From NCBI GenBank assembly GCA_000687975.1, contig JIAB01000001.1:744001-808000 (forward strand): a stretch of DNA of 64,000 nucleotides, given 5' to 3'. Within the stretch, counting starts at the first letter, position 1, and each line of letters starts with the position of its first letter. This DNA comes from Lachnospiraceae bacterium AC2031 (GTDB taxonomy: Bacteria; Bacillota; Clostridia; Lachnospirales; Lachnospiraceae). The notes under the pieces were generated by a model. That model saw only the letters and a list, made by a program, of their open reading frames with translations. It ran no database searches and was not told the origin of the DNA. Below are positions 1 through 64,000 of this stretch, one piece after another. The position numbers and the translations under genes are program-made.

Positions 1-320
1 AGATACATAGCAATAATATCATAACTTACCCCTCTATCCATAAATGGATTGGTATAATTAAAAAGAAAACGAATTGCCATGCCTCGTTTTTCAGCCAGCT
101 CCTTAGTTAGTTCAATATATTCATTTATATAAAGGTCATTTTTCTCTCTTATTTTCAGAATATAACTCTTTATCACATCTTCCATCTCACCTAAAAATGG
201 AATACTATACTCTCCCAGATCAAGTACATATCTAAACTGTGTGAATCCATTATTTTTTAACTCTGCATATACATTATTTTCCCACGCAAACTCATTGATC
301 GATCTGATAATATCTGTCAT
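1..320 (-). CDS. Hypothetical protein, 3' end beyond window
   Basis: An open frame of 106 codons runs from an ATG at 320 to the left edge without a stop, so the C-terminus is missing. AAGGAG lies eight bases before the ATG, which fixes the start. The visible part begins MTDIIRSINEFAWENN, is charged and has no signal peptide or membrane segment, so it looks cytoplasmic. I do not recognise the family. It lies just downstream of the MacB-core gene in the same direction and may be the last or a later gene of that operon. Confidence 0.6.
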   Translation of the reverse strand, partial: MTDIIRSINEFAWENNVYAELKNNGFTQFRYVLDLGEYSIPFLGEMEDVIKSYILKIREKNDLYINEYIELTKELAEKRGMAIRFLFNYTNPFMDRGVSYDIIAMY

Positions 321-346
321 ATTCCCATCTCCTTCTAACTACTTTT

Positions 347-1537
347 TTAATTCATATTATATCCATACTTACCAGACTTTTTTTGCATAAATATGTGAAT
401 AACTTTTTTTCTAATATGTATGAATATAACCACAGCAGAAATTAGGAGAATTAGTAGCATAACACTAATAAGTAGTGTACAAAAACGCATGAGTTTAATC
501 TGATGTGCCTCTTCAAAGCGGGCTTCGTTTTCCCAATAAGGGTATACTATAGCATTTGTCCTCAAGCTCTCGTATCCCTGCATCTTCATCCTGTCATAAA
601 GGGAAGATACCTTAAAACGAGCTGTATTATCAATAATCTCTCTATCTCCAAAATTGAGAGAGGAGCGAGCCGCCTCCTTTTCTTCATCCGTCATAAATTT
701 TATATCTGCTGCTTCAGCAACGGTATTAAGTCCATAGTTCTTTATTGGATTTGGAAGTACCATCTCATAGCAAGTTGCAACAGTACCTTCAGAGTTACCT
801 CCAGACGAAATGTCATCTCCCTTGGAGTCTTCCGAAGAATTGTTATTCTTGGCAGCACCTATAGAACGAGTTTTGGAATAGGCTTCCATAGGAACATATA
901 CGGAATAATACTCGCCATAAGCATCATCAGCGGCTTTAAAGTCATCGCAAGCCACAACGCCTGTTACAGTATAGACCGCATCTCCAATCCAAAGCTTCAT
1001 TCCTGCCGCATTACTACTTCCAAAAAGCACATTTGCCACATATTCATCTATTAGGATCTGATTCACATCAGTACTATTCATATCAAGATAGCTTCCGCCT
1101 AAAAGAGGAATGTTATGGATCAGGAAGAAATCGCCACCCACTGTATATACATTCACATGCACCGAAGTAGAATCTTTTCTGACATCATCAAAGGTATGAC
1201 CAGAGTATGCATCGTACCAGGTTCTTGCATCTGACGCAGCACCTGAATCCTTAGGTCTTTCAAGAAGAGAATCATCATAAAGCTTCTTTTGAACTTCACT
1301 TCTGATATTATTTATATCAGTTGAGCCAAGCCCCATATCCTCTGTATAGAAGATGCTTATCTGAGCCCATGCTTCATTATCCACGCTAAAGCGTGCAGCT
1401 GCCTGCTGACTATAAAGGACTTCCTTTCTTCCCTTAGCATGTGAATGAACGCACAGTAAAATAATCCCTAACAGTATCTCTACAGCCACGACTATAGCAA
1501 TTTTCAATATTCTTTTGTTTACTAATATTTTGCTCAT
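347..1537 (-). CDS. MacB/FtsX-type periplasmic-core membrane protein
   Basis: A 396-residue protein with a membrane helix at about residues 10-30, an extracytoplasmic domain to about 350, and a second helix at about 352-378 followed by a short basic tail. The middle carries the pattern of the MacB periplasmic core: GGSYLDMN, a later ILIDEYVANVLFGSSNAAGMKLWIG, and VTGVV. FtsX-type permeases normally have four helices, so this is a reduced form and may not transport by itself. It starts three bases after the HlyD-like gene and has no clear Shine-Dalgarno, suggesting translational coupling. No ATPase partner is visible; one could lie left of the window. A role with the adaptor upstream is inferred from position. 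Confidence 0.6.
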   Translation of the reverse strand: MSKILVNKRILKIAIVVAVEILLGIILLCVHSHAKGRKEVLYSQQAAARFSVDNEAWAQISIFYTEDMGLGSTDINNIRSEVQKKLYDDSLLERPKDSGAASDARTWYDAYSGHTFDDVRKDSTSVHVNVYTVGGDFFLIHNIPLLGGSYLDMNSTDVNQILIDEYVANVLFGSSNAAGMKLWIGDAVYTVTGVVACDDFKAADDAYGEYYSVYVPMEAYSKTRSIGAAKNNNSSEDSKGDDISSGGNSEGTVATCYEMVLPNPIKNYGLNTVAEAADIKFMTDEEKEAARSSLNFGDREIIDNTARFKVSSLYDRMKMQGYESLRTNAIVYPYWENEARFEEAHQIKLMRFCTLLISVMLLILLISAVVIFIHIRKKVIHIFMQKKSGKYGYNMN

Positions 1538-1540
1538 ATA

Positions 1541-3340
1541 TTAATTGTCAGAGAGTCGTACCTGATCTCCATTATCAAGAAGTTTTGAGGCGTTTATTAC
1601 TACATTGTCGTATTCAGTCACCTCACCCTGAATAGCTGAATTTATTGTATCTGAGGCTACGACCTCAACCTTTACCTTTTTAACTATGTAACGATTTCCA
1701 AGAGGGGTAGATTTTACCTTTACAACATAAACATACTTTCCATCACCGTCTTCTTTTACGGCTCCATTTGGAACAACTGTATCATACTTGCCGCTCTTCT
1801 CACCTACAGCGAACTGCAGTGTTTCACCAACTTGAACATTTCCCTTTACTGAAAACTTTACCATGCTCTTCTGGTTAGGGTCCGAAGTATCAGCCTTGAT
1901 ACTCTTGATCTCAGCCGCCACCTCATCATCCCATACGTTTTCTATGGCAGCTTCATTTCCCACCTTAAGCTTCATAGCGTCAGTCTTTGGAATGCTGCAG
2001 CTTACCTCGTAACCGCTATCAGAAAGCTGGATATTTGCTATAGCTGTATCCGCATTTATCTTGTCTCCAGCCTTTGCTGTAATTCCTGAAATAATACCAG
2101 TTCCGTTGGCCTTTATCTCACTGGAATCATCAGCCGCCTTCAGCTTTTCAATCTTTTCCTCCTGCTCAGCTATCTTCTTAAGAGAATCAGCGTCATCGAG
2201 GGCATTTGACTGTGCAGTAAGACTGTCTGCAGTTTTCTTATTAGTAAGGCCGCGCTGAAGAGATTCCAGATTCTGAGTCTTTTCTGTGAGTGTATCCTGT
2301 GCAGCCTCCACGGTGGTCTTAGCTTCAAGCTCTGTAACAAGATCCTTCTTTGCTGTGAGATCAGTTTCAAGGGTTGTCAGTTCTTCCTTAGCTGTTGCGA
2401 GCTGTGAGATCAGAGCCTCAACATCTGTATCACCGTCATAGTTTTCCATAGCTGAATAAGCATCCACCTGAGTCTGCAGACCTGATACCTCAGTATTCTT
2501 TGCGTCATATGCAGTCTGAAGCTGGTCACGCTCTGCCTTTGCTACAGCAAGACTCTGTTCATCCGCTCTCGCCTGCTCCAGAGCCTCCTGAGCATCTGTA
2601 ACCGCATCCTTTGCATTTGCTATAGAAACTTCATCATCTGTATAATCCTTGGATTCTCTCAGCTGAGACTTATCATATGACAGCTGAAGATCTTCCAGAG
2701 TACTCTCAGCCTCAGTAAGCTCAGTGTTCTCCGTCTCATCAAAGGTCATGATAACATCGCCTTCTTTTACCTCGTCACCATCTTCAACAAGAACTTCCTT
2801 AACAGTTCTTGTTCCACTAACGGTCACATCTAGATCTGTTCCAACACTGACCGGTCCCTGACAACGAACCTTCTGGGATACTTTGCCGCTAAACACAGTA
2901 GATGTTGAAACCTCAGGAAGTGAATAGTTCATTATGGTATTGGAGAAAAAGGTGAGCACCATAAGCGCCACAAAGAAGATGATTGCAAATCTTCTCAGCG
3001 TCTTTTTTCTAAAACGGATTCGGCGAAGCATTTCCTCTCGGTCCAGCTTTGTCTGAAGCTCTGCCTCAGCATCAGAAAGGATCAGAGCATTTCTCTTCCT
3101 CTGTTTTTTAAGAAGCTTCTCACGTTTTATCTCTTCATCGATTTCAGCTTCCAGTTCTGCCATGATTTCATCCTTAGGGATAACTTCAACTAAAGCATTC
3201 TGAGGACCTACATCATCAATGTTCTCTTCGATATTAGAATCTGCGTTTTCTTCGATATTTTCCAGGCCCGTAGAAATCTTCGGTTCTTCGGCTTCCTCTG
3301 CTGAGATCTCATCTCGTAAGTTATCAAGTCGTTCTTTCAC
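1541..3340 (-). CDS. HlyD-family efflux adaptor with long acidic cytoplasmic N-terminus
   Basis: A 599-residue protein starting at GTG, with AAGGAGA seven bases upstream. Residues 1-115 are acidic and charged and lie before the single membrane helix (about 117-138). A biotinyl-lipoyl-like half follows (about 150-210, with VEDGDEVKEGDVIMTFDE), then a long alpha-hairpin/coiled coil of Glu, Ala, Gln and Lys (about 210-400), the second lipoyl half (about 408-435) and beta-barrel-like C-terminal domains. This is the architecture of periplasmic adaptor proteins of ABC efflux systems. The 115-residue cytoplasmic extension is unusual. It sits between sugar-type permeases and a MacB-core protein in one operon. 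Confidence 0.8.
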   Translation of the reverse strand: MKERLDNLRDEISAEEAEEPKISTGLENIEENADSNIEENIDDVGPQNALVEVIPKDEIMAELEAEIDEEIKREKLLKKQRKRNALILSDAEAELQTKLDREEMLRRIRFRKKTLRRFAIIFFVALMVLTFFSNTIMNYSLPEVSTSTVFSGKVSQKVRCQGPVSVGTDLDVTVSGTRTVKEVLVEDGDEVKEGDVIMTFDETENTELTEAESTLEDLQLSYDKSQLRESKDYTDDEVSIANAKDAVTDAQEALEQARADEQSLAVAKAERDQLQTAYDAKNTEVSGLQTQVDAYSAMENYDGDTDVEALISQLATAKEELTTLETDLTAKKDLVTELEAKTTVEAAQDTLTEKTQNLESLQRGLTNKKTADSLTAQSNALDDADSLKKIAEQEEKIEKLKAADDSSEIKANGTGIISGITAKAGDKINADTAIANIQLSDSGYEVSCSIPKTDAMKLKVGNEAAIENVWDDEVAAEIKSIKADTSDPNQKSMVKFSVKGNVQVGETLQFAVGEKSGKYDTVVPNGAVKEDGDGKYVYVVKVKSTPLGNRYIVKKVKVEVVASDTINSAIQGEVTEYDNVVINASKLLDNGDQVRLSDN

Positions 3341-3351
3341 TTATTTTCTCC

Positions 3352-4284
3352 TTAACCCTTAACACTACTTGCGTAAGCTATTCCATCCACAAGATACTCC
3401 TCACCATAAAGGAAGATAAGTATCGGAGGAACCATATATATAGTTGCGACCGCAAATGCCAGTCCAATCTCTCCATTATTAATCTGCGACAGGAAGATGG
3501 ACAGCGGATGATATGCCGAATTGCTCATCATGATAAGTGGCTGTTCCACCATGTTCCAGTAATCAATAAAGACTAGGATTGCAACTGATGCGATTGGTCC
3601 TTTACATAGCGGAAGCGCTATATGCCAGAATATCTTCCATTCATTTGCGCCATCAAGCTTTGCCGCTTCAATAACCGACTCAGGAATTCTTCTCATATAT
3701 TTGGTGAGCAGATATACACTGAACGGAGCAAAGATACCAGGCATGATAATGCTCCATCTCGTATCTAGGAGCCCAAACCAGTTGTTAACAATATAGTTTG
3801 GAACCAGAGTTACCTGATATGGCATCAGCATCAGTACAAGGTACAGGAAGAATATGATCTCCTTAACCCTGCCTCTGAACCGTGCGAAAGAATATGCCGC
3901 TCCCAGAGCTATTATAATCTGAAATACCATTATCGGAACTGTAAGGAATACTGAATTCCAGAACTTCATCAGATAATCAGGACTCTTAAGCAGCACCGTC
4001 TCATACTGAGTTCCCACCACTTTATCTGGAATCAGTTTTAGATTAACTGTCTCAGTTCGGTAGGTTACGGTTCTCTCCGTACTGTCTGCCTTACTGGAGT
4101 AATCATTAAAGATAACTCCGTAGTTGGAGCTTATCTCCTGCTCCGACATAAAGGAATTTGCAAAAGTCAGAATAGTCGGAAGGAGAAATGATATCGCAAA
4201 GATCGCCGCTATAAAGGTAAGGACAATCTTCTTCACTATACCCCGCTTCTTATATCTAGTTTTTACTTGTACAGTTTCTTTCAT
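3352..4284 (-). CDS. Carbohydrate ABC transporter permease, MalG type
   Basis: A 310-residue integral membrane protein with about six helices. The BPD_transp_1 'EAA' loop that contacts the ATPase is seen as EAAKLDGANEWKIFWHIALP near residues 205-225. The first helix (about 18-38) is followed by an extracytoplasmic loop of about 70 residues, as in MalG-like proteins. It forms a heterodimer with the MalF-type permease just upstream and is supplied by the lipoprotein binding protein at 5236. No ATPase is encoded nearby; many Firmicutes sugar systems share an MsmK-type ATPase encoded elsewhere. The next gene downstream is an HlyD adaptor, which is odd for an importer. The start has AAGGAT upstream. 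Confidence 0.85.
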   Translation of the reverse strand: MKETVQVKTRYKKRGIVKKIVLTFIAAIFAISFLLPTILTFANSFMSEQEISSNYGVIFNDYSSKADSTERTVTYRTETVNLKLIPDKVVGTQYETVLLKSPDYLMKFWNSVFLTVPIMVFQIIIALGAAYSFARFRGRVKEIIFFLYLVLMLMPYQVTLVPNYIVNNWFGLLDTRWSIIMPGIFAPFSVYLLTKYMRRIPESVIEAAKLDGANEWKIFWHIALPLCKGPIASVAILVFIDYWNMVEQPLIMMSNSAYHPLSIFLSQINNGEIGLAFAVATIYMVPPILIFLYGEEYLVDGIAYASSVKG

Positions 4285-4286
4285 AT

Positions 4287-5219
4287 TTATCCTTCGACAT
4301 CTTTTCCAATCTTATCCTCAACAATAAAGAGGATACCTATTATTACTATCATTACTAAACACATTATTATGGCAGCCGCTGATAGTTTCTGATAATCCAG
4401 GGACCTAAATGTATTATTCATAAAATGCTGAAGCATATAAAGGGACCCAAATGGGTAATCTCCAGTGAGCAGATAAACCTCGCGGAATACCTTAAATGAA
4501 TTGATAAGGGACATTATTCCAACAAAGAATATACTTGGAGTAATGTATCTCATCTTGATAAACCAGAACTGTTTCCAGGCAGACGCACCATCGAGTCTTG
4601 ACACTTCCAGCACATCCCTTGGGATCGCACTAAGTGCAGACATAAAGAGTATCATGTTGTAACCAAGATTCTTCCATAGGAAAAGAATAACAACAACAAC
4701 CTGACCATAATCCGACTTGAACCAGTCAACAGGATTTCCACCGAATACAGTAACAGCCTGATTGATAACACCATGATAATCGAAAAGCACCTGCCATATA
4801 AGAACGATGGATGCAACAGGAACCATGAGTGGACTGAGAAAGAAGGTTCTAAATGTACTCTTCATAGGGATCTCATTTTCCAGTATCAAAGCCATCACAA
4901 GAGACAGGATTATAGCAAGGGGCACAGATACAAGTGAAAACATAGCTGTGTTTCTTGCAGCATCCTGGAAGGAGCTGTTGTTTAAAACCCCTTCAAAGTT
5001 CTGCATTCCAACAAATTCTCGATTTATGATGCTATCAATATTTGCATAGTAGATTACAACAAAGAAGGGCAGAACAAAGAAAACCATTACGCCAAAAAAG
5101 CTGGGACTCAGGAAAAGGCCCGCTGTGAGCCTTTCCCTCCATGTCCTAGGTTTCTTTTTGTAACGGATTTCTTCTCCTTCACTATCAAGCACTACTGTTT
5201 TTTCTTTTTTACTAAGCAT
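4287..5219 (-). CDS. Carbohydrate ABC transporter permease, MalF type
   Basis: A 310-residue permease with about six membrane helices; the first follows a basic 30-residue cytoplasmic N-terminus. The EAA loop appears as EVSRLDGASAWKQFWFIKMR around residues 200-220. It pairs with the MalG-type gene three bases downstream. The Shine-Dalgarno is weak, consistent with coupling to the binding-protein gene 16 bases upstream. Substrate unknown; the family imports oligosaccharides or glycerol phosphates. Confidence 0.85.
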   Translation of the reverse strand: MLSKKEKTVVLDSEGEEIRYKKKPRTWRERLTAGLFLSPSFFGVMVFFVLPFFVVIYYANIDSIINREFVGMQNFEGVLNNSSFQDAARNTAMFSLVSVPLAIILSLVMALILENEIPMKSTFRTFFLSPLMVPVASIVLIWQVLFDYHGVINQAVTVFGGNPVDWFKSDYGQVVVVILFLWKNLGYNMILFMSALSAIPRDVLEVSRLDGASAWKQFWFIKMRYITPSIFFVGIMSLINSFKVFREVYLLTGDYPFGSLYMLQHFMNNTFRSLDYQKLSAAAIIMCLVMIVIIGILFIVEDKIGKDVEG

Positions 5220-5235
5220 GTTCTAAGCTTCTTTA

Positions 5236-7584
5236 TTATTTATTTTCATTAACGTAGGTTGTAACTCGGTTCTGAATGATCGTGCAAGTTTCATCTAGTG
5301 ATTTATCGCCCTTGAAGTAAGCTTCAGCCTCTTCTTCAACGATCTCATTAACACTATTATCATACTCCACATAACCTGTAGCTGCATCTACAAGAGCTCT
5401 AAAGTCTTTTTCATCATCTGCAGTAACAGGCTCCATCTTTATTTCAAGTCCGTCCATGCCGTACATCTGGTCTTCTCTAGGGTAGATATCATTTCCATAC
5501 TTATCCTTACCCTGTTCTGTGCATGAAAGGCACTGGATATACGCCTCGTAAACATCTTCTCTTATAGGAACACAGTAAAAATCCTGATAGTTCTTGCTCT
5601 GGTATTCTTCACTCATAAACTGCTTCATGAATTCCCACGCTGCATCTTTATCGGCACATTTACTTGACATAGCTACAACTCCATCATAGGAGAAGCTAAG
5701 TCCTTCACCATCCTGATCTGGATAGCCCTTAAATGATATATCATCATCAAACATCTTGCTATACATCTGAATCATATCAGGAGTAAGATAACCATCGACA
5801 CATAGAAGCTCTCCAGACTTAATGCTATCATATGTTGACGGCATCTCCTCTTCATAATCCATCTCGTCATTAGTTCCTGTGTTGCATATTTCAAGCATAT
5901 CCTTGAAGTCCTGAGATTCAAAGTAGCATTCGCCTTTATCCCAGTTCACAAATTTTCTTCCACAATAATACATAAATCCGTCAAGCATATCAGACTTATT
6001 GTTAGAATAGAAAATCTTTGTACCCTCAGGCTTAGATTCAACATAATCCTTCATCTCCTGGAAAGTCCATCCAGGTTCTTCGCCAACTTCAGAAGCCTTT
6101 AGGCAAAGAGTTTGAATCTCAAACCCTTGTGCTACAGTGTAAAGCTTTCCATCTCGAAGCATAGCATTATATGCTGCAGGAATAAAATCATCTGCAGATA
6201 TATCAGGATCCTTCTCAAGGAAAGGCGTCAGATCTTCAAAAAGTCCCTTAGCAATACACTGTCCTACGGACATATCACCAATACCATTAGATACATCATA
6301 CATATCAGGAAGATCTCCAGAAGCTATATCCGCACTGAGCTTTGCTGCTGGATCAGACTCTTCGCTGTAATCTACCATTTTGATCTTATATTTATCCTGA
6401 GACTTATTAAAATCTGTTATTGCCTGCTTCAGCTGGTAATTTCCCCAAAGGGAAGCAAGGGTAAGAACTGTTCTGTTATCTACCTGAGACGGATCAACCT
6501 TCTTAAACTTTAAAATCTTGGATTCATATGTATCACTTGTCCAGTCACTATAAGAACAGATAAACTCATCTTCACTGAGCATAGATATGCTTCCAATATA
6601 ATCTCCATCAACATCTGAAGAGGAAAAATCTACAATCTTTACAGCCTGCTTATCAGCATACTTGTATCCATAGATAGATGTTGCCGCTCTATAGAACAGA
6701 TCGTATTCACCTGTACCTGGCATGATACTGTCATATGTAGGGAGATATGATACGTCTAATTCATACTCATCGCCAAATGAACCCTTTGCCACATCATATT
6801 TTTTAAGCAGGGTTTTGCTCACCTCTGTTTCTTCGTTATACTCTGAAGTCGTGATGAGGACATTTCCATCCTTATCCATACCTGAAGAATCAAAATAGCC
6901 TTCTACATTTATACTATTGATCTCTTTATAATCCGAATCAAGGACCTTAATCTCATTATCATACATTGCAAATATCTGGCCCTGATCATTAACAAGAAGA
7001 CTATTCAGATAGGCATCGCTATTATCATTTACCTTAGCCATGTCTAGCTTTTCTTCAAATTCAGTTCCATTATATTCAAAAAGAGCATAATCATTTCCAT
7101 CTTCACCATATACTGTCTTTATAAAGCAAAGTGTGCCATCGTTCTTTTTAATAAGACTTCCAGCATAGCCCTCTCCATCAACTACACCTTCATAAATGCA
7201 CTCTGGACTACCTCCATCCACGGAAGCTTTATACACTCTTGTGGTATACTGACTCTCCATATCATATTCTTCACTATCGCTAAGTGTAGCTAGTTTTGCA
7301 TCACCAAGAGAGGCATCACCAAAATCCCACTCATTTGCTAACACATATATATCATCACCATCTACAACAAAGCTTGTAGCTTCACCCTGTATTCCATCTA
7401 TCGCAAAATCCGTATCCTCTGCAAACACTACATCAGGATTACTCTTCTTTGCTTCGCTGGATTTACCTGGTCCCTGCCCAGCATTACCACTGGAATCATC
7501 TTTCCCTTTTCCACAGCCAACTACGCTGAGTGCCATAGTAGCTGCCAAAGATAAACACATTGCCTTCTTAAACAGTTTTTTCAT
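5236..7584 (-). CDS. Extracellular solute-binding lipoprotein with extra N-terminal beta-rich domain
   Basis: A 782-residue lipoprotein. A basic start, hydrophobic core and lipobox LSVVGC place the lipidated Cys near residue 24. Residues about 50-370 hold beta-rich repeats of the kind found in beta-propellers, with motifs such as VDGDDIYVLANEWD and KNDGTLCFIKTVYG. From about 375 to the end is a family 1 solute-binding domain, beginning LTLASLWGNYQLKQAITDFN. Ordinary sugar-binding proteins have about 420-450 residues, so the front domain is an addition. It is the first gene of the leftward transport operon, with AGAGGAAAAAG before the ATG. The upstream 160 bases are AT-rich but I see no clear promoter. 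Confidence 0.8.
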   Translation of the reverse strand: MKKLFKKAMCLSLAATMALSVVGCGKGKDDSSGNAGQGPGKSSEAKKSNPDVVFAEDTDFAIDGIQGEATSFVVDGDDIYVLANEWDFGDASLGDAKLATLSDSEEYDMESQYTTRVYKASVDGGSPECIYEGVVDGEGYAGSLIKKNDGTLCFIKTVYGEDGNDYALFEYNGTEFEEKLDMAKVNDNSDAYLNSLLVNDQGQIFAMYDNEIKVLDSDYKEINSINVEGYFDSSGMDKDGNVLITTSEYNEETEVSKTLLKKYDVAKGSFGDEYELDVSYLPTYDSIMPGTGEYDLFYRAATSIYGYKYADKQAVKIVDFSSSDVDGDYIGSISMLSEDEFICSYSDWTSDTYESKILKFKKVDPSQVDNRTVLTLASLWGNYQLKQAITDFNKSQDKYKIKMVDYSEESDPAAKLSADIASGDLPDMYDVSNGIGDMSVGQCIAKGLFEDLTPFLEKDPDISADDFIPAAYNAMLRDGKLYTVAQGFEIQTLCLKASEVGEEPGWTFQEMKDYVESKPEGTKIFYSNNKSDMLDGFMYYCGRKFVNWDKGECYFESQDFKDMLEICNTGTNDEMDYEEEMPSTYDSIKSGELLCVDGYLTPDMIQMYSKMFDDDISFKGYPDQDGEGLSFSYDGVVAMSSKCADKDAAWEFMKQFMSEEYQSKNYQDFYCVPIREDVYEAYIQCLSCTEQGKDKYGNDIYPREDQMYGMDGLEIKMEPVTADDEKDFRALVDAATGYVEYDNSVNEIVEEEAEAYFKGDKSLDETCTIIQNRVTTYVNENK

Positions 7585-7741
7585 CTTTTTCCTCTCTAGT
7601 TTTCTTCTTTCTTGATCGTATAATAATTGAATAAATCTTAAATCATTTCCAATTATACAACTAATTATTAATATTATGTCTTACAGTTTATTAAGATTGT
7701 ATGAAGGTGATGACCCACCTCTCGATACTTACAAAATATTA

Positions 7742-7774
7742 AAAGCCGGAGTCATCTTTCAGACATCCGGCTTT
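7742..7774 (-). terminator. Intrinsic terminator after the DUF1846 gene
   Basis: A perfect 9-bp stem (AAAGCCGGA / TCCGGCTTT) with a 15-base loop. On the minus strand it is followed by TTTT and an AT-rich run. It lies about 50 bases past the DUF1846 stop and separates it from the transport operon. Confidence 0.8.
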
Positions 7775-7826
7775 CATCATTTCTTCATCACTGAGTCGCT
7801 TTGGCTCTCAGGCCACCTGACTCATT

Positions 7827-9311
7827 TTAGGTATGGAATAATTTCTTTGTCTGGTAGCGTGGTTCGCAAGTAAGGTTCATACCAAGCTTTTTGAATACGC
7901 CCACGTCAACCTGTGACAGAATAACTGAGGAATGAACCTCAAGACCCGCAAGGTTAGGAAGCTGTGCATATGCTGCCTTTGCTTCTGGATTAGTATTAGC
8001 TTCAACCGAAAGTGCGATAAGTATCTCGTCAATATGCAGGAGTGGGTTGTGGTTTCCAAGATAGTTAACCTTAAGCTCCATGATAGGCTCGATAACCTGT
8101 GGAGATATAAGCTTTGCGCTATCATCAATTCCTGCAAGAACTTTAAGAGCATTTAATATAAGTGCTGATGAAGCACCAAGAAGAGTTGATGTCTTTCCTG
8201 TAATGATGCTTCCGTCTGGCATTTCCATAGCAGCCGCAGGATTACCTGTCTCTTCTGCTCTAATGTTTGCTGCAGCTACAACTGGTCTATCAGCAATAGA
8301 GATTCCAGCCTTCTTCATAAGAAGCTCTATCTTCTGTATAGCACTGTCTCCAGCATCTCCCTTTCTTCTATCGCAGAGTGCCTGATAGTAACGTCTGATA
8401 ATCTCCTGATTAGAAGCCTTTCTAGTTACTTCATCATCAACGATACAGTGACCAGCCATATTTACGCCCATATCTGTTGGTGACTGATATGGACACTCAC
8501 CCGAAATCTTCTCAAAGATTGCCTTGAGAACTGGGAATACTTCTACATCACGGTTATAGTTTACAACTGTCTCACCATAAGCCTCAAGATGGAATGGATC
8601 AATCATATTTATATCATTTAAGTCTGCAGTTGCAGCTTCGTATGCAAGATTAACTGGATGATTAAGAGGAATATTCCAGATAGGGAATGTCTCAAACTTA
8701 GCATATCCAGCCTTTACACCTCTCTTCTGCTCATGGTAGAGCTGGCTGAGGCAAGTTGCCATCTTTCCAGATCCTGGTCCAGGTGCTGTAACAACAACAA
8801 GAGGGCGAGTAGTCTCGATATAATCATTTCTACCAAATCCATCATCACTAACGATCATTGGAATATCTGATGGATAACCAGGTATTGGATAATGTCTATA
8901 AACCTTAAGACCAAGAGCCTTAAGCTTCTTCTCATATGCTATAGCAGATGGCTGTTCCTTAAACTGAGTAAGAACAACTGATCCAACAAAAAGACCGTTG
9001 TTTGTAAATGCATCTATAAGACGAAGCACATCCATATCATAAGTGATTCCGATATCACCACGAACCTTGTTCTTCTCAATATCTCCTGCCTTAATAGCTA
9101 TAACGATCTCAGTCTGATCCTTAAGCTCCTTCAGCATGGTGATCTTTGAATCTGGCTTGAATCCTGGAAGTACTCTTGATGCATGATAATCATCAAAGAG
9201 CTTGCCACCAAACTCAAGGTACAGCTTACCACCGAATTTTCCTATTCTTTCCATGATGTGTTTTGATTGCATATCACGGTATTTGTCATTATCAAATCCT
9301 ATACTCTTCAT
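7827..9311 (-). CDS. DUF1846 family protein
   Basis: The start is set at the ATG at 9311 (494 residues, beginning MKSIGFDNDKYRDMQSKHI), because the longer frame begins at GTG without ribosome-binding sequence and lies over the antitoxin promoter; AAGGGG precedes this ATG. The sequence matches the DUF1846 family through its opening KHIMERIGKFGGKLYLEFGG and the nucleotide-loop-like TAPGPGSGKMATCLSQ near residues 180-195. The length is the usual one. The biochemical function is unknown to me; the glycine-rich loop hints at nucleotide binding. It forms its own unit ending in the hairpin at 7742. Confidence 0.88.
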   Translation of the reverse strand: MKSIGFDNDKYRDMQSKHIMERIGKFGGKLYLEFGGKLFDDYHASRVLPGFKPDSKITMLKELKDQTEIVIAIKAGDIEKNKVRGDIGITYDMDVLRLIDAFTNNGLFVGSVVLTQFKEQPSAIAYEKKLKALGLKVYRHYPIPGYPSDIPMIVSDDGFGRNDYIETTRPLVVVTAPGPGSGKMATCLSQLYHEQKRGVKAGYAKFETFPIWNIPLNHPVNLAYEAATADLNDINMIDPFHLEAYGETVVNYNRDVEVFPVLKAIFEKISGECPYQSPTDMGVNMAGHCIVDDEVTRKASNQEIIRRYYQALCDRRKGDAGDSAIQKIELLMKKAGISIADRPVVAAANIRAEETGNPAAAMEMPDGSIITGKTSTLLGASSALILNALKVLAGIDDSAKLISPQVIEPIMELKVNYLGNHNPLLHIDEILIALSVEANTNPEAKAAYAQLPNLAGLEVHSSVILSQVDVGVFKKLGMNLTCEPRYQTKKLFHT

Positions 9312-9336
9312 TAGAAACCCCTTCTGTGACGTATTA

Positions 9337-9364
9337 TTGACAAAACTCACATATATGTTATTAT
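9337..9364 (+). promoter_or_regulatory. Promoter of the antitoxin RNA
   Basis: TTGACA (9337-9342), 16 bases, then TATTAT (9359-9364). This near-consensus sigma-A promoter would start an RNA at about 9371, pointing at the toxin gene's 3' end. Confidence 0.7.
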
Positions 9365-9370
9365 GTATAT

Positions 9371-9460
9371 ACGAGGTGGTACTAGGTTGCCCCTCGGAAA
9401 AACAGAATTATTTTAAAAAAATAACCGCCGTGTTTTCCAGACAGGGGCGGTTATTTTTTA
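9371..9460 (+). ncRNA. Candidate antisense antitoxin RNA of a type I toxin-antitoxin pair
   Basis: A transcript of about 90 bases is predicted from the strong promoter at 9337 to the hairpin at 9416-9459. It has a small 5' hairpin (CGAGG 9372-9376 / CCTCG 9392-9396) and no plausible reading frame. It is convergent with the toxin gene and shares its terminator, so the two RNAs overlap at their 3' ends, as in TxpA/RatA-type loci. Its CCCCTCG could also pair with the GAGGGG ribosome-binding region of the toxin mRNA. Function is inferred from layout. Confidence 0.6.
9416..9459. terminator. Shared bidirectional terminator of toxin and antitoxin
   Basis: A 14-bp stem (AAAAAATAACCGCC / GGCGGTTATTTTTT) with a 16-base loop. 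T-runs on both strands let it end both converging RNAs. The toxin stop codon (9451-9453) lies inside the right arm. Confidence 0.85.
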
Positions 9461-9558
9461 TCTTTGCGACTTATCTCATACATGAGACCTATCAATGCAA
9501 CTATAAAGATACCAATTTGTATCAAGTCACTATAGGATACATATCCATTCATAGGCAT
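9451..9558 (-). CDS. Small putative holin-like toxin (type I TA toxin)
   Basis: A 35-residue frame beginning MPMNGYVSYSDLIQIG. It has a short polar N-terminus, one hydrophobic helix (about residues 12-26, IQIGIFIVALIGLM) and a charged tail ending in ISRKDKK. This is the profile of the putative holin-like toxin family (Hol_Tox), related in layout to TxpA-type membrane toxins. A consensus-like promoter, a structured leader, a terminator overlapping the stop and a convergent RNA support it as a real gene. It probably acts at the cytoplasmic membrane. GAGAGGGG lies 3-4 bases before the ATG. Too short for usual gene callers. Confidence 0.75.
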   Translation of the reverse strand: MPMNGYVSYSDLIQIGIFIVALIGLMYEISRKDKK

Positions 9559-9561
9559 CAA

Positions 9562-9583
9562 CCCCTCTCATGATCTCGAGGGG
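9562..9583 (-). promoter_or_regulatory. Hairpin sequestering the toxin ribosome-binding site
   Basis: In the toxin mRNA, CCCCTC (from 9583 down) can pair with GAGGGG (9567-9562), which is the Shine-Dalgarno itself, leaving a 10-base loop. A competing 6-bp hairpin, GGGAAC/GTTCCC (9581-9593), overlaps its 5' arm. Such masking of the ribosome-binding site is typical of type I toxins. Confidence 0.5.
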
Positions 9584-9602
9584 AACCGTTCCCACAAATG
9601 GT

Positions 9603-9631
9603 ATAATAACACTTTATATCACTCAACTCAA
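9603..9631 (-). promoter_or_regulatory. Promoter of the toxin gene
   Basis: On the minus strand TTGAGT (9631-9626), 17 bases, then TATTAT (9608-9603). It predicts a start near 9596 and a leader of about 38 bases. Confidence 0.65.
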
Positions 9632-9679
9632 TTGGATTTTTAATTCAATTTTTTCAACTTCTAGTTCAATAATATCTAT

Positions 9680-10915
9680 TTAATCTAACTTCATGTCTCC
9701 TGGCTTAACCCAACCAATCTTTCTGAATATTGCATCGAATATCAGTGAAAGGATAGCTGGAAGTACAAGTGAAATGAGTACAAGTCCAACCCAGTCCATA
9801 GTAGTGATTGCAGACTTAGTACCGGCTGCGATGTCATTTACCCATCCAGTGTAAACACCGATCTGACCAACAAGACCGCATGTTCCCATACCAGATGAGA
9901 TTGGTGCGCCGTTCATTTCCATATGGAATACGCAAGTTGCGATAGGACCTGTGATTGCTGATGCAAGTGTAGGTGCAAGCCAGATACGAGGATTCTTTAC
10001 GATGTTACCCATCTGAAGCATAGATGTACCGATACCCTGTGATACGAGGCCGCCCCACTTATTCTCTCTAAATGATATTACTGCAAATCCAATCATCTGA
10101 GCAGAGCATCCTGCTACTGCCGCACCACCTGCAAGTCCTGTAAGTCCAAGAGCCGCACATATAGCAGCTGATGATATAGGAAGTGTAAGGGCAATACCTA
10201 CAAGTACTGAAACAAGGATACCCATAAGAAGAGGTTGCTGTACTGTAGCCCACATAATGACATCTCCGACTTTCATCGCACCTTTACCAATGTAAGGAGC
10301 TACAAGCCATGATAGGAATATACCTATTCCAATAGTTACAAGTGGAGTAACCAGGATATCTATCTTTGTTTCCTTAGAAATAGCCTTACCACATTCAGAA
10401 GCAATGATTGCTATAAAAAGAACAGCAAGAGGACCACCTGCTTTGCCCAGTGCATTTGCAGCAAATCCAACTGTTATCATTGAAAACAGTACCAAAGGTG
10501 GGCACTTAAGTGCGTGAGCGATTGCAACTGCCATAGCAGCTCCACTCATAGCCATAGCCAGGCCACCAACTGTGTAATCAACTCCATTAACCGTAGCAAC
10601 AGGCTGTGTAAGGAATCCGATATTAAACTGTGTTCCGATGGTATTGATGATAGTACCAATAAGGAGAGAACAGAAAAGTCCCTGTGCCATAGCACCAAGA
10701 GCATCGATGCCGTATCTCTTCAGAGATATCTCAATATCCTTTCTCTTAAGGAATCCCTTGAAACCTTTTTCTTTAACTTCTGTCTTTGCGGTTTCTTTCT
10801 TCTCTTCCTTCTTCATTTCCAACTTTTTATCCTCAGCTACTGTCTTTTCAACTTCTGGATTTTCAGTTTTTGGATTTGAATTTTGAGGATTAGAATTCTT
10901 TTTCTTCTTACTCAT
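9680..10915 (-). CDS. PfoR-like / PTS EIIC-like membrane transporter
   Basis: The ATG at 10915 is chosen because AAAGGAGGG precedes it; this gives 411 residues. The first 60 residues are very Lys/Glu-rich and cytoplasmic. About ten hydrophobic segments follow, starting with ALGAMAQGLFCSLLIGTIINTIG, which matches the PTS_EIIC_2 family (COG3641, PfoR). These proteins lack the phosphorylation domains of a PTS and their substrate is not established. The gene has its own strong promoter with palindromic operator sequence and lies next to niaR. Niacin, or a related vitamin, is a reasonable but unproven substrate. Confidence 0.8.
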   Translation of the reverse strand: MSKKKKNSNPQNSNPKTENPEVEKTVAEDKKLEMKKEEKKETAKTEVKEKGFKGFLKRKDIEISLKRYGIDALGAMAQGLFCSLLIGTIINTIGTQFNIGFLTQPVATVNGVDYTVGGLAMAMSGAAMAVAIAHALKCPPLVLFSMITVGFAANALGKAGGPLAVLFIAIIASECGKAISKETKIDILVTPLVTIGIGIFLSWLVAPYIGKGAMKVGDVIMWATVQQPLLMGILVSVLVGIALTLPISSAAICAALGLTGLAGGAAVAGCSAQMIGFAVISFRENKWGGLVSQGIGTSMLQMGNIVKNPRIWLAPTLASAITGPIATCVFHMEMNGAPISSGMGTCGLVGQIGVYTGWVNDIAAGTKSAITTMDWVGLVLISLVLPAILSLIFDAIFRKIGWVKPGDMKLD

Positions 10916-10939
10916 ATTTTCCCTCCTTTGACTCTTTCG

Positions 10940-10979
10940 AGGTGTCATGACACCTGTCAAAACACAAATGACGTGACAC
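10940..10979 (-). promoter_or_regulatory. Operator sequence, NiaR-like, in the leader of the PfoR-like gene
   Basis: A perfect 16-bp palindrome AGGTGTCATGACACCT (10940-10955) is followed by further half-sites (CTGTCA at 10954-10959, TGACGTGACAC at 10969-10979). They lie directly after the -10 box, the place for a repressor. ACACCTGTCA-type halves resemble what I remember of NiaR sites, and niaR is the adjacent gene. Assignment to NiaR is inferred. Confidence 0.55.
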
Positions 10980-11008
10980 ATTATAGTATCACGCCATTTA
11001 AAAGTCAA
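10980..11008 (-). promoter_or_regulatory. Promoter of the PfoR-like transporter gene
   Basis: On the minus strand TTGACT (11008-11003), 17 bases, TATAAT (10985-10980). Predicted start about 10973, inside the operator region. Confidence 0.8.
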
Positions 11009-11030
11009 TGTAAAATACATACAATAATAT

Positions 11031-11537
11031 TTACAAAAGAATGCCTAATTCCTTCAATTTGTCAATAGCCCTATCTATCTGCTCTTCAGAGTTCGCACTG
11101 AGAGTATGCAAATGGATTCCTTCGGTAAGCGCAGAAAGGGGAGTTGCATTTTCCTCCTTCGACTTTCTGATAAACTCATCCACATCATATCTGCTGGATA
11201 TCATGAGTCCACCTATCAGCTGTCCATATATTGGATGTTCGACTATTACATCCTCCACAGTACATCCTGCGTCAACCAGTGTATATAGCTCTAGCTGAGT
11301 CTGTTCGGCGCTATGATTCACAGCTATCCTCTTTGTCACACTCTTCTCTTTTGGAGCTGCAACATATCCTCTAGGTGTGGATAGTATGTCATTTCCCTCT
11401 GCACGGAGGAGCGCCACATCGCCGACTATTACCTGTCGGCTCACTCCCATTTCTTTTGAAAGTGCAGTCGCACTGACTGGAGTATCGCTATCCTGAATTA
11501 TATCTAGTATTTTTTCTCGTCTTCTATGATTGTCCAT
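11031..11537 (-). CDS. niaR: Niacin-responsive repressor NiaR (HTH-11 plus 3H domain)
   Basis: A 168-residue protein from the ATG at 11537; the longer frame opens with TTG. Residues about 5-60 form a winged helix (HTH_11; KILDIIQDSDTPVSATALSKEMGVSRQVIVGDV). The rest is the 3H domain, with its conserved His residues in AVNHS, VEHPIYGQ and GIHLHTL, which bind metal and nicotinic acid in this family. NiaR represses NAD-synthesis or niacin-uptake genes when niacin is available. It overlaps the context of the DUF6062 gene (stop 10 bases before this start), so both share the promoter at 12357. The downstream PfoR-like gene has NiaR-like operators. Confidence 0.88.
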   Translation of the reverse strand: MDNHRRREKILDIIQDSDTPVSATALSKEMGVSRQVIVGDVALLRAEGNDILSTPRGYVAAPKEKSVTKRIAVNHSAEQTQLELYTLVDAGCTVEDVIVEHPIYGQLIGGLMISSRYDVDEFIRKSKEENATPLSALTEGIHLHTLSANSEEQIDRAIDKLKELGILL

Positions 11538-11547
11538 CTTACTACTT

Positions 11548-12294
11548 TTATTCCTCAATGATCGTATGGTCAGTCTTTATAATAGCTCTCTGTATGGAAT
11601 CCTTTGAGTTGCCCCAATCGGCCTCTTTATTTCTATAGTCATGCTTATCAATAAACCAGGAAACATCCGAGTTAACCCTCTGGATATTTTCAAAATAGAT
11701 ATCATTTAACACAGGGATGAATTCATCCAGCTGAGCCTGATTCAGCTGCTCAGGAGCTCTCTCATAGAGCATTCCATAATGGTAAGTACAAAAACCCTTG
11801 CAGTTCTTCAGTTTCTCCTTAAACTCTGCATCTTTCTTCCACATATGAAAGATTGTATGAATATATCTGTCAAGGATCGGTGTTATTCTCTGGCACACAA
11901 AGCAGGTACTTTCCAGATTATTTATATAACTGACAAGTGGAGACTTCTCTGTCTGCTTTGAGAAAAGTCCACCAGTCTTACGAGCAAGAAGGCCTCCAGC
12001 CTGAGGCTTATCCTTTTCAGCAAGCGCCTTCATCTCACGTATAGTTTTATTCATATGGGTGTTCAGCATCAGCGCCACACCCAGCTTGTTCTTATCAGCA
12101 TACATCATCTTGATATGCTTTGGACAAAAGCCCAGCTTATCAGTAACCTCGCGGTTATCATCTTCCATGTAGCTAGGGCCCATAGTGAAATCAATAGAGT
12201 CCCTTTCAAGGTCACGTGCCATAAGACATAGCGGGCATTCACAGTCGTTATCAAATGCATCATTAACCGGTATTGTATATAATTGTTCTGCCAT
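11548..12294 (-). CDS. DUF6062 family protein with Cys clusters
   Basis: A 248-residue soluble protein that I match to DUF6062, known mainly from Clostridia. It has paired cysteines: CECPLC near residue 18, GFCPKH near 56, STCFVCQR near 129 and GFCTYHYG near 166. The spacing suggests metal or iron-sulfur ligation. A basic stretch (KPQAGGLLARKTGGLFSKQ) lies mid-protein. AGGGAGGG precedes the ATG. It is the first gene of an operon with niaR, which may point to a role near NAD or redox metabolism, but its function is unknown. Confidence 0.8.
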   Translation of the reverse strand: MAEQLYTIPVNDAFDNDCECPLCLMARDLERDSIDFTMGPSYMEDDNREVTDKLGFCPKHIKMMYADKNKLGVALMLNTHMNKTIREMKALAEKDKPQAGGLLARKTGGLFSKQTEKSPLVSYINNLESTCFVCQRITPILDRYIHTIFHMWKKDAEFKEKLKNCKGFCTYHYGMLYERAPEQLNQAQLDEFIPVLNDIYFENIQRVNSDVSWFIDKHDYRNKEADWGNSKDSIQRAIIKTDHTIIEE

Positions 12295-12356
12295 AGCAGC
12301 CCTCCCTAAAACCTCATAAGTTTTTATATTAAAAGCCTTTATAAATATCTATCGAG

Positions 12357-12385
12357 ATAATACCATAACTCATGTAATATGGCAA
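12357..12385 (-). promoter_or_regulatory. Promoter of the DUF6062-niaR operon
   Basis: On the minus strand TTGCCA (12385-12380), 17 bases, TATTAT (12362-12357). Confidence 0.65.
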
Positions 12386-12407
12386 AAAATGTCAGTCCGG
12401 TCACGAT

Positions 12408-12423
12408 TGACAGGTCTGTCAAA
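12408..12423. promoter_or_regulatory. 16-bp inverted repeat between divergent genes
   Basis: TTGACAGGTCTGTCAA, with 7-bp arms and two central bases, lies between the DUF6062-niaR promoter and the zinc-ribbon gene. A near copy (14 of 16 bases) occurs at 47326-47341. It shares TTGACAGGT with the operator at 10940, so NiaR autoregulation is one explanation. Confidence 0.5.
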
Positions 12424-12461
12424 TCTATTCCTTTATCCCCCTGATTTTATTAAAATATAGA

Positions 12462-12467
12462 TATAAT
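12462..12467 (+). promoter_or_regulatory. Likely -10 box of the zinc-ribbon gene
   Basis: TATAAT 20 bases upstream of the start codon, with no recognisable -35 at the correct spacing. This may mean dependence on an activator; the inverted repeat at 12408 ends 38 bases upstream. Confidence 0.45.
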
Positions 12468-12487
12468 AATACAGAAAGGAGAATCAT

Positions 12488-13732
12488 ATGTTTTGTTCAA
12501 AATGCGGAAAACAGATACCCGATAACTCACAGTTTTGCGAACACTGCGGCTCACCTGTTGGGCAAGGCACAGGACCTCTCCAAGGAAGCGCACCACTTCA
12601 AAGCAGTGCACCACCACAACAAAGTAGTAACGGAGCACTAATCGGTGTGATCATAGCGCTTAGTTCAGTAATAGTAATCGGTATAATCCTTGTTCTTCTT
12701 TTTGTCACTCCAGGATTCCTGAAAAAGGAGGAACCTGCAGATACCGATAAGGCTTCCAGAAAGGAACGAGCCACTGAACAGGCAGAACCAGAAACAACTG
12801 TTGAAGAAACCACAGAAGTTACAGAAGCAACAACTGAGGCTACTACCGAAGATGTTATAGCCACCTACATTGCAACCGCTCAGTCCATGTCCACTTCTGA
12901 CAGACCAAACATATCCGATGTTGAATGGTTTATGAATAGTGTCAAATGGGATGGCGTCCCAACTGACGCCGAAATGATCAGTGACTATCACCTTCTAGAC
13001 GGTGGATGGAAAGCATACATCGAATGGGATCCTTACTACAAGGCAAACTCACACTGCGAATACTACATGAATGTATTCATTAAAACCGTAGATACTGATA
13101 ACGTGACATTTACCGTTGATTACTGGAGCATGAGTTCTCCTGACGGTACATACGATATGTCAGATGAAGGAAGAGATATCGCAGCAAGCTGGGATGAAAA
13201 CTTCGACCTTACTGCCATGGATGAGATGGACAAGTTTGTCATCACAGATTTCTATTACAGAGACGGACACCAGTTTGCCATAGGAAATGTAATGAGCATC
13301 GATGGAACTGAAGGCCTGGTTGCTCTTCAGCGCGGTACCGGAATTATCGAATATACTCCTACAGAGAACTTTGTAGATTACTCTTCAAACGCTGTAGATT
13401 ATGACTTCGTAATTACAGAAGCAACTACAGAGGCTAAAACCGAGGCACCTAAAGAACCAAAAACAGAGGCGCCTAAAGAACCAGCAACTACTGCTCCTTC
13501 AGGCCCAGCAGCTTCAGGAATAGACACGTCCTTTGCTCTTCCTGCTGCAAGAGCTTATAGCGGTGCTAATACAGCAGAAGTAGCTGGTGTAGACGGCGAC
13601 GCCGTCATAATCCATTGCTACGATGATATGGGTGACCATACAGCAACAGTAAACTGGCTCACCATAGATCCAACCGACTATACAGGATACGACTTCTATG
13701 GAAACTACGTAGACTTAAAGCAATATAAATAG
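12488..13732 (+). CDS. Zinc-ribbon, single-pass membrane protein with extracytoplasmic domain
   Basis: A 414-residue protein with GAAAGGAG before the ATG. Residues 1-23 form a zinc ribbon (CSKCG and CEHCG), facing the cytoplasm. A Gln/Ser/Pro-rich linker leads to one membrane helix at about 56-80. A Thr/Glu-rich spacer (about 90-125) leads to a folded extracytoplasmic domain with many Asp, Trp and Tyr (to about 305). Then come a second Thr/Glu/Lys/Pro repeat linker (TEAPKEP repeats) and a C-terminal domain of about 70 residues. Zinc ribbon plus membrane anchor is common in Firmicutes sensor-like proteins, but I cannot name a function. One of the few rightward genes here. Confidence 0.8.
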   Translation: MFCSKCGKQIPDNSQFCEHCGSPVGQGTGPLQGSAPLQSSAPPQQSSNGALIGVIIALSSVIVIGIILVLLFVTPGFLKKEEPADTDKASRKERATEQAEPETTVEETTEVTEATTEATTEDVIATYIATAQSMSTSDRPNISDVEWFMNSVKWDGVPTDAEMISDYHLLDGGWKAYIEWDPYYKANSHCEYYMNVFIKTVDTDNVTFTVDYWSMSSPDGTYDMSDEGRDIAASWDENFDLTAMDEMDKFVITDFYYRDGHQFAIGNVMSIDGTEGLVALQRGTGIIEYTPTENFVDYSSNAVDYDFVITEATTEAKTEAPKEPKTEAPKEPATTAPSGPAASGIDTSFALPAARAYSGANTAEVAGVDGDAVIIHCYDDMGDHTATVNWLTIDPTDYTGYDFYGNYVDLKQYK

Positions 13733-13786
13733 TTATACTTCAAAAATCTGGATATTTTTTTTATGTAAACCAGATTTGGAATCTTA

Positions 13787-13822
13787 AAAAGAGGACAATC
13801 CATCATGGATATGTCCTCTTTT
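13787..13822. terminator. Bidirectional terminator between the zinc-ribbon gene and cysE
   Basis: An 11-bp stem (AAAAGAGGACA / TGTCCTCTTTT) with an inner ATCC/GGAT helix. Runs of A and T on both sides serve the converging genes. A second, weaker hairpin (AAATCTGG/CCAGATTT) lies just left of it. Confidence 0.85.
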
Positions 13823-13855
13823 GTTTACATAATATCATATTGATATTTTATCAAA

Positions 13856-14800
13856 TTAAATTACATAGAACCAGTTTGCATCATCAGCTGACTTTGTAAA
13901 TGCATCACCATCAAACTTTAGTTCCTGATTAGCAACATGAACCTTTGTATGAGGTGGCACAGACTTAGTAAGGAATACGTTACCTCCGATAACAGAGCCC
14001 TCTCCAATGATGGTATCACCACCAAGTATGGATGCTCCTGAATAGATAGTAACATTGTCCTCAATGGTAGGATGTCTCTTCTTATCAATAAGACCTCTTC
14101 CACCTCTTGTAGAAAGTGCACCCAGAGTAACGCCCTGATAGATCTTTACATTCTCGCCGATAACTGTAGTTTCACCTACAACCACACCAGTACCATGGTC
14201 GATAAAGAAATACTTTCCAATGGTAGCACCTGGGTTAATATCAATACCAGTCTTGCTGTGAGCTATCTCAGTCATAACACGTGGCAGCATAGGTATTCCC
14301 AGCTGATACAGTACATGAGCATATCTCTGTACTGATATTGCAAAAAGACCAGGGTACGCAATAATGATCGCATCCTTTGATTCTGCTGCAGGATCACCTA
14401 CAAAGAGAGCTTCTATATCCGTATCAAGATACTCTCTTATCTCAGGAATCTTCTTCATAAACTGAACTGTGTAATCTTCAGCAAAAAGCCTTATCTCGTC
14501 TTCAGATTTACCTTCCAGTCTCTTATCAAAATGGAGCGCCAAAGCAATCTGCTTATTAAGATTGTAAGCCACATCCTCAGTCAGTGAAGCTATAGTCGTC
14601 TTAATATTATAAATTCTATATGTTCTATCTACATAGTAACCTGCATACACAATATGATTCAGCTTGTAGATTATCTCCTTTACTGCGTCTCGTGCAGGCT
14701 GACCAAATATATCCTGCTTATCAATCGGACGTCCATTATCATAGTCGCCAACGATATCAGAAATTATTTCTGCAATATTATCGCAAATCAACTTTCCCAT
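13856..14800 (-). CDS. cysE: Serine O-acetyltransferase
   Basis: The ATG at 14800 has AGGAG six bases upstream, giving 314 residues. The N-terminal half is helical. From about residue 190 there is a left-handed beta-helix of hexapeptide repeats (IDINPGATIGKYFFIDHGTGVVVGE, then IGENVKIYQGVTLGA), the acetyl-CoA-binding fold of serine acetyltransferases. The conserved DHGTG with catalytic His is visible. It makes O-acetylserine for cysteine synthesis. The N-terminal part is longer than in short EpsC-type enzymes. It lies 122 bases downstream of the pyridoxal kinase gene, with a hairpin between them; O-acetylserine sulfhydrylase, the next enzyme in the pathway, needs pyridoxal phosphate. Confidence 0.88.
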   Translation of the reverse strand: MGKLICDNIAEIISDIVGDYDNGRPIDKQDIFGQPARDAVKEIIYKLNHIVYAGYYVDRTYRIYNIKTTIASLTEDVAYNLNKQIALALHFDKRLEGKSEDEIRLFAEDYTVQFMKKIPEIREYLDTDIEALFVGDPAAESKDAIIIAYPGLFAISVQRYAHVLYQLGIPMLPRVMTEIAHSKTGIDINPGATIGKYFFIDHGTGVVVGETTVIGENVKIYQGVTLGALSTRGGRGLIDKKRHPTIEDNVTIYSGASILGGDTIIGEGSVIGGNVFLTKSVPPHTKVHVANQELKFDGDAFTKSADDANWFYVI

Positions 14801-14821
14801 AATAACTCCTCTATCTTTAAA

Positions 14822-14851
14822 AGTCAGTGTAGCCTCATCGCACCACTGACT
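14822..14851 (-). promoter_or_regulatory. Hairpin in the cysE leader, possible attenuator
   Basis: An 8-bp perfect stem (AGTCAGTG / CACTGACT) with a 14-base loop, followed on the minus strand by TTTTAAAG and then the cysE Shine-Dalgarno. The T-run is short, so it may be a weak terminator that uncouples cysE from the kinase gene. No T-box or known riboswitch pattern was seen around it. Confidence 0.4.
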
Positions 14852-14922
14852 AATTATCACACACCCAACACCATCGCGCAAGTTATAAATGAGTCGATTG
14901 GCGAGAGAGCCCTTTTGACTCA

Positions 14923-15762
14923 TTAAACATACTGGCGGAGAGTGTCGACAAGCTCAGGGATTGTTGACTCAAAGTCAACACCATACCAAGGCTCTGCCGG
15001 ATTCCCTAGCGTTTCTTCAATAGTCTTTGCTGTATAGTCAGCCGCTATCTTAAATGCATCATTCAGACTAAGGCCACGTGTTATAGCACCAACTGAAACG
15101 CTGGCAAAGATATCACCTGTACCATGGAAAGATGCAGCAACCTTATCGGTCTCGTATACAATCCTTTCACCTGTTACTGTATCAAGACCATATACACCTG
15201 TTTTTCCCTCGTTAAATGCAATCCCGGTAAGTACAACCTTCTTAGAACCAAGCTTTGCAAGTTTTACAAGAAGTCCCTCAATGTACTCTTTGTCGTAATC
15301 TTCCTTATATTCCGTATCTGTCATGAAACAAGCCTCTGTAAGGTTTGGAACGATGATGTCCGCCTCGCCACAAAGACCAGCATTCAGCTTTGCGTACTCC
15401 ATATCAAATGCAGGATAAAGCTTTCCGTTATCAGCCATAACCGGATCAATGAAGATAAATGTATCGTCGCCACCAAATTCCTTAAAGATCTTCTTTGCGA
15501 TTTCAATCTCTTCAGCTGAACCAAGATAACCAGTGTAGATTGCATCAAACTTTACATTCTGACTCTTCCAGTGTTCTGTAATAGGAACAAGCTGATCAGT
15601 AAGATCCTTTACAGTAAAGTCCGGGAACATTGTATGGGTAGATAAAACAGCAGTTGGAAGAATTGTTGCCTCAACTCCCATAGCTGAAATAATAGGAAGT
15701 GCAACTGTTAGTGAGCACTTTCCAAGACAAGATATATCCTGAATTGTTAGTATTCTTTTCAT
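14923..15762 (-). CDS. Pyridoxal/pyridoxamine kinase (PdxK/PdxY-like)
   Basis: The ATG at 15762 follows GGAGG; 279 residues. The ribokinase-like fold of pyridoxal kinases is seen in the start MKRILTIQDISCLGKCSL, TGYLGS near 78, DPVMADNG near 108, NLTEACFMT near 137 and the anion-hole/catalytic HGTGD near 213. The enzyme phosphorylates B6 vitamers to pyridoxal phosphate or pyridoxamine phosphate. The divergent neighbour is a MocR/PdxR-type regulator, whose family often controls B6 genes. An inverted repeat lies between them. Confidence 0.87.
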   Translation of the reverse strand: MKRILTIQDISCLGKCSLTVALPIISAMGVEATILPTAVLSTHTMFPDFTVKDLTDQLVPITEHWKSQNVKFDAIYTGYLGSAEEIEIAKKIFKEFGGDDTFIFIDPVMADNGKLYPAFDMEYAKLNAGLCGEADIIVPNLTEACFMTDTEYKEDYDKEYIEGLLVKLAKLGSKKVVLTGIAFNEGKTGVYGLDTVTGERIVYETDKVAASFHGTGDIFASVSVGAITRGLSLNDAFKIAADYTAKTIEETLGNPAEPWYGVDFESTIPELVDTLRQYV

Positions 15763-15812
15763 AATTTCCTCCTTTACTTCTTCACTATTTATGGGGTATA
15801 TTACATCTAAAA

Positions 15813-15858
15813 CTGACACCTTGAAAATATCCAATTCCGAGTTTTTTAAAGGGGTCAG
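15813..15858. promoter_or_regulatory. Inverted repeat between kinase and MocR-type regulator genes
   Basis: CTGACACCTT (15813-15822) and AAGGGGTCAG (15849-15858) pair at 9 of 10 positions across 26 bases in the divergent intergenic region. A dimeric GntR/MocR regulator would fit such a site. Confidence 0.5.
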
Positions 15859-15889
15859 ATAGATCAGTAGTAATTCGAAAGGAAGAGAA

Positions 15890-17287
15890 ATGTTATCTTA
15901 CTCATTTTTAGATGATAAATCAGTACCGCTTTATGAGCAGCTGTATCAGTTTATCCGCGATGATATAATGGAAGGACGTCTAGACACGCACAGTAGTCTT
16001 CCTTCTAAAAGGAGTTTGGCAAAGCAGCTTTCTATCAGTATCACAACCGTTGAAAATGCATACAATCAGCTGGTGTCCGAAGGATATATCTATTCCAAAC
16101 CAAAGAGTGGATATTATGTCAGCGATATTCCTACGGCTCCCAGTGAGACACCTCGTTATAATGAATCCTCATATAAACACGTTAAAACAGATTCTGTAAC
16201 CAGCGAAAAAGAAGATAGACCTGAATACTATGTGGATTTTAGTTCAAATGCCAACGATCCGGCTACATTTCCTTTTTCAACCTGGGCGAAGATCAACAGG
16301 GAGATTCTATCAACAGAGCAGACAAAGCTTATGACTAACTCTCCATCCAACGGACTTGCAGAGTTAAGATACGCAATCGCAGAATATCTTAAAGAATTTA
16401 GAAACATTTATACTCATCCTGACAATATAGTTGTGGGTGCCGGTACTGAAACCTTATATTCTATTCTTGTGCAATTACTGGGATTCAATCTGACATATGC
16501 TGTAGAAAATCCTGGATATGAGAAGATATATAAGATGCTTAGCTTAGGAAATCTTAAGGTCAAAAGAATTCCTATGGATGAGTTTGGCATTATCCCACGA
16601 AGGCTTATCAACGAAGAGGTAAATGTAATTCATACTACCCCATCTCATCATTTCCCAACAGGAATCACTATGCCCGTCAGTCGCCGCAACGAGTTGCTTA
16701 GCTGGGCTAATACTTCTGATAAAGAGAAATATATAATCGAAGATGACTACGACAGCGAGTTTCGTTTCAGTGGAAGACCTATTCCTTCACTAACAAGTAT
16801 TGATAGAAATGAGAAGGTAATCTACATGAATACATTTACTAAGAGCCTGGCATCTACAATACGTATTAGTTATATGGTTCTTCCTGACCATCTCAGAGAC
16901 TTGTATCATGAGAAGCTTTCATTCTACTCATGTCCTGTTTCAACCTTCGAACAGCTGACACTGGCCCGCTTTATAAGTAAAGGCTACTATGAAAAGCATA
17001 TCAACCGAATGAGGACCGCCTCCCGTAAGAAACGAGACCTGCTACTAAAGACAATAAAATCCAGTCCCATTGCCCGCTTTTCTGAAATAAGCGAGGAACA
17101 GTCTGGATTACATTTTATATTACATATAGATCTTGGAAAAAAAGATACAGAATTTATCGAGGCCTGCCTTGAGAAAGATATCCATATCGAGGCTATCGCT
17201 AAAAACAGTTTCATGATCAACTACTCCTCTATCCCACTGGATAGGATTGAGGAAGCAGTGAAGAGGCTGGCAGGTGCAGCCTGTTAA
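15890..17287 (+). CDS. MocR/PdxR-type regulator (GntR helix-turn-helix plus aminotransferase domain)
   Basis: A 465-residue protein with AAAGGAAG before the ATG. Residues about 10-75 are a GntR winged helix (PLYEQLYQFIRDDIMEGRLD, then SKRSLAKQLSISITTVENAYNQL). Residues about 110-460 resemble a fold-type I aminotransferase, with NPGYEKIYK, EDDYDSEF and the pyridoxal-phosphate Lys in NTFTKSLAST. This is the MocR layout. PdxR members sense pyridoxal phosphate and control B6 synthesis or salvage; the divergent kinase gene makes that role likely here. Other MocR proteins control GABA or other amine pathways, so the ligand is inferred. Confidence 0.85.
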   Translation: MLSYSFLDDKSVPLYEQLYQFIRDDIMEGRLDTHSSLPSKRSLAKQLSISITTVENAYNQLVSEGYIYSKPKSGYYVSDIPTAPSETPRYNESSYKHVKTDSVTSEKEDRPEYYVDFSSNANDPATFPFSTWAKINREILSTEQTKLMTNSPSNGLAELRYAIAEYLKEFRNIYTHPDNIVVGAGTETLYSILVQLLGFNLTYAVENPGYEKIYKMLSLGNLKVKRIPMDEFGIIPRRLINEEVNVIHTTPSHHFPTGITMPVSRRNELLSWANTSDKEKYIIEDDYDSEFRFSGRPIPSLTSIDRNEKVIYMNTFTKSLASTIRISYMVLPDHLRDLYHEKLSFYSCPVSTFEQLTLARFISKGYYEKHINRMRTASRKKRDLLLKTIKSSPIARFSEISEEQSGLHFILHIDLGKKDTEFIEACLEKDIHIEAIAKNSFMINYSSIPLDRIEEAVKRLAGAAC

Positions 17288-17290
17288 GCC

Positions 17291-18118
17291 TCAGAGTTCT
17301 CGTTTTTCTTTCTCGTTTTTCTTTCTCGCTTTAATAAGCATAACAAGTGATACGATGACCATTACGATCACAACTGAAAAGATTATATATATGACAAAGC
17401 TACTTTCACGCACAACCTGTTCAGGCTCACCATTATCATAGAAAACATATACGGAATCATCTCGTTCTGACAGCTTAAGATCATCACTAATCTTTAAACC
17501 ATTTCCAGTTGATTCAGGAGTCTTAGCATCAACAGAGCCTTCCTCACTATCTACTAAGATACTTGGAAGATCACCGATAGCCACTTCTGAATCTTCTGAT
17601 GAAGAATCCACAGTTGAAGAACCTGTTTCATCCGAAGACTTTTCTGAAGTCGCATCAACATTCGATGAGGATTTATCTGATACTGCATCAACATCTGATG
17701 AAGATGTTCCAGCTTCCTGAGATGTTTCCTGGGAAGAAGGCTCAGATGTTGAACCTGTCTGCCCTTTATACTTTTGTACATCTGGATCATCATCAAATTT
17801 ACCATCAAGATAATCCTGATAAGCAGCTGCAGCTCCTGCACGAGTTGGTGCATATCCATGAGCCGAAAGCCATGCCTTTGCTGCAGCTATCTGCTCTTCT
17901 GAATATCCAGAGGAAGACGCACTACCCGAATCCGATGAATCTCCCGAATCAGATTCACCACCTTCTACTCCCATCTCTGCTACAGAACTCATTGCAAAAA
18001 CTCCATTTTTATTTCCAGCACAGATTGATAGAGACAGCAAACATGCCACCAATATCATCACTACATATTTTTTCATATTAGTTTTCATACCACCTACAAT
18101 AACACTATTAATCTTCAT
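17291..18118 (-). CDS. Secreted or membrane-anchored Ser/Glu/Asp-rich protein
   Basis: A protein of up to 275 residues. A signal peptide (about residues 15-35, YVVMILVACLLSLSICAG) is followed by a short globular part with EEQIAAAKAWLSAHGYAPT and AAAYQDYLDG. A long low-complexity Ser/Glu/Asp region follows (about 105-185), then a C-terminal membrane helix (about 245-268) with a basic tail. It is thus probably tethered to the membrane with its acidic stalk outside. Two in-frame start regions, created by a 30-bp duplication, leave the start open (18118, 18088 or 18076). I do not recognise the family. Confidence 0.7.
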   Translation of the reverse strand: MKINSVIVGGMKTNMKKYVVMILVACLLSLSICAGNKNGVFAMSSVAEMGVEGGESDSGDSSDSGSASSSGYSEEQIAAAKAWLSAHGYAPTRAGAAAAYQDYLDGKFDDDPDVQKYKGQTGSTSEPSSQETSQEAGTSSSDVDAVSDKSSSNVDATSEKSSDETGSSTVDSSSEDSEVAIGDLPSILVDSEEGSVDAKTPESTGNGLKISDDLKLSERDDSVYVFYDNGEPEQVVRESSFVIYIIFSVVIVMVIVSLVMLIKARKKNEKEKREL

Positions 18119-18136
18119 ACCGCTTACTATAACACT
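18075..18136. repeat. 30-bp imperfect tandem duplication over the start region
   Basis: Two copies (18075-18106 and 18105-18136, 26 of 32 bases equal) cover the ribosome-binding area and start codon of the secreted-protein gene. The period of 30 bases keeps both ATGs (18118 and 18088) in frame. Confidence 0.7.
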
Positions 18137-18202
18137 CTAGAAGATTTTCTTCAAATATGTTATATTGTTATTCGATTTTTGTAACTTCGGGGAGATAATA
18201 AA

Positions 18203-19297
18203 ATGACACAGAACAAAGTTAACATCGATTTAAGTAACAAAACTATTCTTATAACAGGAGGAGCCGGATTCGTTGGAGCCGCACTTATAATGCGCCTGTT
18301 AAAGGAATCAAAAGCTAGTACCATAGTCAACATAGACAACGTCAATAATTTCTATGATACAAAACTAAAGCAATACAGACTTGACTTAATTGAAAATGCA
18401 GCAAAAGAAAGCTCAGTTAACTATGTATTTATCAAGGGAGGTATAGCTGATAATAATCTTCTCAGAAATACCTTCACCAATTATAAGCCATCTATCGTTG
18501 TAAACCTGGCAGCACAGGCAGGTGTAGAATATGCAGCAGATCATCCAGATGCATATCTCGAGAGCAACATCATCGGATTCTACGGAATACTCCAGTCATG
18601 CAGATACAGCTACGGAAATGGTCATAACGGTGTTGAGCACCTTATCTTTGCTTCTTCAAATTCAGTATATGGCGACAACAAAGATATACCATATCGCGTA
18701 GAAGGAAAAGCTGATACTCCTGTATCACTGTATGGTGCAACCAAGAGATCAAATGAGCTCTATGCTTACACCTACAGCAAGTTATACGGAATCCCAACTA
18801 CAGGTCTTAGACTCTTCTCTGTATATGGACCAGCCGGCAGACCTGACATGTTCTACTACAACGCAACAGAAAAGCTTACACAAAATAAAAATATAGCTCT
18901 TTTCAACTATGGAAATCACAAGAGAGATATGATATATATCGACGATGTAGTTGATGGAATAATGAAAGCTATGGTCAAGGCACCAGAAAGAACAACCGGA
19001 GAAGATGGTCTTCCTGCTGCACCATATGCACTCTACAACCTGGGAAGCGGCACTTCGATAGAGCAGCATGATTTTATGAAGACTCTTCAGGACGAGCTGA
19101 TAAATGCAGAAGTTCTCCCTCAAGACTTTGATTTCGAAGCACATAAAAAGTATGTTGGAATGAAGCTGGGAGATATCCCTGTAACCTGCGCAGACATAAC
19201 TGCATTTGAAGAAGACTTTGGTTTTAAACCAACGACTGATCTAAAGACAGGACTTGGCGCTTTCGCTAAATGGTATAAAGAATATTACAAGATTTGA
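18203..19297 (+). CDS. NAD-dependent sugar-nucleotide epimerase, UDP-glucuronate 4-epimerase-like
   Basis: A 364-residue extended SDR enzyme with GGGGAG before the ATG. The NAD-binding GGAGFVGAA is at about residues 17-25, the active-site Ser in SSNSVYG near 152, and catalytic YGATK near 178. The overall match is to UDP-glucuronate epimerases (FYDTKLKQYRL, YGPAGRPDMFYYNATEKL). It is a paralogue of the gene at 27176, sharing most motifs, but differs where the family has QAGVRYS: here it reads QAGVEYAA. The substrate may therefore differ. It stands alone and ends in a strong terminator. Confidence 0.8.
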   Translation: MTQNKVNIDLSNKTILITGGAGFVGAALIMRLLKESKASTIVNIDNVNNFYDTKLKQYRLDLIENAAKESSVNYVFIKGGIADNNLLRNTFTNYKPSIVVNLAAQAGVEYAADHPDAYLESNIIGFYGILQSCRYSYGNGHNGVEHLIFASSNSVYGDNKDIPYRVEGKADTPVSLYGATKRSNELYAYTYSKLYGIPTTGLRLFSVYGPAGRPDMFYYNATEKLTQNKNIALFNYGNHKRDMIYIDDVVDGIMKAMVKAPERTTGEDGLPAAPYALYNLGSGTSIEQHDFMKTLQDELINAEVLPQDFDFEAHKKYVGMKLGDIPVTCADITAFEEDFGFKPTTDLKTGLGAFAKWYKEYYKI

Positions 19298-19345
19298 AAA
19301 TCAAGAGCCCAAGGAGTAATAACTCCTCGGGCTTCTTGATTTTTT
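19297..19345 (+). terminator. Strong intrinsic terminator after the first epimerase
   Basis: Long stem built from AAAATCAAGAGCCC and GGGCTTCTTGATTTT, with an inner AGGAGT/ACTCCT helix, followed by seven T. It also separates this gene from the converging Wzt operon. Confidence 0.9.
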
Positions 19346-19397
19346 TACCACCTATAATATCAGTATTCATGTTGTATTATCTTTAAGACAATATTTA

Positions 19398-20663
19398 TTA
19401 TTCTTTCGTCATATGTTTTATTTCAGGAAACATTACGTATCCCCACTCATTATGATGCCAGTCCATACGATTATTCTCGTCCACCATTAATACCTTCTCA
19501 AAAACAAAGGCATCCGTAACCATGTCATGGATTGTGGCATTACCATATACATCCACACTATATGCAGCAAGATACACAATGTATTTTCCAGGCGAAAGCC
19601 AGTCTATGTTCAACTCAGTATTTATATGGTTGTCGCCCTGTTCCACCCGGATATCTGACTTTGTCGTTGCCATTCCCACACTGACATCTGCGGAAGAATA
19701 GATAACCCAGCGAAATGCCAGATCATTAAATGCTTTTTCCGCCTTAAAATCCACTCCAATCCGGATGTTTTCGCCTTTGTAGAAAATCGGAAACCCTGTC
19801 TTATCCAAAAAGCTGCTTTGATTAATCCATATCTGTCCGTCACCGGAATGACGTTTCTCATCCTCATACGTGTTTACCAGTTCAAGTTTTCTGGTGCTTC
19901 CCATATAACACTCAATACCAGCTTCCACCTCACCGTCATAAATCAGGTGTCCTTTTTCCAGAACAATCACTCGATTACAAAGCCTTCTGATAGTACCCAT
20001 ATTGTGACTCACATAAAGAATGGTCTTTCCTTTATCCCTAGAAAGTTCATTCATCTTATCCAAGCATTTTTTCTGAAATGCCATATCACCCACAGCCAGC
20101 ACTTCATCCATGATGACGATTTCAGAGTCTAAATGAGCAGCCACAGCAAACCCCAGCTTTACAAACATACCTGAAGAATACCTTTTAACAGGTGTGTCGA
20201 TGAATTTTCGACACTCAGAAAACTCGATTATATCTTCTATTTTTTCATCGATCTCGCTTTTACGCATGCCCAGAATGGCACCGTTCATGTAGATGTTCTC
20301 ACGCCCGGTCAATTCCATATGAAAGCCGGTGCCCACCTCGAGCATAGAAGCCACACGGCCGTTTAATCCGATCATTCCGTCAGTAGGTGCTGTGACCTGC
20401 GATATCAGTTTAAGCAGTGTGGACTTTCCTGCACCATTATGACCGATGATGCCGATACGTTCTCCTTTATTTATCGTAAAAGACACATCATCAAGCGCCG
20501 TAAACAATTCACCGTGAACAAAGTCCTGTCCAATCGGACGTGTCGGATCTTTTTTCCCCTGTGCCTTAGCACCAAGACGCTGAAAAGCATCCCTCAACGT
20601 AGTCTGTGCAATCTGTCCGAGCATATATACTTTTGACAGGTTTTCAACCTTCATTATGACCAT
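19398..20663 (-). CDS. Polysaccharide ABC exporter ATPase, Wzt/TagH type
   Basis: A 421-residue ATPase with AAGGAGA before the ATG. Walker A GHNGAGKST near 74, signature YSSGM near 163, Walker B VIMDEVLAVGD near 185. As in Wzt and TagH, the strands around the nucleotide site are offset, and a C-terminal domain of about 170 residues (from about 245) with a beta-sandwich character is added. In Wzt this domain binds the glycan end. It works with the permease just upstream. Last gene of a leftward five-gene block with GC near 45-50 %, above that of the flanking sequence. Confidence 0.87.
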   Translation of the reverse strand: MVIMKVENLSKVYMLGQIAQTTLRDAFQRLGAKAQGKKDPTRPIGQDFVHGELFTALDDVSFTINKGERIGIIGHNGAGKSTLLKLISQVTAPTDGMIGLNGRVASMLEVGTGFHMELTGRENIYMNGAILGMRKSEIDEKIEDIIEFSECRKFIDTPVKRYSSGMFVKLGFAVAAHLDSEIVIMDEVLAVGDMAFQKKCLDKMNELSRDKGKTILYVSHNMGTIRRLCNRVIVLEKGHLIYDGEVEAGIECYMGSTRKLELVNTYEDEKRHSGDGQIWINQSSFLDKTGFPIFYKGENIRIGVDFKAEKAFNDLAFRWVIYSSADVSVGMATTKSDIRVEQGDNHINTELNIDWLSPGKYIVYLAAYSVDVYGNATIHDMVTDAFVFEKVLMVDENNRMDWHHNEWGYVMFPEIKHMTKE

Positions 20664-20675
20664 TTTGCAATCTCC

Positions 20676-21539
20676 TTAAATGATATCCATGAAATTACGC
20701 TCCGTCTTGTTAAAGCAAAGTAGCCCCACAAACAGAATCACACCCGTAAACGCCCAGCTGATCAGGTACTCAAACAGATTGAAATATCCGAATCCAAAAA
20801 AAGCCAAACGGAATGTTGTCAAAACTGGTGTCAGGGGATTTAACACATATATGCCCCGAAATGATTTAGGCACAAGCTGAAGTCCGTATGCGATCGGGCA
20901 AAAATACCTAAGGATCTCCAGGCCAAAGGTAACCAGCATGAGAAGATCCCTGTATCTGGTCGTGAATGCTGAGATAATAAGTCCAAGTCCCATTGACAGC
21001 AGCATCATCTGCAGGATTAGCAGTGGTACCATTAAAAGCCATGGTGTAATAATGATGCTCGTTCCACCCTTCACCAGATAAAACAACCAGAGTGCCACGA
21101 ACATTCCCAGCTGAATCACGAAGGGAATAAGCTTTGAAATAGTCACCGAAATCGGCGAAACCAGCCTTGGAAAATAAACCTTTCCCATCACTGAGCTGTT
21201 ATCAATGAACACTTTTGTGGTTGTTTCAAATGTTGTCGAAAAATATATCCAGCAAATATTTCCTGACATGTAAAACAAAAACTGTGGCAAGCAAAAATCC
21301 CCCGCAACATCCGCCGTCGTTAGATTGGCCAACTTGCCAAAGACTATCACAAACACGATTGTGGACAAAAGAGGCTGGATTACTGCCCAGAGCGGTCCCA
21401 AAATAGTCTGTTTATATCTGCTGGTAAAATCTCTTTTTACAAACAGAAATATCAAATCTTTGTATTGAAATGTTTCGCGAAGATGCAGATCAAGCATTTT
21501 GTGCTCTGAAGTAATCTTCTTTTTAAACTGTTCTGTCAT
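20676..21539 (-). CDS. Polysaccharide ABC exporter permease, Wzm/TagG type
   Basis: A 287-residue ABC-2 family membrane protein with about six helices. The amphipathic N-terminal segment LHLRETFQYKDLIFLFVKRDF and RYKQTILGPLWAVIQPL are the usual opening of the family. It forms the channel for lipid-linked glycan export with the ATPase 12 bases downstream. Its start overlaps the end of the glycosyltransferase gene upstream. Confidence 0.9.
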   Translation of the reverse strand: MTEQFKKKITSEHKMLDLHLRETFQYKDLIFLFVKRDFTSRYKQTILGPLWAVIQPLLSTIVFVIVFGKLANLTTADVAGDFCLPQFLFYMSGNICWIYFSTTFETTTKVFIDNSSVMGKVYFPRLVSPISVTISKLIPFVIQLGMFVALWLFYLVKGGTSIIITPWLLMVPLLILQMMLLSMGLGLIISAFTTRYRDLLMLVTFGLEILRYFCPIAYGLQLVPKSFRGIYVLNPLTPVLTTFRLAFFGFGYFNLFEYLISWAFTGVILFVGLLCFNKTERNFMDII

Positions 21540-22773
21540 GTTTCATCCCATCCATCATTTGTTTTGCCGTCCGATCCCATCTAAAATGTGTAACACGGTC
21601 CTTCCCGCGAGCAACCAGCGATTCCCGAAGAGACGGCTCTTTCAGTAATCTTTTATATGCCTTTATATGTTCTTCTTCATCCGTTGGCAATATTAATAAT
21701 GCTGCATCACCAGCCACTTCCGGAAGTGAACTTGTATTACTCGTAACCACCGGACACCCCTCATTCATTGCCTCAAGCACAGGAAGCCCGAAACCTTCAT
21801 ACAGGCTAGTAAAGGAAAGACAGAATGCTCCTTTATAATATGCCCCGATATGTGAGTCGGGAACATAACCGCAAAAATTGACCAGATGGCGGTCCTCCTG
21901 CGCAATCTCTGCGCTTTCCAAGATCTTATCAGGATTCTTACAGCTCCCGACCACAGCAACCCGGTAATCCGTAAGGGAACACTCTTTGATAAAGCGAACT
22001 CCTGACCGGATCTGCCGTTCCACATTTTTATGTGGTACCACATTTCCAAGGATAAGCAAATACTTTTCCCATGAAAGCCCCGCATTCTCTATTATGCTAT
22101 GCGACTCCTCTTCCGTTCCTTCTTCCGTTTTGGGCGCATAACCATTGTATATCACTCGGATATGCGAAGAATCTGCTTTCGGACAGTGTTTGAGAAAATC
22201 CCGCTTCGTGCACTCTGAGATACAAAAATAATACTTTTCCGGGGAAACACGCTCTAACACATCATAGAGCCAGTAGCCTCTTCGTACCGGAAACTCATCC
22301 GCCACAATCGGAATCAGGTCATGGATAATCGTATAAATTGGAACCCCGGCCTTTTCGATTGCCAAAGGGGCAGCCTCACAGGGAGAAAGGAATGCATCAT
22401 AATCCTTAAAGGTTGCCGCATCCCAACCAGCCCTAAGTCTATACATCTTATCACACATACGAATCAACCTTCCGCTGCCTCTTAAGTGCCTCTTCCCTTT
22501 TTTTTCTCTCTTCTCATTTAGCTTTTTTATAGAATACCTCAACTTACTATGTAACGACTTCCTGACCGTCGTAACAGAAAGCTCAAGATGGGCAAGCTGC
22601 AAAAAACGTTCAACGACTTCCTTATTCTCAACGGATACGTACACAGTAACCTCTGTATCTTCCATCCTACAAAACTCATCAAGCAATGCCGATGCCACAA
22701 AAAAAATACCACTTCGGCCGGAAGTACCACATTCAAAGTTAGAAAAAATATCTCCAAAAAACAATAGTTTCAT
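21523..22773 (-). CDS. Glycosyltransferase, family 4 (GT-B)
   Basis: A 416-residue protein with GGAGA before the ATG. The C-terminal half holds the GT4 nucleotide-sugar site: LILGNVVPHKNVE near 240 and the acidic pair in SLYEGFGLPVLEAMNEGCPVV near 325-345, then SLPEVAGDAALL. The N-terminal acceptor half includes DLIPIVADEFPVRRG. It is likely to add a hexose in the glycan exported by Wzm/Wzt. The gene overlaps its neighbours by a few bases on both sides. Confidence 0.87.
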   Translation of the reverse strand: MKLLFFGDIFSNFECGTSGRSGIFFVASALLDEFCRMEDTEVTVYVSVENKEVVERFLQLAHLELSVTTVRKSLHSKLRYSIKKLNEKREKKGKRHLRGSGRLIRMCDKMYRLRAGWDAATFKDYDAFLSPCEAAPLAIEKAGVPIYTIIHDLIPIVADEFPVRRGYWLYDVLERVSPEKYYFCISECTKRDFLKHCPKADSSHIRVIYNGYAPKTEEGTEEESHSIIENAGLSWEKYLLILGNVVPHKNVERQIRSGVRFIKECSLTDYRVAVVGSCKNPDKILESAEIAQEDRHLVNFCGYVPDSHIGAYYKGAFCLSFTSLYEGFGLPVLEAMNEGCPVVTSNTSSLPEVAGDAALLILPTDEEEHIKAYKRLLKEPSLRESLVARGKDRVTHFRWDRTAKQMMDGMKHDRTV

Positions 22774-23675
22774 TCAGATTCTCCTTCATACTTATCACAT
22801 CTCTTAAACACCTTCCGATAGAACCTTAGCATTGTCTGCATCTCTCTCTCTTTTCCATGTTCTTTCGCAAAAATCAAAAGCCATCCTTTAAAGCCAATTG
22901 GTTCATAGTACACCTTCATATCACGACAAACATAGAGTGTACCGTGTTTTAATACTCCTCTGTTAAATGGAATATGTTCACACAGATGTTCGAATTTTGA
23001 GCTTCTTTTGTTTTCCTCTACCACATACCTAAGGTCACTAACAGCACTATAACGGTAAATCCCCACGCCCCCAAAGGCAGAGCGGCAAGGAAGAAATCTA
23101 TTTTTCTTCAGTGCTTTCTGCGTAAAGCGTCGAAGCTCCAGCATTTCTGCGTTAGTCATACAATCCCCCACTTCGTTCACAGGCGGATCAGGCAGATAGG
23201 CAAAAAGGTCATAATACAAAACCGGAATCCTTAAAGGTCCTGCCTTCAGATAATACCGGCCGTTAGCAAATAATGCGGCCCAATCAGCCGGTGCATCTTT
23301 CAAAATCTTTGCAACCGATGATACATTAAAATCCAGATCGCCATCAATTATAATATAGTAATCAGGAACATAATTGCTTTCCTTTACAAGATCTAGGCAC
23401 CGATTTCGCAGGAACGCCATTTTTTCGATTCTTGGAAGCTTGTCAATGTTGGGATCGTTAAACATATCCAGTTTTACATTCGAGTGCGACTTACCATATG
23501 CACGAAGAATGTTTCGTGTCCGATCCTTACTTCCGTTTTCTACTACAAAAACACAGCTATCTTCAAAGTACGACCGCAAGCGCTCTGTCTTTTTCAAAAA
23601 AATAGGCAGAGTCTTTTCACAATCTCTTACCAGAAAAACGATTGCCACTTTCTTTCGAAATCTCACAACTCTCAT
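22770..23675 (-). CDS. Putative GT-A glycosyltransferase, CAP59-like
   Basis: A 301-residue protein. It starts with a nucleotide-binding strand (KVAIVFLVRDCEKTLPIF), then VVENGSKDRTRNIL and the acidic IIDGDLDFNV, the metal-site position of GT-A enzymes. FGGVGIYR and a His-containing CEHIPFN region follow. The pattern resembles the CAP59/mannosyltransferase group seen in capsule loci rather than standard GT2. The donor is unknown. Overlaps by four bases with genes on both sides, so it is tightly coupled. Confidence 0.7.
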   Translation of the reverse strand: MRVVRFRKKVAIVFLVRDCEKTLPIFLKKTERLRSYFEDSCVFVVENGSKDRTRNILRAYGKSHSNVKLDMFNDPNIDKLPRIEKMAFLRNRCLDLVKESNYVPDYYIIIDGDLDFNVSSVAKILKDAPADWAALFANGRYYLKAGPLRIPVLYYDLFAYLPDPPVNEVGDCMTNAEMLELRRFTQKALKKNRFLPCRSAFGGVGIYRYSAVSDLRYVVEENKRSSKFEHLCEHIPFNRGVLKHGTLYVCRDMKVYYEPIGFKGWLLIFAKEHGKEREMQTMLRFYRKVFKRCDKYEGESE

Positions 23676-24418
23676 CCCTTCAATATCTTTTTTAGTTTTC
23701 TATACAGTCTCTGTTTCGGCGAAATATCTCTCCAAGAACCAGCACAACAGTGAACTGCGTAATTGCTTTCCTTTTCAAGAAACTTCGTTCCCGCACAATA
23801 AGCAGACGGATAGATTGTCATTCGATCACCAATTTTTTGCAAGCAATCCTTATACAAAAAGCCATATTTCCGTGCACAAAGAGCAAAGATATCAGGTGCC
23901 AGAATGCTCATATCCGGATTCCCCTCTGGGGTCAAGAACAATCTGTTTTGATAGCTATCCATACAATCTTTGACAAAGACGTTCCCCTTCTCTGCTCCAA
24001 GAAATGCCGCCTGCATACAAAAACCCGGTATATGTGTTTCTACAAGTGCCTTCCCTTTCTCATCAATCAGATTCCTGTATGGTATAAATCCTTCTTCATG
24101 ATATTCGATAAAGGAAAAAAAAGCATTATCAAGGAACTCATCAATTCTCTTTTTCACCAATATGTCCGAATCAAAATAAATCCCACCCTCTTGATACAGA
24201 ATAAACAGTCGCAGATAATCCGTTGCAAAAGCCCACTTCTTCTTAGCTATCGCTTCTTTCACATAATTAGGCATATCCTCCATTGGAAAGTCTTGCATCT
24301 TCCACTCTCGCACAGTATAGTCCGGCAGAACCTTTGTCCAGGAGTGGATGCACTCATTTATTTCGTCCGACTTGGGAGAGCCAGAAAGCCAGACATAATG
24401 TATTGTTTTAGGTATCAT
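23672..24418 (-). CDS. Glycosyltransferase with DXD sugar-binding motif (GT32 type)
   Basis: A 248-residue protein that opens with IPKTIHYVWLSGSP, the hallmark of the Gly_transf_sug family. The DXD motif lies in EGGIYFDSDILV near residues 93-104, preceded by the conserved AFATDYLRLFILY. The C-terminal AVHCCAGSW matches the family's late His/Trp motif. Related enzymes transfer mannose or galactose. Lies inside the leftward export block, overlapping its neighbours by four bases. Confidence 0.87.
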   Translation of the reverse strand: MIPKTIHYVWLSGSPKSDEINECIHSWTKVLPDYTVREWKMQDFPMEDMPNYVKEAIAKKKWAFATDYLRLFILYQEGGIYFDSDILVKKRIDEFLDNAFFSFIEYHEEGFIPYRNLIDEKGKALVETHIPGFCMQAAFLGAEKGNVFVKDCMDSYQNRLFLTPEGNPDMSILAPDIFALCARKYGFLYKDCLQKIGDRMTIYPSAYCAGTKFLEKESNYAVHCCAGSWRDISPKQRLYRKLKKILKG

Positions 24419-25479
24419 TCTTTTCCTCCAGTAAAATAATTAATAAACTTATCTGCCACAACACTGCTCTCATAGTTTTGCAGATACACTTCTCTATTTA
24501 AAGGGCTAAAGGTTCGCACTCCACTTTCCAGATAAGTATTTATATTATTTATAAACGCAACCTCATCTTCACATAAGATACAGTCCTCTGATAGCTGATA
24601 TCCTTCAAAGCTTTCCTGTGTTCCAAAGATGACTTTCCCATACATCATTGCTTCGCAAGTCTTTGTCTTCATTCCGGAACCGCTGACGATCGGCATGACA
24701 ACTGCGGCCGCATTTCGGTACAACTCAGAAAGATCCTCCACATATCCATAAAACCGTATCTTGTCTGACGGGAACCGTCCCGCATACTTTTCCATATTCT
24801 TACCTGCCACGATCAGAGAAGCATTGATTTTTGGCATACAGTTTTCACAAAACCAGAACAAACCTTCCGTATTACCAAAAAAATCACACCCTATAAAGAG
24901 CAAATATAATTCTTTGTCTGTATCCGAATGCTCTCTTTCCGTAAACGCATCTTCCATCGAAGTTGGAATCAAAAGATCACTCCCCCGACCATAAAGTTTT
25001 TTCAATCTATCAGAATCTCTTTTGTTCAAAGTGATGACCGTATCCGAATAACGTACTAGTCGTCTTTCATAAGCAAAGATTGCGTGCTTATGAAAACTAC
25101 GCTTCAACTTTTTAATTAAACCCTTCGTTTTTTTATGCTGTTGGCAAAAATAATCATATTCTACGTTATGAAAAAAACTTATTACCTTCCTCTTCCGTAG
25201 TGAACGTCTACTGAAGGCCTCTTCCGTAGTACCATCTATAAAAACAAGGTCAGATTCTTCAACCTTACGTAGCAACTCTTTATCAAAACCACACTCACAC
25301 CCCGTCAGAACCTGAAAATTTTTAACTCTTTTAGAAAACCAATTCGTTGGTCTATGAGGTACGTAAAATAAAACTTCATCTTCTCCTGCCATTTTTTGCA
25401 AGAGTGCCAGATTTCTTTTCCGAATTACACTTCCTCCATAAGCCAAATCGTCTTGTGGATATGAATAATACAAAATCAT
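24415..25479 (-). CDS. Glycosyltransferase, family 4 (GT-B)
   Basis: A 354-residue protein with AGGAGA before the ATG; first gene of the export block. The C-terminal GT4 site is visible: LFIGCDFFGNTEG near 190, RFYGYVEDLSELY near 230, then MPIVSGSGMKTKTCEAMMYGK near 250-270. The N-terminal half lacks a signal peptide and is basic. The acceptor is unknown. No good promoter is visible upstream, though an inverted repeat lies at 25526. Confidence 0.83.
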   Translation of the reverse strand: MILYYSYPQDDLAYGGSVIRKRNLALLQKMAGEDEVLFYVPHRPTNWFSKRVKNFQVLTGCECGFDKELLRKVEESDLVFIDGTTEEAFSRRSLRKRKVISFFHNVEYDYFCQQHKKTKGLIKKLKRSFHKHAIFAYERRLVRYSDTVITLNKRDSDRLKKLYGRGSDLLIPTSMEDAFTEREHSDTDKELYLLFIGCDFFGNTEGLFWFCENCMPKINASLIVAGKNMEKYAGRFPSDKIRFYGYVEDLSELYRNAAAVVMPIVSGSGMKTKTCEAMMYGKVIFGTQESFEGYQLSEDCILCEDEVAFINNINTYLESGVRTFSPLNREVYLQNYESSVVADKFINYFTGGKE

Positions 25480-25525
25480 TTTTTTTATCTCCTGTTTGGG
25501 GAAATTTGTTAACGCGCGTATTCAT

Positions 25526-25542
25526 TGTTACGAATCGCAACA
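25526..25542. promoter_or_regulatory. 17-bp inverted repeat between divergent polysaccharide genes
   Basis: TGTTACGA and TCGCAACA pair at 7 of 8 positions around one base, 48 bases upstream of the dehydrogenase promoter's -35. It could be an operator, for example for the XRE domain encoded just downstream. Confidence 0.35.
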
Positions 25543-25589
25543 TTACTCAGGTGCTTTTTAGTATTTTTTTAATAGATTCAAAAAAATAA

Positions 25590-25617
25590 TTGACTATTCA
25601 TCACATTATTCTATAAT
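25590..25617 (+). promoter_or_regulatory. Promoter of the dehydrogenase-epimerase pair
   Basis: TTGACT (25590-25595), 16 bases, TATAAT (25612-25617); predicted start about 25624. AAAGGAG precedes the start codon. Confidence 0.75.
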
Positions 25618-25657
25618 TTTATCATATGATATAAAAAACGCCAAAGGAGTCAGAATA

Positions 25658-27169
25658 ATGAAGCAACTATCCCTCCAACTTCTTTCACAAATAGTCCAAA
25701 ATAAACGCAAAAGCAAAAAATATACACAACTGGATATTGCAAAAGCAACGGGAATACACCGTTCTATCATCAGTAAAATCGAGTCTATGGAGCATACTCC
25801 TTCAGTCAATCAACTCCAAGCATTATCCGAAGTACTAGACTTTGACACAAAAGAACTCTTCATTGATTTTGAGACAGAAAAACAAACTAGCTCATTAGTC
25901 ACGAAACCATACAATATTGCTATTGCTGGAACAGGATATGTAGGACTATCCCTTGCAGTTCTTCTATCTCAGCTCAACTATGTTACCGCCGTAGATATTA
26001 TACCAGAAAAAGTAGATATATTAAATAACTTCACATCCCCTATCCAAGATGAATATATCGAAAAATTCTTAGCTGAAGCAAAAAATGGAAAAAGAAAACT
26101 CAACCTTGAAGCAACAACTGATGGGATTACTGCATATAAAAATGCTGACTTTATAATTATTGCAACTCCAACCAACTATGATCCTAAGAAAAACTTCTTT
26201 GATTGTTCATCTGTAGAATCAGTTATTGAATTAGTCCTTGAATCTACAAAAGACAGAAAAGAAAAACCAACTATCGTAATTAAATCAACTATCCCAGTTG
26301 GTTACACTATGTCTGTACGAGAAAAATATAATGCTGATAATATACTATTCAGTCCCGAATTCTTAAGAGAATCAAAAGCTTTATATGACAACTTATTCCC
26401 TAGCAGAATAATCGTCGGATGTGACGAAAACACAAGAGCAAAGGCAGAAGTTTTCGCAGCACTACTTCAACAAGGTGCAATCAAAACCCCTGTCGAAAAA
26501 CTATATATGGGATACACAGAAGCTGAAGCCACAAAACTCTTTGTAAATACATATCTTGCTCTAAGAGTATCATATTTCAATGAATTAGATACATATGCAG
26601 AAGTAAAGGAGCTGAATACTGCTTCAATCATAAAAGGAGTATGTCTTGATCCAAGAGTTGGAGATTATTATAATAACCCCTCCTTTGGATATGGTGGCTA
26701 TTGTCTTCCAAAAGACACAAAACAGCTATTGGCCAATTACAATGATGTACCTCAAAATATGATGTCAGCAATAGTTGAAAGCAATAGAACTAGAAAAGAT
26801 TTTATAGCAGATAGAGTTCTTGAAATCGCTGGAACATATGGTAACAGTGAAAGCTACTCATCAGCAAAAGAATCAAAACAAAAAGAGGTTGTCGTAGGCG
26901 TATACAGGCTCACTATGAAATCAAATTCAGACAACTTCCGTCAATCTTCTATTCAAGGTGTTATGAAAAGAATTAAAGCAAAAGGAGCTACAGTTGTAAT
27001 ATACGAACCGACACTTGAAGATGGCAGTACATTCTTCGGAAGTGAAGTTATAAATGATATAAAGAAGTTTAAAGAAAAATGCGGTTGCATAATTGCAAAC
27101 AGATACGATGCATCACTTGATGATGTTGAAGAAAAGGTTTATACACGAGACTTATTCAGAAGGGATTAA
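25658..27169 (+). CDS. XRE helix-turn-helix fused to UDP-glucose 6-dehydrogenase-type enzyme
   Basis: A 503-residue protein. Residues about 10-75 are an XRE/Cro helix-turn-helix ([21 protein letters not shown], then [15 protein letters not shown]). The rest is a full nucleotide-sugar dehydrogenase: [13 protein letters not shown] near 90, TPTNYD near 170, [14 protein letters not shown] near 230, and the catalytic Cys in [13 protein letters not shown] near 350. The enzyme part oxidises a UDP-hexose, probably UDP-glucose to UDP-glucuronate, feeding the epimerase seven bases downstream. Usual enzymes have about 390-450 residues with no DNA-binding domain. The fusion suggests a self-regulating enzyme, which is inference. 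Confidence 0.88.
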
Positions 27170-27175
27170 TATAAA

Positions 27176-28285
27176 ATGAAAAACAATAAAACAAAAATAG
27201 ATTTAAATGGAAAAACTATACTTGTTACAGGATCTCCCGGCTTTATTGGTGCCAATTTAGTACTTAGACTCCTTAAGGAAATATCTTCTGGAACAATAAT
27301 AAGCTTAGATAATTTGAATAACTACTATGATCCTAAGCTTAAAGAATATAGACTTGGATTAATAGAAGATGCAGCTAGAACAAGTAATGCAAAGCACATT
27401 TTTATCAAAGGTAATATTGCAGATAAATCTCTTATTGATCAAGTTTTTAATGATCATAAACCTGCTGTTGTAGTAAACCTCGCAGCACAAGCAGGTGTCA
27501 GATATTCAATAGATCATCCCGATGTATATATTGAAAGTAATATAATTGGATTTTATAACATATTAGAGGCTTGCAGATATAGCTATAACAATGGAGAATC
27601 AGGAGTTGAGCACTTAGTATACGCTTCATCCTCATCTGTATATGGAGGAAATAAAAAAGTGCCTTTCAGCACTGATGATAAAGTAGATAATCCTGTATCT
27701 CTTTATGCCGCCACAAAGAAATCAAACGAATTAATATGTCACAGTTATTCAAAATTATATAACATTCCTGCAACGGGTCTCCGATTCTTCACTGTATACG
27801 GTCCAGCAGGGAGACCAGATATGTTCTACTACTCTGCTACCGAAAAGCTTGTTAGAGGAGAAAACATTAAAATCTTCAACTATGGTAACTGCAAAAGAGA
27901 CTTTACATATATAGATGATATTGTTGAAGGAATATACAGAGTAATGCAAGGCGCCCCTGAAAAGAAAACTGGTGAGGACGGCCTTCCTATCCCACCATAC
28001 GCTTTATATAACATAGGTGGAGGAACACCAGAAAACCTTCTTGATTATATTACTACACTACAAGAAGAATTGGTTAATTCCGGTATACTTCCAAACGACT
28101 ACGATTTTGAGTCACATAAAGAGCTTGTTGCAATGCAACCTGGCGATGTTCCAGTCACATATGCTGACAGTAAAGGACTTGAGGATGATTATGGTTTTAC
28201 TCCAAATATAGGAATACGAGAAGGGCTTAGGAGCTTTGCAAAATGGTACAAAAAATCATCCGATATATCATCTAACATAAGTTGA
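27176..28285 (+). CDS. UDP-glucuronate 4-epimerase-like enzyme
   Basis: A 369-residue extended SDR protein. GSPGFIGAN is the NAD loop (near 18), SSSSVYG the active-site Ser (near 155) and YAATK the catalytic Tyr/Lys (near 180). QAGVRYSIDHPDVYIESN and RFFTVYGPAGRPDMFYY are typical of the family that converts UDP-glucuronate to UDP-galacturonate. It directly follows the dehydrogenase that would make UDP-glucuronate, giving a two-step supply of acidic sugar. It is a paralogue of the gene at 18203 in the same orientation. Confidence 0.85.
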   Translation: MKNNKTKIDLNGKTILVTGSPGFIGANLVLRLLKEISSGTIISLDNLNNYYDPKLKEYRLGLIEDAARTSNAKHIFIKGNIADKSLIDQVFNDHKPAVVVNLAAQAGVRYSIDHPDVYIESNIIGFYNILEACRYSYNNGESGVEHLVYASSSSVYGGNKKVPFSTDDKVDNPVSLYAATKKSNELICHSYSKLYNIPATGLRFFTVYGPAGRPDMFYYSATEKLVRGENIKIFNYGNCKRDFTYIDDIVEGIYRVMQGAPEKKTGEDGLPIPPYALYNIGGGTPENLLDYITTLQEELVNSGILPNDYDFESHKELVAMQPGDVPVTYADSKGLEDDYGFTPNIGIREGLRSFAKWYKKSSDISSNIS

Positions 28286-28310
28286 AAGACAACCAATAAC
28301 TCTCCTCTTT

Positions 28311-28347
28311 CTATAGTTAGTTATCTATATATTATAACTAACTATAG
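28311..28347 (+). terminator. Long hairpin after the second epimerase
   Basis: A perfect 14-bp stem (CTATAGTTAGTTAT and its complement) with a 9-base loop, 25 bases past the stop codon. The stem is AT-rich and no T-run follows, so it may be a weak terminator or an RNA-stabilising hairpin. Confidence 0.45.
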
Positions 28348-28506
28348 AAAACTCTTTATAATAGCAATAAGCCTTTCACATCTTCTTGTTCAGACGTGAT
28401 ATATATTATTATGAAAGATACCCCACTAGTACCATAAAACAATATGAAGTATTATTGTTTTACAAAGTGTCACAAGAATGCATTTTTGCTTTCAATATAT
28501 TACACA

Positions 28507-28760
28507 CTAAATTCCAATAATATTGCAAAAAAAACCTCTCTTCACAAAGTATTCTTTTACCTTTTCCAAGGTTTTATCATCTACAGAAAATGATGAATTG
28601 AAACTATATTCTAAACCTAAATCGTTGTATTTGTTAACTCCAAGATTATGAATCTTGAAGATTTCAATCTGAGATCAGATACAATTAGGCTGTTTAAATC
28701 TTTATTCAAGTAATGCTCCATATTACAAGATGGAACTATGACCGTTATTATTTTATCCAT
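28507..28760 (-). pseudogene. Joined remnants of a GT2 gene start and a radical-SAM activase end
   Basis: From an ATG at 28760 with AAGGGGG upstream, 47 codons read MDKIITVIVPSCNMEHYLN and on to NSLIVSDLR, the opening of a GT2 glycosyltransferase, then end at a stop at 28617. In the next frame, from about 28673 to a stop at 28507, the reading EIFKIHNLGVNKYNDLGLEY, then KVKEYFVKRGFFCNIIGI, looks like the C-terminus of a glycyl-radical activating (radical SAM) protein. The two pieces overlap in different frames, so this looks like a deletion scar, not a functional gene. The second identification is tentative. Confidence 0.45.
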
Positions 28761-29089
28761 TCTTTCAACCCCCTTGTAATAACATGTTTTTTATACTATT
28801 ATCATCAATTTTTCTGTGGCAAAATGTATGCAAAAAAAAATAAGAATATAGAAAAATAATTGCCTACTAACTATATTCTTGATTGAATCGTTTCATTCAG
28901 TTCTTGCTCATTGTGTCTAAAAGAGATGAATAATGTCACTTTTTACTATGAAATCATAATAGTAATATTTTTTAGATTGTATTTTTCTACTTCTCCTTAA
29001 TTACACAAAATAACGGATTATCATTATTCCACATATGTAAATGTCAAAATAACAGTTTGCTGAATGATACAATTGAAATAACCAGTTTT

Positions 29090-30124
29090 TCATAAAATCT
29101 TCTTCTTGACATTATAAATTTTATTAATTCCAATCATCATGGAATAATGCCCTGTGTGTAATTCAGAAATAATAATACTCCCAATTAATGAAATACTTGC
29201 CTTATCAACCTTATCTATATATTCCTTAAAATATTTTGACTGTCTTACATCATTCAGCAATCTTTTAATTTCATAAGATGAAGCATTAAAAGTTAGAATT
29301 GTCTTCACTTGATCTAAAAACACCTTTAACGAATACTTGTTGTAAGCTTCCCACTGTTGCGCGCTAAAAACATTTTCTTTTTTAAGGAAAGTGATAACCG
29401 TCTCTCTTACAGTAAAATCCACTTTATAACTTTGAATATTTACAGTGTTTGTTATGCTTGATTCATTATATCTATAGTTATATAGAGACACCGGTAAATA
29501 AAGAAAGCTTTGTCCCTTTTCATATATTTCAATACTTTGAAGTAAATCTTCAGCCAAGGATATATTATAATATTGCGAGTAGTCTCTAGATAACAATTCT
29601 GCACGAACAGCTTTTCTGCACAAGGAATTCAATGCACTATGAGTAAAAACCAGCTCATAGAATTCACTTTTATCCAAAATCAACTTTTTCTTATTAATTT
29701 CAGGCTCAAATCCGCCTATTATCTTCATATCATGTATACGATCCAGTCCATAGATAACACAATCTGGATAGTACGTATCTATATTTTTGTATAATGTTTC
29801 AATAGTATATTCTTTCAGCATGTCGTCAGCGTCCAAAAAAACATACCAATTTCCTGTTGCTTTACTGATGCCGTATTGTCTTGCAGAAAGCTGTCCTTGG
29901 TTTTCCTTGTGATAAGATTTTATATAATCATACTTTCGTGAATATTCATCACCAATCACCCCACTATTATCAGTTGAGCCATCATCCACCAATATAACTT
30001 CATATACTGGTTTGCTTTGTCGAATGACAGATTCTAAGCATTCCTTTAGATAGTTTTCTACGTTATACACAGGAATTAAAACGCTAATTCTAATCTCTTC
30101 TTTTAATACATCGGACGTCATCAC
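29090..30124 (-). CDS. Glycosyltransferase, family 2
   Basis: A 344-residue GT-A enzyme. The nucleotide-binding opening SVLIPVYNVENYLKECLESV (residues about 14-33), VDDGSTDNSG near 46, and the metal-binding YVFLDADDML near 94 are the classical GT2 set. GGAG is eight bases before the ATG. The gene overlaps the CapA-like gene by four bases (ATGA) and is the last of the AT-rich cluster. The extended C-terminal half of about 200 residues is probably acceptor-binding. Confidence 0.9.
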   Translation of the reverse strand: MMTSDVLKEEIRISVLIPVYNVENYLKECLESVIRQSKPVYEVILVDDGSTDNSGVIGDEYSRKYDYIKSYHKENQGQLSARQYGISKATGNWYVFLDADDMLKEYTIETLYKNIDTYYPDCVIYGLDRIHDMKIIGGFEPEINKKKLILDKSEFYELVFTHSALNSLCRKAVRAELLSRDYSQYYNISLAEDLLQSIEIYEKGQSFLYLPVSLYNYRYNESSITNTVNIQSYKVDFTVRETVITFLKKENVFSAQQWEAYNKYSLKVFLDQVKTILTFNASSYEIKRLLNDVRQSKYFKEYIDKVDKASISLIGSIIISELHTGHYSMMIGINKIYNVKKKIL

Positions 30125-31269
30125 TTATCTCCATCAACCGAAAGATTCATAACTGTTGTTGCCAATTCATTATGAGCTTCACATTCAATTACATTCCTGA
30201 CTACCACTTTATTTTTAACAGGATACTGAAACTTGATGTACCTATAGTCAGACAACTTATTAAGAATACGTACAAGCATAGATTTTGACTTTTTTCCATA
30301 AAGTCTTAAAAGATACTCTTTTTCCATTTCCCGAGCAAATTCTATATACCGTTCCTTTACAAAATCCTTCTTCTGAATTTCTTCACTCCTATTATAAAAC
30401 GCTTCCAAAATCACTTCACATTCTTTATCAATGGCCATCCTCACGCAGTTTTCTTCTTTCACAATTGGAATAAAGGACAGTTCAAATGAATTTTTTGATA
30501 CATCGACACAAATAATTAATGATGTTTTCCAATATTCTGATTCTGATTGATCAAAAAGAAAATTCCCCTGTCCATATACTAATGTACTACCATTATACTC
30601 CTCCATACAACCAATACAATGAGTATGTTGAGCAATCACCAAGTCAGCTCCGCATTCTGCAAACTTACGAAATATCTTTTGAAGATTCGGTGATGGATAT
30701 CTATAGTGTTCTTTCCCACCATGATAGAGTACGACAGCATAATCACATTGTTTTTTCAATTCCTTAACATGATCAAAGCTATATAAAGGATCATAAGGAT
30801 TTGCACCCGGTTTTTCTTCTGTGGCAATCGAAAATTCATGCTCAGCACAACAATAAAAGCCAATTTTCTTATCATTTACAGAAACGATATATGGCTTTAA
30901 TGCTTCTTCTAAATTTTTCCCAACACCGGAATAATGTATGCCAGACTTGTTTAAAATAGATATTGTCGATTCCAAGCCTTGAATACCTTGATCCATAATG
31001 TGATTATTCGCCAAAGTAAAGAAATATGGATTGATATTCTTAATTCCTTTTATAGTATTCGTTGGAGCATTCAAGCAAGGACCACACTTTGTAATCGGTG
31101 ATAATTCATCGCATAAAGGTGTCTCAAGATTCATTGCGATAAAATCTGCATTATGAAGCAGATCAATAAGATTTTTACCTATCAGACGAAGCGTTTCCCC
31201 ATTCTCAAACAACTCAGTATTCGATTGTGTTGGCACAATGTCCGCCGCAATCACAATTATTCCTGACAT
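30121..31269 (-). CDS. CapA-family protein (PGA_cap metallophosphatase-like)
   Basis: The ATG at 31269 is preceded by GGAGA; 382 residues. The fold of CapA/PgsA proteins is seen in FIAMNLETPLCDE near 45, FTLANNHIMDQGIQGL near 85, VVLYHGGKEHYRYPSP near 185, IAQHTHCIGCMEEYNG near 225 and VYGQGNFLFDQ near 245. The Asn/His residues fit a metallophosphatase-like centre. The enzyme's exact reaction is not settled in the family, which is linked to poly-gamma-glutamate capsule and to glycan modification. There is no signal peptide, so it probably acts inside the cell. No pgsB/C genes accompany it. Confidence 0.83.
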   Translation of the reverse strand: MSGIIVIAADIVPTQSNTELFENGETLRLIGKNLIDLLHNADFIAMNLETPLCDELSPITKCGPCLNAPTNTIKGIKNINPYFFTLANNHIMDQGIQGLESTISILNKSGIHYSGVGKNLEEALKPYIVSVNDKKIGFYCCAEHEFSIATEEKPGANPYDPLYSFDHVKELKKQCDYAVVLYHGGKEHYRYPSPNLQKIFRKFAECGADLVIAQHTHCIGCMEEYNGSTLVYGQGNFLFDQSESEYWKTSLIICVDVSKNSFELSFIPIVKEENCVRMAIDKECEVILEAFYNRSEEIQKKDFVKERYIEFAREMEKEYLLRLYGKKSKSMLVRILNKLSDYRYIKFQYPVKNKVVVRNVIECEAHNELATTVMNLSVDGDK

Positions 31270-31296
31270 ACGTTCTCCATTTCTATACACTTTCAA

Positions 31297-31671
31297 TATT
31301 AATCAACTTTCCAAATATATTATTCCACTCATCCGAAATAATCCATCCAAAAATTCGATTAGATAAATTGTTATTTCTGCAAATCAAATCTTTCATCCAC
31401 TTCATAAAAATCAATATTACTAAATAGTATACTGTACTAAACGTTTTATATTTATAGAATAATTGGCTTTTGATAGTTAACCCCATCAAATGAAATAAGA
31501 TGAACCAATACTACAAAGATACGTTTATTCCTTTCCATGTCATATATACAATCTTATGATTTGGGATACTTACTATAATAAACTGATGGTGTTTAAATTA
31601 TTAAGACACAAGGACCTAAATTAATAGTTAATAGGTTATATCAATAAAAAATTGAATAACTAAATTTTCCT
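31297..31671. other. Intergenic stretch of about 375 bases
   Basis: AT-rich. A minus-strand frame at 31283-31489 (about 41 residues from its inner ATG, ending FGKLINIESV) reads without ribosome-binding site and could be the end of a lost gene. I see no promoter or terminator of good quality. Confidence 0.45.
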
Positions 31672-32610
31672 TTAATTAAATATATCTGACCTTGGTAGTT
31701 TTATCCAATTACCGAGCGTTTCATCCCATTCTGAAGGAGTGAATTCTTCCCAACCTGATCCAGGAAAAAATGTTATTTCTCCAAAAAATAATTTTTCTCC
31801 AACCTCGTAAAAATCTATTCGTACAAAAGGTATATTTTTTGATAACTTTTCTGCCAAATCAACCATCTCATCATAATTTAGTGGTTTCTTTATCTCTAAT
31901 TTACTTTTGGGATAGTGTCGTTCAAAAGGCATCTCCTTCCAATCCTTGTCAAAGAACGTTATTTTTAGCCCATCTTCAGTGAAACGTTCACTTCCAACAA
32001 AAGAACATTTGACTTTCCCATTAAAACACATTAATTTATAATCTTTTAATTCATTCGATTCATTGTCTTCCATATATTGCTCAGCAAATATTTTTCTTTC
32101 AACTAATTTGTAAGGCCATTCACGCCCCCAATAAAATGCATCTGTTTTTAATCTTTTTGTAAGTTTACGACGAGCTTTTTTCACATCGAACTTAGATCTA
32201 TCATGACATATCACAACACTTCCTGAATCATGATTGCATTTAAGTACAAATTGATCAGGGAGTTCATCAAAATCTATATCATCGAAAGAATCATAAATAC
32301 CTATAGTTGGAATAATATATTCTTTTCCTATAATATCAGCAACATAATCTTTTACCAATACTTTATCTACCATTTTAACATATTCGGGATTACGGTCATA
32401 AAGCTTTAACCATTGAAGTTTTTCATTGAATGAAACTGGTTTATTTAAATTTATTTTTTTTCCAAAACGAATACGATATGTTAATTTTAAATATTTTTCG
32501 TCTGATAAAAGATTAGTTATACCTGTATGAACAACATTGTTATATATAGCAATAATTACCTGCCTTTTATCTTCATTTAATAGCTTTCTTAATGTTTTTA
32601 TTTTACTCAT
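31672..32610 (-). CDS. TupA-like ATP-grasp protein of polysaccharide loci
   Basis: A 312-residue protein matching the ATPgrasp_TupA family. NKPVSFNEKLQWLKLYDRNPEY near residue 55, VLKCNHDSGSVVICHD near 122, KIFAEQYMEDN and FVRIDFYEVGEKLFFGEITFFPGSGWEEF near 275 carry the ATP-grasp elements. TupA is linked to teichuronopeptide synthesis, where it would join an amino acid or peptide to a glycan carboxylate. Together with UDP-uronate synthesis upstream, amide-linked decoration of uronic acids is plausible but inferred. Overlaps the polymerase gene by four bases. Confidence 0.8.
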   Translation of the reverse strand: MSKIKTLRKLLNEDKRQVIIAIYNNVVHTGITNLLSDEKYLKLTYRIRFGKKINLNKPVSFNEKLQWLKLYDRNPEYVKMVDKVLVKDYVADIIGKEYIIPTIGIYDSFDDIDFDELPDQFVLKCNHDSGSVVICHDRSKFDVKKARRKLTKRLKTDAFYWGREWPYKLVERKIFAEQYMEDNESNELKDYKLMCFNGKVKCSFVGSERFTEDGLKITFFDKDWKEMPFERHYPKSKLEIKKPLNYDEMVDLAEKLSKNIPFVRIDFYEVGEKLFFGEITFFPGSGWEEFTPSEWDETLGNWIKLPRSDIFN

Positions 32611-33827
32611 GTAAAAATATTTTCCTCTATTTCAAAATTTCTTATTATTTGTTCAATAGCTACACTCGAAAAGATAACTGGTATATACCAAATAGCTTGA
32701 GCAGAAAAAGTAACAGCAGCCCAATCTAACAACATTCCTACTATTAAAATCAGCAAAGCCATAATTCTTAAGTTTCTATTATTATCTACATAAATATACT
32801 TACCATTAACCAAAGTATATAAATTCCATAAATGTTTAGAATAGAAAATAAAGGTACCAACAACCCCAAAACTGCATAGTAACTCTATATAATTGCAATG
32901 TGAATAATCATAATTTGTGCTTGTTAAAGAATAAAAATAATTGTATCCTCCTCCAAACACAGGTTTACTTAGAAAGAACCTAAATCCTTCAATAATCATA
33001 TACTCACGCATATTTGTCGAATATGAATAGTACTGCGAAACATTTCCATATCTCCACGTCATAAACATTGATTCAATTCGAATACCAATAATGTTATAAA
33101 AATATGATACATTAAAAACAAGATACACTAACCCAATTAATCCAAGAAAAACTTTCAGCCATATGCTTGCATTCTTCTTTTGATATATTAGTATCATCAA
33201 AAAATCAAACAGTATTATAATAAGTGCCTTTTTAGATCCCGTCAACAAAACAAACAAAGCCAATATAACAAACAATACTATAGTCTTTTTTTCTTTTTTT
33301 ATACAATATTTCCAAACAGCAAACATTGAAACAATACCTATATTAAAACCTACGGTATTAGAATTACCACTTAATGACTCGCCTAATCTCATCCCTCCAA
33401 GTATAATACTCGTACCTTCCTTAACAACCAAAACAACTATCGAAAATAAACCTGCAAAAATAAATGGAGAAATAACCTTTTCAATACTTTGCTGTATTAA
33501 CGCATTCATCGCAATATAAAGAGAAATTGCCTCAAATAATCTGACAATAATTATATCAAAATTAAACTCTCCTGCTTTTAATCTAAATTCCCCGTTAAAT
33601 AAAATCACAGCATAAACAAAACAAAGCCATAATATACAATTATTTATTCTAATCTTTGTACTAAAGGATCCAATATTGGTAAAAAAAACTACAGCAATAC
33701 CTAAAAAACTTAGTATTCTATAAATATAGATATCTGTTGCATTATAAAAACATATATTTGACACCAGCAATATTGCAAGTGCAATACTGTTAAAATTAAC
33801 CTTTTGAATTTTAATATTAAATATCAT
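32607..33827 (-). CDS. Wzy-like polysaccharide polymerase / O-antigen ligase family
   Basis: A 406-residue protein with about ten to eleven membrane helices and a larger extracytoplasmic loop at about residues 245-310 (FRFFLSKPVFGGGYNYFYS, then YDYSHCNYIELLCSFGVVG). The motif GxGxN with a later His and the SHCNYIELL pattern are usual for O-antigen polymerase/ligase proteins. It would polymerise lipid-linked repeat units outside the membrane. No flippase gene (Wzx) is seen in the window. Overlaps the GT4 gene upstream by 11 bases. Confidence 0.82.
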   Translation of the reverse strand: MIFNIKIQKVNFNSIALAILLVSNICFYNATDIYIYRILSFLGIAVVFFTNIGSFSTKIRINNCILWLCFVYAVILFNGEFRLKAGEFNFDIIIVRLFEAISLYIAMNALIQQSIEKVISPFIFAGLFSIVVLVVKEGTSIILGGMRLGESLSGNSNTVGFNIGIVSMFAVWKYCIKKEKKTIVLFVILALFVLLTGSKKALIIILFDFLMILIYQKKNASIWLKVFLGLIGLVYLVFNVSYFYNIIGIRIESMFMTWRYGNVSQYYSYSTNMREYMIIEGFRFFLSKPVFGGGYNYFYSLTSTNYDYSHCNYIELLCSFGVVGTFIFYSKHLWNLYTLVNGKYIYVDNNRNLRIMALLILIVGMLLDWAAVTFSAQAIWYIPVIFSSVAIEQIIRNFEIEENIFT

Positions 33828-34899
33828 TATTTATAGTATTCCTTTTCAAAAATGATTCCCACTGAGAATATATATCTTCGGAATTGAAATGAAGCATTTT
33901 TATTTTCGACCTCTTCGAAAACTCTTTCATTAACTGTTCATCACTAGATAGCAATGATATAGCTTCCGCCAAAGAATCAGCATTTCCACATTCAACAATT
34001 AATCCATCAATATTATCATCAATTATCTCTCTAGCCCCTCCTGGTCTACAATCAGTAGAAATGCAAGGAATTCCCAATGCCATGGCTTCAAGAAGTGTAT
34101 TAGGTAGGCCTTCATAATCAGATGAAAGCACAAACAAAGATGCATCAAGTATTAATCTATGAATTTCAGGACTTGTCCCTTTAAGAAAAACTCTATCACT
34201 CAAATTTAGCGAATCTATATAACTCTGAAGTTCTTCTCTTAATTCTCCATCTCCATATATCTCTAAGTTGTAATTCTTCTCTGTTTTAGAAAAAATGTTA
34301 AATGCATCAATTAACAACTTATGATTTTTTTGTGGATGCAAACGACCAACAGTTACAATGACTTTTCTTCGTTTCTTAATATCTGGATATTTATCTAAAT
34401 TTATAAATACTGGATTTGGAATAACTACGCTTCGACTCTGAACTTTATTATTAAAATATTCAAGAGCGCCTTTTGACTGAAAAACAAATCCGTTTATTTT
34501 GGGCAAAGTTATCTTTCTTATTAAACCAACCAATCCATTATACTCTTGGTCGCCTGGATCACCCCTTTCAGAATATATAACACAACCTGTTATCCGTTTG
34601 CTCATCATGGCAGTCATATAAGCTGATTGAAACCAAAAATTTACAGTAATATCAGGTTTAATTTGTTTTAATGATTTTTTTATATCCTGAAATCGTGTTA
34701 TAATCCTTAAAAAACCAGTCTTTCTGTCTGGTAAGTAAAGATATTTTACCTTTTCATCCAACTTATAACAATTATTGTCTACACTAATGGATATAAGAGT
34801 AACATTATGTCCTCTCGCCGCCATTGAATTTGCAAGCATAACGTTTTGTTTTTCCGCCCCACCAAATCCATGCAAGTATGATAGGAATACAATTTTCAT
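33817..34899 (-). CDS. Glycosyltransferase, family 4 (GT-B)
   Basis: A 360-residue protein; GAGGAAAGGA precedes the ATG. The N-terminal domain opens MKIVFLSYLHGFGGAEKQN, with the glycine-rich acceptor loop. The donor site is VTVGRLHPQKNHKLLIDAF near 190 and SSDYEGLPNTLLEAMALGIPC near 268-288, then GAREIID. The best-conserved GT4 member in the cluster. Donor and acceptor are not predictable from sequence. Confidence 0.92.
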   Translation of the reverse strand: MKIVFLSYLHGFGGAEKQNVMLANSMAARGHNVTLISISVDNNCYKLDEKVKYLYLPDRKTGFLRIITRFQDIKKSLKQIKPDITVNFWFQSAYMTAMMSKRITGCVIYSERGDPGDQEYNGLVGLIRKITLPKINGFVFQSKGALEYFNNKVQSRSVVIPNPVFINLDKYPDIKKRRKVIVTVGRLHPQKNHKLLIDAFNIFSKTEKNYNLEIYGDGELREELQSYIDSLNLSDRVFLKGTSPEIHRLILDASLFVLSSDYEGLPNTLLEAMALGIPCISTDCRPGGAREIIDDNIDGLIVECGNADSLAEAISLLSSDEQLMKEFSKRSKIKMLHFNSEDIYSQWESFLKRNTINNDI

Positions 34900-34925
34900 A
34901 TATTATCCTTTCCTCAGCCAAACAA

Positions 34926-37208
34926 TTACAAATGTAATGCATTTATTATCCTTTTACATAATTTGTAATTTATTACAAATGAAACTGCTAGAATCTTTCT
35001 ACTTGAAGACATTGGCGATTTAATAAGAAGATTCAGATTTCTTCTTAATCTTTTTCTAAGTTTATTAATTAACTCATCCTTATTATTTATGCTTGTTTCA
35101 TCTACACCGTCTTTCGCAGCTCTAGCTAATAACGAAAAGTACGAACGAGCTTCCTTCATTTTAGCAAGCTCTATAATTTTAAAATCATCCGACTCTTTAG
35201 CTAGTTTTACAAGATCACGTGAAACTGTCAATAATGCCAAGTCTTTTTTTTTCATAGCACCATTTGTAATACTGGTATCATTCTGGAAATAAAAATATTT
35301 TATCTGGTTGCTAACCACAATCTTTTCACATTTACTTAAAACTCTATAATTAAAGCAGATATCCTCATTCACGGTACCCTCTACAAATCTTGATGTATCC
35401 CCTTGGAAAAGATTTCTTTTATACAGCTTTCTACATGCAGAATAAGGTGCGCCGTTCTGTTCACTCATACCACGATACATATAATGTTCAAGAATGTCTC
35501 TTCCTGTGTACACTTCTATTTTCTCATTTATTGTTGGAATTTGATCAATCTCAGATCTCACTTGATAAATCATCACATCAGTAAGATCAGCATCATTTGC
35601 AACTAACAACCTAAGCATATACTCATAGCAATCAGACGTTACCCAATCATCACTATCGAGAAATGCTATATAATCACCATGAGATGCTTTTATTCCCGCA
35701 TTTCGTGCCGAACTCGATCCACCATTAGGCTTGTCAACAACAACTATCATTGGATATTTTTTTTGTAACTGTCTGCAAACTTCAAGACTACCATCTGTAG
35801 AACCATCATTAATAAGGATTATTTCTATATTCTTATAAGTCTGTTTAATTACTGATTCCACACAACGATTCAGATATTTTTCAACATTATAGACAGGAAT
35901 TATTACTGATACTAAACAATTTAAAACAGTCGCTTTTCCATTGTGAGGAACATAAACACTATATAGTCCTCTATGCCCCTCATAAACCGAGTCAAAACTA
36001 ATCTTGTCACCTGCATGATTCCATCTAGGATGAAGATCGCAACGAGTATCATTATCATATTTAAAAGGAGCAAACACTTTAGCAATAACCTTCGGATTAC
36101 TCTTCTCATTTTTCATCACATACAGATATTGAATTCTAGCTCGATCAGGATAAGAATCCGTCACGATATATTTTCGATGAGGACTATAACTAGGATGGCC
36201 ATCGCCTGTGAGCTCAGGCCAACAGCGTATATATTTCTGAGACCTATCCTTCATTAAATAATAACCAGTACCACCTACTTTTTTATTCTCAAACGCAAGA
36301 ATAAAATTATCATCTTTCCAGAAACAATGACTTACCATATCATCATCAGAAAGAACATACATATCGGATCCATCAACATTGCAAGTAATAAGACGTGTAT
36401 ACTTTCTTTCCCCAATAAACCAACGATACAATACCATAAATCGCTTCCCTTTGGGACTAAGCATTAGATGATTAACCTTATGAATAGATTCTGCTTCTTT
36501 CATCTCCGGACGTGGATTGAAGTTTGCAAAATCCTTATACGTCAAAAGAGGACAAACTTCTCCACTTTCTAAATCAATTTTCCAAACAGCTGTGGCATTA
36601 GGTAAACCTATACCTTCTGTTATTTCCGGAACATTATAATAACCATATCCTGGACGAAGATTATAAAGGCGGGAAAAATCCAATGACAAAGCAGTTTTCC
36701 CATCAGCAGAAACAGTATATACAGGCGACTGAATAATTCTCTCTTCCCCATTTATTAAATTTTTAATTACTGCCACATACTTTCCTTCACGATAATCGTT
36801 AAATAGAATCCGAGAAGAGTAATCCGGTCCAAGCCACTGAAGCATACAGGACTGTTGAACATTCCATGAATTAGTTTCAGATATTTTTTTTACTCGATTC
36901 TTGTCATTTTCAGGAAGACTAGTATCTATTAACAAAATATCAGCTTTTTCCTTCGGACTAACATCAGACCATGTATCTTTTGCTCGCATGCAAAGAACAT
37001 AACGATCATTCACATCCCAGGGAGACTTATCATAATAACCAAAAAAATACTCATGTGTATTGTCTTCTGGAGAAATACGAGTTATATTTCCTTCACACTT
37101 AATCTTGGGAGAAACAGCATACATAGCATGCTGATATATAGACTTAACAACTTTCTTAACCCCCGGGTATTTATTCAACTGATAATTTATTTTTTGTTCA
37201 AAGCTCAT
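34926..37208 (-). CDS. Beta-propeller-like domain fused to a GT2 glycosyltransferase
   Basis: A 760-residue protein. Residues about 40-430 form a WD40/TolB-like repeat domain of a type met in capsule clusters, opening HEYFFGYYDKSPWDVNDRYV, with later SADGKTALSLDFSRL and RCDLHPRWNHAGDKISFDS. From about 434 follows a complete GT2 catalytic domain: VSVIIPVYNVEKYLNRCVES, INDGSTDGSLEVC and YIAFLDSDDWVT. The two parts are usually separate proteins. There is no signal peptide, so both act inside the cell. The propeller might bind the growing glycan, but this is inference. GT2 alone would need about 330 residues. Confidence 0.85.
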   Translation of the reverse strand: MSFEQKINYQLNKYPGVKKVVKSIYQHAMYAVSPKIKCEGNITRISPEDNTHEYFFGYYDKSPWDVNDRYVLCMRAKDTWSDVSPKEKADILLIDTSLPENDKNRVKKISETNSWNVQQSCMLQWLGPDYSSRILFNDYREGKYVAVIKNLINGEERIIQSPVYTVSADGKTALSLDFSRLYNLRPGYGYYNVPEITEGIGLPNATAVWKIDLESGEVCPLLTYKDFANFNPRPEMKEAESIHKVNHLMLSPKGKRFMVLYRWFIGERKYTRLITCNVDGSDMYVLSDDDMVSHCFWKDDNFILAFENKKVGGTGYYLMKDRSQKYIRCWPELTGDGHPSYSPHRKYIVTDSYPDRARIQYLYVMKNEKSNPKVIAKVFAPFKYDNDTRCDLHPRWNHAGDKISFDSVYEGHRGLYSVYVPHNGKATVLNCLVSVIIPVYNVEKYLNRCVESVIKQTYKNIEIILINDGSTDGSLEVCRQLQKKYPMIVVVDKPNGGSSSARNAGIKASHGDYIAFLDSDDWVTSDCYEYMLRLLVANDADLTDVMIYQVRSEIDQIPTINEKIEVYTGRDILEHYMYRGMSEQNGAPYSACRKLYKRNLFQGDTSRFVEGTVNEDICFNYRVLSKCEKIVVSNQIKYFYFQNDTSITNGAMKKKDLALLTVSRDLVKLAKESDDFKIIELAKMKEARSYFSLLARAAKDGVDETSINNKDELINKLRKRLRRNLNLLIKSPMSSSRKILAVSFVINYKLCKRIINALHL

Positions 37209-37209
37209 A

Positions 37210-38025
37210 TTATCTTCTCAACACTTTCTGATATAAAAACTTTTGAAACCCCACAGGTAAGATATACATACCTAATTGTGCTATTGCAACTATCAAAAAT
37301 TCCCCAAAAGAATTAAACCCAGATTTCCAAGCTTTATATCTAATTTCAATTAATATTTTGGTATTTATCCAAGATTTTCGTTTTTTGTAAGTACCTTCAT
37401 CAAAACGAAATCGAAAAACCGATTCAGAAAGATTCATGCAAACAACTCCATTTGACAACATCTTTATCCACAAGTCCGTATCTTGATTTTTACGATAATC
37501 TGAATAGCATCCGGCAGCTACAACTGCAGATTTACGATACATTACTGTTGGATGATTAAATGGATCTCGTTTCTTAGCAAATTTATATATTTCCTCATTA
37601 GTGATAGGTACTTTTCTTTCCCCCACAATATTTTCAATTGTTCCAACAAACTCTTTCACAGGGCAACCAATTATATCGAGTTTAGGATTGTTCTTAAACT
37701 CGATAACTTGCTTCTCGCATCTATCTGGCAATGAATAATCATCTGAATCCATACGAGCAATTAGTTCATTTTTAATAACCTTGATACCCTCATTCAACGC
37801 CAATCCAAGCCCTTTATTCTCATCCAACTGAACTTGAACAATCGGTGCTCCGGCTTTAATATATCTATCTATCACATTCTGAAGAGAATCTATAATCGGT
37901 CCATCTTTCACAAGCACTATTTCATCAGGCTTAAATGTCTGATTTATCATACTATTCAAAGCTAATGAAAAAAACTCCGGATTATCCTTTTTATAAACCG
38001 TCATTAAGACGGAATACTTTTCCAT
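37210..38025 (-). CDS. Glycosyltransferase, family 2
   Basis: The ATG at 38025, with TAGGAG ten bases upstream, gives 271 residues. GT2 motifs: YSVLMTVYKKDNPEFFSLAL at the start, VLVKDGPIIDS near 42, IARMDSDDYSLPDRC near 90 and a His-containing DPFNHPTVMYRKS near 155. The short C-terminus has a hydrophobic amphipathic stretch near the end. Sits one base from the propeller-GT2 gene; likely part of the repeat-unit assembly line. Confidence 0.88.
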   Translation of the reverse strand: MEKYSVLMTVYKKDNPEFFSLALNSMINQTFKPDEIVLVKDGPIIDSLQNVIDRYIKAGAPIVQVQLDENKGLGLALNEGIKVIKNELIARMDSDDYSLPDRCEKQVIEFKNNPKLDIIGCPVKEFVGTIENIVGERKVPITNEEIYKFAKKRDPFNHPTVMYRKSAVVAAGCYSDYRKNQDTDLWIKMLSNGVVCMNLSESVFRFRFDEGTYKKRKSWINTKILIEIRYKAWKSGFNSFGEFLIVAIAQLGMYILPVGFQKFLYQKVLRR

Positions 38026-38067
38026 ATTGGTATTACTCCTATATTCAATGTATATAATTACTATCAA

Positions 38068-38760
38068 CTATAATTTTACAAAAACCGCAAAAACAGTCCT
38101 AAACATTGTAATCATTTCTCCCCAAAGACTAAACTTCTCAATACTATGAAGATTATATTTCATTTTTTCAGGCAAAACTTCTTTCACATACACCATATCA
38201 ATATCATCAGCTTTATCCAGAAGATCCGCTTCGTTCTTATATCTAATGCTCGCTTCAGATGTAATACCAGCTGGAAGAAGTAAAGTAGCAAACATTTCAT
38301 TAGAATATTTTTTTACATACTTAGTTACTTCTGGCCGTGTACCAACAAAACTCATATCACCCAATAATACATCCATCAACTGAGGTAACTCATCCAAACG
38401 ATAATCTCGTATTTTCGCCCCCACTTTAGTAATACGCGAATCACCACCTACTGTAACCGTAGATCCTATCTTATCTGCATTATTTACCATGGTTCGAAAT
38501 TTATGTATTCTGAATTTTTTTCCATATGTCGTAATTCTTTCTTGACGATAGAAAACAGGTCCAGGAGAATCTGTTTTTATCATGATAGCAATAACTATCA
38601 TTGGTATCGCCAGAAAAAACAACATGATTGATGCAATCGCTACATCAAAGATCCGTTTTAGAGTCAGGGAACATTTTTTCTTAGCTAAAATATTATAATA
38701 CTTCTTTACCTCATCACATTTCATGAATACAGGTAGATCATCCCACTTTCTAAGTTTCAT
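38068..38760 (-). CDS. Initiating sugar-phosphate transferase (bacterial sugar transferase family)
   Basis: A 230-residue protein with one hydrophobic re-entrant or membrane segment (about 40-62) after KRIFDVAIAS. The catalytic region of monotopic phosphoglycosyl transferases follows: SPGPVFYRQERITTYGKKFR, KFRTM, LDELPQLMDVLLGDMSFVGTRPEV. It transfers a sugar-1-phosphate from a UDP-sugar to undecaprenyl phosphate, starting the repeat unit. The neighbouring DegT aminotransferase and CapD/PglF-type dehydratase suggest an amino-trideoxy sugar as first residue, as for PglC, but this is inferred. Confidence 0.9.
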   Translation of the reverse strand: MKLRKWDDLPVFMKCDEVKKYYNILAKKKCSLTLKRIFDVAIASIMLFFLAIPMIVIAIMIKTDSPGPVFYRQERITTYGKKFRIHKFRTMVNNADKIGSTVTVGGDSRITKVGAKIRDYRLDELPQLMDVLLGDMSFVGTRPEVTKYVKKYSNEMFATLLLPAGITSEASIRYKNEADLLDKADDIDMVYVKEVLPEKMKYNLHSIEKFSLWGEMITMFRTVFAVFVKL

Positions 38761-38777
38761 GATGTATATATCCTTCC

Positions 38778-40097
38778 CTAGATATATTTACTAACTACTT
38801 CTTTAAAATAATAAACTATATATTCAACATCTTCACCAGTAAGCATTGTGTGCAAAGGTAAAGTAATCAAGTTTTCGTAATATTCTAATGCATTAGAAAA
38901 ATCTTTGATATCCCATCCCATTTCTTTATATGCTGTCATCATTGGCAGTGGTTTATAATGAACATTTGTATTTACTCCCATTTCAGCAAGCTTTGTAATA
39001 ATCTCTCTTCTAATCTCATCACTTGCATTTGGAACACGAGTTAGATATAAGTGTCCAGAAGAAGAAAGATTATCAGTATAATGATTCAAATGTTTTACAC
39101 CTAACTCATTACACATTTTATCATATATATTAATTATATCTTTTCTTTTTTCTAAAAGAGTAGGATATCTATCAAGCTGTCTAAGTCCAATAGCAGCCAT
39201 TACATCAGTCATATTACATTTATACCAAGTTCCCTGAATATCATATTCCCAAGCTCCAACCTGTGTCTTTGCTAATGCATCCTTACTTTGACCATGAAGA
39301 CTTAGTAGCTGATAGAATTTATATATTTCAGAATTATCTATTCCATCAATTTTTTTCCAAGTTGCGGCACCACCTTCAGCAGTTGTAAAGTTCTTGACTG
39401 CATGAAAACTGAAACTTGTAAAATCCGCAATAGCTCCGGCATATAACTTATTTCCATCAATTATTCTACTTGAACCTAATCCGTGAGCACAGTCAGAAAC
39501 AACCGCAATTCTACCTAACGAATGCTGAATACGAGAAGAAAGCTCAGACAAAGCATTCCCATCACTCGATAAAGGAGCAAATAATTCTCTCTTCTTTTCA
39601 ACAATTTCATATATTTTTTTATAATCACAAACAATACCTGCAATATCAACTGCAATTATAGCTTTAGTATTCTCATTAATTGCTTCTTCAAGTTTTTGAT
39701 AATCCATTTCTGGTGCATGAGTAACAGAATCACCATCTTTTTTTATATCAACAAATACTACTTTTGCACCACAATGAACAGCTGCTGATGCTGTAGCTGT
39801 GTAAGTATACGCAGGTACAATTACTTCATCACCAGGCTTGATTCCAAGAATTCTAAGATTTAACTCTTCTGCAGCCGTCGCAGAACTAAGACAAACCACC
39901 CGATTACTCCATCTCTCAATTTCAGAATCTACGTCTATATCGTTTTTTCCAGTTTCAATATATGCAGCAAGTCGTCTTTCAAGCAACTTAGTTCTGGGAC
40001 CTGTTGTTATCCATCCACTTCTTAATGCTTCTGCAACTTCTGATATTTCTGCCTCACTGATATCTGGAGGACTAAACTTAATTACTCTTTTCTCCAT
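38778..40097 (-). CDS. DegT/DnrJ/EryC1/StrS sugar aminotransferase
   Basis: A 439-residue PLP enzyme; GAGGAAAAA precedes the ATG. Opening FSPPDISEAEISEVAEALRSGWITTGPRT is the family hallmark. SSATAAEELNLRILGIKPGDEV, DCAHGLGS and SFSFHAVKNFTTAEGGAA (catalytic Lys near 255) follow. It aminates a 4-keto sugar nucleotide, presumably the product of the 4,6-dehydratase at 40284. Slightly longer than the usual 370-400 residues, with an insertion at about 155-185. First gene of the AT-rich cluster. Confidence 0.9.
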   Translation of the reverse strand: MEKRVIKFSPPDISEAEISEVAEALRSGWITTGPRTKLLERRLAAYIETGKNDIDVDSEIERWSNRVVCLSSATAAEELNLRILGIKPGDEVIVPAYTYTATASAAVHCGAKVVFVDIKKDGDSVTHAPEMDYQKLEEAINENTKAIIAVDIAGIVCDYKKIYEIVEKKRELFAPLSSDGNALSELSSRIQHSLGRIAVVSDCAHGLGSSRIIDGNKLYAGAIADFTSFSFHAVKNFTTAEGGAATWKKIDGIDNSEIYKFYQLLSLHGQSKDALAKTQVGAWEYDIQGTWYKCNMTDVMAAIGLRQLDRYPTLLEKRKDIINIYDKMCNELGVKHLNHYTDNLSSSGHLYLTRVPNASDEIRREIITKLAEMGVNTNVHYKPLPMMTAYKEMGWDIKDFSNALEYYENLITLPLHTMLTGEDVEYIVYYFKEVVSKYI

Positions 40098-40257
40098 TTT
40101 TTCCTCAACTTAATAAATATAATGCTAAGAATACATTTTATTAATTTAGAATAGTTTTTTGCTCTGTTAATCTGTTAATACTCATTAGGATGATATGTAT
40201 TTAAATGCTATCTTCCAGAAAAGCTCTTCTGTATATTAACTATCATTTAATAACAAA

Positions 40258-40287
40258 GTAAGACAGCGGGGCACACCACTGTCTTAC
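40258..40287 (-). terminator. Terminator overlapping the stop of the dehydratase gene
   Basis: A perfect 9-bp stem (GTAAGACAG / CTGTCTTAC) with a 12-base loop; on the minus strand it is followed by TTTGTTATT. The stop codon is inside the stem. The T-run is interrupted, so some read-through into the sugar cluster is likely. Confidence 0.6.
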
Positions 40288-42251
40288 ATCACTACATTCT
40301 TTGGATTATAAGTTGGCACCAGATTAGATACTGTCTTCTTGATGTTTTCCGAATCGTTATTAGATATATCCATAAGACTCTTTAAATCCTCCCTGAACTT
40401 CTCATAATCCATCTCGATAGGTCTTCCTATATGTATCATCTTATTTGGAGTCTCTTTAAGTCCCTCTTCACCCATAAGAAGTTCCTCATAAAGCTTTTCT
40501 CCTGGTCTGAGACCCGTAAATTTTATATCTATATCCTTATACGGTTCATAGCCCATAAGACGTATCATATTTTCTGCAAGTTCAAGTATCTTTACAGGTT
40601 CACCCATATCTAGCACAAAGATTTCTCCTCCCTGTGCATAAACTGATGCCTGCAGTACAAGCGATACAGCCTCTGGTATCGTCATAAAATATCTTATAAT
40701 ATCCGGATGTGTAACCGTTACAGGCCCACCTGCTTCAATCTGCTTCTTGAATAGCGGGATAACTGAACCATTAGAACCAAGCACATTTCCAAAACGAACT
40801 GCAACAAATTGTGTCCTTCCCTGATTTTTTTCGGTTGGTTCCATCTTTCCTTCAGCTATTTCTTTTTGTCTTGCAGCCTTCGCCTGAATGATCATCTCAC
40901 AAATACGCTTTGATGCACCCATTATGTTAGTTGGATTAACCGCCTTATCTGTAGAAATAAGAACAAACTTTTCACACCCGTACTTTTCAGCCGCTCTTGC
41001 AGTCTTAAGAGTACCGAATACGTTGTTCTTAATAGCTTCATTAGGACTATCCTCCATAAGCGGTACATGCTTATGTGCCGCTGCATGGAATACTAAATCT
41101 GGTTTATAATCTTCAAAGATGCTCTCCATCCTATGAGTATTGCGCACACTTCCAATAAGGAATTCGATATTTTCAGTTATTCCCTTTTGGCGAAGTTCCT
41201 GTTGAAGATCGTAGACATTATTCTCATATATATCGAAAACTATAAGTTTTCTTGGACTATGACTTATAATCTGACGAACAAGCTCTGAACCGATAGAACC
41301 GCCGCCACCAGTTACGAGTATGGTTTTCCCTTTTAGATTATTAAAAACCTCTGTATTATCAACTTCGATTGTTTCTCTTCCAAGAAGATCGTCTATACTT
41401 ACTTTGTTTAGCGCTGCTAAAGTAACATTTTTAGAGTTCATAAGTTGATATGTTCCAGGAAGGGAACGTATATCTTTTACACCAGACTTTTGACAAACTG
41501 TTATTATATCTTTTCTTACCCTTGCAGAAACTGAAGGAATAGCTATATATATTCTATCTACCTTATACCTTTCTACGAGACTTGCTATATCAGATCCACG
41601 GCCTTCTACACGAACACCACTAATTATCTGCCCATGTTTTTCCTTATCATCATCTATAAAACAGACACATGTTCCCTCAGTATATTTACTATTCCTAAGT
41701 TCTCTAAGTACAGCTACACCTGCATCACCAGCACCATATATCATAATTCTGGCTGTATCACCATTTTGCTTATTGGTAAATGTCGATACATATGACTTTC
41801 GTAGTCTCCAGGAATATCTTGATAAACCAACCAATATTGTAAGTACTATAAAACAGAGAATATAGTAACTTCTTGGTTGATGCCACTCAAGGATTATCAT
41901 GCCTGCAATCTGAAGAAGAGTTGCCACAAAACACGAAGCAACAATCATCAGCAGTTCTCTGATACTGGCTTTAGACCACATGTACGAATAAAGATGAAAG
42001 ATATTAAAAACAATAAGTACGCCCGCAATATATATTGGAGCGTACTTTAATGCATTAATGCCATATGTATCTGGAATACTGGAGATAGAAAAGTCAAATC
42101 TAACCCATAATGCAACAAAAGAAGCAACCGCACACGCTATAACATCACATACTGTAAGTAACAGCATTCTGCTTCTTTTAGTTGAAAAAAGCTTAACTAT
42201 CATAGTATCCGTAATACCCCTTGTAGTAACCATAGTAACCTTTGCCACCAT
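40284..42251 (-). CDS. Membrane-bound NDP-sugar 4,6-dehydratase, CapD/PglF/FlaA1-like
   Basis: Up to 655 residues; the inner ATG at 42203 (639 residues, MIVKLFSTKRSR) overlaps the kinase gene less and is the likelier start. Four membrane helices occupy about 30-165 of the long form, followed by a CoA-binding-like Rossmann domain (IYGAGDAGVAVLREL near 172) and the SDR catalytic domain (TGGGGSIGSELVRQI near 310, STDKAVNPTNIMGASKR near 440). As in PglF, the usual catalytic Tyr of SDR enzymes is Met in the MxxxK position (MGASK). It would convert UDP-GlcNAc to the 4-keto-6-deoxy sugar that the DegT enzyme aminates. Confidence 0.9.
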   Translation of the reverse strand: MVAKVTMVTTRGITDTMIVKLFSTKRSRMLLLTVCDVIACAVASFVALWVRFDFSISSIPDTYGINALKYAPIYIAGVLIVFNIFHLYSYMWSKASIRELLMIVASCFVATLLQIAGMIILEWHQPRSYYILCFIVLTILVGLSRYSWRLRKSYVSTFTNKQNGDTARIMIYGAGDAGVAVLRELRNSKYTEGTCVCFIDDDKEKHGQIISGVRVEGRGSDIASLVERYKVDRIYIAIPSVSARVRKDIITVCQKSGVKDIRSLPGTYQLMNSKNVTLAALNKVSIDDLLGRETIEVDNTEVFNNLKGKTILVTGGGGSIGSELVRQIISHSPRKLIVFDIYENNVYDLQQELRQKGITENIEFLIGSVRNTHRMESIFEDYKPDLVFHAAAHKHVPLMEDSPNEAIKNNVFGTLKTARAAEKYGCEKFVLISTDKAVNPTNIMGASKRICEMIIQAKAARQKEIAEGKMEPTEKNQGRTQFVAVRFGNVLGSNGSVIPLFKKQIEAGGPVTVTHPDIIRYFMTIPEAVSLVLQASVYAQGGEIFVLDMGEPVKILELAENMIRLMGYEPYKDIDIKFTGLRPGEKLYEELLMGEEGLKETPNKMIHIGRPIEMDYEKFREDLKSLMDISNNDSENIKKTVSNLVPTYNPKNVVM

Positions 42252-42876
42252 TCTGAACCTTATTCAGAATAGCACCCAAGATTTTGCAACCACCAGTTTC
42301 AAGCTGCTTCTTTACGTTCTGAACGGCTTTATAACTCATATAATCTGATTCAATCACAAGTACTGATCCATCACAAGTCTTAGCCACAAGCACCGCATCT
42401 ATAACACTACCCAACGGTGGACAATCGATGATGATATAATCATAAGTCTCCCGAAGCTTCTCAACCATCTTTGCAAACTTTTCACTTCCAAGAAGCTCTG
42501 CAGGATTTGGAGCCTTAGTGCCAGTAAACTGCACATGAAGATTCTCCACATTTGTATCATAGATTGTTTCTTCAAGCCTTGCCTGTCCTGATAAATAGTG
42601 ACTGAGTCCCTTTGTCTCACGATCCACCCCATATCTCGCAAGGACAACAGATTTTCGAATATCTGCATCGATATAAAGAACCTTCTTTTTATCCTCAGCA
42701 AAGGAACGTGCTATATTAAAGCTAACCTCTGTCTTCCCTTCATTTGGAGCACTAGAAGTTATTGCTATTGCCTTAATATTTTCCCCTGAAAATGTGATAT
42801 TAGTACGGACACGCTTATATGCTTCATTGATTTTAAAGTCAAGTTCTTTAAGGTTTTCAAAATTAATCTTTTCCAT
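42193..42876 (-). CDS. Capsule tyrosine kinase CpsD/CapB type
   Basis: A 227-residue BY-kinase. Walker A SSAPNEGKTEVSFNIA near 42, Walker A' VLYIDADIRKS near 70, Walker B YIIIDCPPLGSV near 137. The C-terminal tail is a tyrosine cluster (GYYGYYKGYYGYYDS), the autophosphorylation site in this family. It acts with the membrane activator CpsC, whose stop overlaps this start by one base (TAATG), and is reset by the CpsB phosphatase. It controls chain length and export of the polysaccharide. Confidence 0.92.
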   Translation of the reverse strand: MEKINFENLKELDFKINEAYKRVRTNITFSGENIKAIAITSSAPNEGKTEVSFNIARSFAEDKKKVLYIDADIRKSVVLARYGVDRETKGLSHYLSGQARLEETIYDTNVENLHVQFTGTKAPNPAELLGSEKFAKMVEKLRETYDYIIIDCPPLGSVIDAVLVAKTCDGSVLVIESDYMSYKAVQNVKKQLETGGCKILGAILNKVQNGGKGYYGYYKGYYGYYDS

Positions 42877-43646
42877 TATGCAGCAGACTCCTTCTTTTTC
42901 TTACGGTGAATACGACGATCTGTTGCATCACGTCCATGTGAACGTCTCTTAGATGTTCCTTCCTCAAGAGGAATAAGTCCCAGAGTATTAAGTCCCAGAT
43001 ACTTCTCGATATCATCTGGAGTCTTAATAGAGTCATTAAGAATATACATAACGGTTAGTATTCCGCAAATAAGAACAAATCCCAGCATTGCACCTACCAT
43101 AGAGTTTTTAACCAGACTAGGTTCTGAAGGATGACTAGGTATCTGACCATAATCCATGATATTAGGAGCCTGTGTCTCCATAACAGCAGCCATTTGTTCC
43201 GCACTTACATTTGCTATCTCATCTACTATCTTTTTTGCAAGAAATGCATCATGATTACTTACTGTTATCTCAAGGAATCTTGTATTAGCTGGATTATTAA
43301 CCGATATACAGCCTCTTAATTCTTCAAAGCTCATATCAAGTCCCAGGTTATCAATAACAGTTTCAACAACTGGACGACTCTTAATAACTACTATATAGTC
43401 CTGAGTAAGCTGTGTTCCCATCTGTATATCTGCAAGGGATGTTATACTGGTTGACTTCGTGAGTACATACATTATTGATGTTGACTTATATACAGGTTTC
43501 ATAAAAAGCATGGTGAATCCTGCAGATACACCAAGCCCTAGTACTGTAACCAGTATTATTATCCATATTTTTGACCAAAAAAGCTTGATCAGTTCTATAA
43601 GATCTATCTCTATAACATTTTTATTATTGACGTTACGGTTGTTCAT
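42876..43646 (-). CDS. Chain-length determinant / kinase activator CpsC (Wzz family)
   Basis: A 256-residue protein with two membrane helices (about 29-51 and 178-200) flanking an extracytoplasmic loop. The N-terminal IDLIELIKLFWSKIWIIILVT and the proline-rich PSHPSEPSLVKNS before the second helix are typical Wzz features. The C-terminal 50 residues are basic and cytoplasmic and would contact CpsD. TAGGAG precedes the ATG. Confidence 0.9.
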   Translation of the reverse strand: MNNRNVNNKNVIEIDLIELIKLFWSKIWIIILVTVLGLGVSAGFTMLFMKPVYKSTSIMYVLTKSTSITSLADIQMGTQLTQDYIVVIKSRPVVETVIDNLGLDMSFEELRGCISVNNPANTRFLEITVSNHDAFLAKKIVDEIANVSAEQMAAVMETQAPNIMDYGQIPSHPSEPSLVKNSMVGAMLGFVLICGILTVMYILNDSIKTPDDIEKYLGLNTLGLIPLEEGTSKRRSHGRDATDRRIHRKKKKESAA

Positions 43647-43662
43647 TATTACTCCTAGACAT

Positions 43663-44391
43663 TTAGTCTATATATTTTCCATCTATAATATGCTCAGCTG
43701 CTTCATTAAGCATCCATGCCGCATCAGCTTTGCAATGTTTTTCTACCCACTTAGAATACTCCTGCACATATGGTGCTCGGGAATCAGTATTATGTGCATC
43801 TGTCCCAAAGAAGGTTATGCAGCCTTTCTTTACAAGCTTTCTGCACCACCTCTTATTCTCATTGAGGAAGCCTCCCTCAACACTGGAGATATTCATCTGC
43901 AGAAGTGCTCCTCTACCGAGTATCTCATCAACTCTATCAAGATGATCTTCAAACGCCTGATATCTCTCAACATGAGCTATGATCGGCCAGAACCGAGCCT
44001 GTGTTAATTCATCAACACTGTGCATTATCTCTGAAAAAGGGGTTCGAATATTGTATTCCAGCAGAACATACTTTGTTCCATTCATTGTATGAATCTCACC
44101 ATCACGGAGTTTCTGTACTATACCTTCTTCGTATAGTACCTCGTTTCCAAGATATAACTCGAGATCTGGGTACTTTCCCGATTCATATATAGTCTGCTTT
44201 AACTCATCAAACTTCTGATCCAGTTCAACATAGGTGTAAGTATTATGCCCTAAGATATAGTGAGGAGTAAGAATAATACGTCTTGTTCCCTCCGAATAAG
44301 CTATATCTATCATCTCAAGTGATGTCTCTATATTGCGAGAGCCATCGTCTACCCCTGGAAGTATGTGGCAATGAATGTCAAAGAGTTCCAA
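43663..44391 (-). CDS. Capsule tyrosine phosphatase CpsB/CapC (PHP family)
   Basis: A 242-residue protein that starts at TTG; no in-frame ATG exists before a stop upstream, AAGGGAT precedes it, and the protein begins properly with the metal-binding DIHCHILPGVDDGS. Other PHP ligands are in ILTPHYILGH near 45, GNEVLYEE near 85, IAHVERYQAF near 140 and FGTDAHNTDSRAP near 195. It dephosphorylates the Tyr tail of CpsD. The TTG start may keep its level low. Confidence 0.9.
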   Translation of the reverse strand: MELFDIHCHILPGVDDGSRNIETSLEMIDIAYSEGTRRIILTPHYILGHNTYTYVELDQKFDELKQTIYESGKYPDLELYLGNEVLYEEGIVQKLRDGEIHTMNGTKYVLLEYNIRTPFSEIMHSVDELTQARFWPIIAHVERYQAFEDHLDRVDEILGRGALLQMNISSVEGGFLNENKRWCRKLVKKGCITFFGTDAHNTDSRAPYVQEYSKWVEKHCKADAAWMLNEAAEHIIDGKYID

Positions 44392-44423
44392 TCTTATCCC
44401 TTCCCCTGGCTTCTTTTACACTA

Positions 44424-45908
44424 TCAGTGCTTGTCACGACGCATATTGATGTATAATCCCGTAAGGGACATACCTATCACGCCACCAAAGAAACCGATTA
44501 TAATAAAAATCTGTATAATCCAATCTATATAGTCATTGATAAAGCTATATAGATAATCAGGTTCTATAAAAACTTTCACACTGCTATGAATCACATATAT
44601 AAGAGCTGCGAGTATAACAGTGATTCCAGCACCTATCAGCTCTGCTATAGCTATAGAGTGCACTCCTCTATCTCTTCTTAAATCCATGAAGATATTCAAA
44701 AAGACTGATATTAGTATCGCAACTCCTGATAGTATTCCTGAAACAAGAAGACTAAACTTCATATCATTCTGAAGACCTCTGATATATGGAGCTATACTGC
44801 AGTTCTTTGTAATATCACCGGCCTGCATATTTATCAGTGCCTTCTTCTCTTCTACAAGGAAATCCTCATATCCAAGAATCTCCGCACCAGTCGTAGCTGC
44901 TTCAGATAAGTAAGTCGTATACGCATATCTAAAGTAACCGCTGCTCTGAATATTATGAATGATCTTATCGTTATTATATAAACTGATTCCTACAGCAAGT
45001 ACTGCAAATACTATAACCACCGCAATCGCTGTAGTTCCTTTAAGAATACGTCTGCAAGCTTTCCTTATTCGTCTTCTGGTTTTATGTCCCTCTCGCGGTC
45101 TCTTACTTCCACCAGACTTTAGTCTTATACACTTCTTAGCAATAAGGATAACTGCAATAAGTGCATTAATTGCTACTAACACCGAACTAAGAATAATAAG
45201 AATGTTTGGAACACTCTTCGGAATTATAGACTTATCCGCTTCAAGAGTAATCTCTCCATCACCAGTTGATATCACTATCTTATCATCTGTCATGATGATA
45301 CTGGCGTCTGTTTCAGTTGCCTTAGGCTTCTTGGAATACTGTCGTCTGGTCTCTTCTTCAGACTCAACATCCTGAAACATTTCCTCGACTTCTTTATCGC
45401 TCAGTTCCTTAGCTGCATCGTTTGCTTTATTAGATTTTTCTCCAGAACCATCTGCCAAATCCAGAGACTCATCAGGAGTCCAATCATCTAAATTAATCGG
45501 TTCATCAGAAGCAGCTGAATCATCAACATCCGAATTACCATCGTTTGATTTTTCTGTAGTGTCTGTCGAGCCCGTCGAAGATGTATCTTCTTCTGAAGAT
45601 TTTACCTCATAGACGTATCCAGAAGCAGCACCTGACTGCACATTCGAATAAATATAGCTTATGGCTTTATCAGCCTGAGCAGCTGTTAGATCCACATCAT
45701 CAGATGCAAGATAACTATATAGCTGACTGATATAACTTGAGTACGCTTTGTAGGTCTTGCCATTGTAGGTAAAAGTACCACTTGCCGCCGCTATAACGCG
45801 CGCTTCGTCACCATTGATATCACCAGCCCAGGTTTCAAGACTCGCTACGCTGGATGATATCAACAATGTGAAGAACAATATGCATATGTACTTGATTACT
45901 TTGTTCAT
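44424..45908 (-). CDS. Signal-peptide membrane protein at the head of the cps module
   Basis: A 494-residue protein. A signal peptide (about 1-27) is followed by an extracytoplasmic domain containing TFTYNGKTYKAYSSYISQLYSYL and an acidic Ser/Asp/Glu-rich stalk (about 100-215), a membrane helix (about 235-258), a very basic loop, and four more helices (about 290-310, 385-408, 423-445, 465-487). I do not recognise the family. The start codon has no Shine-Dalgarno and lies ten bases after a strong hairpin. Being first in the cps module it may sense or shape the polysaccharide machinery. Confidence 0.7.
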   Translation of the reverse strand: MNKVIKYICILFFTLLISSSVASLETWAGDINGDEARVIAAASGTFTYNGKTYKAYSSYISQLYSYLASDDVDLTAAQADKAISYIYSNVQSGAASGYVYEVKSSEEDTSSTGSTDTTEKSNDGNSDVDDSAASDEPINLDDWTPDESLDLADGSGEKSNKANDAAKELSDKEVEEMFQDVESEEETRRQYSKKPKATETDASIIMTDDKIVISTGDGEITLEADKSIIPKSVPNILIILSSVLVAINALIAVILIAKKCIRLKSGGSKRPREGHKTRRRIRKACRRILKGTTAIAVVIVFAVLAVGISLYNNDKIIHNIQSSGYFRYAYTTYLSEAATTGAEILGYEDFLVEEKKALINMQAGDITKNCSIAPYIRGLQNDMKFSLLVSGILSGVAILISVFLNIFMDLRRDRGVHSIAIAELIGAGITVILAALIYVIHSSVKVFIEPDYLYSFINDYIDWIIQIFIIIGFFGGVIGMSLTGLYINMRRDKH

Positions 45909-45918
45909 ATAAAAGTTA

Positions 45919-45949
45919 AAGCTGCCGAGTGTACACCACTCGGCAGCTT
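45919..45949 (-). terminator. Strong hairpin between the wall-binding gene and the cps module
   Basis: A perfect 13-bp stem (AAGCTGCCGAGTG / CACTCGGCAGCTT) with a 5-base loop; on the minus strand it is followed by TAACTTTTAT, an imperfect T-run. It ends ten bases before the next start codon, so it can act as terminator for the upstream gene and as a read-through gate for cps. Confidence 0.7.
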
Positions 45950-46009
45950 ATATCTTTCTCTTAGTTTCCCAAGTAATGATTTACTATGTATTCACCTATA
46001 TATAAGTGA

Positions 46010-47161
46010 TTACTTCTCAACCTTAGCTGCTGTAGCTACACCACTCTTTGTAAGAGACTGTACCCAAGCCTGACCTGTAAGATCACCATCAAGAACAATC
46101 TTTGTACCATCGATAGTAGCATCATAAGATGTTCCGTTAGCCTTGAATGTTACCTTTGTACCATTTGCACTAAAGTCTGAGAATGTTACACCACCACACT
46201 GTACTGATCCAGCATATGAACCCTTACCGCTTGTGTTAATAGCCTTTACAAGATCTGTAAGCTTAGAATCGAATGAAACAGTTACCTTCTCTGTAGTAGT
46301 TCCATTAACAACATCAGCAATAGTCTTGTCAGAACCAACGATAACGATCTTACCGTTGTCATTCTTTACAGTGTAAGTCTTGCCATTATATGTAACGTCC
46401 TTAGTAGTTCCATTTGAAGTGTATGATGCAAGAAGACTTTCAAGATCAGCACCCTTGCCGCTTGGAGCAAATGTAAATGTAGCTGAAGCATCTACATTAG
46501 GTGTGAACTCTGTGTTGTAGCTCTTCTCTGTCTCTTCTGGCTGTTTTTCTGGTTCCTCAGGAACTGGAGTATCCTGCTTCTCTACAAGATATCCTCTATC
46601 ATCAAATGTATACTCAACACCATCAATCTTAACTGTTGTACTCTTCTCATAGTATCCTGATGAATCCATGTAATACCAACCGATACTATCCTTGTACCAC
46701 TGAGCCTGTGGCTCATATGACCAATACTGATTAGCACTGATCCAGTATCCATCTACCCATTCACTCTGAGCATACTTTCCATAATCCCATACATAGTACC
46801 ATCCGCCGTTTGTCCAGCACCAGCCCTTGCACTCTGCATAACCAGCTGCATTGAACCAATACTTTGTTCCATCAATCCACTGAGCTGTGTTTGCAGGATA
46901 CCAACCTGATGTATCCTGATAATACCAAGCCTTAGAATCCTTCTTCCAAGAAGCTGTATTCTTATATGTCCAATATCCATCTGAGCCAAGCCAGCATCCA
47001 TCTACCCATTCACTGTAAGCATAAGTACCATCAGCATTCTTATACCACCAGCCACCGTCGCCGTTAACCCACTCACCACCAGCAGCCTTAGCTGATGAAG
47101 GAACAAGTACGCTACCAACAACAAGTGCAGTTGCAACTATACCACCTAAAAGTTTTTTCAT
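46010..47161 (-). CDS. Secreted cell-wall-binding repeat protein
   Basis: The ATG at 47161 follows AAGGGGAA; 383 residues. A signal peptide (1-26, ending SSAKA) leads to about eight W/Y-rich repeats of about 20 residues (28-195; WYKNADGTYAYSEWVDGCW, WYYMDSSGYYEK), the choline/cell-wall-binding repeat type. A Pro/Glu linker (about 200-220) is followed by a C-terminal region with beta-rich halves (about 230-383) containing TYNGKTYTVKNDNGK and TFKANGTSYDATIDG. There is no catalytic domain I know. It lies before the cps module in the same direction and probably sits on the wall. Confidence 0.8.
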   Translation of the reverse strand: MKKLLGGIVATALVVGSVLVPSSAKAAGGEWVNGDGGWWYKNADGTYAYSEWVDGCWLGSDGYWTYKNTASWKKDSKAWYYQDTSGWYPANTAQWIDGTKYWFNAAGYAECKGWCWTNGGWYYVWDYGKYAQSEWVDGYWISANQYWSYEPQAQWYKDSIGWYYMDSSGYYEKSTTVKIDGVEYTFDDRGYLVEKQDTPVPEEPEKQPEETEKSYNTEFTPNVDASATFTFAPSGKGADLESLLASYTSNGTTKDVTYNGKTYTVKNDNGKIVIVGSDKTIADVVNGTTTEKVTVSFDSKLTDLVKAINTSGKGSYAGSVQCGGVTFSDFSANGTKVTFKANGTSYDATIDGTKIVLDGDLTGQAWVQSLTKSGVATAAKVEK

Positions 47162-47222
47162 AATCAGTGTTCCCCTTCTCATATATATTTTCCATAAATA
47201 TGGAATCAACGATTCGGCTCTT

Positions 47223-47251
47223 ATATTACCACTTTTTATTGTAAAAATCAA
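47223..47251 (-). promoter_or_regulatory. Promoter of the wall-binding protein gene
   Basis: On the minus strand TTGATT (47251-47246), 17 bases, TAATAT (47228-47223); leader of about 55 bases. An alternative -10 (TATACA) lies at 47281-47286, 39 bases downstream of the inverted repeat at 47326. Confidence 0.6.
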
Positions 47252-47325
47252 CAAAAACAGCGTTCGTAAACTAGCCATTATGTATAAAAGCGCTAAAACA
47301 CTAGCTTTATGAACTTACCATTCTA

Positions 47326-47341
47326 TTGACAAATCTGTCAA
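47326..47341. promoter_or_regulatory. 16-bp inverted repeat upstream of the wall-binding gene
   Basis: On the minus strand TTGACAGATTTGTCAA, differing at two positions from the repeat at 12408-12423. Arms of six bases (TTGACA/TGTCAA) pair exactly. Confidence 0.45.
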
Positions 47342-47372
47342 CTCAATTTTCGTACGCCTAAACACATAAAAA

Positions 47373-47403
47373 ACAGCCTCTAGAATACTCTTCCAGAGGC
47401 TGT
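47373..47403 (-). terminator. Terminator of clpB
   Basis: A 9-bp stem (ACAGCCTCT / AGAGGCTGT) with a 13-base loop, followed on the minus strand by six T. It lies 21 bases past the clpB stop. Confidence 0.9.
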
Positions 47404-47423
47404 CTAGCACACATATATTTATA

Positions 47424-50009
47424 TTATTTATGACATACTAACTTGCCATCTTCTACATCGATAACCACGGTATCTCCCATAGCCAAAGTGTTGCTAAGTA
47501 TTGCTCTTGCTACCAGTGTTTCAACATTCTTCTGAAGGAATCTCTTCAGCGGTCTGGCACCGTATACTGGATCATATCCGCAATCTATAACGTAATCGCG
47601 TGCCTCTGGTGTAAGCTCAATCTTAATCTCCTTTTCAGCCACACGCTGATTAAGATCAGCCAGAAGAAGTTCGATGATACCAGAGATATTATCCTTTGTA
47701 AGTGGCTTGAACATGATTATCTCATCAAGTCTGTTCAGGAACTCCGGTCTAAAGTGAAGGCGGAGCATATCATTTACCTGTTTCTCTGCCTCTTCCTTAA
47801 TACTTCCGTCATCAGCAATTCCGTCAAGAAGGAACTCTGAACCGATATTAGAAGTCATGATGAGGATTGTATTCTTGAAGTCTACAAGGTTACCCTTAGA
47901 ATCTGTAATACGTCCATCATCAAGAATCTGAAGCATTATATTGAAGACATCTGGATGAGCCTTCTCAACCTCGTCAAAAAGAACTACTGAATATGGATTT
48001 CTACGAACTGCATCTGTCAGCTGGCCGCCCTCATCGTAACCAACATATCCTGGAGGCGCTCCAATAAGTCGTGACACACTGTGTTTCTCCATATATTCAC
48101 TCATATCAATACGAATGATATTGTTCTCGTTATCGAAAAGTGCCTCTGCAAGTGTCTTTGCAAGTTCTGTCTTACCTACACCTGTAGGTCCAAGGAACAG
48201 GAAGGAACCAATAGGTTTAGTTGGATCCTTTATACCAGCCTTCGATCTGATGATTGCTTCACTTACCAGTGATACTGCAGTGTCCTGTCCAACCACTCTC
48301 TTATGAAGCTCATCTGCAAGGTGAAGAGTCTTATTACGCTCAGACTCAGAAAGCTTGGATACTGGAATTCCAGTCCACTTGGATATTATCTTCGCTATCT
48401 CTTCGTCAGTTACATTTTCATGTAATAGCTGTCTTTCTTTTACTGCCGCACTGTTCTCAAGTGTTTCCAGTTCCTTCTCCAGCTCTGGAATCTTTCCATA
48501 CTGAAGCTCTGCAGCCTTGTCATAGTTACCTTTTCTTTGAGCAATCTCAAGGTCATCCTTAGCATTTTCAATCTCTTCTCTAAGAGTTCTTACTCGTTCA
48601 ACCTCCGCTTTCTCATTTTCCCAGGTAGCCTTCATTGAGTTTGCTTTATCCTTAAGCTCTGCAAGCTCAGTCTCAATACTTGCAAGTCTTTCTTGAGACA
48701 GATGATCATCTTCATTCTTAAGAGCTGTCACTTCAATCTCCAACTGCATGATCTTACGATTGATCTCATCAACTTCAGCAGGCATTGAGTTAAGTTCTGT
48801 CTTGATCATGGCACAGGCTTCATCCACAAGGTCGATGGCCTTATCTGGAAGGAAACGATCAGTGATATATCTGTTAGATAGAGTTGCCGCTGCAACCAGT
48901 GCTCCATCACTTATCTTTACGCCGTGGAATACTTCATAACGATTCTTAATACCACGAAGTATGGATATAGTATCTTCAACAGTAGGCTCATTAACCTGAA
49001 CTGGCTGGAATCTTCTCTCCAGAGCCTTATCCTTCTCAATATACTTTCTATATTCATCAACAGTTGTGGCACCAATACAATGCAGCTCACCACGTGCAAG
49101 CATTGGCTTCAGCATATTTCCAGCATCCAGACTTCCATCAGTTTTTCCAGCGCCAACTATTGTATGAAGCTCATCTATAAAGAGGATGATCTGACCATCA
49201 GACTTCTTTACTTCATCAAGCACTGATTTAAGTCTTTCCTCAAATTCACCGCGGTACTTTGCACCAGCGATAAGGGAACCCATATCCAGAGCAAAGATCT
49301 CTTTATCTCTTAGAGAGTCAGGAACATCGCCCTTTACTATTCTCTGCGCAAGTCCCTCAATAGCTGCAGTCTTACCAACACCAGGATCACCTATAAGCAC
49401 AGGATTATTCTTAGTCTTACGAGATAGGATTCGTACTATATTTCTTATCTCAGCATCTCGTCCGATTACTGGATCCAGCTTTTGTTCTCTAGCTCTTTGA
49501 ACCAGATTGTATCCAAACTTTTCAAGAGCATCATAGGTATCCTCAGGATTATCAGACTCAACCTTCTTATCTCCTCTTATTTCAGCTAAGGTCTTTAAAA
49601 AGTTCGCTTTCTTAATATTGAACTTACTGAAAAGATCCTTCACTTCCTTTGATGCCTTATCAAGAAGTCCAATAAAAAGATGTTCAACTGAGATATAGTC
49701 GTCCCCCATCTTCTTTGCTTCTGTTTCCGCTGTAAGTATGATTCGGCTCATTTCCTGACCCATATAGATATCTTCTGAAGAACCACTTACATGAGGCTTT
49801 GCCTTGATGAGTGAATATGTTTCATCAACAAAAGCTGACGTTGCTATTCCCATCTTATCAAGCAGCTTCTTTATCAGGCTGTCATCAATGGTGAGCAATG
49901 CATATAAAAGATGCTCTGATGTAACTTCCTGATTGTTCATTTCCATAGCTAGTCTCTGAGACTCTTCTACAGCCTCGATCGACTTTCTTGTTAATTTATC
50001 CGCGTTCAT
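47424..50009 (-). CDS. clpB: ATP-dependent disaggregase ClpB
   Basis: An 861-residue Hsp100 protein; GGGAG precedes the ATG. The N-domain (about 1-145) is followed by the first AAA+ domain with Walker [10 protein letters not shown] near 205 and [11 protein letters not shown] near 275, the middle coiled coil (about 410-525) and the second AAA+ domain with GPTGVGKTE near 600 and [14 protein letters not shown] near 670. The full middle domain separates ClpB from ClpC. It rescues aggregated proteins with DnaK. A CIRCE operator and strong promoter show HrcA-type heat-shock control. The unit is monocistronic. Confidence 0.97.
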
Positions 50010-50042
50010 AATCTCACTCCCTTCACTTCAAATCTTGTCTTG

Positions 50043-50069
50043 TTAGCACTCTCGTGTGGTGAGTGCTAA
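50043..50069 (-). promoter_or_regulatory. CIRCE operator of clpB (HrcA site)
   Basis: TTAGCACTC, nine bases, GAGTGCTAA: an exact 9-9-9 CIRCE inverted repeat in the clpB leader, just after the promoter. HrcA represses through this site. Confidence 0.95.
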
Positions 50070-50083
50070 TCTCATCTAAATAT

Positions 50084-50112
50084 GTTATACCACTATGTAT
50101 CACCACTGTCAA
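50084..50112 (-). promoter_or_regulatory. Promoter of clpB
   Basis: On the minus strand TTGACA (50112-50107), 17 bases, TATAAC (50089-50084), a sigma-A type promoter right before CIRCE. Confidence 0.85.
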
Positions 50113-50157
50113 TATCTTAATCAAATCTGTTTTTCATTTTCTTATAACGAAATAAAA

Positions 50158-50186
50158 ACACCCACCGAGAAAATCTCAGTGGGTGT
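50158..50186 (-). terminator. Terminator of the Nudix-PspA-SPFH operon
   Basis: A 13-base stem (ACACCCACCGAGA / TCTCAGTGGGTGT, one mismatch) with a 3-base loop, followed on the minus strand by TTTTT. Confidence 0.9.
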
Positions 50187-50215
50187 AAATAGAGCAACTA
50201 GCTCCATATTTCTTA

Positions 50216-51361
50216 TTACATAAGCTTTGTTCCGCAGTTAGGACAGAACTTAGCTCCACCTGTTGGAGTACCACACTCTGTACAGAACTTTGGACCTGCT
50301 CCTGCAGCTGCCTCTCCGCCTGCTGGTGCACCCTGTGGTGCCATTCCCTGAGGAGCTCCCTGCTGTGGATAACCCTGTGGAGGTGCCTGCTGGTAACCCT
50401 GCTGTGGCATTCCCTGCTGCATCTGTGGCTGTCCATAACCCTGCTGCATTGGCTGACCGTAGCCCTGCTGCATTGGCTGACCATAGCCCTGCTGCATCTG
50501 TGGCTGACCCATGCCCATGTTCATGCCATTCATCATCTGACCTGCGATAGATGCGCCCATCATCATTTCAGCCATGCTGCCCATAGTTGAACTGCCGCCC
50601 TGCATCTTTCCATCTGCCATAGCGTCAACCATAGTCATCTGAGTATATTTACCTACATCACCAACCATAGACTGTGCTGCAGCCTGAGTGATCTTCTTCT
50701 GAATCTCTTCTGGATAGTTGAAGTTATTGATACTGAAGCCTGTTACAGAGATACCGTCCTTGCTGATCTCCATATCAAGGTCTTCCTGAATACCCTTTGA
50801 AATATCGAAGGAGCTTGCCTGAAGGTTGAACATATCCTTACCTTCCTTAGCAATCCACTTCATAAGTAACTGATCAAGAACTGTGATAATACGTCCCTTA
50901 ACATCCTCGATTGAGTAAGACTGCTTGATACCAGCAACCTTATCAATAAGTGTCATGTAATCAGAAACCTTAACGTTAGCTGTTCCGTTAGCTCTTACAG
51001 GCATACCACCTGGAAGGCCAGGAGCCTGAAGCATGATAGGACCCTTTGTACCCCATTTGATCATGAATTCTTTTGTATTGATGAAGAGTACTTCTGCTCT
51101 CATTCCTGAGTTAAATCCAAACTTGAATCCCTTAAGAGTTGAAAGGAAAGGAATAATCTGTGACTCAATATCATAATCACCTTCATCTTGGAATACACCT
51201 TCAACCTTGCCCTGGTTAAGGAAGATAGCATCCTGACCTGGACGGATGATAAGACGTGAGCCTTTCTTAATTTCTCTGTTAGTCCACTTCCAGAAGATGA
51301 GATTGTCGTCAAACTCTTCCCATTCCACTACATTAGCAAATTGATTTTGTAAAATACCCAT
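50216..51361 (-). CDS. SPFH-domain protein with Met/Gln/Gly-rich repeats and zinc ribbon
   Basis: A 381-residue protein with GGAGG before the ATG. Residues about 20-235 are an SPFH (YdjI / virion-core-like) domain: NREIKKGSRLIIRPGQDAIF, GTKGPIMLQAPGLPGGMPVR and EDLDMEISKDGISVTGFSIN. Residues about 245-350 are low complexity, with GQPMQQGY-type repeats. A C-terminal zinc ribbon has FCTECG and FCPNCG (about 357-378). There is no membrane helix, so it would bind the membrane peripherally. In B. subtilis, YdjF (PspA) and YdjI form a similar envelope-stress pair. It is third in the operon with Nudix and PspA. Confidence 0.85.
   Translation of the reverse strand: MGILQNQFANVVEWEEFDDNLIFWKWTNREIKKGSRLIIRPGQDAIFLNQGKVEGVFQDEGDYDIESQIIPFLSTLKGFKFGFNSGMRAEVLFINTKEFMIKWGTKGPIMLQAPGLPGGMPVRANGTANVKVSDYMTLIDKVAGIKQSYSIEDVKGRIITVLDQLLMKWIAKEGKDMFNLQASSFDISKGIQEDLDMEISKDGISVTGFSINNFNYPEEIQKKITQAAAQSMVGDVGKYTQMTMVDAMADGKMQGGSSTMGSMAEMMMGASIAGQMMNGMNMGMGQPQMQQGYGQPMQQGYGQPMQQGYGQPQMQQGMPQQGYQQAPPQGYPQQGAPQGMAPQGAPAGGEAAAGAGPKFCTECGTPTGGAKFCPNCGTKLM
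50412..50513. repeat. 24-27-bp tandem repeats inside the SPFH gene
   Basis: About four copies of a 24-27-bp unit (for example 50439-50462 and 50463-50486, differing at one base) encode MQQGYGQP-type repeats. Copy number could vary between strains. Confidence 0.8.
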
Positions 51362-51401
51362 ACATACCTCCGTTTATGTTTTAAATTTATGTATCTATAT
51401 C

Positions 51402-51470
51402 ATTGGTGCAACAGGGGACAGGTCCCATTCGCACCTTTGGTGCAATGGGGTCTGTCCCCGATGCACCAAT
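51402..51470 (-). repeat. REP-like long imperfect palindrome after pspA
   Basis: 69 bases fold into one hairpin with arms of about 32 bases. The ends are ATTGGTGCA / TGCACCAAT, the inner helices GGGGACAG / CTGTCCCC, CCCATT / AATGGG and GCACC / GGTGC, with two one-base bulges and a few mismatches. It abuts the pspA stop codon. GGGGACAG-type palindromes recur in Clostridia genomes and are often linked with REP-associated transposases. It lies between pspA and the SPFH gene, so it could also reduce read-through. Confidence 0.7.
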
Positions 51471-52231
51471 TAAAATCCAGGACCTGGACCGAAGAGCTGT
51501 TCGGTGTCGCCTTCAGGATTAGGAAAGCTTGGTTCTGGATCTATGTTTTGAAAATCTGCAGGAGCTGAAGTTGAATCAGCCACATCGGTGTTGTCTGGAA
51601 TGTCGTCATACTTAGCTGTGAGACTTTCAAGTTCTCTATCTGCTTCAGCATTAGGCCCAGCCTCAAGCTCTGCCATAGCATTTGCTCTATCTAAAGCATA
51701 ATTTGCTTTCTCAGCCATCTGGTCGAACATTTCGTCTGGATTTGCAGCTCCAGCCTTCTTAGCCATCTTATTCCACTGTTCCTGCTGCGAGGCTGCATTT
51801 AGTGTTCCTTTTATCTCTGCAAGTCTTGCCTCAAGAGTAGCGATGTCGCCGCCAAGCTTTTCATTCATAGCTGAAAGCTTGTTCATATCGTCCTTCGCCT
51901 GAGCCAGCTTCTGCTGAAGAACTAAACCTTCTTCCTTAGCTTTCTCAATCTTTCTCTCGAACTGGCGGGCATCAGATGTACTCTTTGCCTGCTTTGCTCT
52001 CTCCAGATATCTTTCAAGCTTTGCGATCTCATCTTCGTTTTCATCTACTGCACGCTGAGCACGGTCGTACTGCATCTTATATGCATCTGTCTCAGCTTTT
52101 ACCTGACCAAGATCACGTCTTAACTGTCCAAGATATTTCTCAACAGTCTGCTCAGGGTGTTTATCTTCCCTATTGAATATGGCATGAATGTTGGATGCCA
52201 TAATATCTTTAAATCTACCTATTATCCCCAT
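51470..52231 (-). CDS. PspA/IM30 family membrane-stress protein
   Basis: A 253-residue protein, AAAGGG before the ATG. The N-terminal amphipathic helix (MGIIGRFKDIMASNIHAIFNR) binds membranes; residues about 25-195 are the long coiled coil of PspA/Vipp1 (KYLGQLRRDLGQVKAETDAYK, LERAKQAKSTSDARQFERKI). The last 50 residues are acidic and Pro-rich, ending LFGPGPGF, and are not part of the core fold. PspA oligomers protect a leaking membrane. Second gene in the operon, between Nudix and SPFH genes. Confidence 0.9.
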   Translation of the reverse strand: MGIIGRFKDIMASNIHAIFNREDKHPEQTVEKYLGQLRRDLGQVKAETDAYKMQYDRAQRAVDENEDEIAKLERYLERAKQAKSTSDARQFERKIEKAKEEGLVLQQKLAQAKDDMNKLSAMNEKLGGDIATLEARLAEIKGTLNAASQQEQWNKMAKKAGAANPDEMFDQMAEKANYALDRANAMAELEAGPNAEADRELESLTAKYDDIPDNTDVADSTSAPADFQNIDPEPSFPNPEGDTEQLFGPGPGF

Positions 52232-52235
52232 ACAA

Positions 52236-52799
52236 TTACCCTTTCTTTGACCAGAGATAGCAGTACGCCTGCGTTCTGGCCGCGAATCTTTCCGTTTTCA
52301 GAAGCTCGCGCACTTCGCTCTTAGTATACCACGCAGCCTCTATCTCTTCAAATGAAGAATCACTTCTTTGTATCTCGCCGTCACATTTTCCTACAACACA
52401 GACATTCATCTCATTTGAAAATCCAACAGCACTGTAACTAAGTCCGATTATGTCATCTATAGATATAAGACTGAGGCCAGTTTCTTCTCTAAGTTCTCTG
52501 GCTGCAGCAGTCTCTGCATCTTCGCCTGGATCAATAAGTCCTGCAGGGAAATTAATAACCCACATTCCAGCTGCCATACGAAACTCTTTATTGAGAAGAA
52601 TTCTTTCTCCATCTGGACTTGTCATAATGAGAACAACTGCATCTGGCTTATCACCGTGGAGCTGTTCAAATGTTTCTATATTATTCTTTCGACTGATGAT
52701 CTCGTAATTCTTATCCTGACCATCTTCTGTTTTATACTGGACGTCGTAACGGGTGATAAATCGCCCCTCTTCGCCCTTCTTAATTCCTACGTATTTCAT
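52236..52799 (-). CDS. Nudix hydrolase, ADP-ribose pyrophosphatase-like
   Basis: A 187-residue protein. The Nudix box starts GLIDPGEDAETAAARELREE and ends TGL, at about residues 90-112. Upstream WVINFPAG is usual for ADP-sugar pyrophosphatases. The N-terminal domain (about 1-55) is beta-rich. Substrate unproven; ADP-ribose is the usual one for this layout. Its start has no clear Shine-Dalgarno. It leads the PspA-SPFH operon, an unusual partner, and its promoter region carries a 16-bp palindrome. Confidence 0.85.
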   Translation of the reverse strand: MKYVGIKKGEEGRFITRYDVQYKTEDGQDKNYEIISRKNNIETFEQLHGDKPDAVVLIMTSPDGERILLNKEFRMAAGMWVINFPAGLIDPGEDAETAAARELREETGLSLISIDDIIGLSYSAVGFSNEMNVCVVGKCDGEIQRSDSSFEEIEAAWYTKSEVRELLKTERFAARTQAYCYLWSKKG

Positions 52800-52816
52800 A
52801 TATTTCTGTAAGTATC

Positions 52817-52839
52817 TGACATTTAAATGTCATATTATA
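52817..52839 (-). promoter_or_regulatory. -10 box with adjoining palindromic operator for the Nudix-PspA-SPFH operon
   Basis: On the minus strand TATAAT (52839-52834) is followed at once by the perfect 16-bp palindrome TGACATTTAAATGTCA (52832-52817). No good -35 is seen (TCGCAA at 17 bases). A repressor on the palindrome would block the promoter; it could equally be the weak end of the AraC gene unit. Confidence 0.5.
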
Positions 52840-53575
52840 GTAATACATTTACTGAGTTGCGATACTCCTTTGGAGTAACCTTCTTTACCTTCTTAAACAC
52901 GCTGATAAAATAGCTATGTGATGAGAAGGAAAGGTCTGTGGCAATCTCAATACTTGATTTATCTGTATAACTGAGGAGCCAGCAAGCTTCCTCGATCTTC
53001 TCGTTTCGAATATACTCGCTGACGGTACATTTCATTTCTTTCTTAAAGAGTTTTGAGAGATAGGTCTCATTAAGAGCTACAACATCAGCCAGCTCAGATA
53101 CAGTAATGTTATCATGTATATGAGCACGAATGTAGTTTACACATTCCTTGATCTGCTTTGAAGTAGCATTCTGAGTTGCGTTTTCACGCATATAGATAGT
53201 GTACTCTTCAACCATCTCATATTGAAGATTGAGTACTGCATCAACGGTGGAGCAGGAATCACACTTCTTTATATAAGCATCGCTCATCTTATACGCGAAA
53301 TCTTCTGGCATTCCACGTCTGATACAAATTCTTGTAAGAACGGCTGTCATAGCCACCATATGATATATTGCATTTCGCAGTGGGTTGTCAGAAAGAACAC
53401 CTCGCTCAACCGCATTTGGCTTCGCATCCATTGCAAGATGGTACTTTACTTTTTCAAGCTTGCCATCTGCAATAAGATCGTATAATGACATTTCCTTCGC
53501 ATAAGAAGGATGTTTTATTTCGCTTTCACGCTCTGAAAATAGAATCTCTGTAACGTCTTTTCTAATATCTGCCAT
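52835..53575 (-). CDS. AraC-family transcription regulator
   Basis: The ATG at 53575 has GGTGG five bases upstream; 246 residues, against 251 from an earlier ATG without site. The C-terminal 100 residues hold the double helix-turn-helix: ITVSELADVVALNETYLSKLFKKEM and SSIEIATDLSFSSHSYFISVFKKVKKVTPKEYR. The N-terminal 140 residues are helical, with SCSTVDAVLNLQYEMVEEYT, and are not a cupin. This fits the YesN-like group. Its target is unknown; the downstream envelope-stress operon and the candidate small RNA upstream are the nearest options. Confidence 0.88.
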   Translation of the reverse strand: MADIRKDVTEILFSERESEIKHPSYAKEMSLYDLIADGKLEKVKYHLAMDAKPNAVERGVLSDNPLRNAIYHMVAMTAVLTRICIRRGMPEDFAYKMSDAYIKKCDSCSTVDAVLNLQYEMVEEYTIYMRENATQNATSKQIKECVNYIRAHIHDNITVSELADVVALNETYLSKLFKKEMKCTVSEYIRNEKIEEACWLLSYTDKSSIEIATDLSFSSHSYFISVFKKVKKVTPKEYRNSVNVLL

Positions 53576-53634
53576 ATTCCACCCCGTCATTTTTTTATAT
53601 TATCAGTATTTTGATACAATTTGCACTTTTTTTG

Positions 53635-53662
53635 TAGACTTTAAAATTAAAAGTGATATACT
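53635..53662 (+). promoter_or_regulatory. Possible promoter of a small RNA
   Basis: TAGACT (53635-53640), 16 bases, TATACT (53657-53662), pointing right into a gene-free stretch that ends in a terminator. Confidence 0.4.
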
Positions 53663-53668
53663 TGGCTT

Positions 53669-53787
53669 ATCAAAAACAAATTGCCCCCTGTTTAAGAAGA
53701 TATATATCTTCTTAAATCATATAAATACTTTTAACCTTCACTAATGGTAAAAGGATGGATTCGCAAGAATCCGTCCTTTTATCTTTT
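53669..53787 (+). ncRNA. Candidate small RNA between araC-type gene and histidine kinase
   Basis: About 120 bases between a plausible promoter and a strong terminator. It contains a perfect 22-bp palindrome (53693-53714, arms TAAGAAGATAT and complement) and no good reading frame. No Rfam family comes to mind. Both neighbours read leftward. Confidence 0.35.
53749..53780 (+). terminator. Strong intrinsic terminator
   Basis: A 14-base stem (AAAAGGATGGATTC / GAATCCGTCCTTTT, one mismatch) with a GCAA tetraloop, followed by ATCTTTTT on the plus strand; also AT-rich on the other. It serves the candidate small RNA or, on the minus strand, ends the histidine kinase unit. Confidence 0.8.
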
Positions 53788-53830
53788 TAAACCCCTGCAC
53801 TCTTCGATTATACAGTAATTTTCCTAGTAT

Positions 53831-53873
53831 TACAACACCGAACCGTCCCCGTTGGCTGATTTATAGTGTTACA
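53831..53873 (-). repeat. REP-like sequence over the histidine kinase stop codon
   Basis: AACAC and GTGTT (53834-53838, 53866-53870) enclose a core that reads CAACGGGGACGGTTCGG on the minus strand. The GGGGACGGTTC core is of the same style as the 51402 palindrome and recurs in Clostridia. The last codons and stop of the kinase gene (53861-53863) lie inside, so the repeat forms the gene's end. Confidence 0.45.
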
Positions 53874-55081
53874 GTAAATGTTATAACCGGCTTCTTGTAG
53901 CTAACCGAAATACGTCCTTTAAACATTCGAACCAGGCTTTCTGCCATAGAAAGTCCGATACCATAGCCCTGCTTCTCACTATTATGAGATTTATCTTCTC
54001 TGTAGAATCGATCAAAGAACTGTTTATACTCTACTCCTTCACCGGCTGCGTAGTCATTTGATACTGTGAATACAGCAGATTTCCCCTTCTTTGTAAGTCT
54101 GGCATAAACGGTCCCTCCATCATCACAATACTTTACAGCATTATCCATCAGAATATTCACCAGCTCACGAAGACCTTTCTGATCGGCCATTACATGAATA
54201 CCATCTTCAATCTCTGTCTTAAGTGTTATCTCCTGAGTTTCAGCAATAGATTTAAATGAGGTCATAACACTGCTTGCTTCTGCAGACATATCTACATCAG
54301 TAAGCACTATATCCTGCCTCTCTTCAAGACGCGACAGAACGACAAGCTGAGATATAAGTTCAGACATTCTGCTAACCTGCTTAACAGTACTTTCCGTCCA
54401 CTCAGACTTTCCATCCATCATCTCTATAACCTCTGTATTAGCTGAGATAACTGCCAGAGGTGTTTTAAGTTCATGACTGGCATTAGTGATAAACTGTCTC
54501 TGAGCCTCAGAGTTCTTCACATAAGGCTGAACAACCTTACGCGCAAAGACGGACACCATCAGCATTACTATGAGTGTACCGAGTGTACCAACATAGATTG
54601 AAAATCTTTTCAGATAATTGATAGTTGATATATTTCTGGTGCAATCCATTATCGTAAGCTTTACCAGACTACCAACATTTGACTTTTTAAATGCATAGCT
54701 CAAGCTGTCGTAAGTGAATATTCCTCTCGGATCATCTTTACTGGTAGCATACTTAATAAAGTCATCCAGTTCAGAACCTTCAATAGCTGCGATATGCTCT
54801 ATATCGAAGTCGATAACATTTCCCTCTTTATCTACCATAACCGTAATGTAGCGTGTATCATACTGAGTCTCGGGAGTGATGCTAGTTTTTTTCATCTTCT
54901 CGATCTCTTCAGTTTCAAGAACCGCATCACTATTCTTCGAGATAAAATCAAGTCTGGTATATATGTCGGAGACAATATTCTGATACGTTATAAGATTAAC
55001 GGAGCCAAGCACGAGAAAAAGCACTACCATAGTCGATAGTGTAGCAATGCCTATGAACTTGAGTCTCAATTTTCTATACAT
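53861..55081 (-). CDS. Sensor histidine kinase
   Basis: The ATG at 55081 gives 406 residues; the longer frame starts at GTG. Two membrane helices (about 8-30 and 160-182) flank an extracytoplasmic sensor domain. The phospho-acceptor His is in FITNASHELKTPLAVISANTEV near 205, the N box in LVNILMDNAVKYCDDGG near 305 and the ATP-lid Gly box in GYGIGLSMAESLV near 375. There is no clear HAMP domain. It is coupled to the response regulator (RR stop two bases before this ATG). The C-terminus ends in a REP-like sequence. Confidence 0.92.
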   Translation of the reverse strand: MYRKLRLKFIGIATLSTMVVLFLVLGSVNLITYQNIVSDIYTRLDFISKNSDAVLETEEIEKMKKTSITPETQYDTRYITVMVDKEGNVIDFDIEHIAAIEGSELDDFIKYATSKDDPRGIFTYDSLSYAFKKSNVGSLVKLTIMDCTRNISTINYLKRFSIYVGTLGTLIVMLMVSVFARKVVQPYVKNSEAQRQFITNASHELKTPLAVISANTEVIEMMDGKSEWTESTVKQVSRMSELISQLVVLSRLEERQDIVLTDVDMSAEASSVMTSFKSIAETQEITLKTEIEDGIHVMADQKGLRELVNILMDNAVKYCDDGGTVYARLTKKGKSAVFTVSNDYAAGEGVEYKQFFDRFYREDKSHNSEKQGYGIGLSMAESLVRMFKGRISVSYKKPVITFTVTL

Positions 55082-55083
55082 GA

Positions 55084-55752
55084 TCACTTCATTGGTTCTA
55101 AAATGAATGAACCACCCTTTTCTCCATTTATCTCAACATCAGCTACGATAGAACGAAGCTTATTTCTTAGATACGATATATAGATCCAAACCACATCTGG
55201 TCCCTCTTCAGCATCTTTCCAAACGTGAGAAAAAATCTCTTCTGTTGTGAAGCTTTTGTTAGGGTTCATCATTAGGAACTCCATAAGGTTCGCTTCCATA
55301 CCAGCAAGACGTACTGAATTTTCTGAAATAAGTTCCTGTCCTGATATATCCAGAGTTACTGAACCAAAGGAAAGCTTCTTCGGTGTATATTCTCCACTTC
55401 TTCTGGTAAGTGATCTAATACGAGCCAGAAGCTCTACCATAACGAAAGGTTTTGTTAGATAATCATCTGCTCCTGCATCAAGTCCTGCAACCTTATCATT
55501 CATTTCTGACTTTGCTGTCAGCATCAGAACCGGAGTTGTATCTCCTGATTCTCTCATTATTGTAAGAGCAGTGATTCCATCCATCTTAGGCATCATGATA
55601 TCAAGGACCATGCAGTCAAAGGCGCCAGACTTTGCTTCTTCAACTGCAGCCTCTCCATCATAAACAGGCGTAACTTTATATCCTTTATGTTCAAGGACTG
55701 CCACTAATGCTCGGGACAAATCCTTCTCATCCTCTGCAAGTAATATATTCAT
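55084..55752 (-). CDS. OmpR-family response regulator
   Basis: A 222-residue protein; AAAGGAAC precedes the ATG. The receiver domain has acidic EDEKD at 7-11, the phospho-acceptor Asp in MVLDIMMPKMDGI near 51, Thr in LMLTAKS near 79 and Lys in YLTKPF near 102. The winged helix (about 125-220) has EANLMEFLMMNPNKSFTTEEIF and VVWIYISYLRNKL. It works with the kinase just downstream; signal and targets are unknown. Confidence 0.93.
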   Translation of the reverse strand: MNILLAEDEKDLSRALVAVLEHKGYKVTPVYDGEAAVEEAKSGAFDCMVLDIMMPKMDGITALTIMRESGDTTPVLMLTAKSEMNDKVAGLDAGADDYLTKPFVMVELLARIRSLTRRSGEYTPKKLSFGSVTLDISGQELISENSVRLAGMEANLMEFLMMNPNKSFTTEEIFSHVWKDAEEGPDVVWIYISYLRNKLRSIVADVEINGEKGGSFILEPMK

Positions 55753-55779
55753 ATTGTTCCTTTCTACAAATCATAAAAA

Positions 55780-56385
55780 CTACGAATTAATTAATTCACG
55801 GATTGTCTGCATAGATAGATCACAGGATGCAAGCTCATCCGCTACTCGCTTTAACTCTCCTACAAGAAGCTCCTGATTTGGAATATCCTTCTTATACTTC
55901 ATACGATGTTCCAGAGCTGCCCATGTGTCCATTGCAATAGTTCTTATCTGAAGTTCCACGTAGTATGTACCAGGCGTATTACCAAGAACATCACTTTCTT
56001 CTGTATGTACAGCGAGGATTATATGATAACTTCTATAACCATTAGGCTTTGCATGTCGAATATAGTCCTTTTCTTCTATGATCTCACAATCTGTAAAAGT
56101 ACGGATATACTCAACTATATTGAACACATCATCCACAAAAGAACATACAACTCTGATTCCTATTGCATCTGTCATTGTAACGAGTGCTGTTTCTGCAGTC
56201 TCCGGAAGACCCTTGCGAACGCATTTTTCTCGCATGCTTTCATCAGTCTTGATACGCGCAAGCAGATGCTCATAAGCATTTTCCCCAGTCTCAGACTGAA
56301 CCTTTTCCTGATAGGCAAGTAACCTGCCTTCAATATCCTCCATAACCTTCTGAAGGATAGCCTCATATTCTCCATATATACTCAT
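55780..56385 (-). CDS. Small alarmone synthetase (RelA/SpoT synthetase domain)
   Basis: The ATG at 56385 with GGAG eight bases upstream gives 201 residues, the usual size for RelQ/RelP-type enzymes. Synthetase motifs are clear: MTDAIGIRVVCSFVDD near 95, KPNGYRSYHIIL near 132 and YVELQIRTIAMDTWAALEHRM near 158-178. There is no hydrolase, TGS or ACT domain. It makes (p)ppGpp, probably in the cytoplasm as a tetramer. Stands alone, 27 bases before the response regulator start, so it may be co-transcribed with the two-component genes. Confidence 0.9.
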   Translation of the reverse strand: MSIYGEYEAILQKVMEDIEGRLLAYQEKVQSETGENAYEHLLARIKTDESMREKCVRKGLPETAETALVTMTDAIGIRVVCSFVDDVFNIVEYIRTFTDCEIIEEKDYIRHAKPNGYRSYHIILAVHTEESDVLGNTPGTYYVELQIRTIAMDTWAALEHRMKYKKDIPNQELLVGELKRVADELASCDLSMQTIRELINS

Positions 56386-56455
56386 AAACAAACTCCAAAA
56401 AATCAAATAAACACTGCTTGGTATATGCTTAAAATATACCACATTTTCGGGGAAG

Positions 56456-56484
56456 ATTATACCTAAACTATGCATCAAAAATAA
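56456..56484 (-). promoter_or_regulatory. Possible promoter of the alarmone synthetase gene
   Basis: On the minus strand TTATTT (56484-56479), 17 bases, TATAAT (56461-56456). Confidence 0.45.
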
Positions 56485-56504
56485 CATATTTTTCTTAAAA
56501 TAAT

Positions 56505-56585
56505 ATTAAAAAAATCTCCCATAAAAATAAAAAAATCTCCCATAAAAATAAAAAAATCTCCAGCATTAAAAATGCTGAAGATTTT
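56505..56585 (-). terminator. Terminator of the fatty-acid operon with tandemly repeated T-tract
   Basis: The hairpin (arms AAAATCTTCAGCAT and its near complement, about 56556-56584) ends the marR gene. Its downstream T-rich arm has been copied: the 21-bp unit at 56521-56541 recurs at 56542-56562, and a partial third copy ends at 56520. The result is three GGAGATTTTTTT tracts in a row on the minus strand. Confidence 0.75.
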
Positions 56586-56607
56586 TATTATAGGTTTATA
56601 TTTTAAA

Positions 56608-57102
56608 TCATTCCTTATCAGGATCCATCTCTGGCATCATATCCTTATAAATCTTCTTTAAGGTGTTATTAAACATCTCAAATTCTTCTTTAGAAAGATC
56701 TTTCTTAAGACGTTCCTCAACGATATCCAGATATTTTTCATTGATATTATAGTATCTATAGAACTTATCAGTTACATCCAGATAAAACTCACGCTTATCC
56801 ATGTCAGACTGAACCTTCTCGACATAACCCTTCTTTATAAGGGAGTTTACCTTATAAGTAGCATTTGGAGAAGATATACCAATAAAGTTGGCAAACTCCT
56901 GAATCGTAGGTTTACCAAGACTATGAATTATCTCAACGCAATAAACTTCCGTTGTTGTAAGAGAAAGCTCACGGGAATTGATCCTGCGAAATACATCTCT
57001 ATAATAATGTATTCTGAATTTTGAATATACTGCAGAAAGCGGATTACGTTCCAATCTTTCAGCAGACGAAAGTCCAACTCTCTCCTCAGAATTTGTATTC
57101 AT
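56608..57102 (-). CDS. MarR-family regulator in the fatty-acid operon (FabT-like)
   Basis: The ATG at 57102 has AGGTGG eight bases upstream; 164 residues. The winged helix is seen in LSLTTTEVYCVEIIHSLGKPTIQEFANFIGISSPNATYKVNSL (about 45-85, in parts) and VQSDMDKREFYLDVT for the wing. It follows fabZ by 26 bases. FabT, a MarR protein, controls fab genes in streptococci through acyl-ACP, and usually stands first in the operon; here it is last. Function as fatty-acid regulator is inferred from position. Confidence 0.82.
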   Translation of the reverse strand: MNTNSEERVGLSSAERLERNPLSAVYSKFRIHYYRDVFRRINSRELSLTTTEVYCVEIIHSLGKPTIQEFANFIGISSPNATYKVNSLIKKGYVEKVQSDMDKREFYLDVTDKFYRYYNINEKYLDIVEERLKKDLSKEEFEMFNNTLKKIYKDMMPEMDPDKE

Positions 57103-57128
57103 AAATATTACCACCTAACTACAACAAT

Positions 57129-57566
57129 CTATTTCTGTGCATCTCCTATAGCGAAGGAAATCTCAGCCTGACAAGCAACCTTGCCATCAACTTTAGCAAC
57201 TCCCTTACCAAAACCAAGAGGACCTCTTCTCTCTGTTATCTCACAGCGAAGCTCCAATACGTCACCTGGCTTAACCTGCTTACGAAAACGAGCATTCTTA
57301 ATACCACCGAAAAATGCAATCTTACCCTTGAATTCTTCCGAAGAAAGAATAGCTACAGCACCACACTGAGCCAGCGCCTCAACGATAAGTACTCCTGGCA
57401 TTACATGTTCTTCAGGAAAATGTCCCTGGAAGAATGACTCATTTACCGAAACACACTTGATACCTTCAGCCCATACCCCAGGTTCAAAATCTGTAATCTT
57501 ATCTACAAGCTGCATAGGATATCTGTGTGGGATTATCTCTCTGATCTGATTTGAATTAAGCTCCAT
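57129..57566 (-). CDS. fabZ: 3-hydroxyacyl-ACP dehydratase FabZ
   Basis: A 145-residue hot-dog fold protein; GAGGT precedes the [17 protein letters not shown] opens it; the catalytic His is in [16 protein letters not shown] near 49 and the Glu in [12 protein letters not shown] near 63. It dehydrates 3-hydroxyacyl-ACP to trans-2-enoyl-ACP. The operon has no fabA or fabM in this window. Confidence 0.95.
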
Positions 57567-57618
57567 GTTAATACCTCATTTAGAATATCTACATTATGTA
57601 AACCATTTGTTTTATCAA

Positions 57619-58854
57619 TTAATCGTTGTACTTAGCAAAAAGTACTGCTGCATTGTGTCCACCGAATCCAAGTGAATTAGAAAGTGCATACTTTATGTCA
57701 ACTTCTCTTCCCTCGTTAGGTACGATATCAAGATCACACTCTGGATCTGGTGTCTTATAGTTAATTGTTGCTGGAACAAATCCATCCTTAAGAGCCATAG
57801 TTGTAAAGATTGCTTCGATTGCAGCTGCAGCTCCCATAAGATGTCCTGTCATAGACTTTGTTGAGCTGACCATAAGCTTGTAAGCATAGTCACCAAATAC
57901 TGTCTTGATAGCCTTTGTCTCACCAGCATCATTAAGGTGAGTTGAAGTACCATGAGCGTTAATGTAATCAACCTGCTCCTTCTCAATACCTGCATCTTTG
58001 ATTGCCATTTCCATACAACCTGCAGCACCTGCTCCTGTTGGATCTGGTGCAGTAATATGATAAGCATCGCAGCTGGCACCATAACCTACAACCTCGCCAT
58101 AGATCTTAGCTCCTCTTGCCTTAGCATGCTCAAGCTCTTCTAGAATAAGGATACCAGAACCCTCACCCATTACGAATCCGCCTCTTTCAGCGTCAAATGG
58201 AATAGAAGCACGGTTAGGATCTGTAGAAGTACTGAGGGCCTGCATAACAGTGAATCCACCAACTCCCATCTGGCAGATACAACCTTCAGCACCACCTGTG
58301 ATCATTACATCCTGATATCCATCACGAATCTTATGGAAAGACTCACCGATAGCATTGTTACCACTGGCACAAGCAGTTACGATACATTCGCAGACACCCT
58401 TAAAACCTGTGTCGATAGCGATCTCACCAGCACACATATTTGAAATAGACATAGGAATATAGAATGGTGATATTCTCTCATATCCCTTTGTATAACCTCT
58501 GATAGTCTGATCAGAGATTGTGATAAGTCCACCGATTCCTGAACTAACAATAGTTCCACATCTGAAAGGATCTTCCTTCTCGATATCGATTCCACTGTCC
58601 TTGATTGCTTCTCTTGCAGCGATCATACCGAACTGTGTGTAACGATCCATCTTACGAGCTTCCTTCTTATCAAGGAAGTTTGCAGGATCATAGTCCTTAA
58701 CCTCACCAGATACCTTTACCTTAAAATCTGTAGTATCAATCTGCTTTGTGAAGTCAATTCCACAAACACCTTTCTTTACATTCTCCCAAGCTTCCTCGAG
58801 ATTATGTCCAACGGGGTTAATAGTTCCAATTCCAGTTATAACAACACGTCTCAT
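57619..58854 (-). CDS. fabF: 3-oxoacyl-ACP synthase II FabF
   Basis: A 411-residue condensing enzyme; AAAGGAG precedes the ATG. The Cys-His-His triad is complete: Cys in IVTACASGNNAIG near 163, His in INAHGTSTHLND near 303 and His in KSMTGHLMGAAAA near 339. It extends acyl-ACP with malonyl-ACP. It follows the unidentified membrane protein gene by 24 bases. Confidence 0.96.
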   Translation of the reverse strand: MRRVVITGIGTINPVGHNLEEAWENVKKGVCGIDFTKQIDTTDFKVKVSGEVKDYDPANFLDKKEARKMDRYTQFGMIAAREAIKDSGIDIEKEDPFRCGTIVSSGIGGLITISDQTIRGYTKGYERISPFYIPMSISNMCAGEIAIDTGFKGVCECIVTACASGNNAIGESFHKIRDGYQDVMITGGAEGCICQMGVGGFTVMQALSTSTDPNRASIPFDAERGGFVMGEGSGILILEELEHAKARGAKIYGEVVGYGASCDAYHITAPDPTGAGAAGCMEMAIKDAGIEKEQVDYINAHGTSTHLNDAGETKAIKTVFGDYAYKLMVSSTKSMTGHLMGAAAAIEAIFTTMALKDGFVPATINYKTPDPECDLDIVPNEGREVDIKYALSNSLGFGGHNAAVLFAKYND

Positions 58855-58878
58855 ATAATTTTTTCTCCTTTAAACCAC

Positions 58879-59583
58879 CTACTGTTTAGGTGGAAATTCT
58901 TTTAAATTATCAGTAAAAGGATATGTATCATCCTTTTTGTCATGGTAACTATACTCATTATATGGATACTGAGGATTCTTTGTCTGTCCTGCCGGTTCAA
59001 GTCCTACAAACTGTTCATAAGGTACGCCGCGCTGTTCAGCCAGCATATACAACTTGTTTCTATTCTTAGCACCGAGCACATAAATAAGAAGTATCAGTGA
59101 CCAGCCTGCAGTATATAAAATGCAAGGTATTATCCCAACAAACTTTGTCAGAATAAAACTAAGCAGAAGACTTATTCCTATAGCAATAAGATAAATACAC
59201 TTAGTAAACTTATACTCATCTTCTGTTACTATATATTTTTTTCTTAGTCCCACAAATCTAAGGACCAGTGTTGGAATAAGAGACATAACCGCAATAACAA
59301 GCATTATCACTACTTCCATGAAAATGTAGAAAAACGCCAGTAGCCCGTTAGCACCAGTTCCCAAAAGTCTCATCACTGGTGTAAAGTCAGACCCATCCAC
59401 ATAAACATCATCAATTTCATCTACATCTACCGTACTCTCTGAGATATGCTTTGAAAAAGAATCACGTCCCTCCATTTCATAGGAGTAACCAGCCCCCAGA
59501 TAGATACACCATATCATCAGGGCCATAAAAACACAGAGTCTTATCTTAGCGTCCTTGTTTAAATGCCTAATCCTATCTATCAT
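58879..59583 (-). CDS. Unidentified membrane protein inside the fatty-acid operon
   Basis: The ATG at 59583 has GGGGTG before it; 234 residues. A basic start (MIDRIRHLNKDAKIRL) precedes four hydrophobic segments: about 17-34, 79-110, 130-150 and 153-175. An extracytoplasmic Asp/Glu-rich loop (STVDVDEIDDVYVDGSD) lies between the first two. The last 55 residues are cytoplasmic, Pro/Tyr-rich (NPQYPYNEYSYHDKKDD). I know no such member of fab operons. It lies 10 bases after fabG and 24 before fabF with good Shine-Dalgarno, so it should be made together with them. Confidence 0.75.
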   Translation of the reverse strand: MIDRIRHLNKDAKIRLCVFMALMIWCIYLGAGYSYEMEGRDSFSKHISESTVDVDEIDDVYVDGSDFTPVMRLLGTGANGLLAFFYIFMEVVIMLVIAVMSLIPTLVLRFVGLRKKYIVTEDEYKFTKCIYLIAIGISLLLSFILTKFVGIIPCILYTAGWSLILLIYVLGAKNRNKLYMLAEQRGVPYEQFVGLEPAGQTKNPQYPYNEYSYHDKKDDTYPFTDNLKEFPPKQ

Positions 59584-59626
59584 GTAATCACCCCCTGACC
59601 TTCTAGTTAAACGCAAATCTTGGTCT

Positions 59627-60376
59627 TTAGCACGACATACCGCCTGAGCACTCTATAACCTGTCCGGTTACGTATTCAGCTTCGTCGGAAGCAAGGAATG
59701 CAACAACCTTTGCTACATCTTCTGGCTGACCAGGTCTGCCAAGTGCTATGTTCTTAACCATCTCAGCCTTAAGCTCATCAGGAAGAACCTTTGTCATATC
59801 TGTCTCAATAAATCCAGGAGCAACAGCATTTACTGTGATACCACGACTTCCAAGCTCCTTAGCAAGAGACTTTGTCATACCGATAACTCCAGCCTTACTA
59901 GCTGAGTAGTTAACCTGTCCAGCATTTCCATATATACCAACAACACTGCTGATGTTAACTATACGTCCATAACGAGACTTCATCATTGGACGAGTAGCAG
60001 CCTTCATCATATTGTATGTACCTTTAAGGTTAGTTGCGATAACAAGATCAAACTCTTCTTCCTTCATTCTCATGATGAGATTATCTCTTGTAACACCTGC
60101 GTTATTTACCAGAATATCAACCTTCCCGAACTCATCAGTTGCCTGCTTGAAAAGATTCTCGCAATCTTCAGGAACAGTAACATTTGCTGCAAAAGCTGCT
60201 GCCTTTACTCCCTGCTCCTCAATAAGCTTTACTGTCTCTTCAGCTGCTTCGTTAATAGCTATATCGCAGATAACTACATTTGCTCCCTCTGAAGCAAGCT
60301 TGATACTGATTGCACGTCCAATACCACGAGCACCACCAGTTACTATCGCTGTTTTGCCTTCTAATCTCTTGCTCAT
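59627..60376 (-). CDS. fabG: 3-oxoacyl-ACP reductase FabG
   Basis: A 249-residue short-chain dehydrogenase; GGAGG precedes the ATG. TGGARGIGRAI near 12-22 binds NADPH, NNAGV near 90, the catalytic Ser is in NISSVVG near 143 and Tyr/Lys in YSASKAG near 157. GRPGQPEDVAKVVAFLASDEAEYVTGQ near 213 is typical for FabG. It reduces 3-oxoacyl-ACP. Confidence 0.95.
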   Translation of the reverse strand: MSKRLEGKTAIVTGGARGIGRAISIKLASEGANVVICDIAINEAAEETVKLIEEQGVKAAAFAANVTVPEDCENLFKQATDEFGKVDILVNNAGVTRDNLIMRMKEEEFDLVIATNLKGTYNMMKAATRPMMKSRYGRIVNISSVVGIYGNAGQVNYSASKAGVIGMTKSLAKELGSRGITVNAVAPGFIETDMTKVLPDELKAEMVKNIALGRPGQPEDVAKVVAFLASDEAEYVTGQVIECSGGMSC

Positions 60377-60397
60377 TTTTATTTCCTCCGCGTTATG

Positions 60398-61345
60398 TTA
60401 ACCAATAACCTCTAGTAATTTCTCAATATCTTCTACTGTCTCTACACCATATACAGGAATATCAGGAGTTGTTTTCTGAACAAACTTGGAAAGTGTCTTA
60501 CCAGGTCCGATCTCAACAAAAGCCTCAACGCCCATATCCACCATAGCCTTTATTGAATCATCAAAATATACTGACTTCTGAACCTGCTGCTCAAGAAGTG
60601 CTGGTATAGTCTCGTCATCCTTTTTCTCACGACCAATACAGTTGAAGATTACAGGAAGCTTCATATCGCCAAAGTTTTCACTCTTAAACCTCTCTGCAAG
60701 AGCATCTCCTGCCGGCTTCATAAGTGAAGTATGGAATGGTCCGCTTACCTTAACAGGAAGACATCTCTTTGCCCCCATTTCCTTAAATACTTCAGCTGCC
60801 ATATCTACAGCCTCAGAATCTCCTGATACTGTAATCTGTCCTGGGCAGTTAAAGTTTGCTGGCTCAGCAATAATCGACTTACCCTCTGCCTCTATCTGTG
60901 CGCGTACCTTATCGCATCCTGCGAAAATGGTATCCTTATCCAGACCAAGTACTGCGATCATCTTGCAGTCCCTTCCAGAAACTGCAGTCTGCATTGCATT
61001 TCCTCTGAACTGTACAAGAGGAATAACCTGATCTTCTGTAAATACGCCTGACGCATAAAGTGCTGAATATTCACCAAGGGAAAGGCCTGCAGCACATACT
61101 GGCTCTACGCCAAGATTCTTCAGTACCTTTGTCATTCCAACTGCAAATGCAACCATACATGGCTGTGTATATTTTGTCTCATTTAATGTCTCAGCTGGTC
61201 CTTCAAAACATACCTGCTTCAGGTCGAAGTCCACGCCCTTAACATTATCAAAAGTTTCTTTAAACTCTGGATACTTCTCATAAAGGTCAAGACCCATGCC
61301 TACCTTCTGAGAACCCTGTCCAGCATATAAAAATCCAAGCTTCAT
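60398..61345 (-). CDS. fabD: Malonyl-CoA:ACP transacylase FabD
   Basis: A 315-residue protein; GAGGAAA precedes the ATG. YAGQGSQKVGMG at the start, the nucleophile Ser in AAGLSLGEYSALYASG near 90 (Leu where many FabD have His), and the catalytic His in VSGPFHTSLMKPAG near 203. It loads malonyl groups onto ACP for FabF and for the initiating synthase, which is not in the window. Confidence 0.95.
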   Translation of the reverse strand: MKLGFLYAGQGSQKVGMGLDLYEKYPEFKETFDNVKGVDFDLKQVCFEGPAETLNETKYTQPCMVAFAVGMTKVLKNLGVEPVCAAGLSLGEYSALYASGVFTEDQVIPLVQFRGNAMQTAVSGRDCKMIAVLGLDKDTIFAGCDKVRAQIEAEGKSIIAEPANFNCPGQITVSGDSEAVDMAAEVFKEMGAKRCLPVKVSGPFHTSLMKPAGDALAERFKSENFGDMKLPVIFNCIGREKKDDETIPALLEQQVQKSVYFDDSIKAMVDMGVEAFVEIGPGKTLSKFVQKTTPDIPVYGVETVEDIEKLLEVIG

Positions 61346-61360
61346 TATTTTTCCTCGCTG

Positions 61361-62275
61361 TTATTTGTTAAGGATCTTCATTCCTTCGTTGTAGATATCT
61401 GAAAGAATATCTGCAACTGGACGAACCTCCTTAAGCTGTCCGCAAACCTGTCCAGCCATAACTGAACCTGTCTTCATATCACCATCTGTTACAGCACGAC
61501 GAAGTCCACCAAGAGTGATCTGCTCAAGTTCCTCACGGGATGCAGCCTCTGACTCCAGCTTCAGATACTCACGAGCCATCTGATTCTTTATGATACGAAC
61601 AGGAGCGTTAAGTGAACGACCTGTTACTGTTGTGCTGTTATCTTTCGCCTTAATAAGCTCCTGCTTATAGTTGCCATGTACTGGACACTCCTCACTAACA
61701 AGGAGGCATGTTCCGATCTGAACACCTGCAGCACCAAGACACATAGCAGCAGCAAACTGTCTTCCATCTGCGATACCACCAGCTGCAATAACTGGGATAT
61801 CAACTGCGTCAACTATCTGTGGAACAAGAGCCATAGTTGTCATATCACCTACATGACCGCCGCTCTCACCACCTTCAGCGATGACAGCATCAGCTCCCTG
61901 CTTCTCAACTCGACGAGCAAGAGCGCTGCTTGCGATAACTGGGATAACTATTGCCCCATTTTCTTTCCACTTTTCCATATATTTTCCAGGTGTACCTGCA
62001 CCTGTTGTGATAATCTTAATGTTCTCCTTTACAAGAAGATCAGCGATATTATCTACATCAGGATTAAGCAGCATCAGATTAACACCAAATGGCTTATCTG
62101 TTGCCTTACGAGCATCATAGATTTCCTGCTCGATTCTAGCTGCATCATATCCGCCTGAACCAATAAGACCAAGGCCGCCTGCGTTAGAAACTGCTGCTGC
62201 AAACTTGCCAAGTGCAATGTTTGCCATACCTCCCTGTATTATTGGATATTTAGTACCAAGTAATTCATTAATCAT
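61361..62275 (-). CDS. fabK: FMN-dependent enoyl-ACP reductase II FabK
   Basis: A 304-residue protein of the nitronate monooxygenase/FabK family; GAGGAA precedes the ATG. YPIIQGGMANIALGKFAAAVSNAGGLG at the start (in parts), EGGESGGHVG near 134, PVIAAGGIADGRQFAAAMCLGAAGVQIGT (in parts) near 160-190 form the FMN-binding barrel. It replaces FabI and is insensitive to the drugs that act on FabI. A cysteine/arginine-rich nitronate motif is not seen, and the operon supports FabK. Confidence 0.93.
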   Translation of the reverse strand: MINELLGTKYPIIQGGMANIALGKFAAAVSNAGGLGLIGSGGYDAARIEQEIYDARKATDKPFGVNLMLLNPDVDNIADLLVKENIKIITTGAGTPGKYMEKWKENGAIVIPVIASSALARRVEKQGADAVIAEGGESGGHVGDMTTMALVPQIVDAVDIPVIAAGGIADGRQFAAAMCLGAAGVQIGTCLLVSEECPVHGNYKQELIKAKDNSTTVTGRSLNAPVRIIKNQMAREYLKLESEAASREELEQITLGGLRRAVTDGDMKTGSVMAGQVCGQLKEVRPVADILSDIYNEGMKILNK

Positions 62276-62312
62276 GTTATATTCCTCTTATCTGTAAAAC
62301 GGATTCTACACA

Positions 62313-63251
62313 TTAACCAAGTACATAGGAATCAATGTGACGGAACTTCTCATAACGATCCTTCGCTATATCAGAACCGCTCTTTCCTTTGAATCGACGG
62401 AGCTCGCGAACAAGCATCTCATCAATATCGCGGTAAACAACACTTGGATTATGATGTGCACCGCAAAGTGGTTCGTTAATGATTCCTTCAATTACGCCGA
62501 AATGCAGAAGATCCTGTGCAGTAAGCTTCATAAGCTTACAAGCCTCATCTGACTTAGAAGAATCCTTCCAAAGTATGGATGCAAATCCCTCTGGTGACAG
62601 AACTGAATATACTGCATTTTCCAGCATGTATACTGAGTTTGCTACACCGATAGCAAGAGCACCACCACTGGAGCCCTCACCTGTAACGATTGCGATAACT
62701 GGCACCTTAAGTGCACTCATCTCAGCAAGGTTACGTGATATAGCCTGGCTCTGTCCATGAGCCTCAGCATCAAGTCCAGGATAAGCACCTGGAGTATCTA
62801 TAAATGTTATGATCGGACGCCCAAACTTTTCAGCCTGCTTCATAAGACGAAGTGCCTTACGATATCCTTCAGGCTCAGGCATACCGAAATTGTATTCCAT
62901 GTTTTCTGTAAGGTCGCGACCCTTACGATGACCAAGTACTGTTACTGGCACACCGTGGAACATACCGATACCACCGTAAATACTCTTATCTTCCTTGTTC
63001 AGTACGTCACCACGCTGTACAAAGAAATCATCAAACAGAGCATCGATATAATCATCAACCTTAGGACGCTTAATATGTCTTGCAAGGAAAACCTTATCAG
63101 CAGGAGCAAGCTCTGCAGCCTCTGCCGCTGTCTTGTCATACTCTGCATGAAGGTCACTCAGAAGCTCAACCTGATCCATATCGCCATCAAGTGCAGCTAT
63201 CTGCTCCTCAAGAGCTGTAAGCTTATTATCAATATCTCTTATCTCAGCCAT
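62313..63251 (-). CDS. accA: Acetyl-CoA carboxylase carboxyltransferase alpha subunit
   Basis: A 312-residue protein; GAGGAGG precedes the ATG, inside the accD 3' end (13-base overlap). HIKRPKVDDYIDALFDDF near 60, GHRKGRDLTENMEYNFGMP near 108 (in parts), DTPGAYPGLDAEAHGQ near 148 and GEGSSGGALAIGV near 188 are the crotonase-fold AccA motifs. With AccD it transfers carboxyl from biotin to acetyl-CoA, making malonyl-CoA for the genes downstream. Confidence 0.96.
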   Translation of the reverse strand: MAEIRDIDNKLTALEEQIAALDGDMDQVELLSDLHAEYDKTAAEAAELAPADKVFLARHIKRPKVDDYIDALFDDFFVQRGDVLNKEDKSIYGGIGMFHGVPVTVLGHRKGRDLTENMEYNFGMPEPEGYRKALRLMKQAEKFGRPIITFIDTPGAYPGLDAEAHGQSQAISRNLAEMSALKVPVIAIVTGEGSSGGALAIGVANSVYMLENAVYSVLSPEGFASILWKDSSKSDEACKLMKLTAQDLLHFGVIEGIINEPLCGAHHNPSVVYRDIDEMLVRELRRFKGKSGSDIAKDRYEKFRHIDSYVLG

Positions 63252-64000
63252 GACTTCCTCCTCTTCTCATGGAGTCTCAGAAGTTGTGCCAGCTGATCAC
63301 GCATCTCAAGACGAGATACGATGCCATCCACAAATCCATGTTCCTCCAGGTATTCTGCCCTCTGGAAGCCCTTTGGCAGTTTCTGACCAATGGTCTGTTC
63401 TATAACTCGAGGACCGGCGAATCCTATAAGAGCGCCTGGCTCAGCTATAGTAATATCAGCGAGAGTAGCAAAACTTGCACTTACACCACCTGTTGTAGGA
63501 TGAGTCAGTACTGATATATAAAGTCCGCCATTTTCGCTAAATCTTTGAACAGCCGCTGATGTCTTAGCCATCTGCATAAGGGAAAGAATACCCTCCTGCA
63601 TTCTGGCACCACCGCTGGCAGTAAAGATAATAACTGGAAGCTCCTGTTTTTCAGCAACTTCAAATGTCTTCGTTATCATTTCACCAACAGCAACACCCAT
63701 GCTGCCCATAAGGAATTCAGGCGCCATAACAGCTACAACCGCCTTATATCCTTCTATCTCACAAATGCCAGAGAGGACGCCCTCATCCAGCCCAGTTTTA
63801 GTTTTAAGCCCCGATATCTTCTCTTCGTAATCTGGATAGTCAAGTGGATTGTTAAATGGTATAGAAAACTTTATCTTTCTAAAAGTACCAGGGTCCGCAA
63901 GACCAGCCATACGTCTTCTTGCTGATATCTTTGCATGTTTGCCACACTCTGGGCACACATAGAGATTTTTCTTAACCTGTTTCAGAGGAAGGGTTACATT
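63239..64000 (-). CDS. accD: Acetyl-CoA carboxylase carboxyltransferase beta subunit, 5' end beyond window
   Basis: The frame is open to the right edge, so the start is outside; the visible 253 codons include KQVKKNLYVCPECGKHAKIS, which holds the second Cys pair of the AccD zinc ribbon. ASGGARMQEGILSLMQMAKTSAA, LTHPTTGGVSASFATLADI and GFAGPRVIEQT follow, typical of the beta subunit. The carboxyltransferase is the AccA-AccD heterotetramer. accB and accC are expected further right but are not visible. Confidence 0.95.
   Translation of the reverse strand, partial: NVTLPLKQVKKNLYVCPECGKHAKISARRRMAGLADPGTFRKIKFSIPFNNPLDYPDYEEKISGLKTKTGLDEGVLSGICEIEGYKAVVAVMAPEFLMGSMGVAVGEMITKTFEVAEKQELPVIIFTASGGARMQEGILSLMQMAKTSAAVQRFSENGGLYISVLTHPTTGGVSASFATLADITIAEPGALIGFAGPRVIEQTIGQKLPKGFQRAEYLEEHGFVDGIVSRLEMRDQLAQLLRLHEKRRKSWLR

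Follow-up and report, generated by a model that had tools for sequence, protein, structure and literature searches.

Two enzymes that also regulate transcription, BirA and PutA, are among the described systems closest to the protein reported here. In both, DNA binding is coupled to a ligand; PutA is a catabolic enzyme, and its DNA-binding domain is of another fold than the helix–turn–helix (HTH) discussed below. BirA is described as a repressor of the bio operon (PMC6978683) and as a Group II ligase with an N-terminal DNA-binding domain, which Group I ligases lack (PMC4016012), and PutA, a proline dehydrogenase, as a repressor of the put operon (PMC6978683).

The protein in question is encoded in a 64-kb window, that is, the whole stretch of 64,000 nucleotides of Lachnospiraceae bacterium AC2031 DNA that was analyzed. 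Its 503-residue ORF starts with ATG (25658–27169, + strand) and joins an XRE/Cro-type HTH, a hinge, and a UDP-glucose 6-dehydrogenase (Ugd) in one chain. The protein resembles BirA in combining an enzyme with an N-terminal HTH and in belonging to an enzyme family with fused and unfused forms, and it would resemble PutA in being an enzyme that represses transcription. BirA, however, is an unrelated enzyme; the predicted target of the fused Ugd is its own gene, and its ligand coupling is putative. Klebsiella Ugd (3phl/3plr; Klebsiella is the source of 3phl according to the PDB titles), the UDP-glucose dehydrogenase 1dli/1dlj, which we take to be from Streptococcus, and the NCBIfam model PRK15057 all represent the same three-domain enzyme with the same motifs, but the short-type Ugds of the PDB match residues 86–503 only, so that the HTH lies outside the match. 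Since an enzyme and a DNA-binding domain occur in one chain, as judged by domain and motif content, we class the fused Ugd as an enzyme-repressor of the BirA/PutA kind, its regulation being predicted. Transcription-regulating enzymes are known as a kind; this enzyme, its operator, and its apparent origin appear to be new within the literature searched. Among the papers listed in that search, judged by titles, abstract openings, and term counts and with incomplete coverage of subscription papers, none described an HTH-fused UDP-glucose dehydrogenase.

The features of the locus are as follows.

25526–25542, no strand: operator, 17-bp palindrome TGTTACGAATCGCAACA; exact match to the family operator, centre at −124 from the start codon
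25590–25617, + strand: promoter TTGACT-16-TATAAT, matching 11 of 12 consensus positions
25620–25636, no strand: possible degenerate second operator with two mismatches, centre at −30
25643–25649, + strand: ribosome-binding site AAAGGAG, seen in the sequence; relatives also have ribosome sites
25658–25867, + strand: XRE/Cro-type HTH domain, residues 1–70; Pfam HTH_3, pLDDT 86–96, under purifying selection
25868–25912, + strand: hinge, residues 71–85; length varies among aligned relatives, pLDDT 54 in block 71–80
25913–27166, + strand: UDP-glucose 6-dehydrogenase, residues 86–503; intact active-site motifs, motif columns invariant in 42 fused proteins
27176–28285, + strand: NAD-dependent sugar-nucleotide epimerase (Pfam Epimerase/GDP_Man_Dehyd), 6 bp after the fused stop codon

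Architecture and spread of the fused protein

An earlier note, made from the letters of the window alone, had read a complete HTH in front of a complete dehydrogenase. Domain searches bear this out. HTH_3 (PF01381) matches the N-terminus at residues 15–67 (1.2e-11), followed by UDPG_MGDP_dh_N (PF03721; residues 86–261), UDPG_MGDP_dh (PF00984; 288–377), and UDPG_MGDP_dh_C (PF03720; 414–491); all of these exceed their Pfam gathering cut-offs, and the translation contains GTGYVG, TPTNYD, and GGYCLPK. The enzyme is of the short type; its best PDB sequence matches, the UDP-glucose 6-dehydrogenases 3phl (1.5e-141) and 1dli, both start at residue 86. The protein passes the TIGR03026 cut-off and scores 521 bits against PRK15057, under the cut-off of 757. 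Residues C349, K352, D353, K293, and N297, which presumably have catalytic roles, are invariant across 42 fused proteins, and each of six motif checks was passed by 92–95 of 95. The enzyme part would thus be expected, from its sequence, to convert UDP-glucose and NAD+ to UDP-glucuronate.

An AlphaFold2 model built on an alignment of the 42 fused proteins gives the blocks of residues 1–70 a pLDDT of 86–96, after which the value falls to 54 for block 71–80. Helices 6–19, 24–31, 35–42, and 50–60, all of high pLDDT, correspond to those of an XRE domain. The overall pTM was 0.59, and with this shallow alignment the stretch around the catalytic cysteine is among the poorly modelled parts of the enzyme; despite these parts, UDP-glucose dehydrogenases rank first in a fold search with the model (53–56% identity in the first six). 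A search of PDB sequences with the HTH profile gave, at a limit of 1e-8, only 8tac (DBP48, the top match), SinR (3qq6, 5tn0), and repressor C2 (2r1j), with E values from 2.8e-9 to 9.4e-9. SinR and repressor C2 are stand-alone regulators without an enzyme domain.

The start at 25658 is well placed because a promoter and a ribosome-binding site precede it, and a reading of the codons from residue 44 to the enzyme part found no in-frame ATG, GTG, or TTG. In a nonredundant set of 89 fused relatives, the start is ATG in 87, and 82 have an AGGA, GGAG, GAGG, or AAGG ribosome site; the N-terminus of most fused relatives reads MK-x-(L/F/I)-S. This N-terminus is hence the true one, and the domain fusion read in the earlier note is confirmed.

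A survey of how often the two domains occur together showed that the fusion is conserved. In the same family, 269 of 397 genomes gave some match to the protein, many of them to one part only or to distant enzymes. The fusion is present in at least 36, source genome included, counting listed matches that run from query residue 8 or lower to residue 502–503 (weaker matches were not listed). Within the genus it is found in 10 of 61 genomes, with two copies in one of them; in one of the ten it shows up as two matches in one open frame. Searching 299 family genomes with a profile of the HTH alone, with the best 19 or fewer candidates per genome scored, gave 38 strong matches (E < 1e-19) and, after a gap, a next match at 1.6e-15. 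Of these strong matches, 35 are the fusion: 33 lie in frames of 489–602 residues at dehydrogenase loci, one (G278) is a fused gene with an internal stop, and one (G001) is cut inside by a contig end; the remaining three are stand-alone regulators. In a phylum-wide sample of 398 genomes, with the best 12 or fewer candidates per genome scored, the fusion was found only in the source genome among 11 strong matches, the other 10 being frames of 126–182 residues.

Among 80 loci listed from named genomes, 50 (L074–L123) carry the HTH. Most of these are titled Lachnospiraceae, Ruminococcus, or other Clostridia; single or few loci are titled Selenomonas, Erysipelotrichaceae, Solobacterium, Mogibacterium, Streptococcus suis (two), Coriobacteriaceae, and Spirochaetales, labels that may reflect contamination because many of the records are metagenome bins. 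Four plasmid records, from Enterococcus (three) and Butyrivibrio (one), have the fusion, and the three that were read name the product merely “nucleotide sugar dehydrogenase”. A Segatella plasmid match (H9), aligned from residue 31, was excluded from the fused count: its CDS starts at the enzyme, a small separate ORF lies before it, and a query with residues 1–100 did not find it. No phage record matched that query. Eleven loci on contigs from viral collections, possibly not truly viral, carry the fusion. Two such contigs have two fused copies (L154 and L163 on one of 68.8 kb; L155, two copies within 10 kb) and represent mobile loci for surface polysaccharides or else contigs wrongly called viral. 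In a record titled [Clostridium] polysaccharolyticum (L032/L093), an internal TAG interrupts the fused gene, and its upstream operator sites match with one mismatch only. Taken together, the earlier statement that ordinary family members have no such domain holds for most Ugds but fails for the lineage of the window.

The HTH is maintained by purifying selection. Against the three nearest relatives (L074, L199/L075, and L201), its dN is 0.10–0.19, with synonymous sites saturated or, once, a dS of 1.43; the enzyme part gives a dN of 0.08–0.13 against the same three, and the HTH reaches 0.38–0.47 against more distant relatives. On a tree of the enzyme part, made by a quick method from 94 fused and 71 unfused rows, the fusion label requires 13 changes, compared with a mean of 53.6 for shuffled labels, and well-supported branches force four of them. 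The clade holding the window's protein is entirely fused (50/50 rows; SH-aLRT 98). The trait is thus clustered on the tree and has now and then been gained or lost. Relics of the HTH were sought in unfused relatives as enzyme matches extending back through stop codons, and the 10 upstream frames read (L056, L060, L063, and L067–L073) contained no remnant.

A palindromic operator upstream of the fused genes

Inspection of upstream regions led to a 17-bp palindrome, TGTYR-N7-YRACA, which was set as a fixed pattern and then tested within 250 bp upstream of the fused genes. Upstream rows shorter than 120 bases or sharing more than 30% of 16-mers with another row were removed, reducing the fused set from 101 to 89 and the unfused set from 88 to 80; also dropped were 14 profile matches that did not span HTH and enzyme, L207 (no start recovered), and L197 (no XRE start recovered). 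The exact operator precedes 50 of 89 fused genes, compared with 1 of 80 unfused Ugd genes and a mean of 0.4 of 89 in dinucleotide-preserving shuffles. With one mismatch allowed, the numbers become 76/89 and 9/80. The exact form is absent from 39 of the 89 fused genes, and 13 have no site even at one mismatch; upstream of the unfused tree rows, none of 67 has an exact site. When the spacing between the half-sites was varied from N0 to N20 (21 spacings), N7 alone stood out, with 50 genes, the next best spacing giving 8/89.

Because the pattern was picked post hoc, sequences fetched later matter as a check. All three plasmid genes read (of four records) have an exact site and a second one within one mismatch, two of the three being close Enterococcus relatives of each other. 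Among seven later-fetched genes of the genus, four have the exact operator and all seven a site within one mismatch; L199, whose sequence equals that of L075, is outside this count. A tree-corrected test of fusion against operator had only four independent pairs and, while agreeing in direction, gave no significance.

The two halves of the operator vary together. In 67 distinct exact sites, the covariation of pairs 4/14, 5/13, and 6/12 was matched by 0, 1, and 2 of 5000 permutations, respectively; that of pair 8/10 is weaker (102/5000), and pair 7/11 shows none. At position 6, on which the pattern places no constraint, 66 of the 67 have C or T. Such paired symmetric changes are, at the sequence level, the trace expected of a protein dimer reading two half-sites. 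Unsupervised discovery of palindromes by expectation–maximization (EM) at width 17 found a weak palindrome in 84 of 89 fused regions with a log-likelihood of 870, against 409 for the unfused set and 423–527 for three shuffled sets. At six other widths, EM converged on base composition and repeats, and because of this noise we relied on the fixed pattern and the spacing scan instead. The fusion-specific, symmetric nature of the operator suggests that it is bound by the HTH of the fused protein.

Where the recognition helix of a fused gene product has the sequence MIGRxE (e.g., L013, L016, L028, L029, and L031), the sites upstream tend to end in AGCA or AGAA rather than AACA. In a post hoc test with one independent pair only on starred branches, Ser or Gly in the recognition helix was associated with ACA or AGMA in the operator (Fisher P = 0.005 and 0.0003), AGMA-type operators being found in 6/13 Gly, 3/68 Ser, and 3/80 unfused cases. 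As a lead, a Ser-to-Gly change in the helix seems to go with an altered operator base.

Measured by their centres from the start codon, 34 of 75 exact sites lie at −200 to −100, 26 at −45 to −15, and 15 elsewhere. In the Butyrivibrio and Enterococcus plasmids, the two sites flank a promoter-like sequence (read by eye). The helical phasing that a DNA loop would produce did not show clearly: when 11 periods were scanned, on sequences that are related to each other, the distances in 35 pairs of sites (median 130 bp) fit periods of 11–11.5 best, and not 10.5.

Of the two sites in the window, the upstream one alone is intact. The inverted repeat at 25526–25542, proposed earlier as a candidate binding site, proved to be an exact match to the family operator, and the only one in the 64 kb. 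It was identified via relatives and not from the window alone, because with one mismatch allowed the window holds nine sites, no more than expected by chance (shuffle mean 6.3). The downstream site is degenerate. Close relatives (L074, L075, and L200) have a site at −31 to −33, the same place as 25620–25636, but we call the latter only suggestive, since 68% of shuffled regions also hold a match at two mismatches.

Proposed mechanism, regulatory reach, and alternatives

We propose that the fused protein is a two-in-one UDP-glucose dehydrogenase and autoregulator that represses its own transcription unit through the 17-bp operator, a reading to which we assign a probability of roughly 0.8. Its C-terminal part would produce UDP-glucuronate from UDP-glucose and NAD+, and its N-terminal HTH, paired via the enzyme dimer, would bind the palindrome. 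In many relatives, one copy of the operator appears to sit upstream of the promoter and another between it and the start codon. Occupied sites would repress the gene's own unit, here ugd and the epimerase gene, and the DNA between two operators may be looped; we infer repression because a site lies between promoter and start codon. Operator occupancy may plausibly respond to the UDP-sugar or NAD(H) state, which would give feedback at the level of transcription.

The main rival to such ligand control is autorepression without it. The enzyme part would then serve for dimerization only, and DNA binding would be set by the amount of protein rather than by substrate, product, or NAD, so that the fusion would hold the amount of enzyme steady whenever the gene moves into a new genome and under a new promoter. 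That the operator serves its own gene only, and that the fused gene occurs on plasmids and across many taxa, fits this reading; the variable length and sequence of the linker and its low-confidence, flexible-like hinge argue against tight coupling. Known enzyme-repressors of similar build (PutA and BirA), however, couple both functions, and we consider autorepression by protein amount a serious possibility with somewhat less than even odds.

The protein could also be a local regulator that controls neighboring polysaccharide genes together with its own, as the earlier note suggested. The operator of the window lies 47 bp from the start codon (25479) of a divergent glycosyltransferase-like gene, and the upstream neighbor is divergent in 43 of 76 loci (crude ORF call). 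This arrangement is missing in the other 33, and the 64-kb window has no further exact site. A scan of 692,999 bases surrounding 46 fused loci placed 42 exact sites in the 260 bp before the fused genes themselves and 17 at other places, whereas a reversed control pattern gives 2 and likewise 17; of the 17 outside sites, 14 are inside ORFs, and two of the other three belong to the second fused gene in L155. The source genome has no excess either: a slightly stricter version of the pattern matches 19 times, its control 30 times. We therefore find no backing for direct control of the polysaccharide genes and regard it as unlikely. Since the operator is enriched neither elsewhere around the loci nor in the genome, it appears to be dedicated to the gene's own transcription unit. 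A matching site is conserved before the gene in distant relatives, and for this reason the gene probably controls its own production. The reading that fits the fused protein best is hence that of an autoregulator devoted to its own unit, not to the polysaccharide cluster; the divergent gene at 25479, which shares the intergenic region, is the sole neighbor that could be co-controlled.

That unit probably includes the epimerase gene as operon partner, and the product may be a UDP-glucuronate 4-epimerase. Counting the window, 24 of 76 loci have an epimerase homologue as the next same-strand gene; in four loci the epimerase lies on the opposite strand. In seven of the 76, the next same-strand gene is a Ugd homologue, the case of L032 being maybe the rest of the interrupted fused gene. 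Six loci (L008, L090, L098, L107, L112, and L163) have a second dehydrogenase homologue downstream on the same strand, 60–62% identical to that of the window; only the first gene of these tandem Ugd-type pairs was counted as HTH-fused. In the window, the fused gene and the epimerase gene form a + strand island amid minus-strand genes for glycosyltransferase-like proteins and transporter parts (names given by eye).

Autoregulation is also to be preferred over a vestigial or protein-binding HTH without a DNA function. Some close tree relatives do without the HTH, which must therefore be dispensable for the enzyme, but purifying selection on the domain and a symmetric operator that is specific to the fusion (an exact site in 1/80 unfused Ugds and 0/67 unfused tree rows) make this very improbable. 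An artefact, be it a misassigned start codon or two genes joined, has nothing in its favor and a negligible chance, given that start, ribosome site, N-terminus, and unbroken frame are conserved in dozens of assemblies and that three plasmid records annotate one CDS with the same start.

Origin of the HTH and implications

The nearest stand-alone relatives of the HTH that were found are small XRE regulators, 116–124 residues long in the six loci where an ORF clearly starts with ATG. In all nine loci read (of 10 matches), an ORF with a metallopeptidase-like HExxH motif lies beside the regulator; two of these peptidases, tested with profiles, match Peptidase_M78 and PADLOC PDC-M69B and, more weakly, CapH/CapP. 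The recurrent operon of small XRE regulator and HExxH metallopeptidase (M78-type where tested) is seen in L190–L198 and L239–L241, and several of these loci, if long enough, encode a third protein whose start is of the “LDANFLIPPDRS” type and which had no Pfam match in the one case tested. Four of eight upstream regions of the stand-alone XRE genes have a site within one mismatch of the operator, centred at −54 or −55 (e.g., TGTTATTTAGAGTATCA), another carries a match with one mismatch at a different position, and three have none.

Because several upstream regions of these XRE–M78 (ImmA/IrrE-like) modules carry similar sites, the HTH of the fused protein and its site preference probably go back to the regulator of a candidate defence module or to a common ancestor with it. 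There, the regulator is a small, separate protein, whereas in the fused Ugd the HTH is joined to an enzyme. Going further, and tentatively, a captured repressor HTH, probably of XRE–M78 origin, may make the protein a self-contained metabolic thermostat, in which occupancy of the dimer's active site by UDP-glucose, UDP-glucuronate, or NAD(H) would switch it between catalysis and looping of its own promoter through two flanking 17-bp operators; we give this reading somewhat less than even odds.

Many bacterial surface polysaccharides are reached by way of UDP-glucuronate. With a conserved operator belonging to the dehydrogenase itself, transcriptional feedback can be tested directly on a single protein and a single DNA fragment. 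The fusion also shows how control can travel with a mobile biosynthetic gene, and if the thermostat reading is true, the step at which sugar is committed to acidic surface polysaccharide would regulate itself wherever the gene is transferred.
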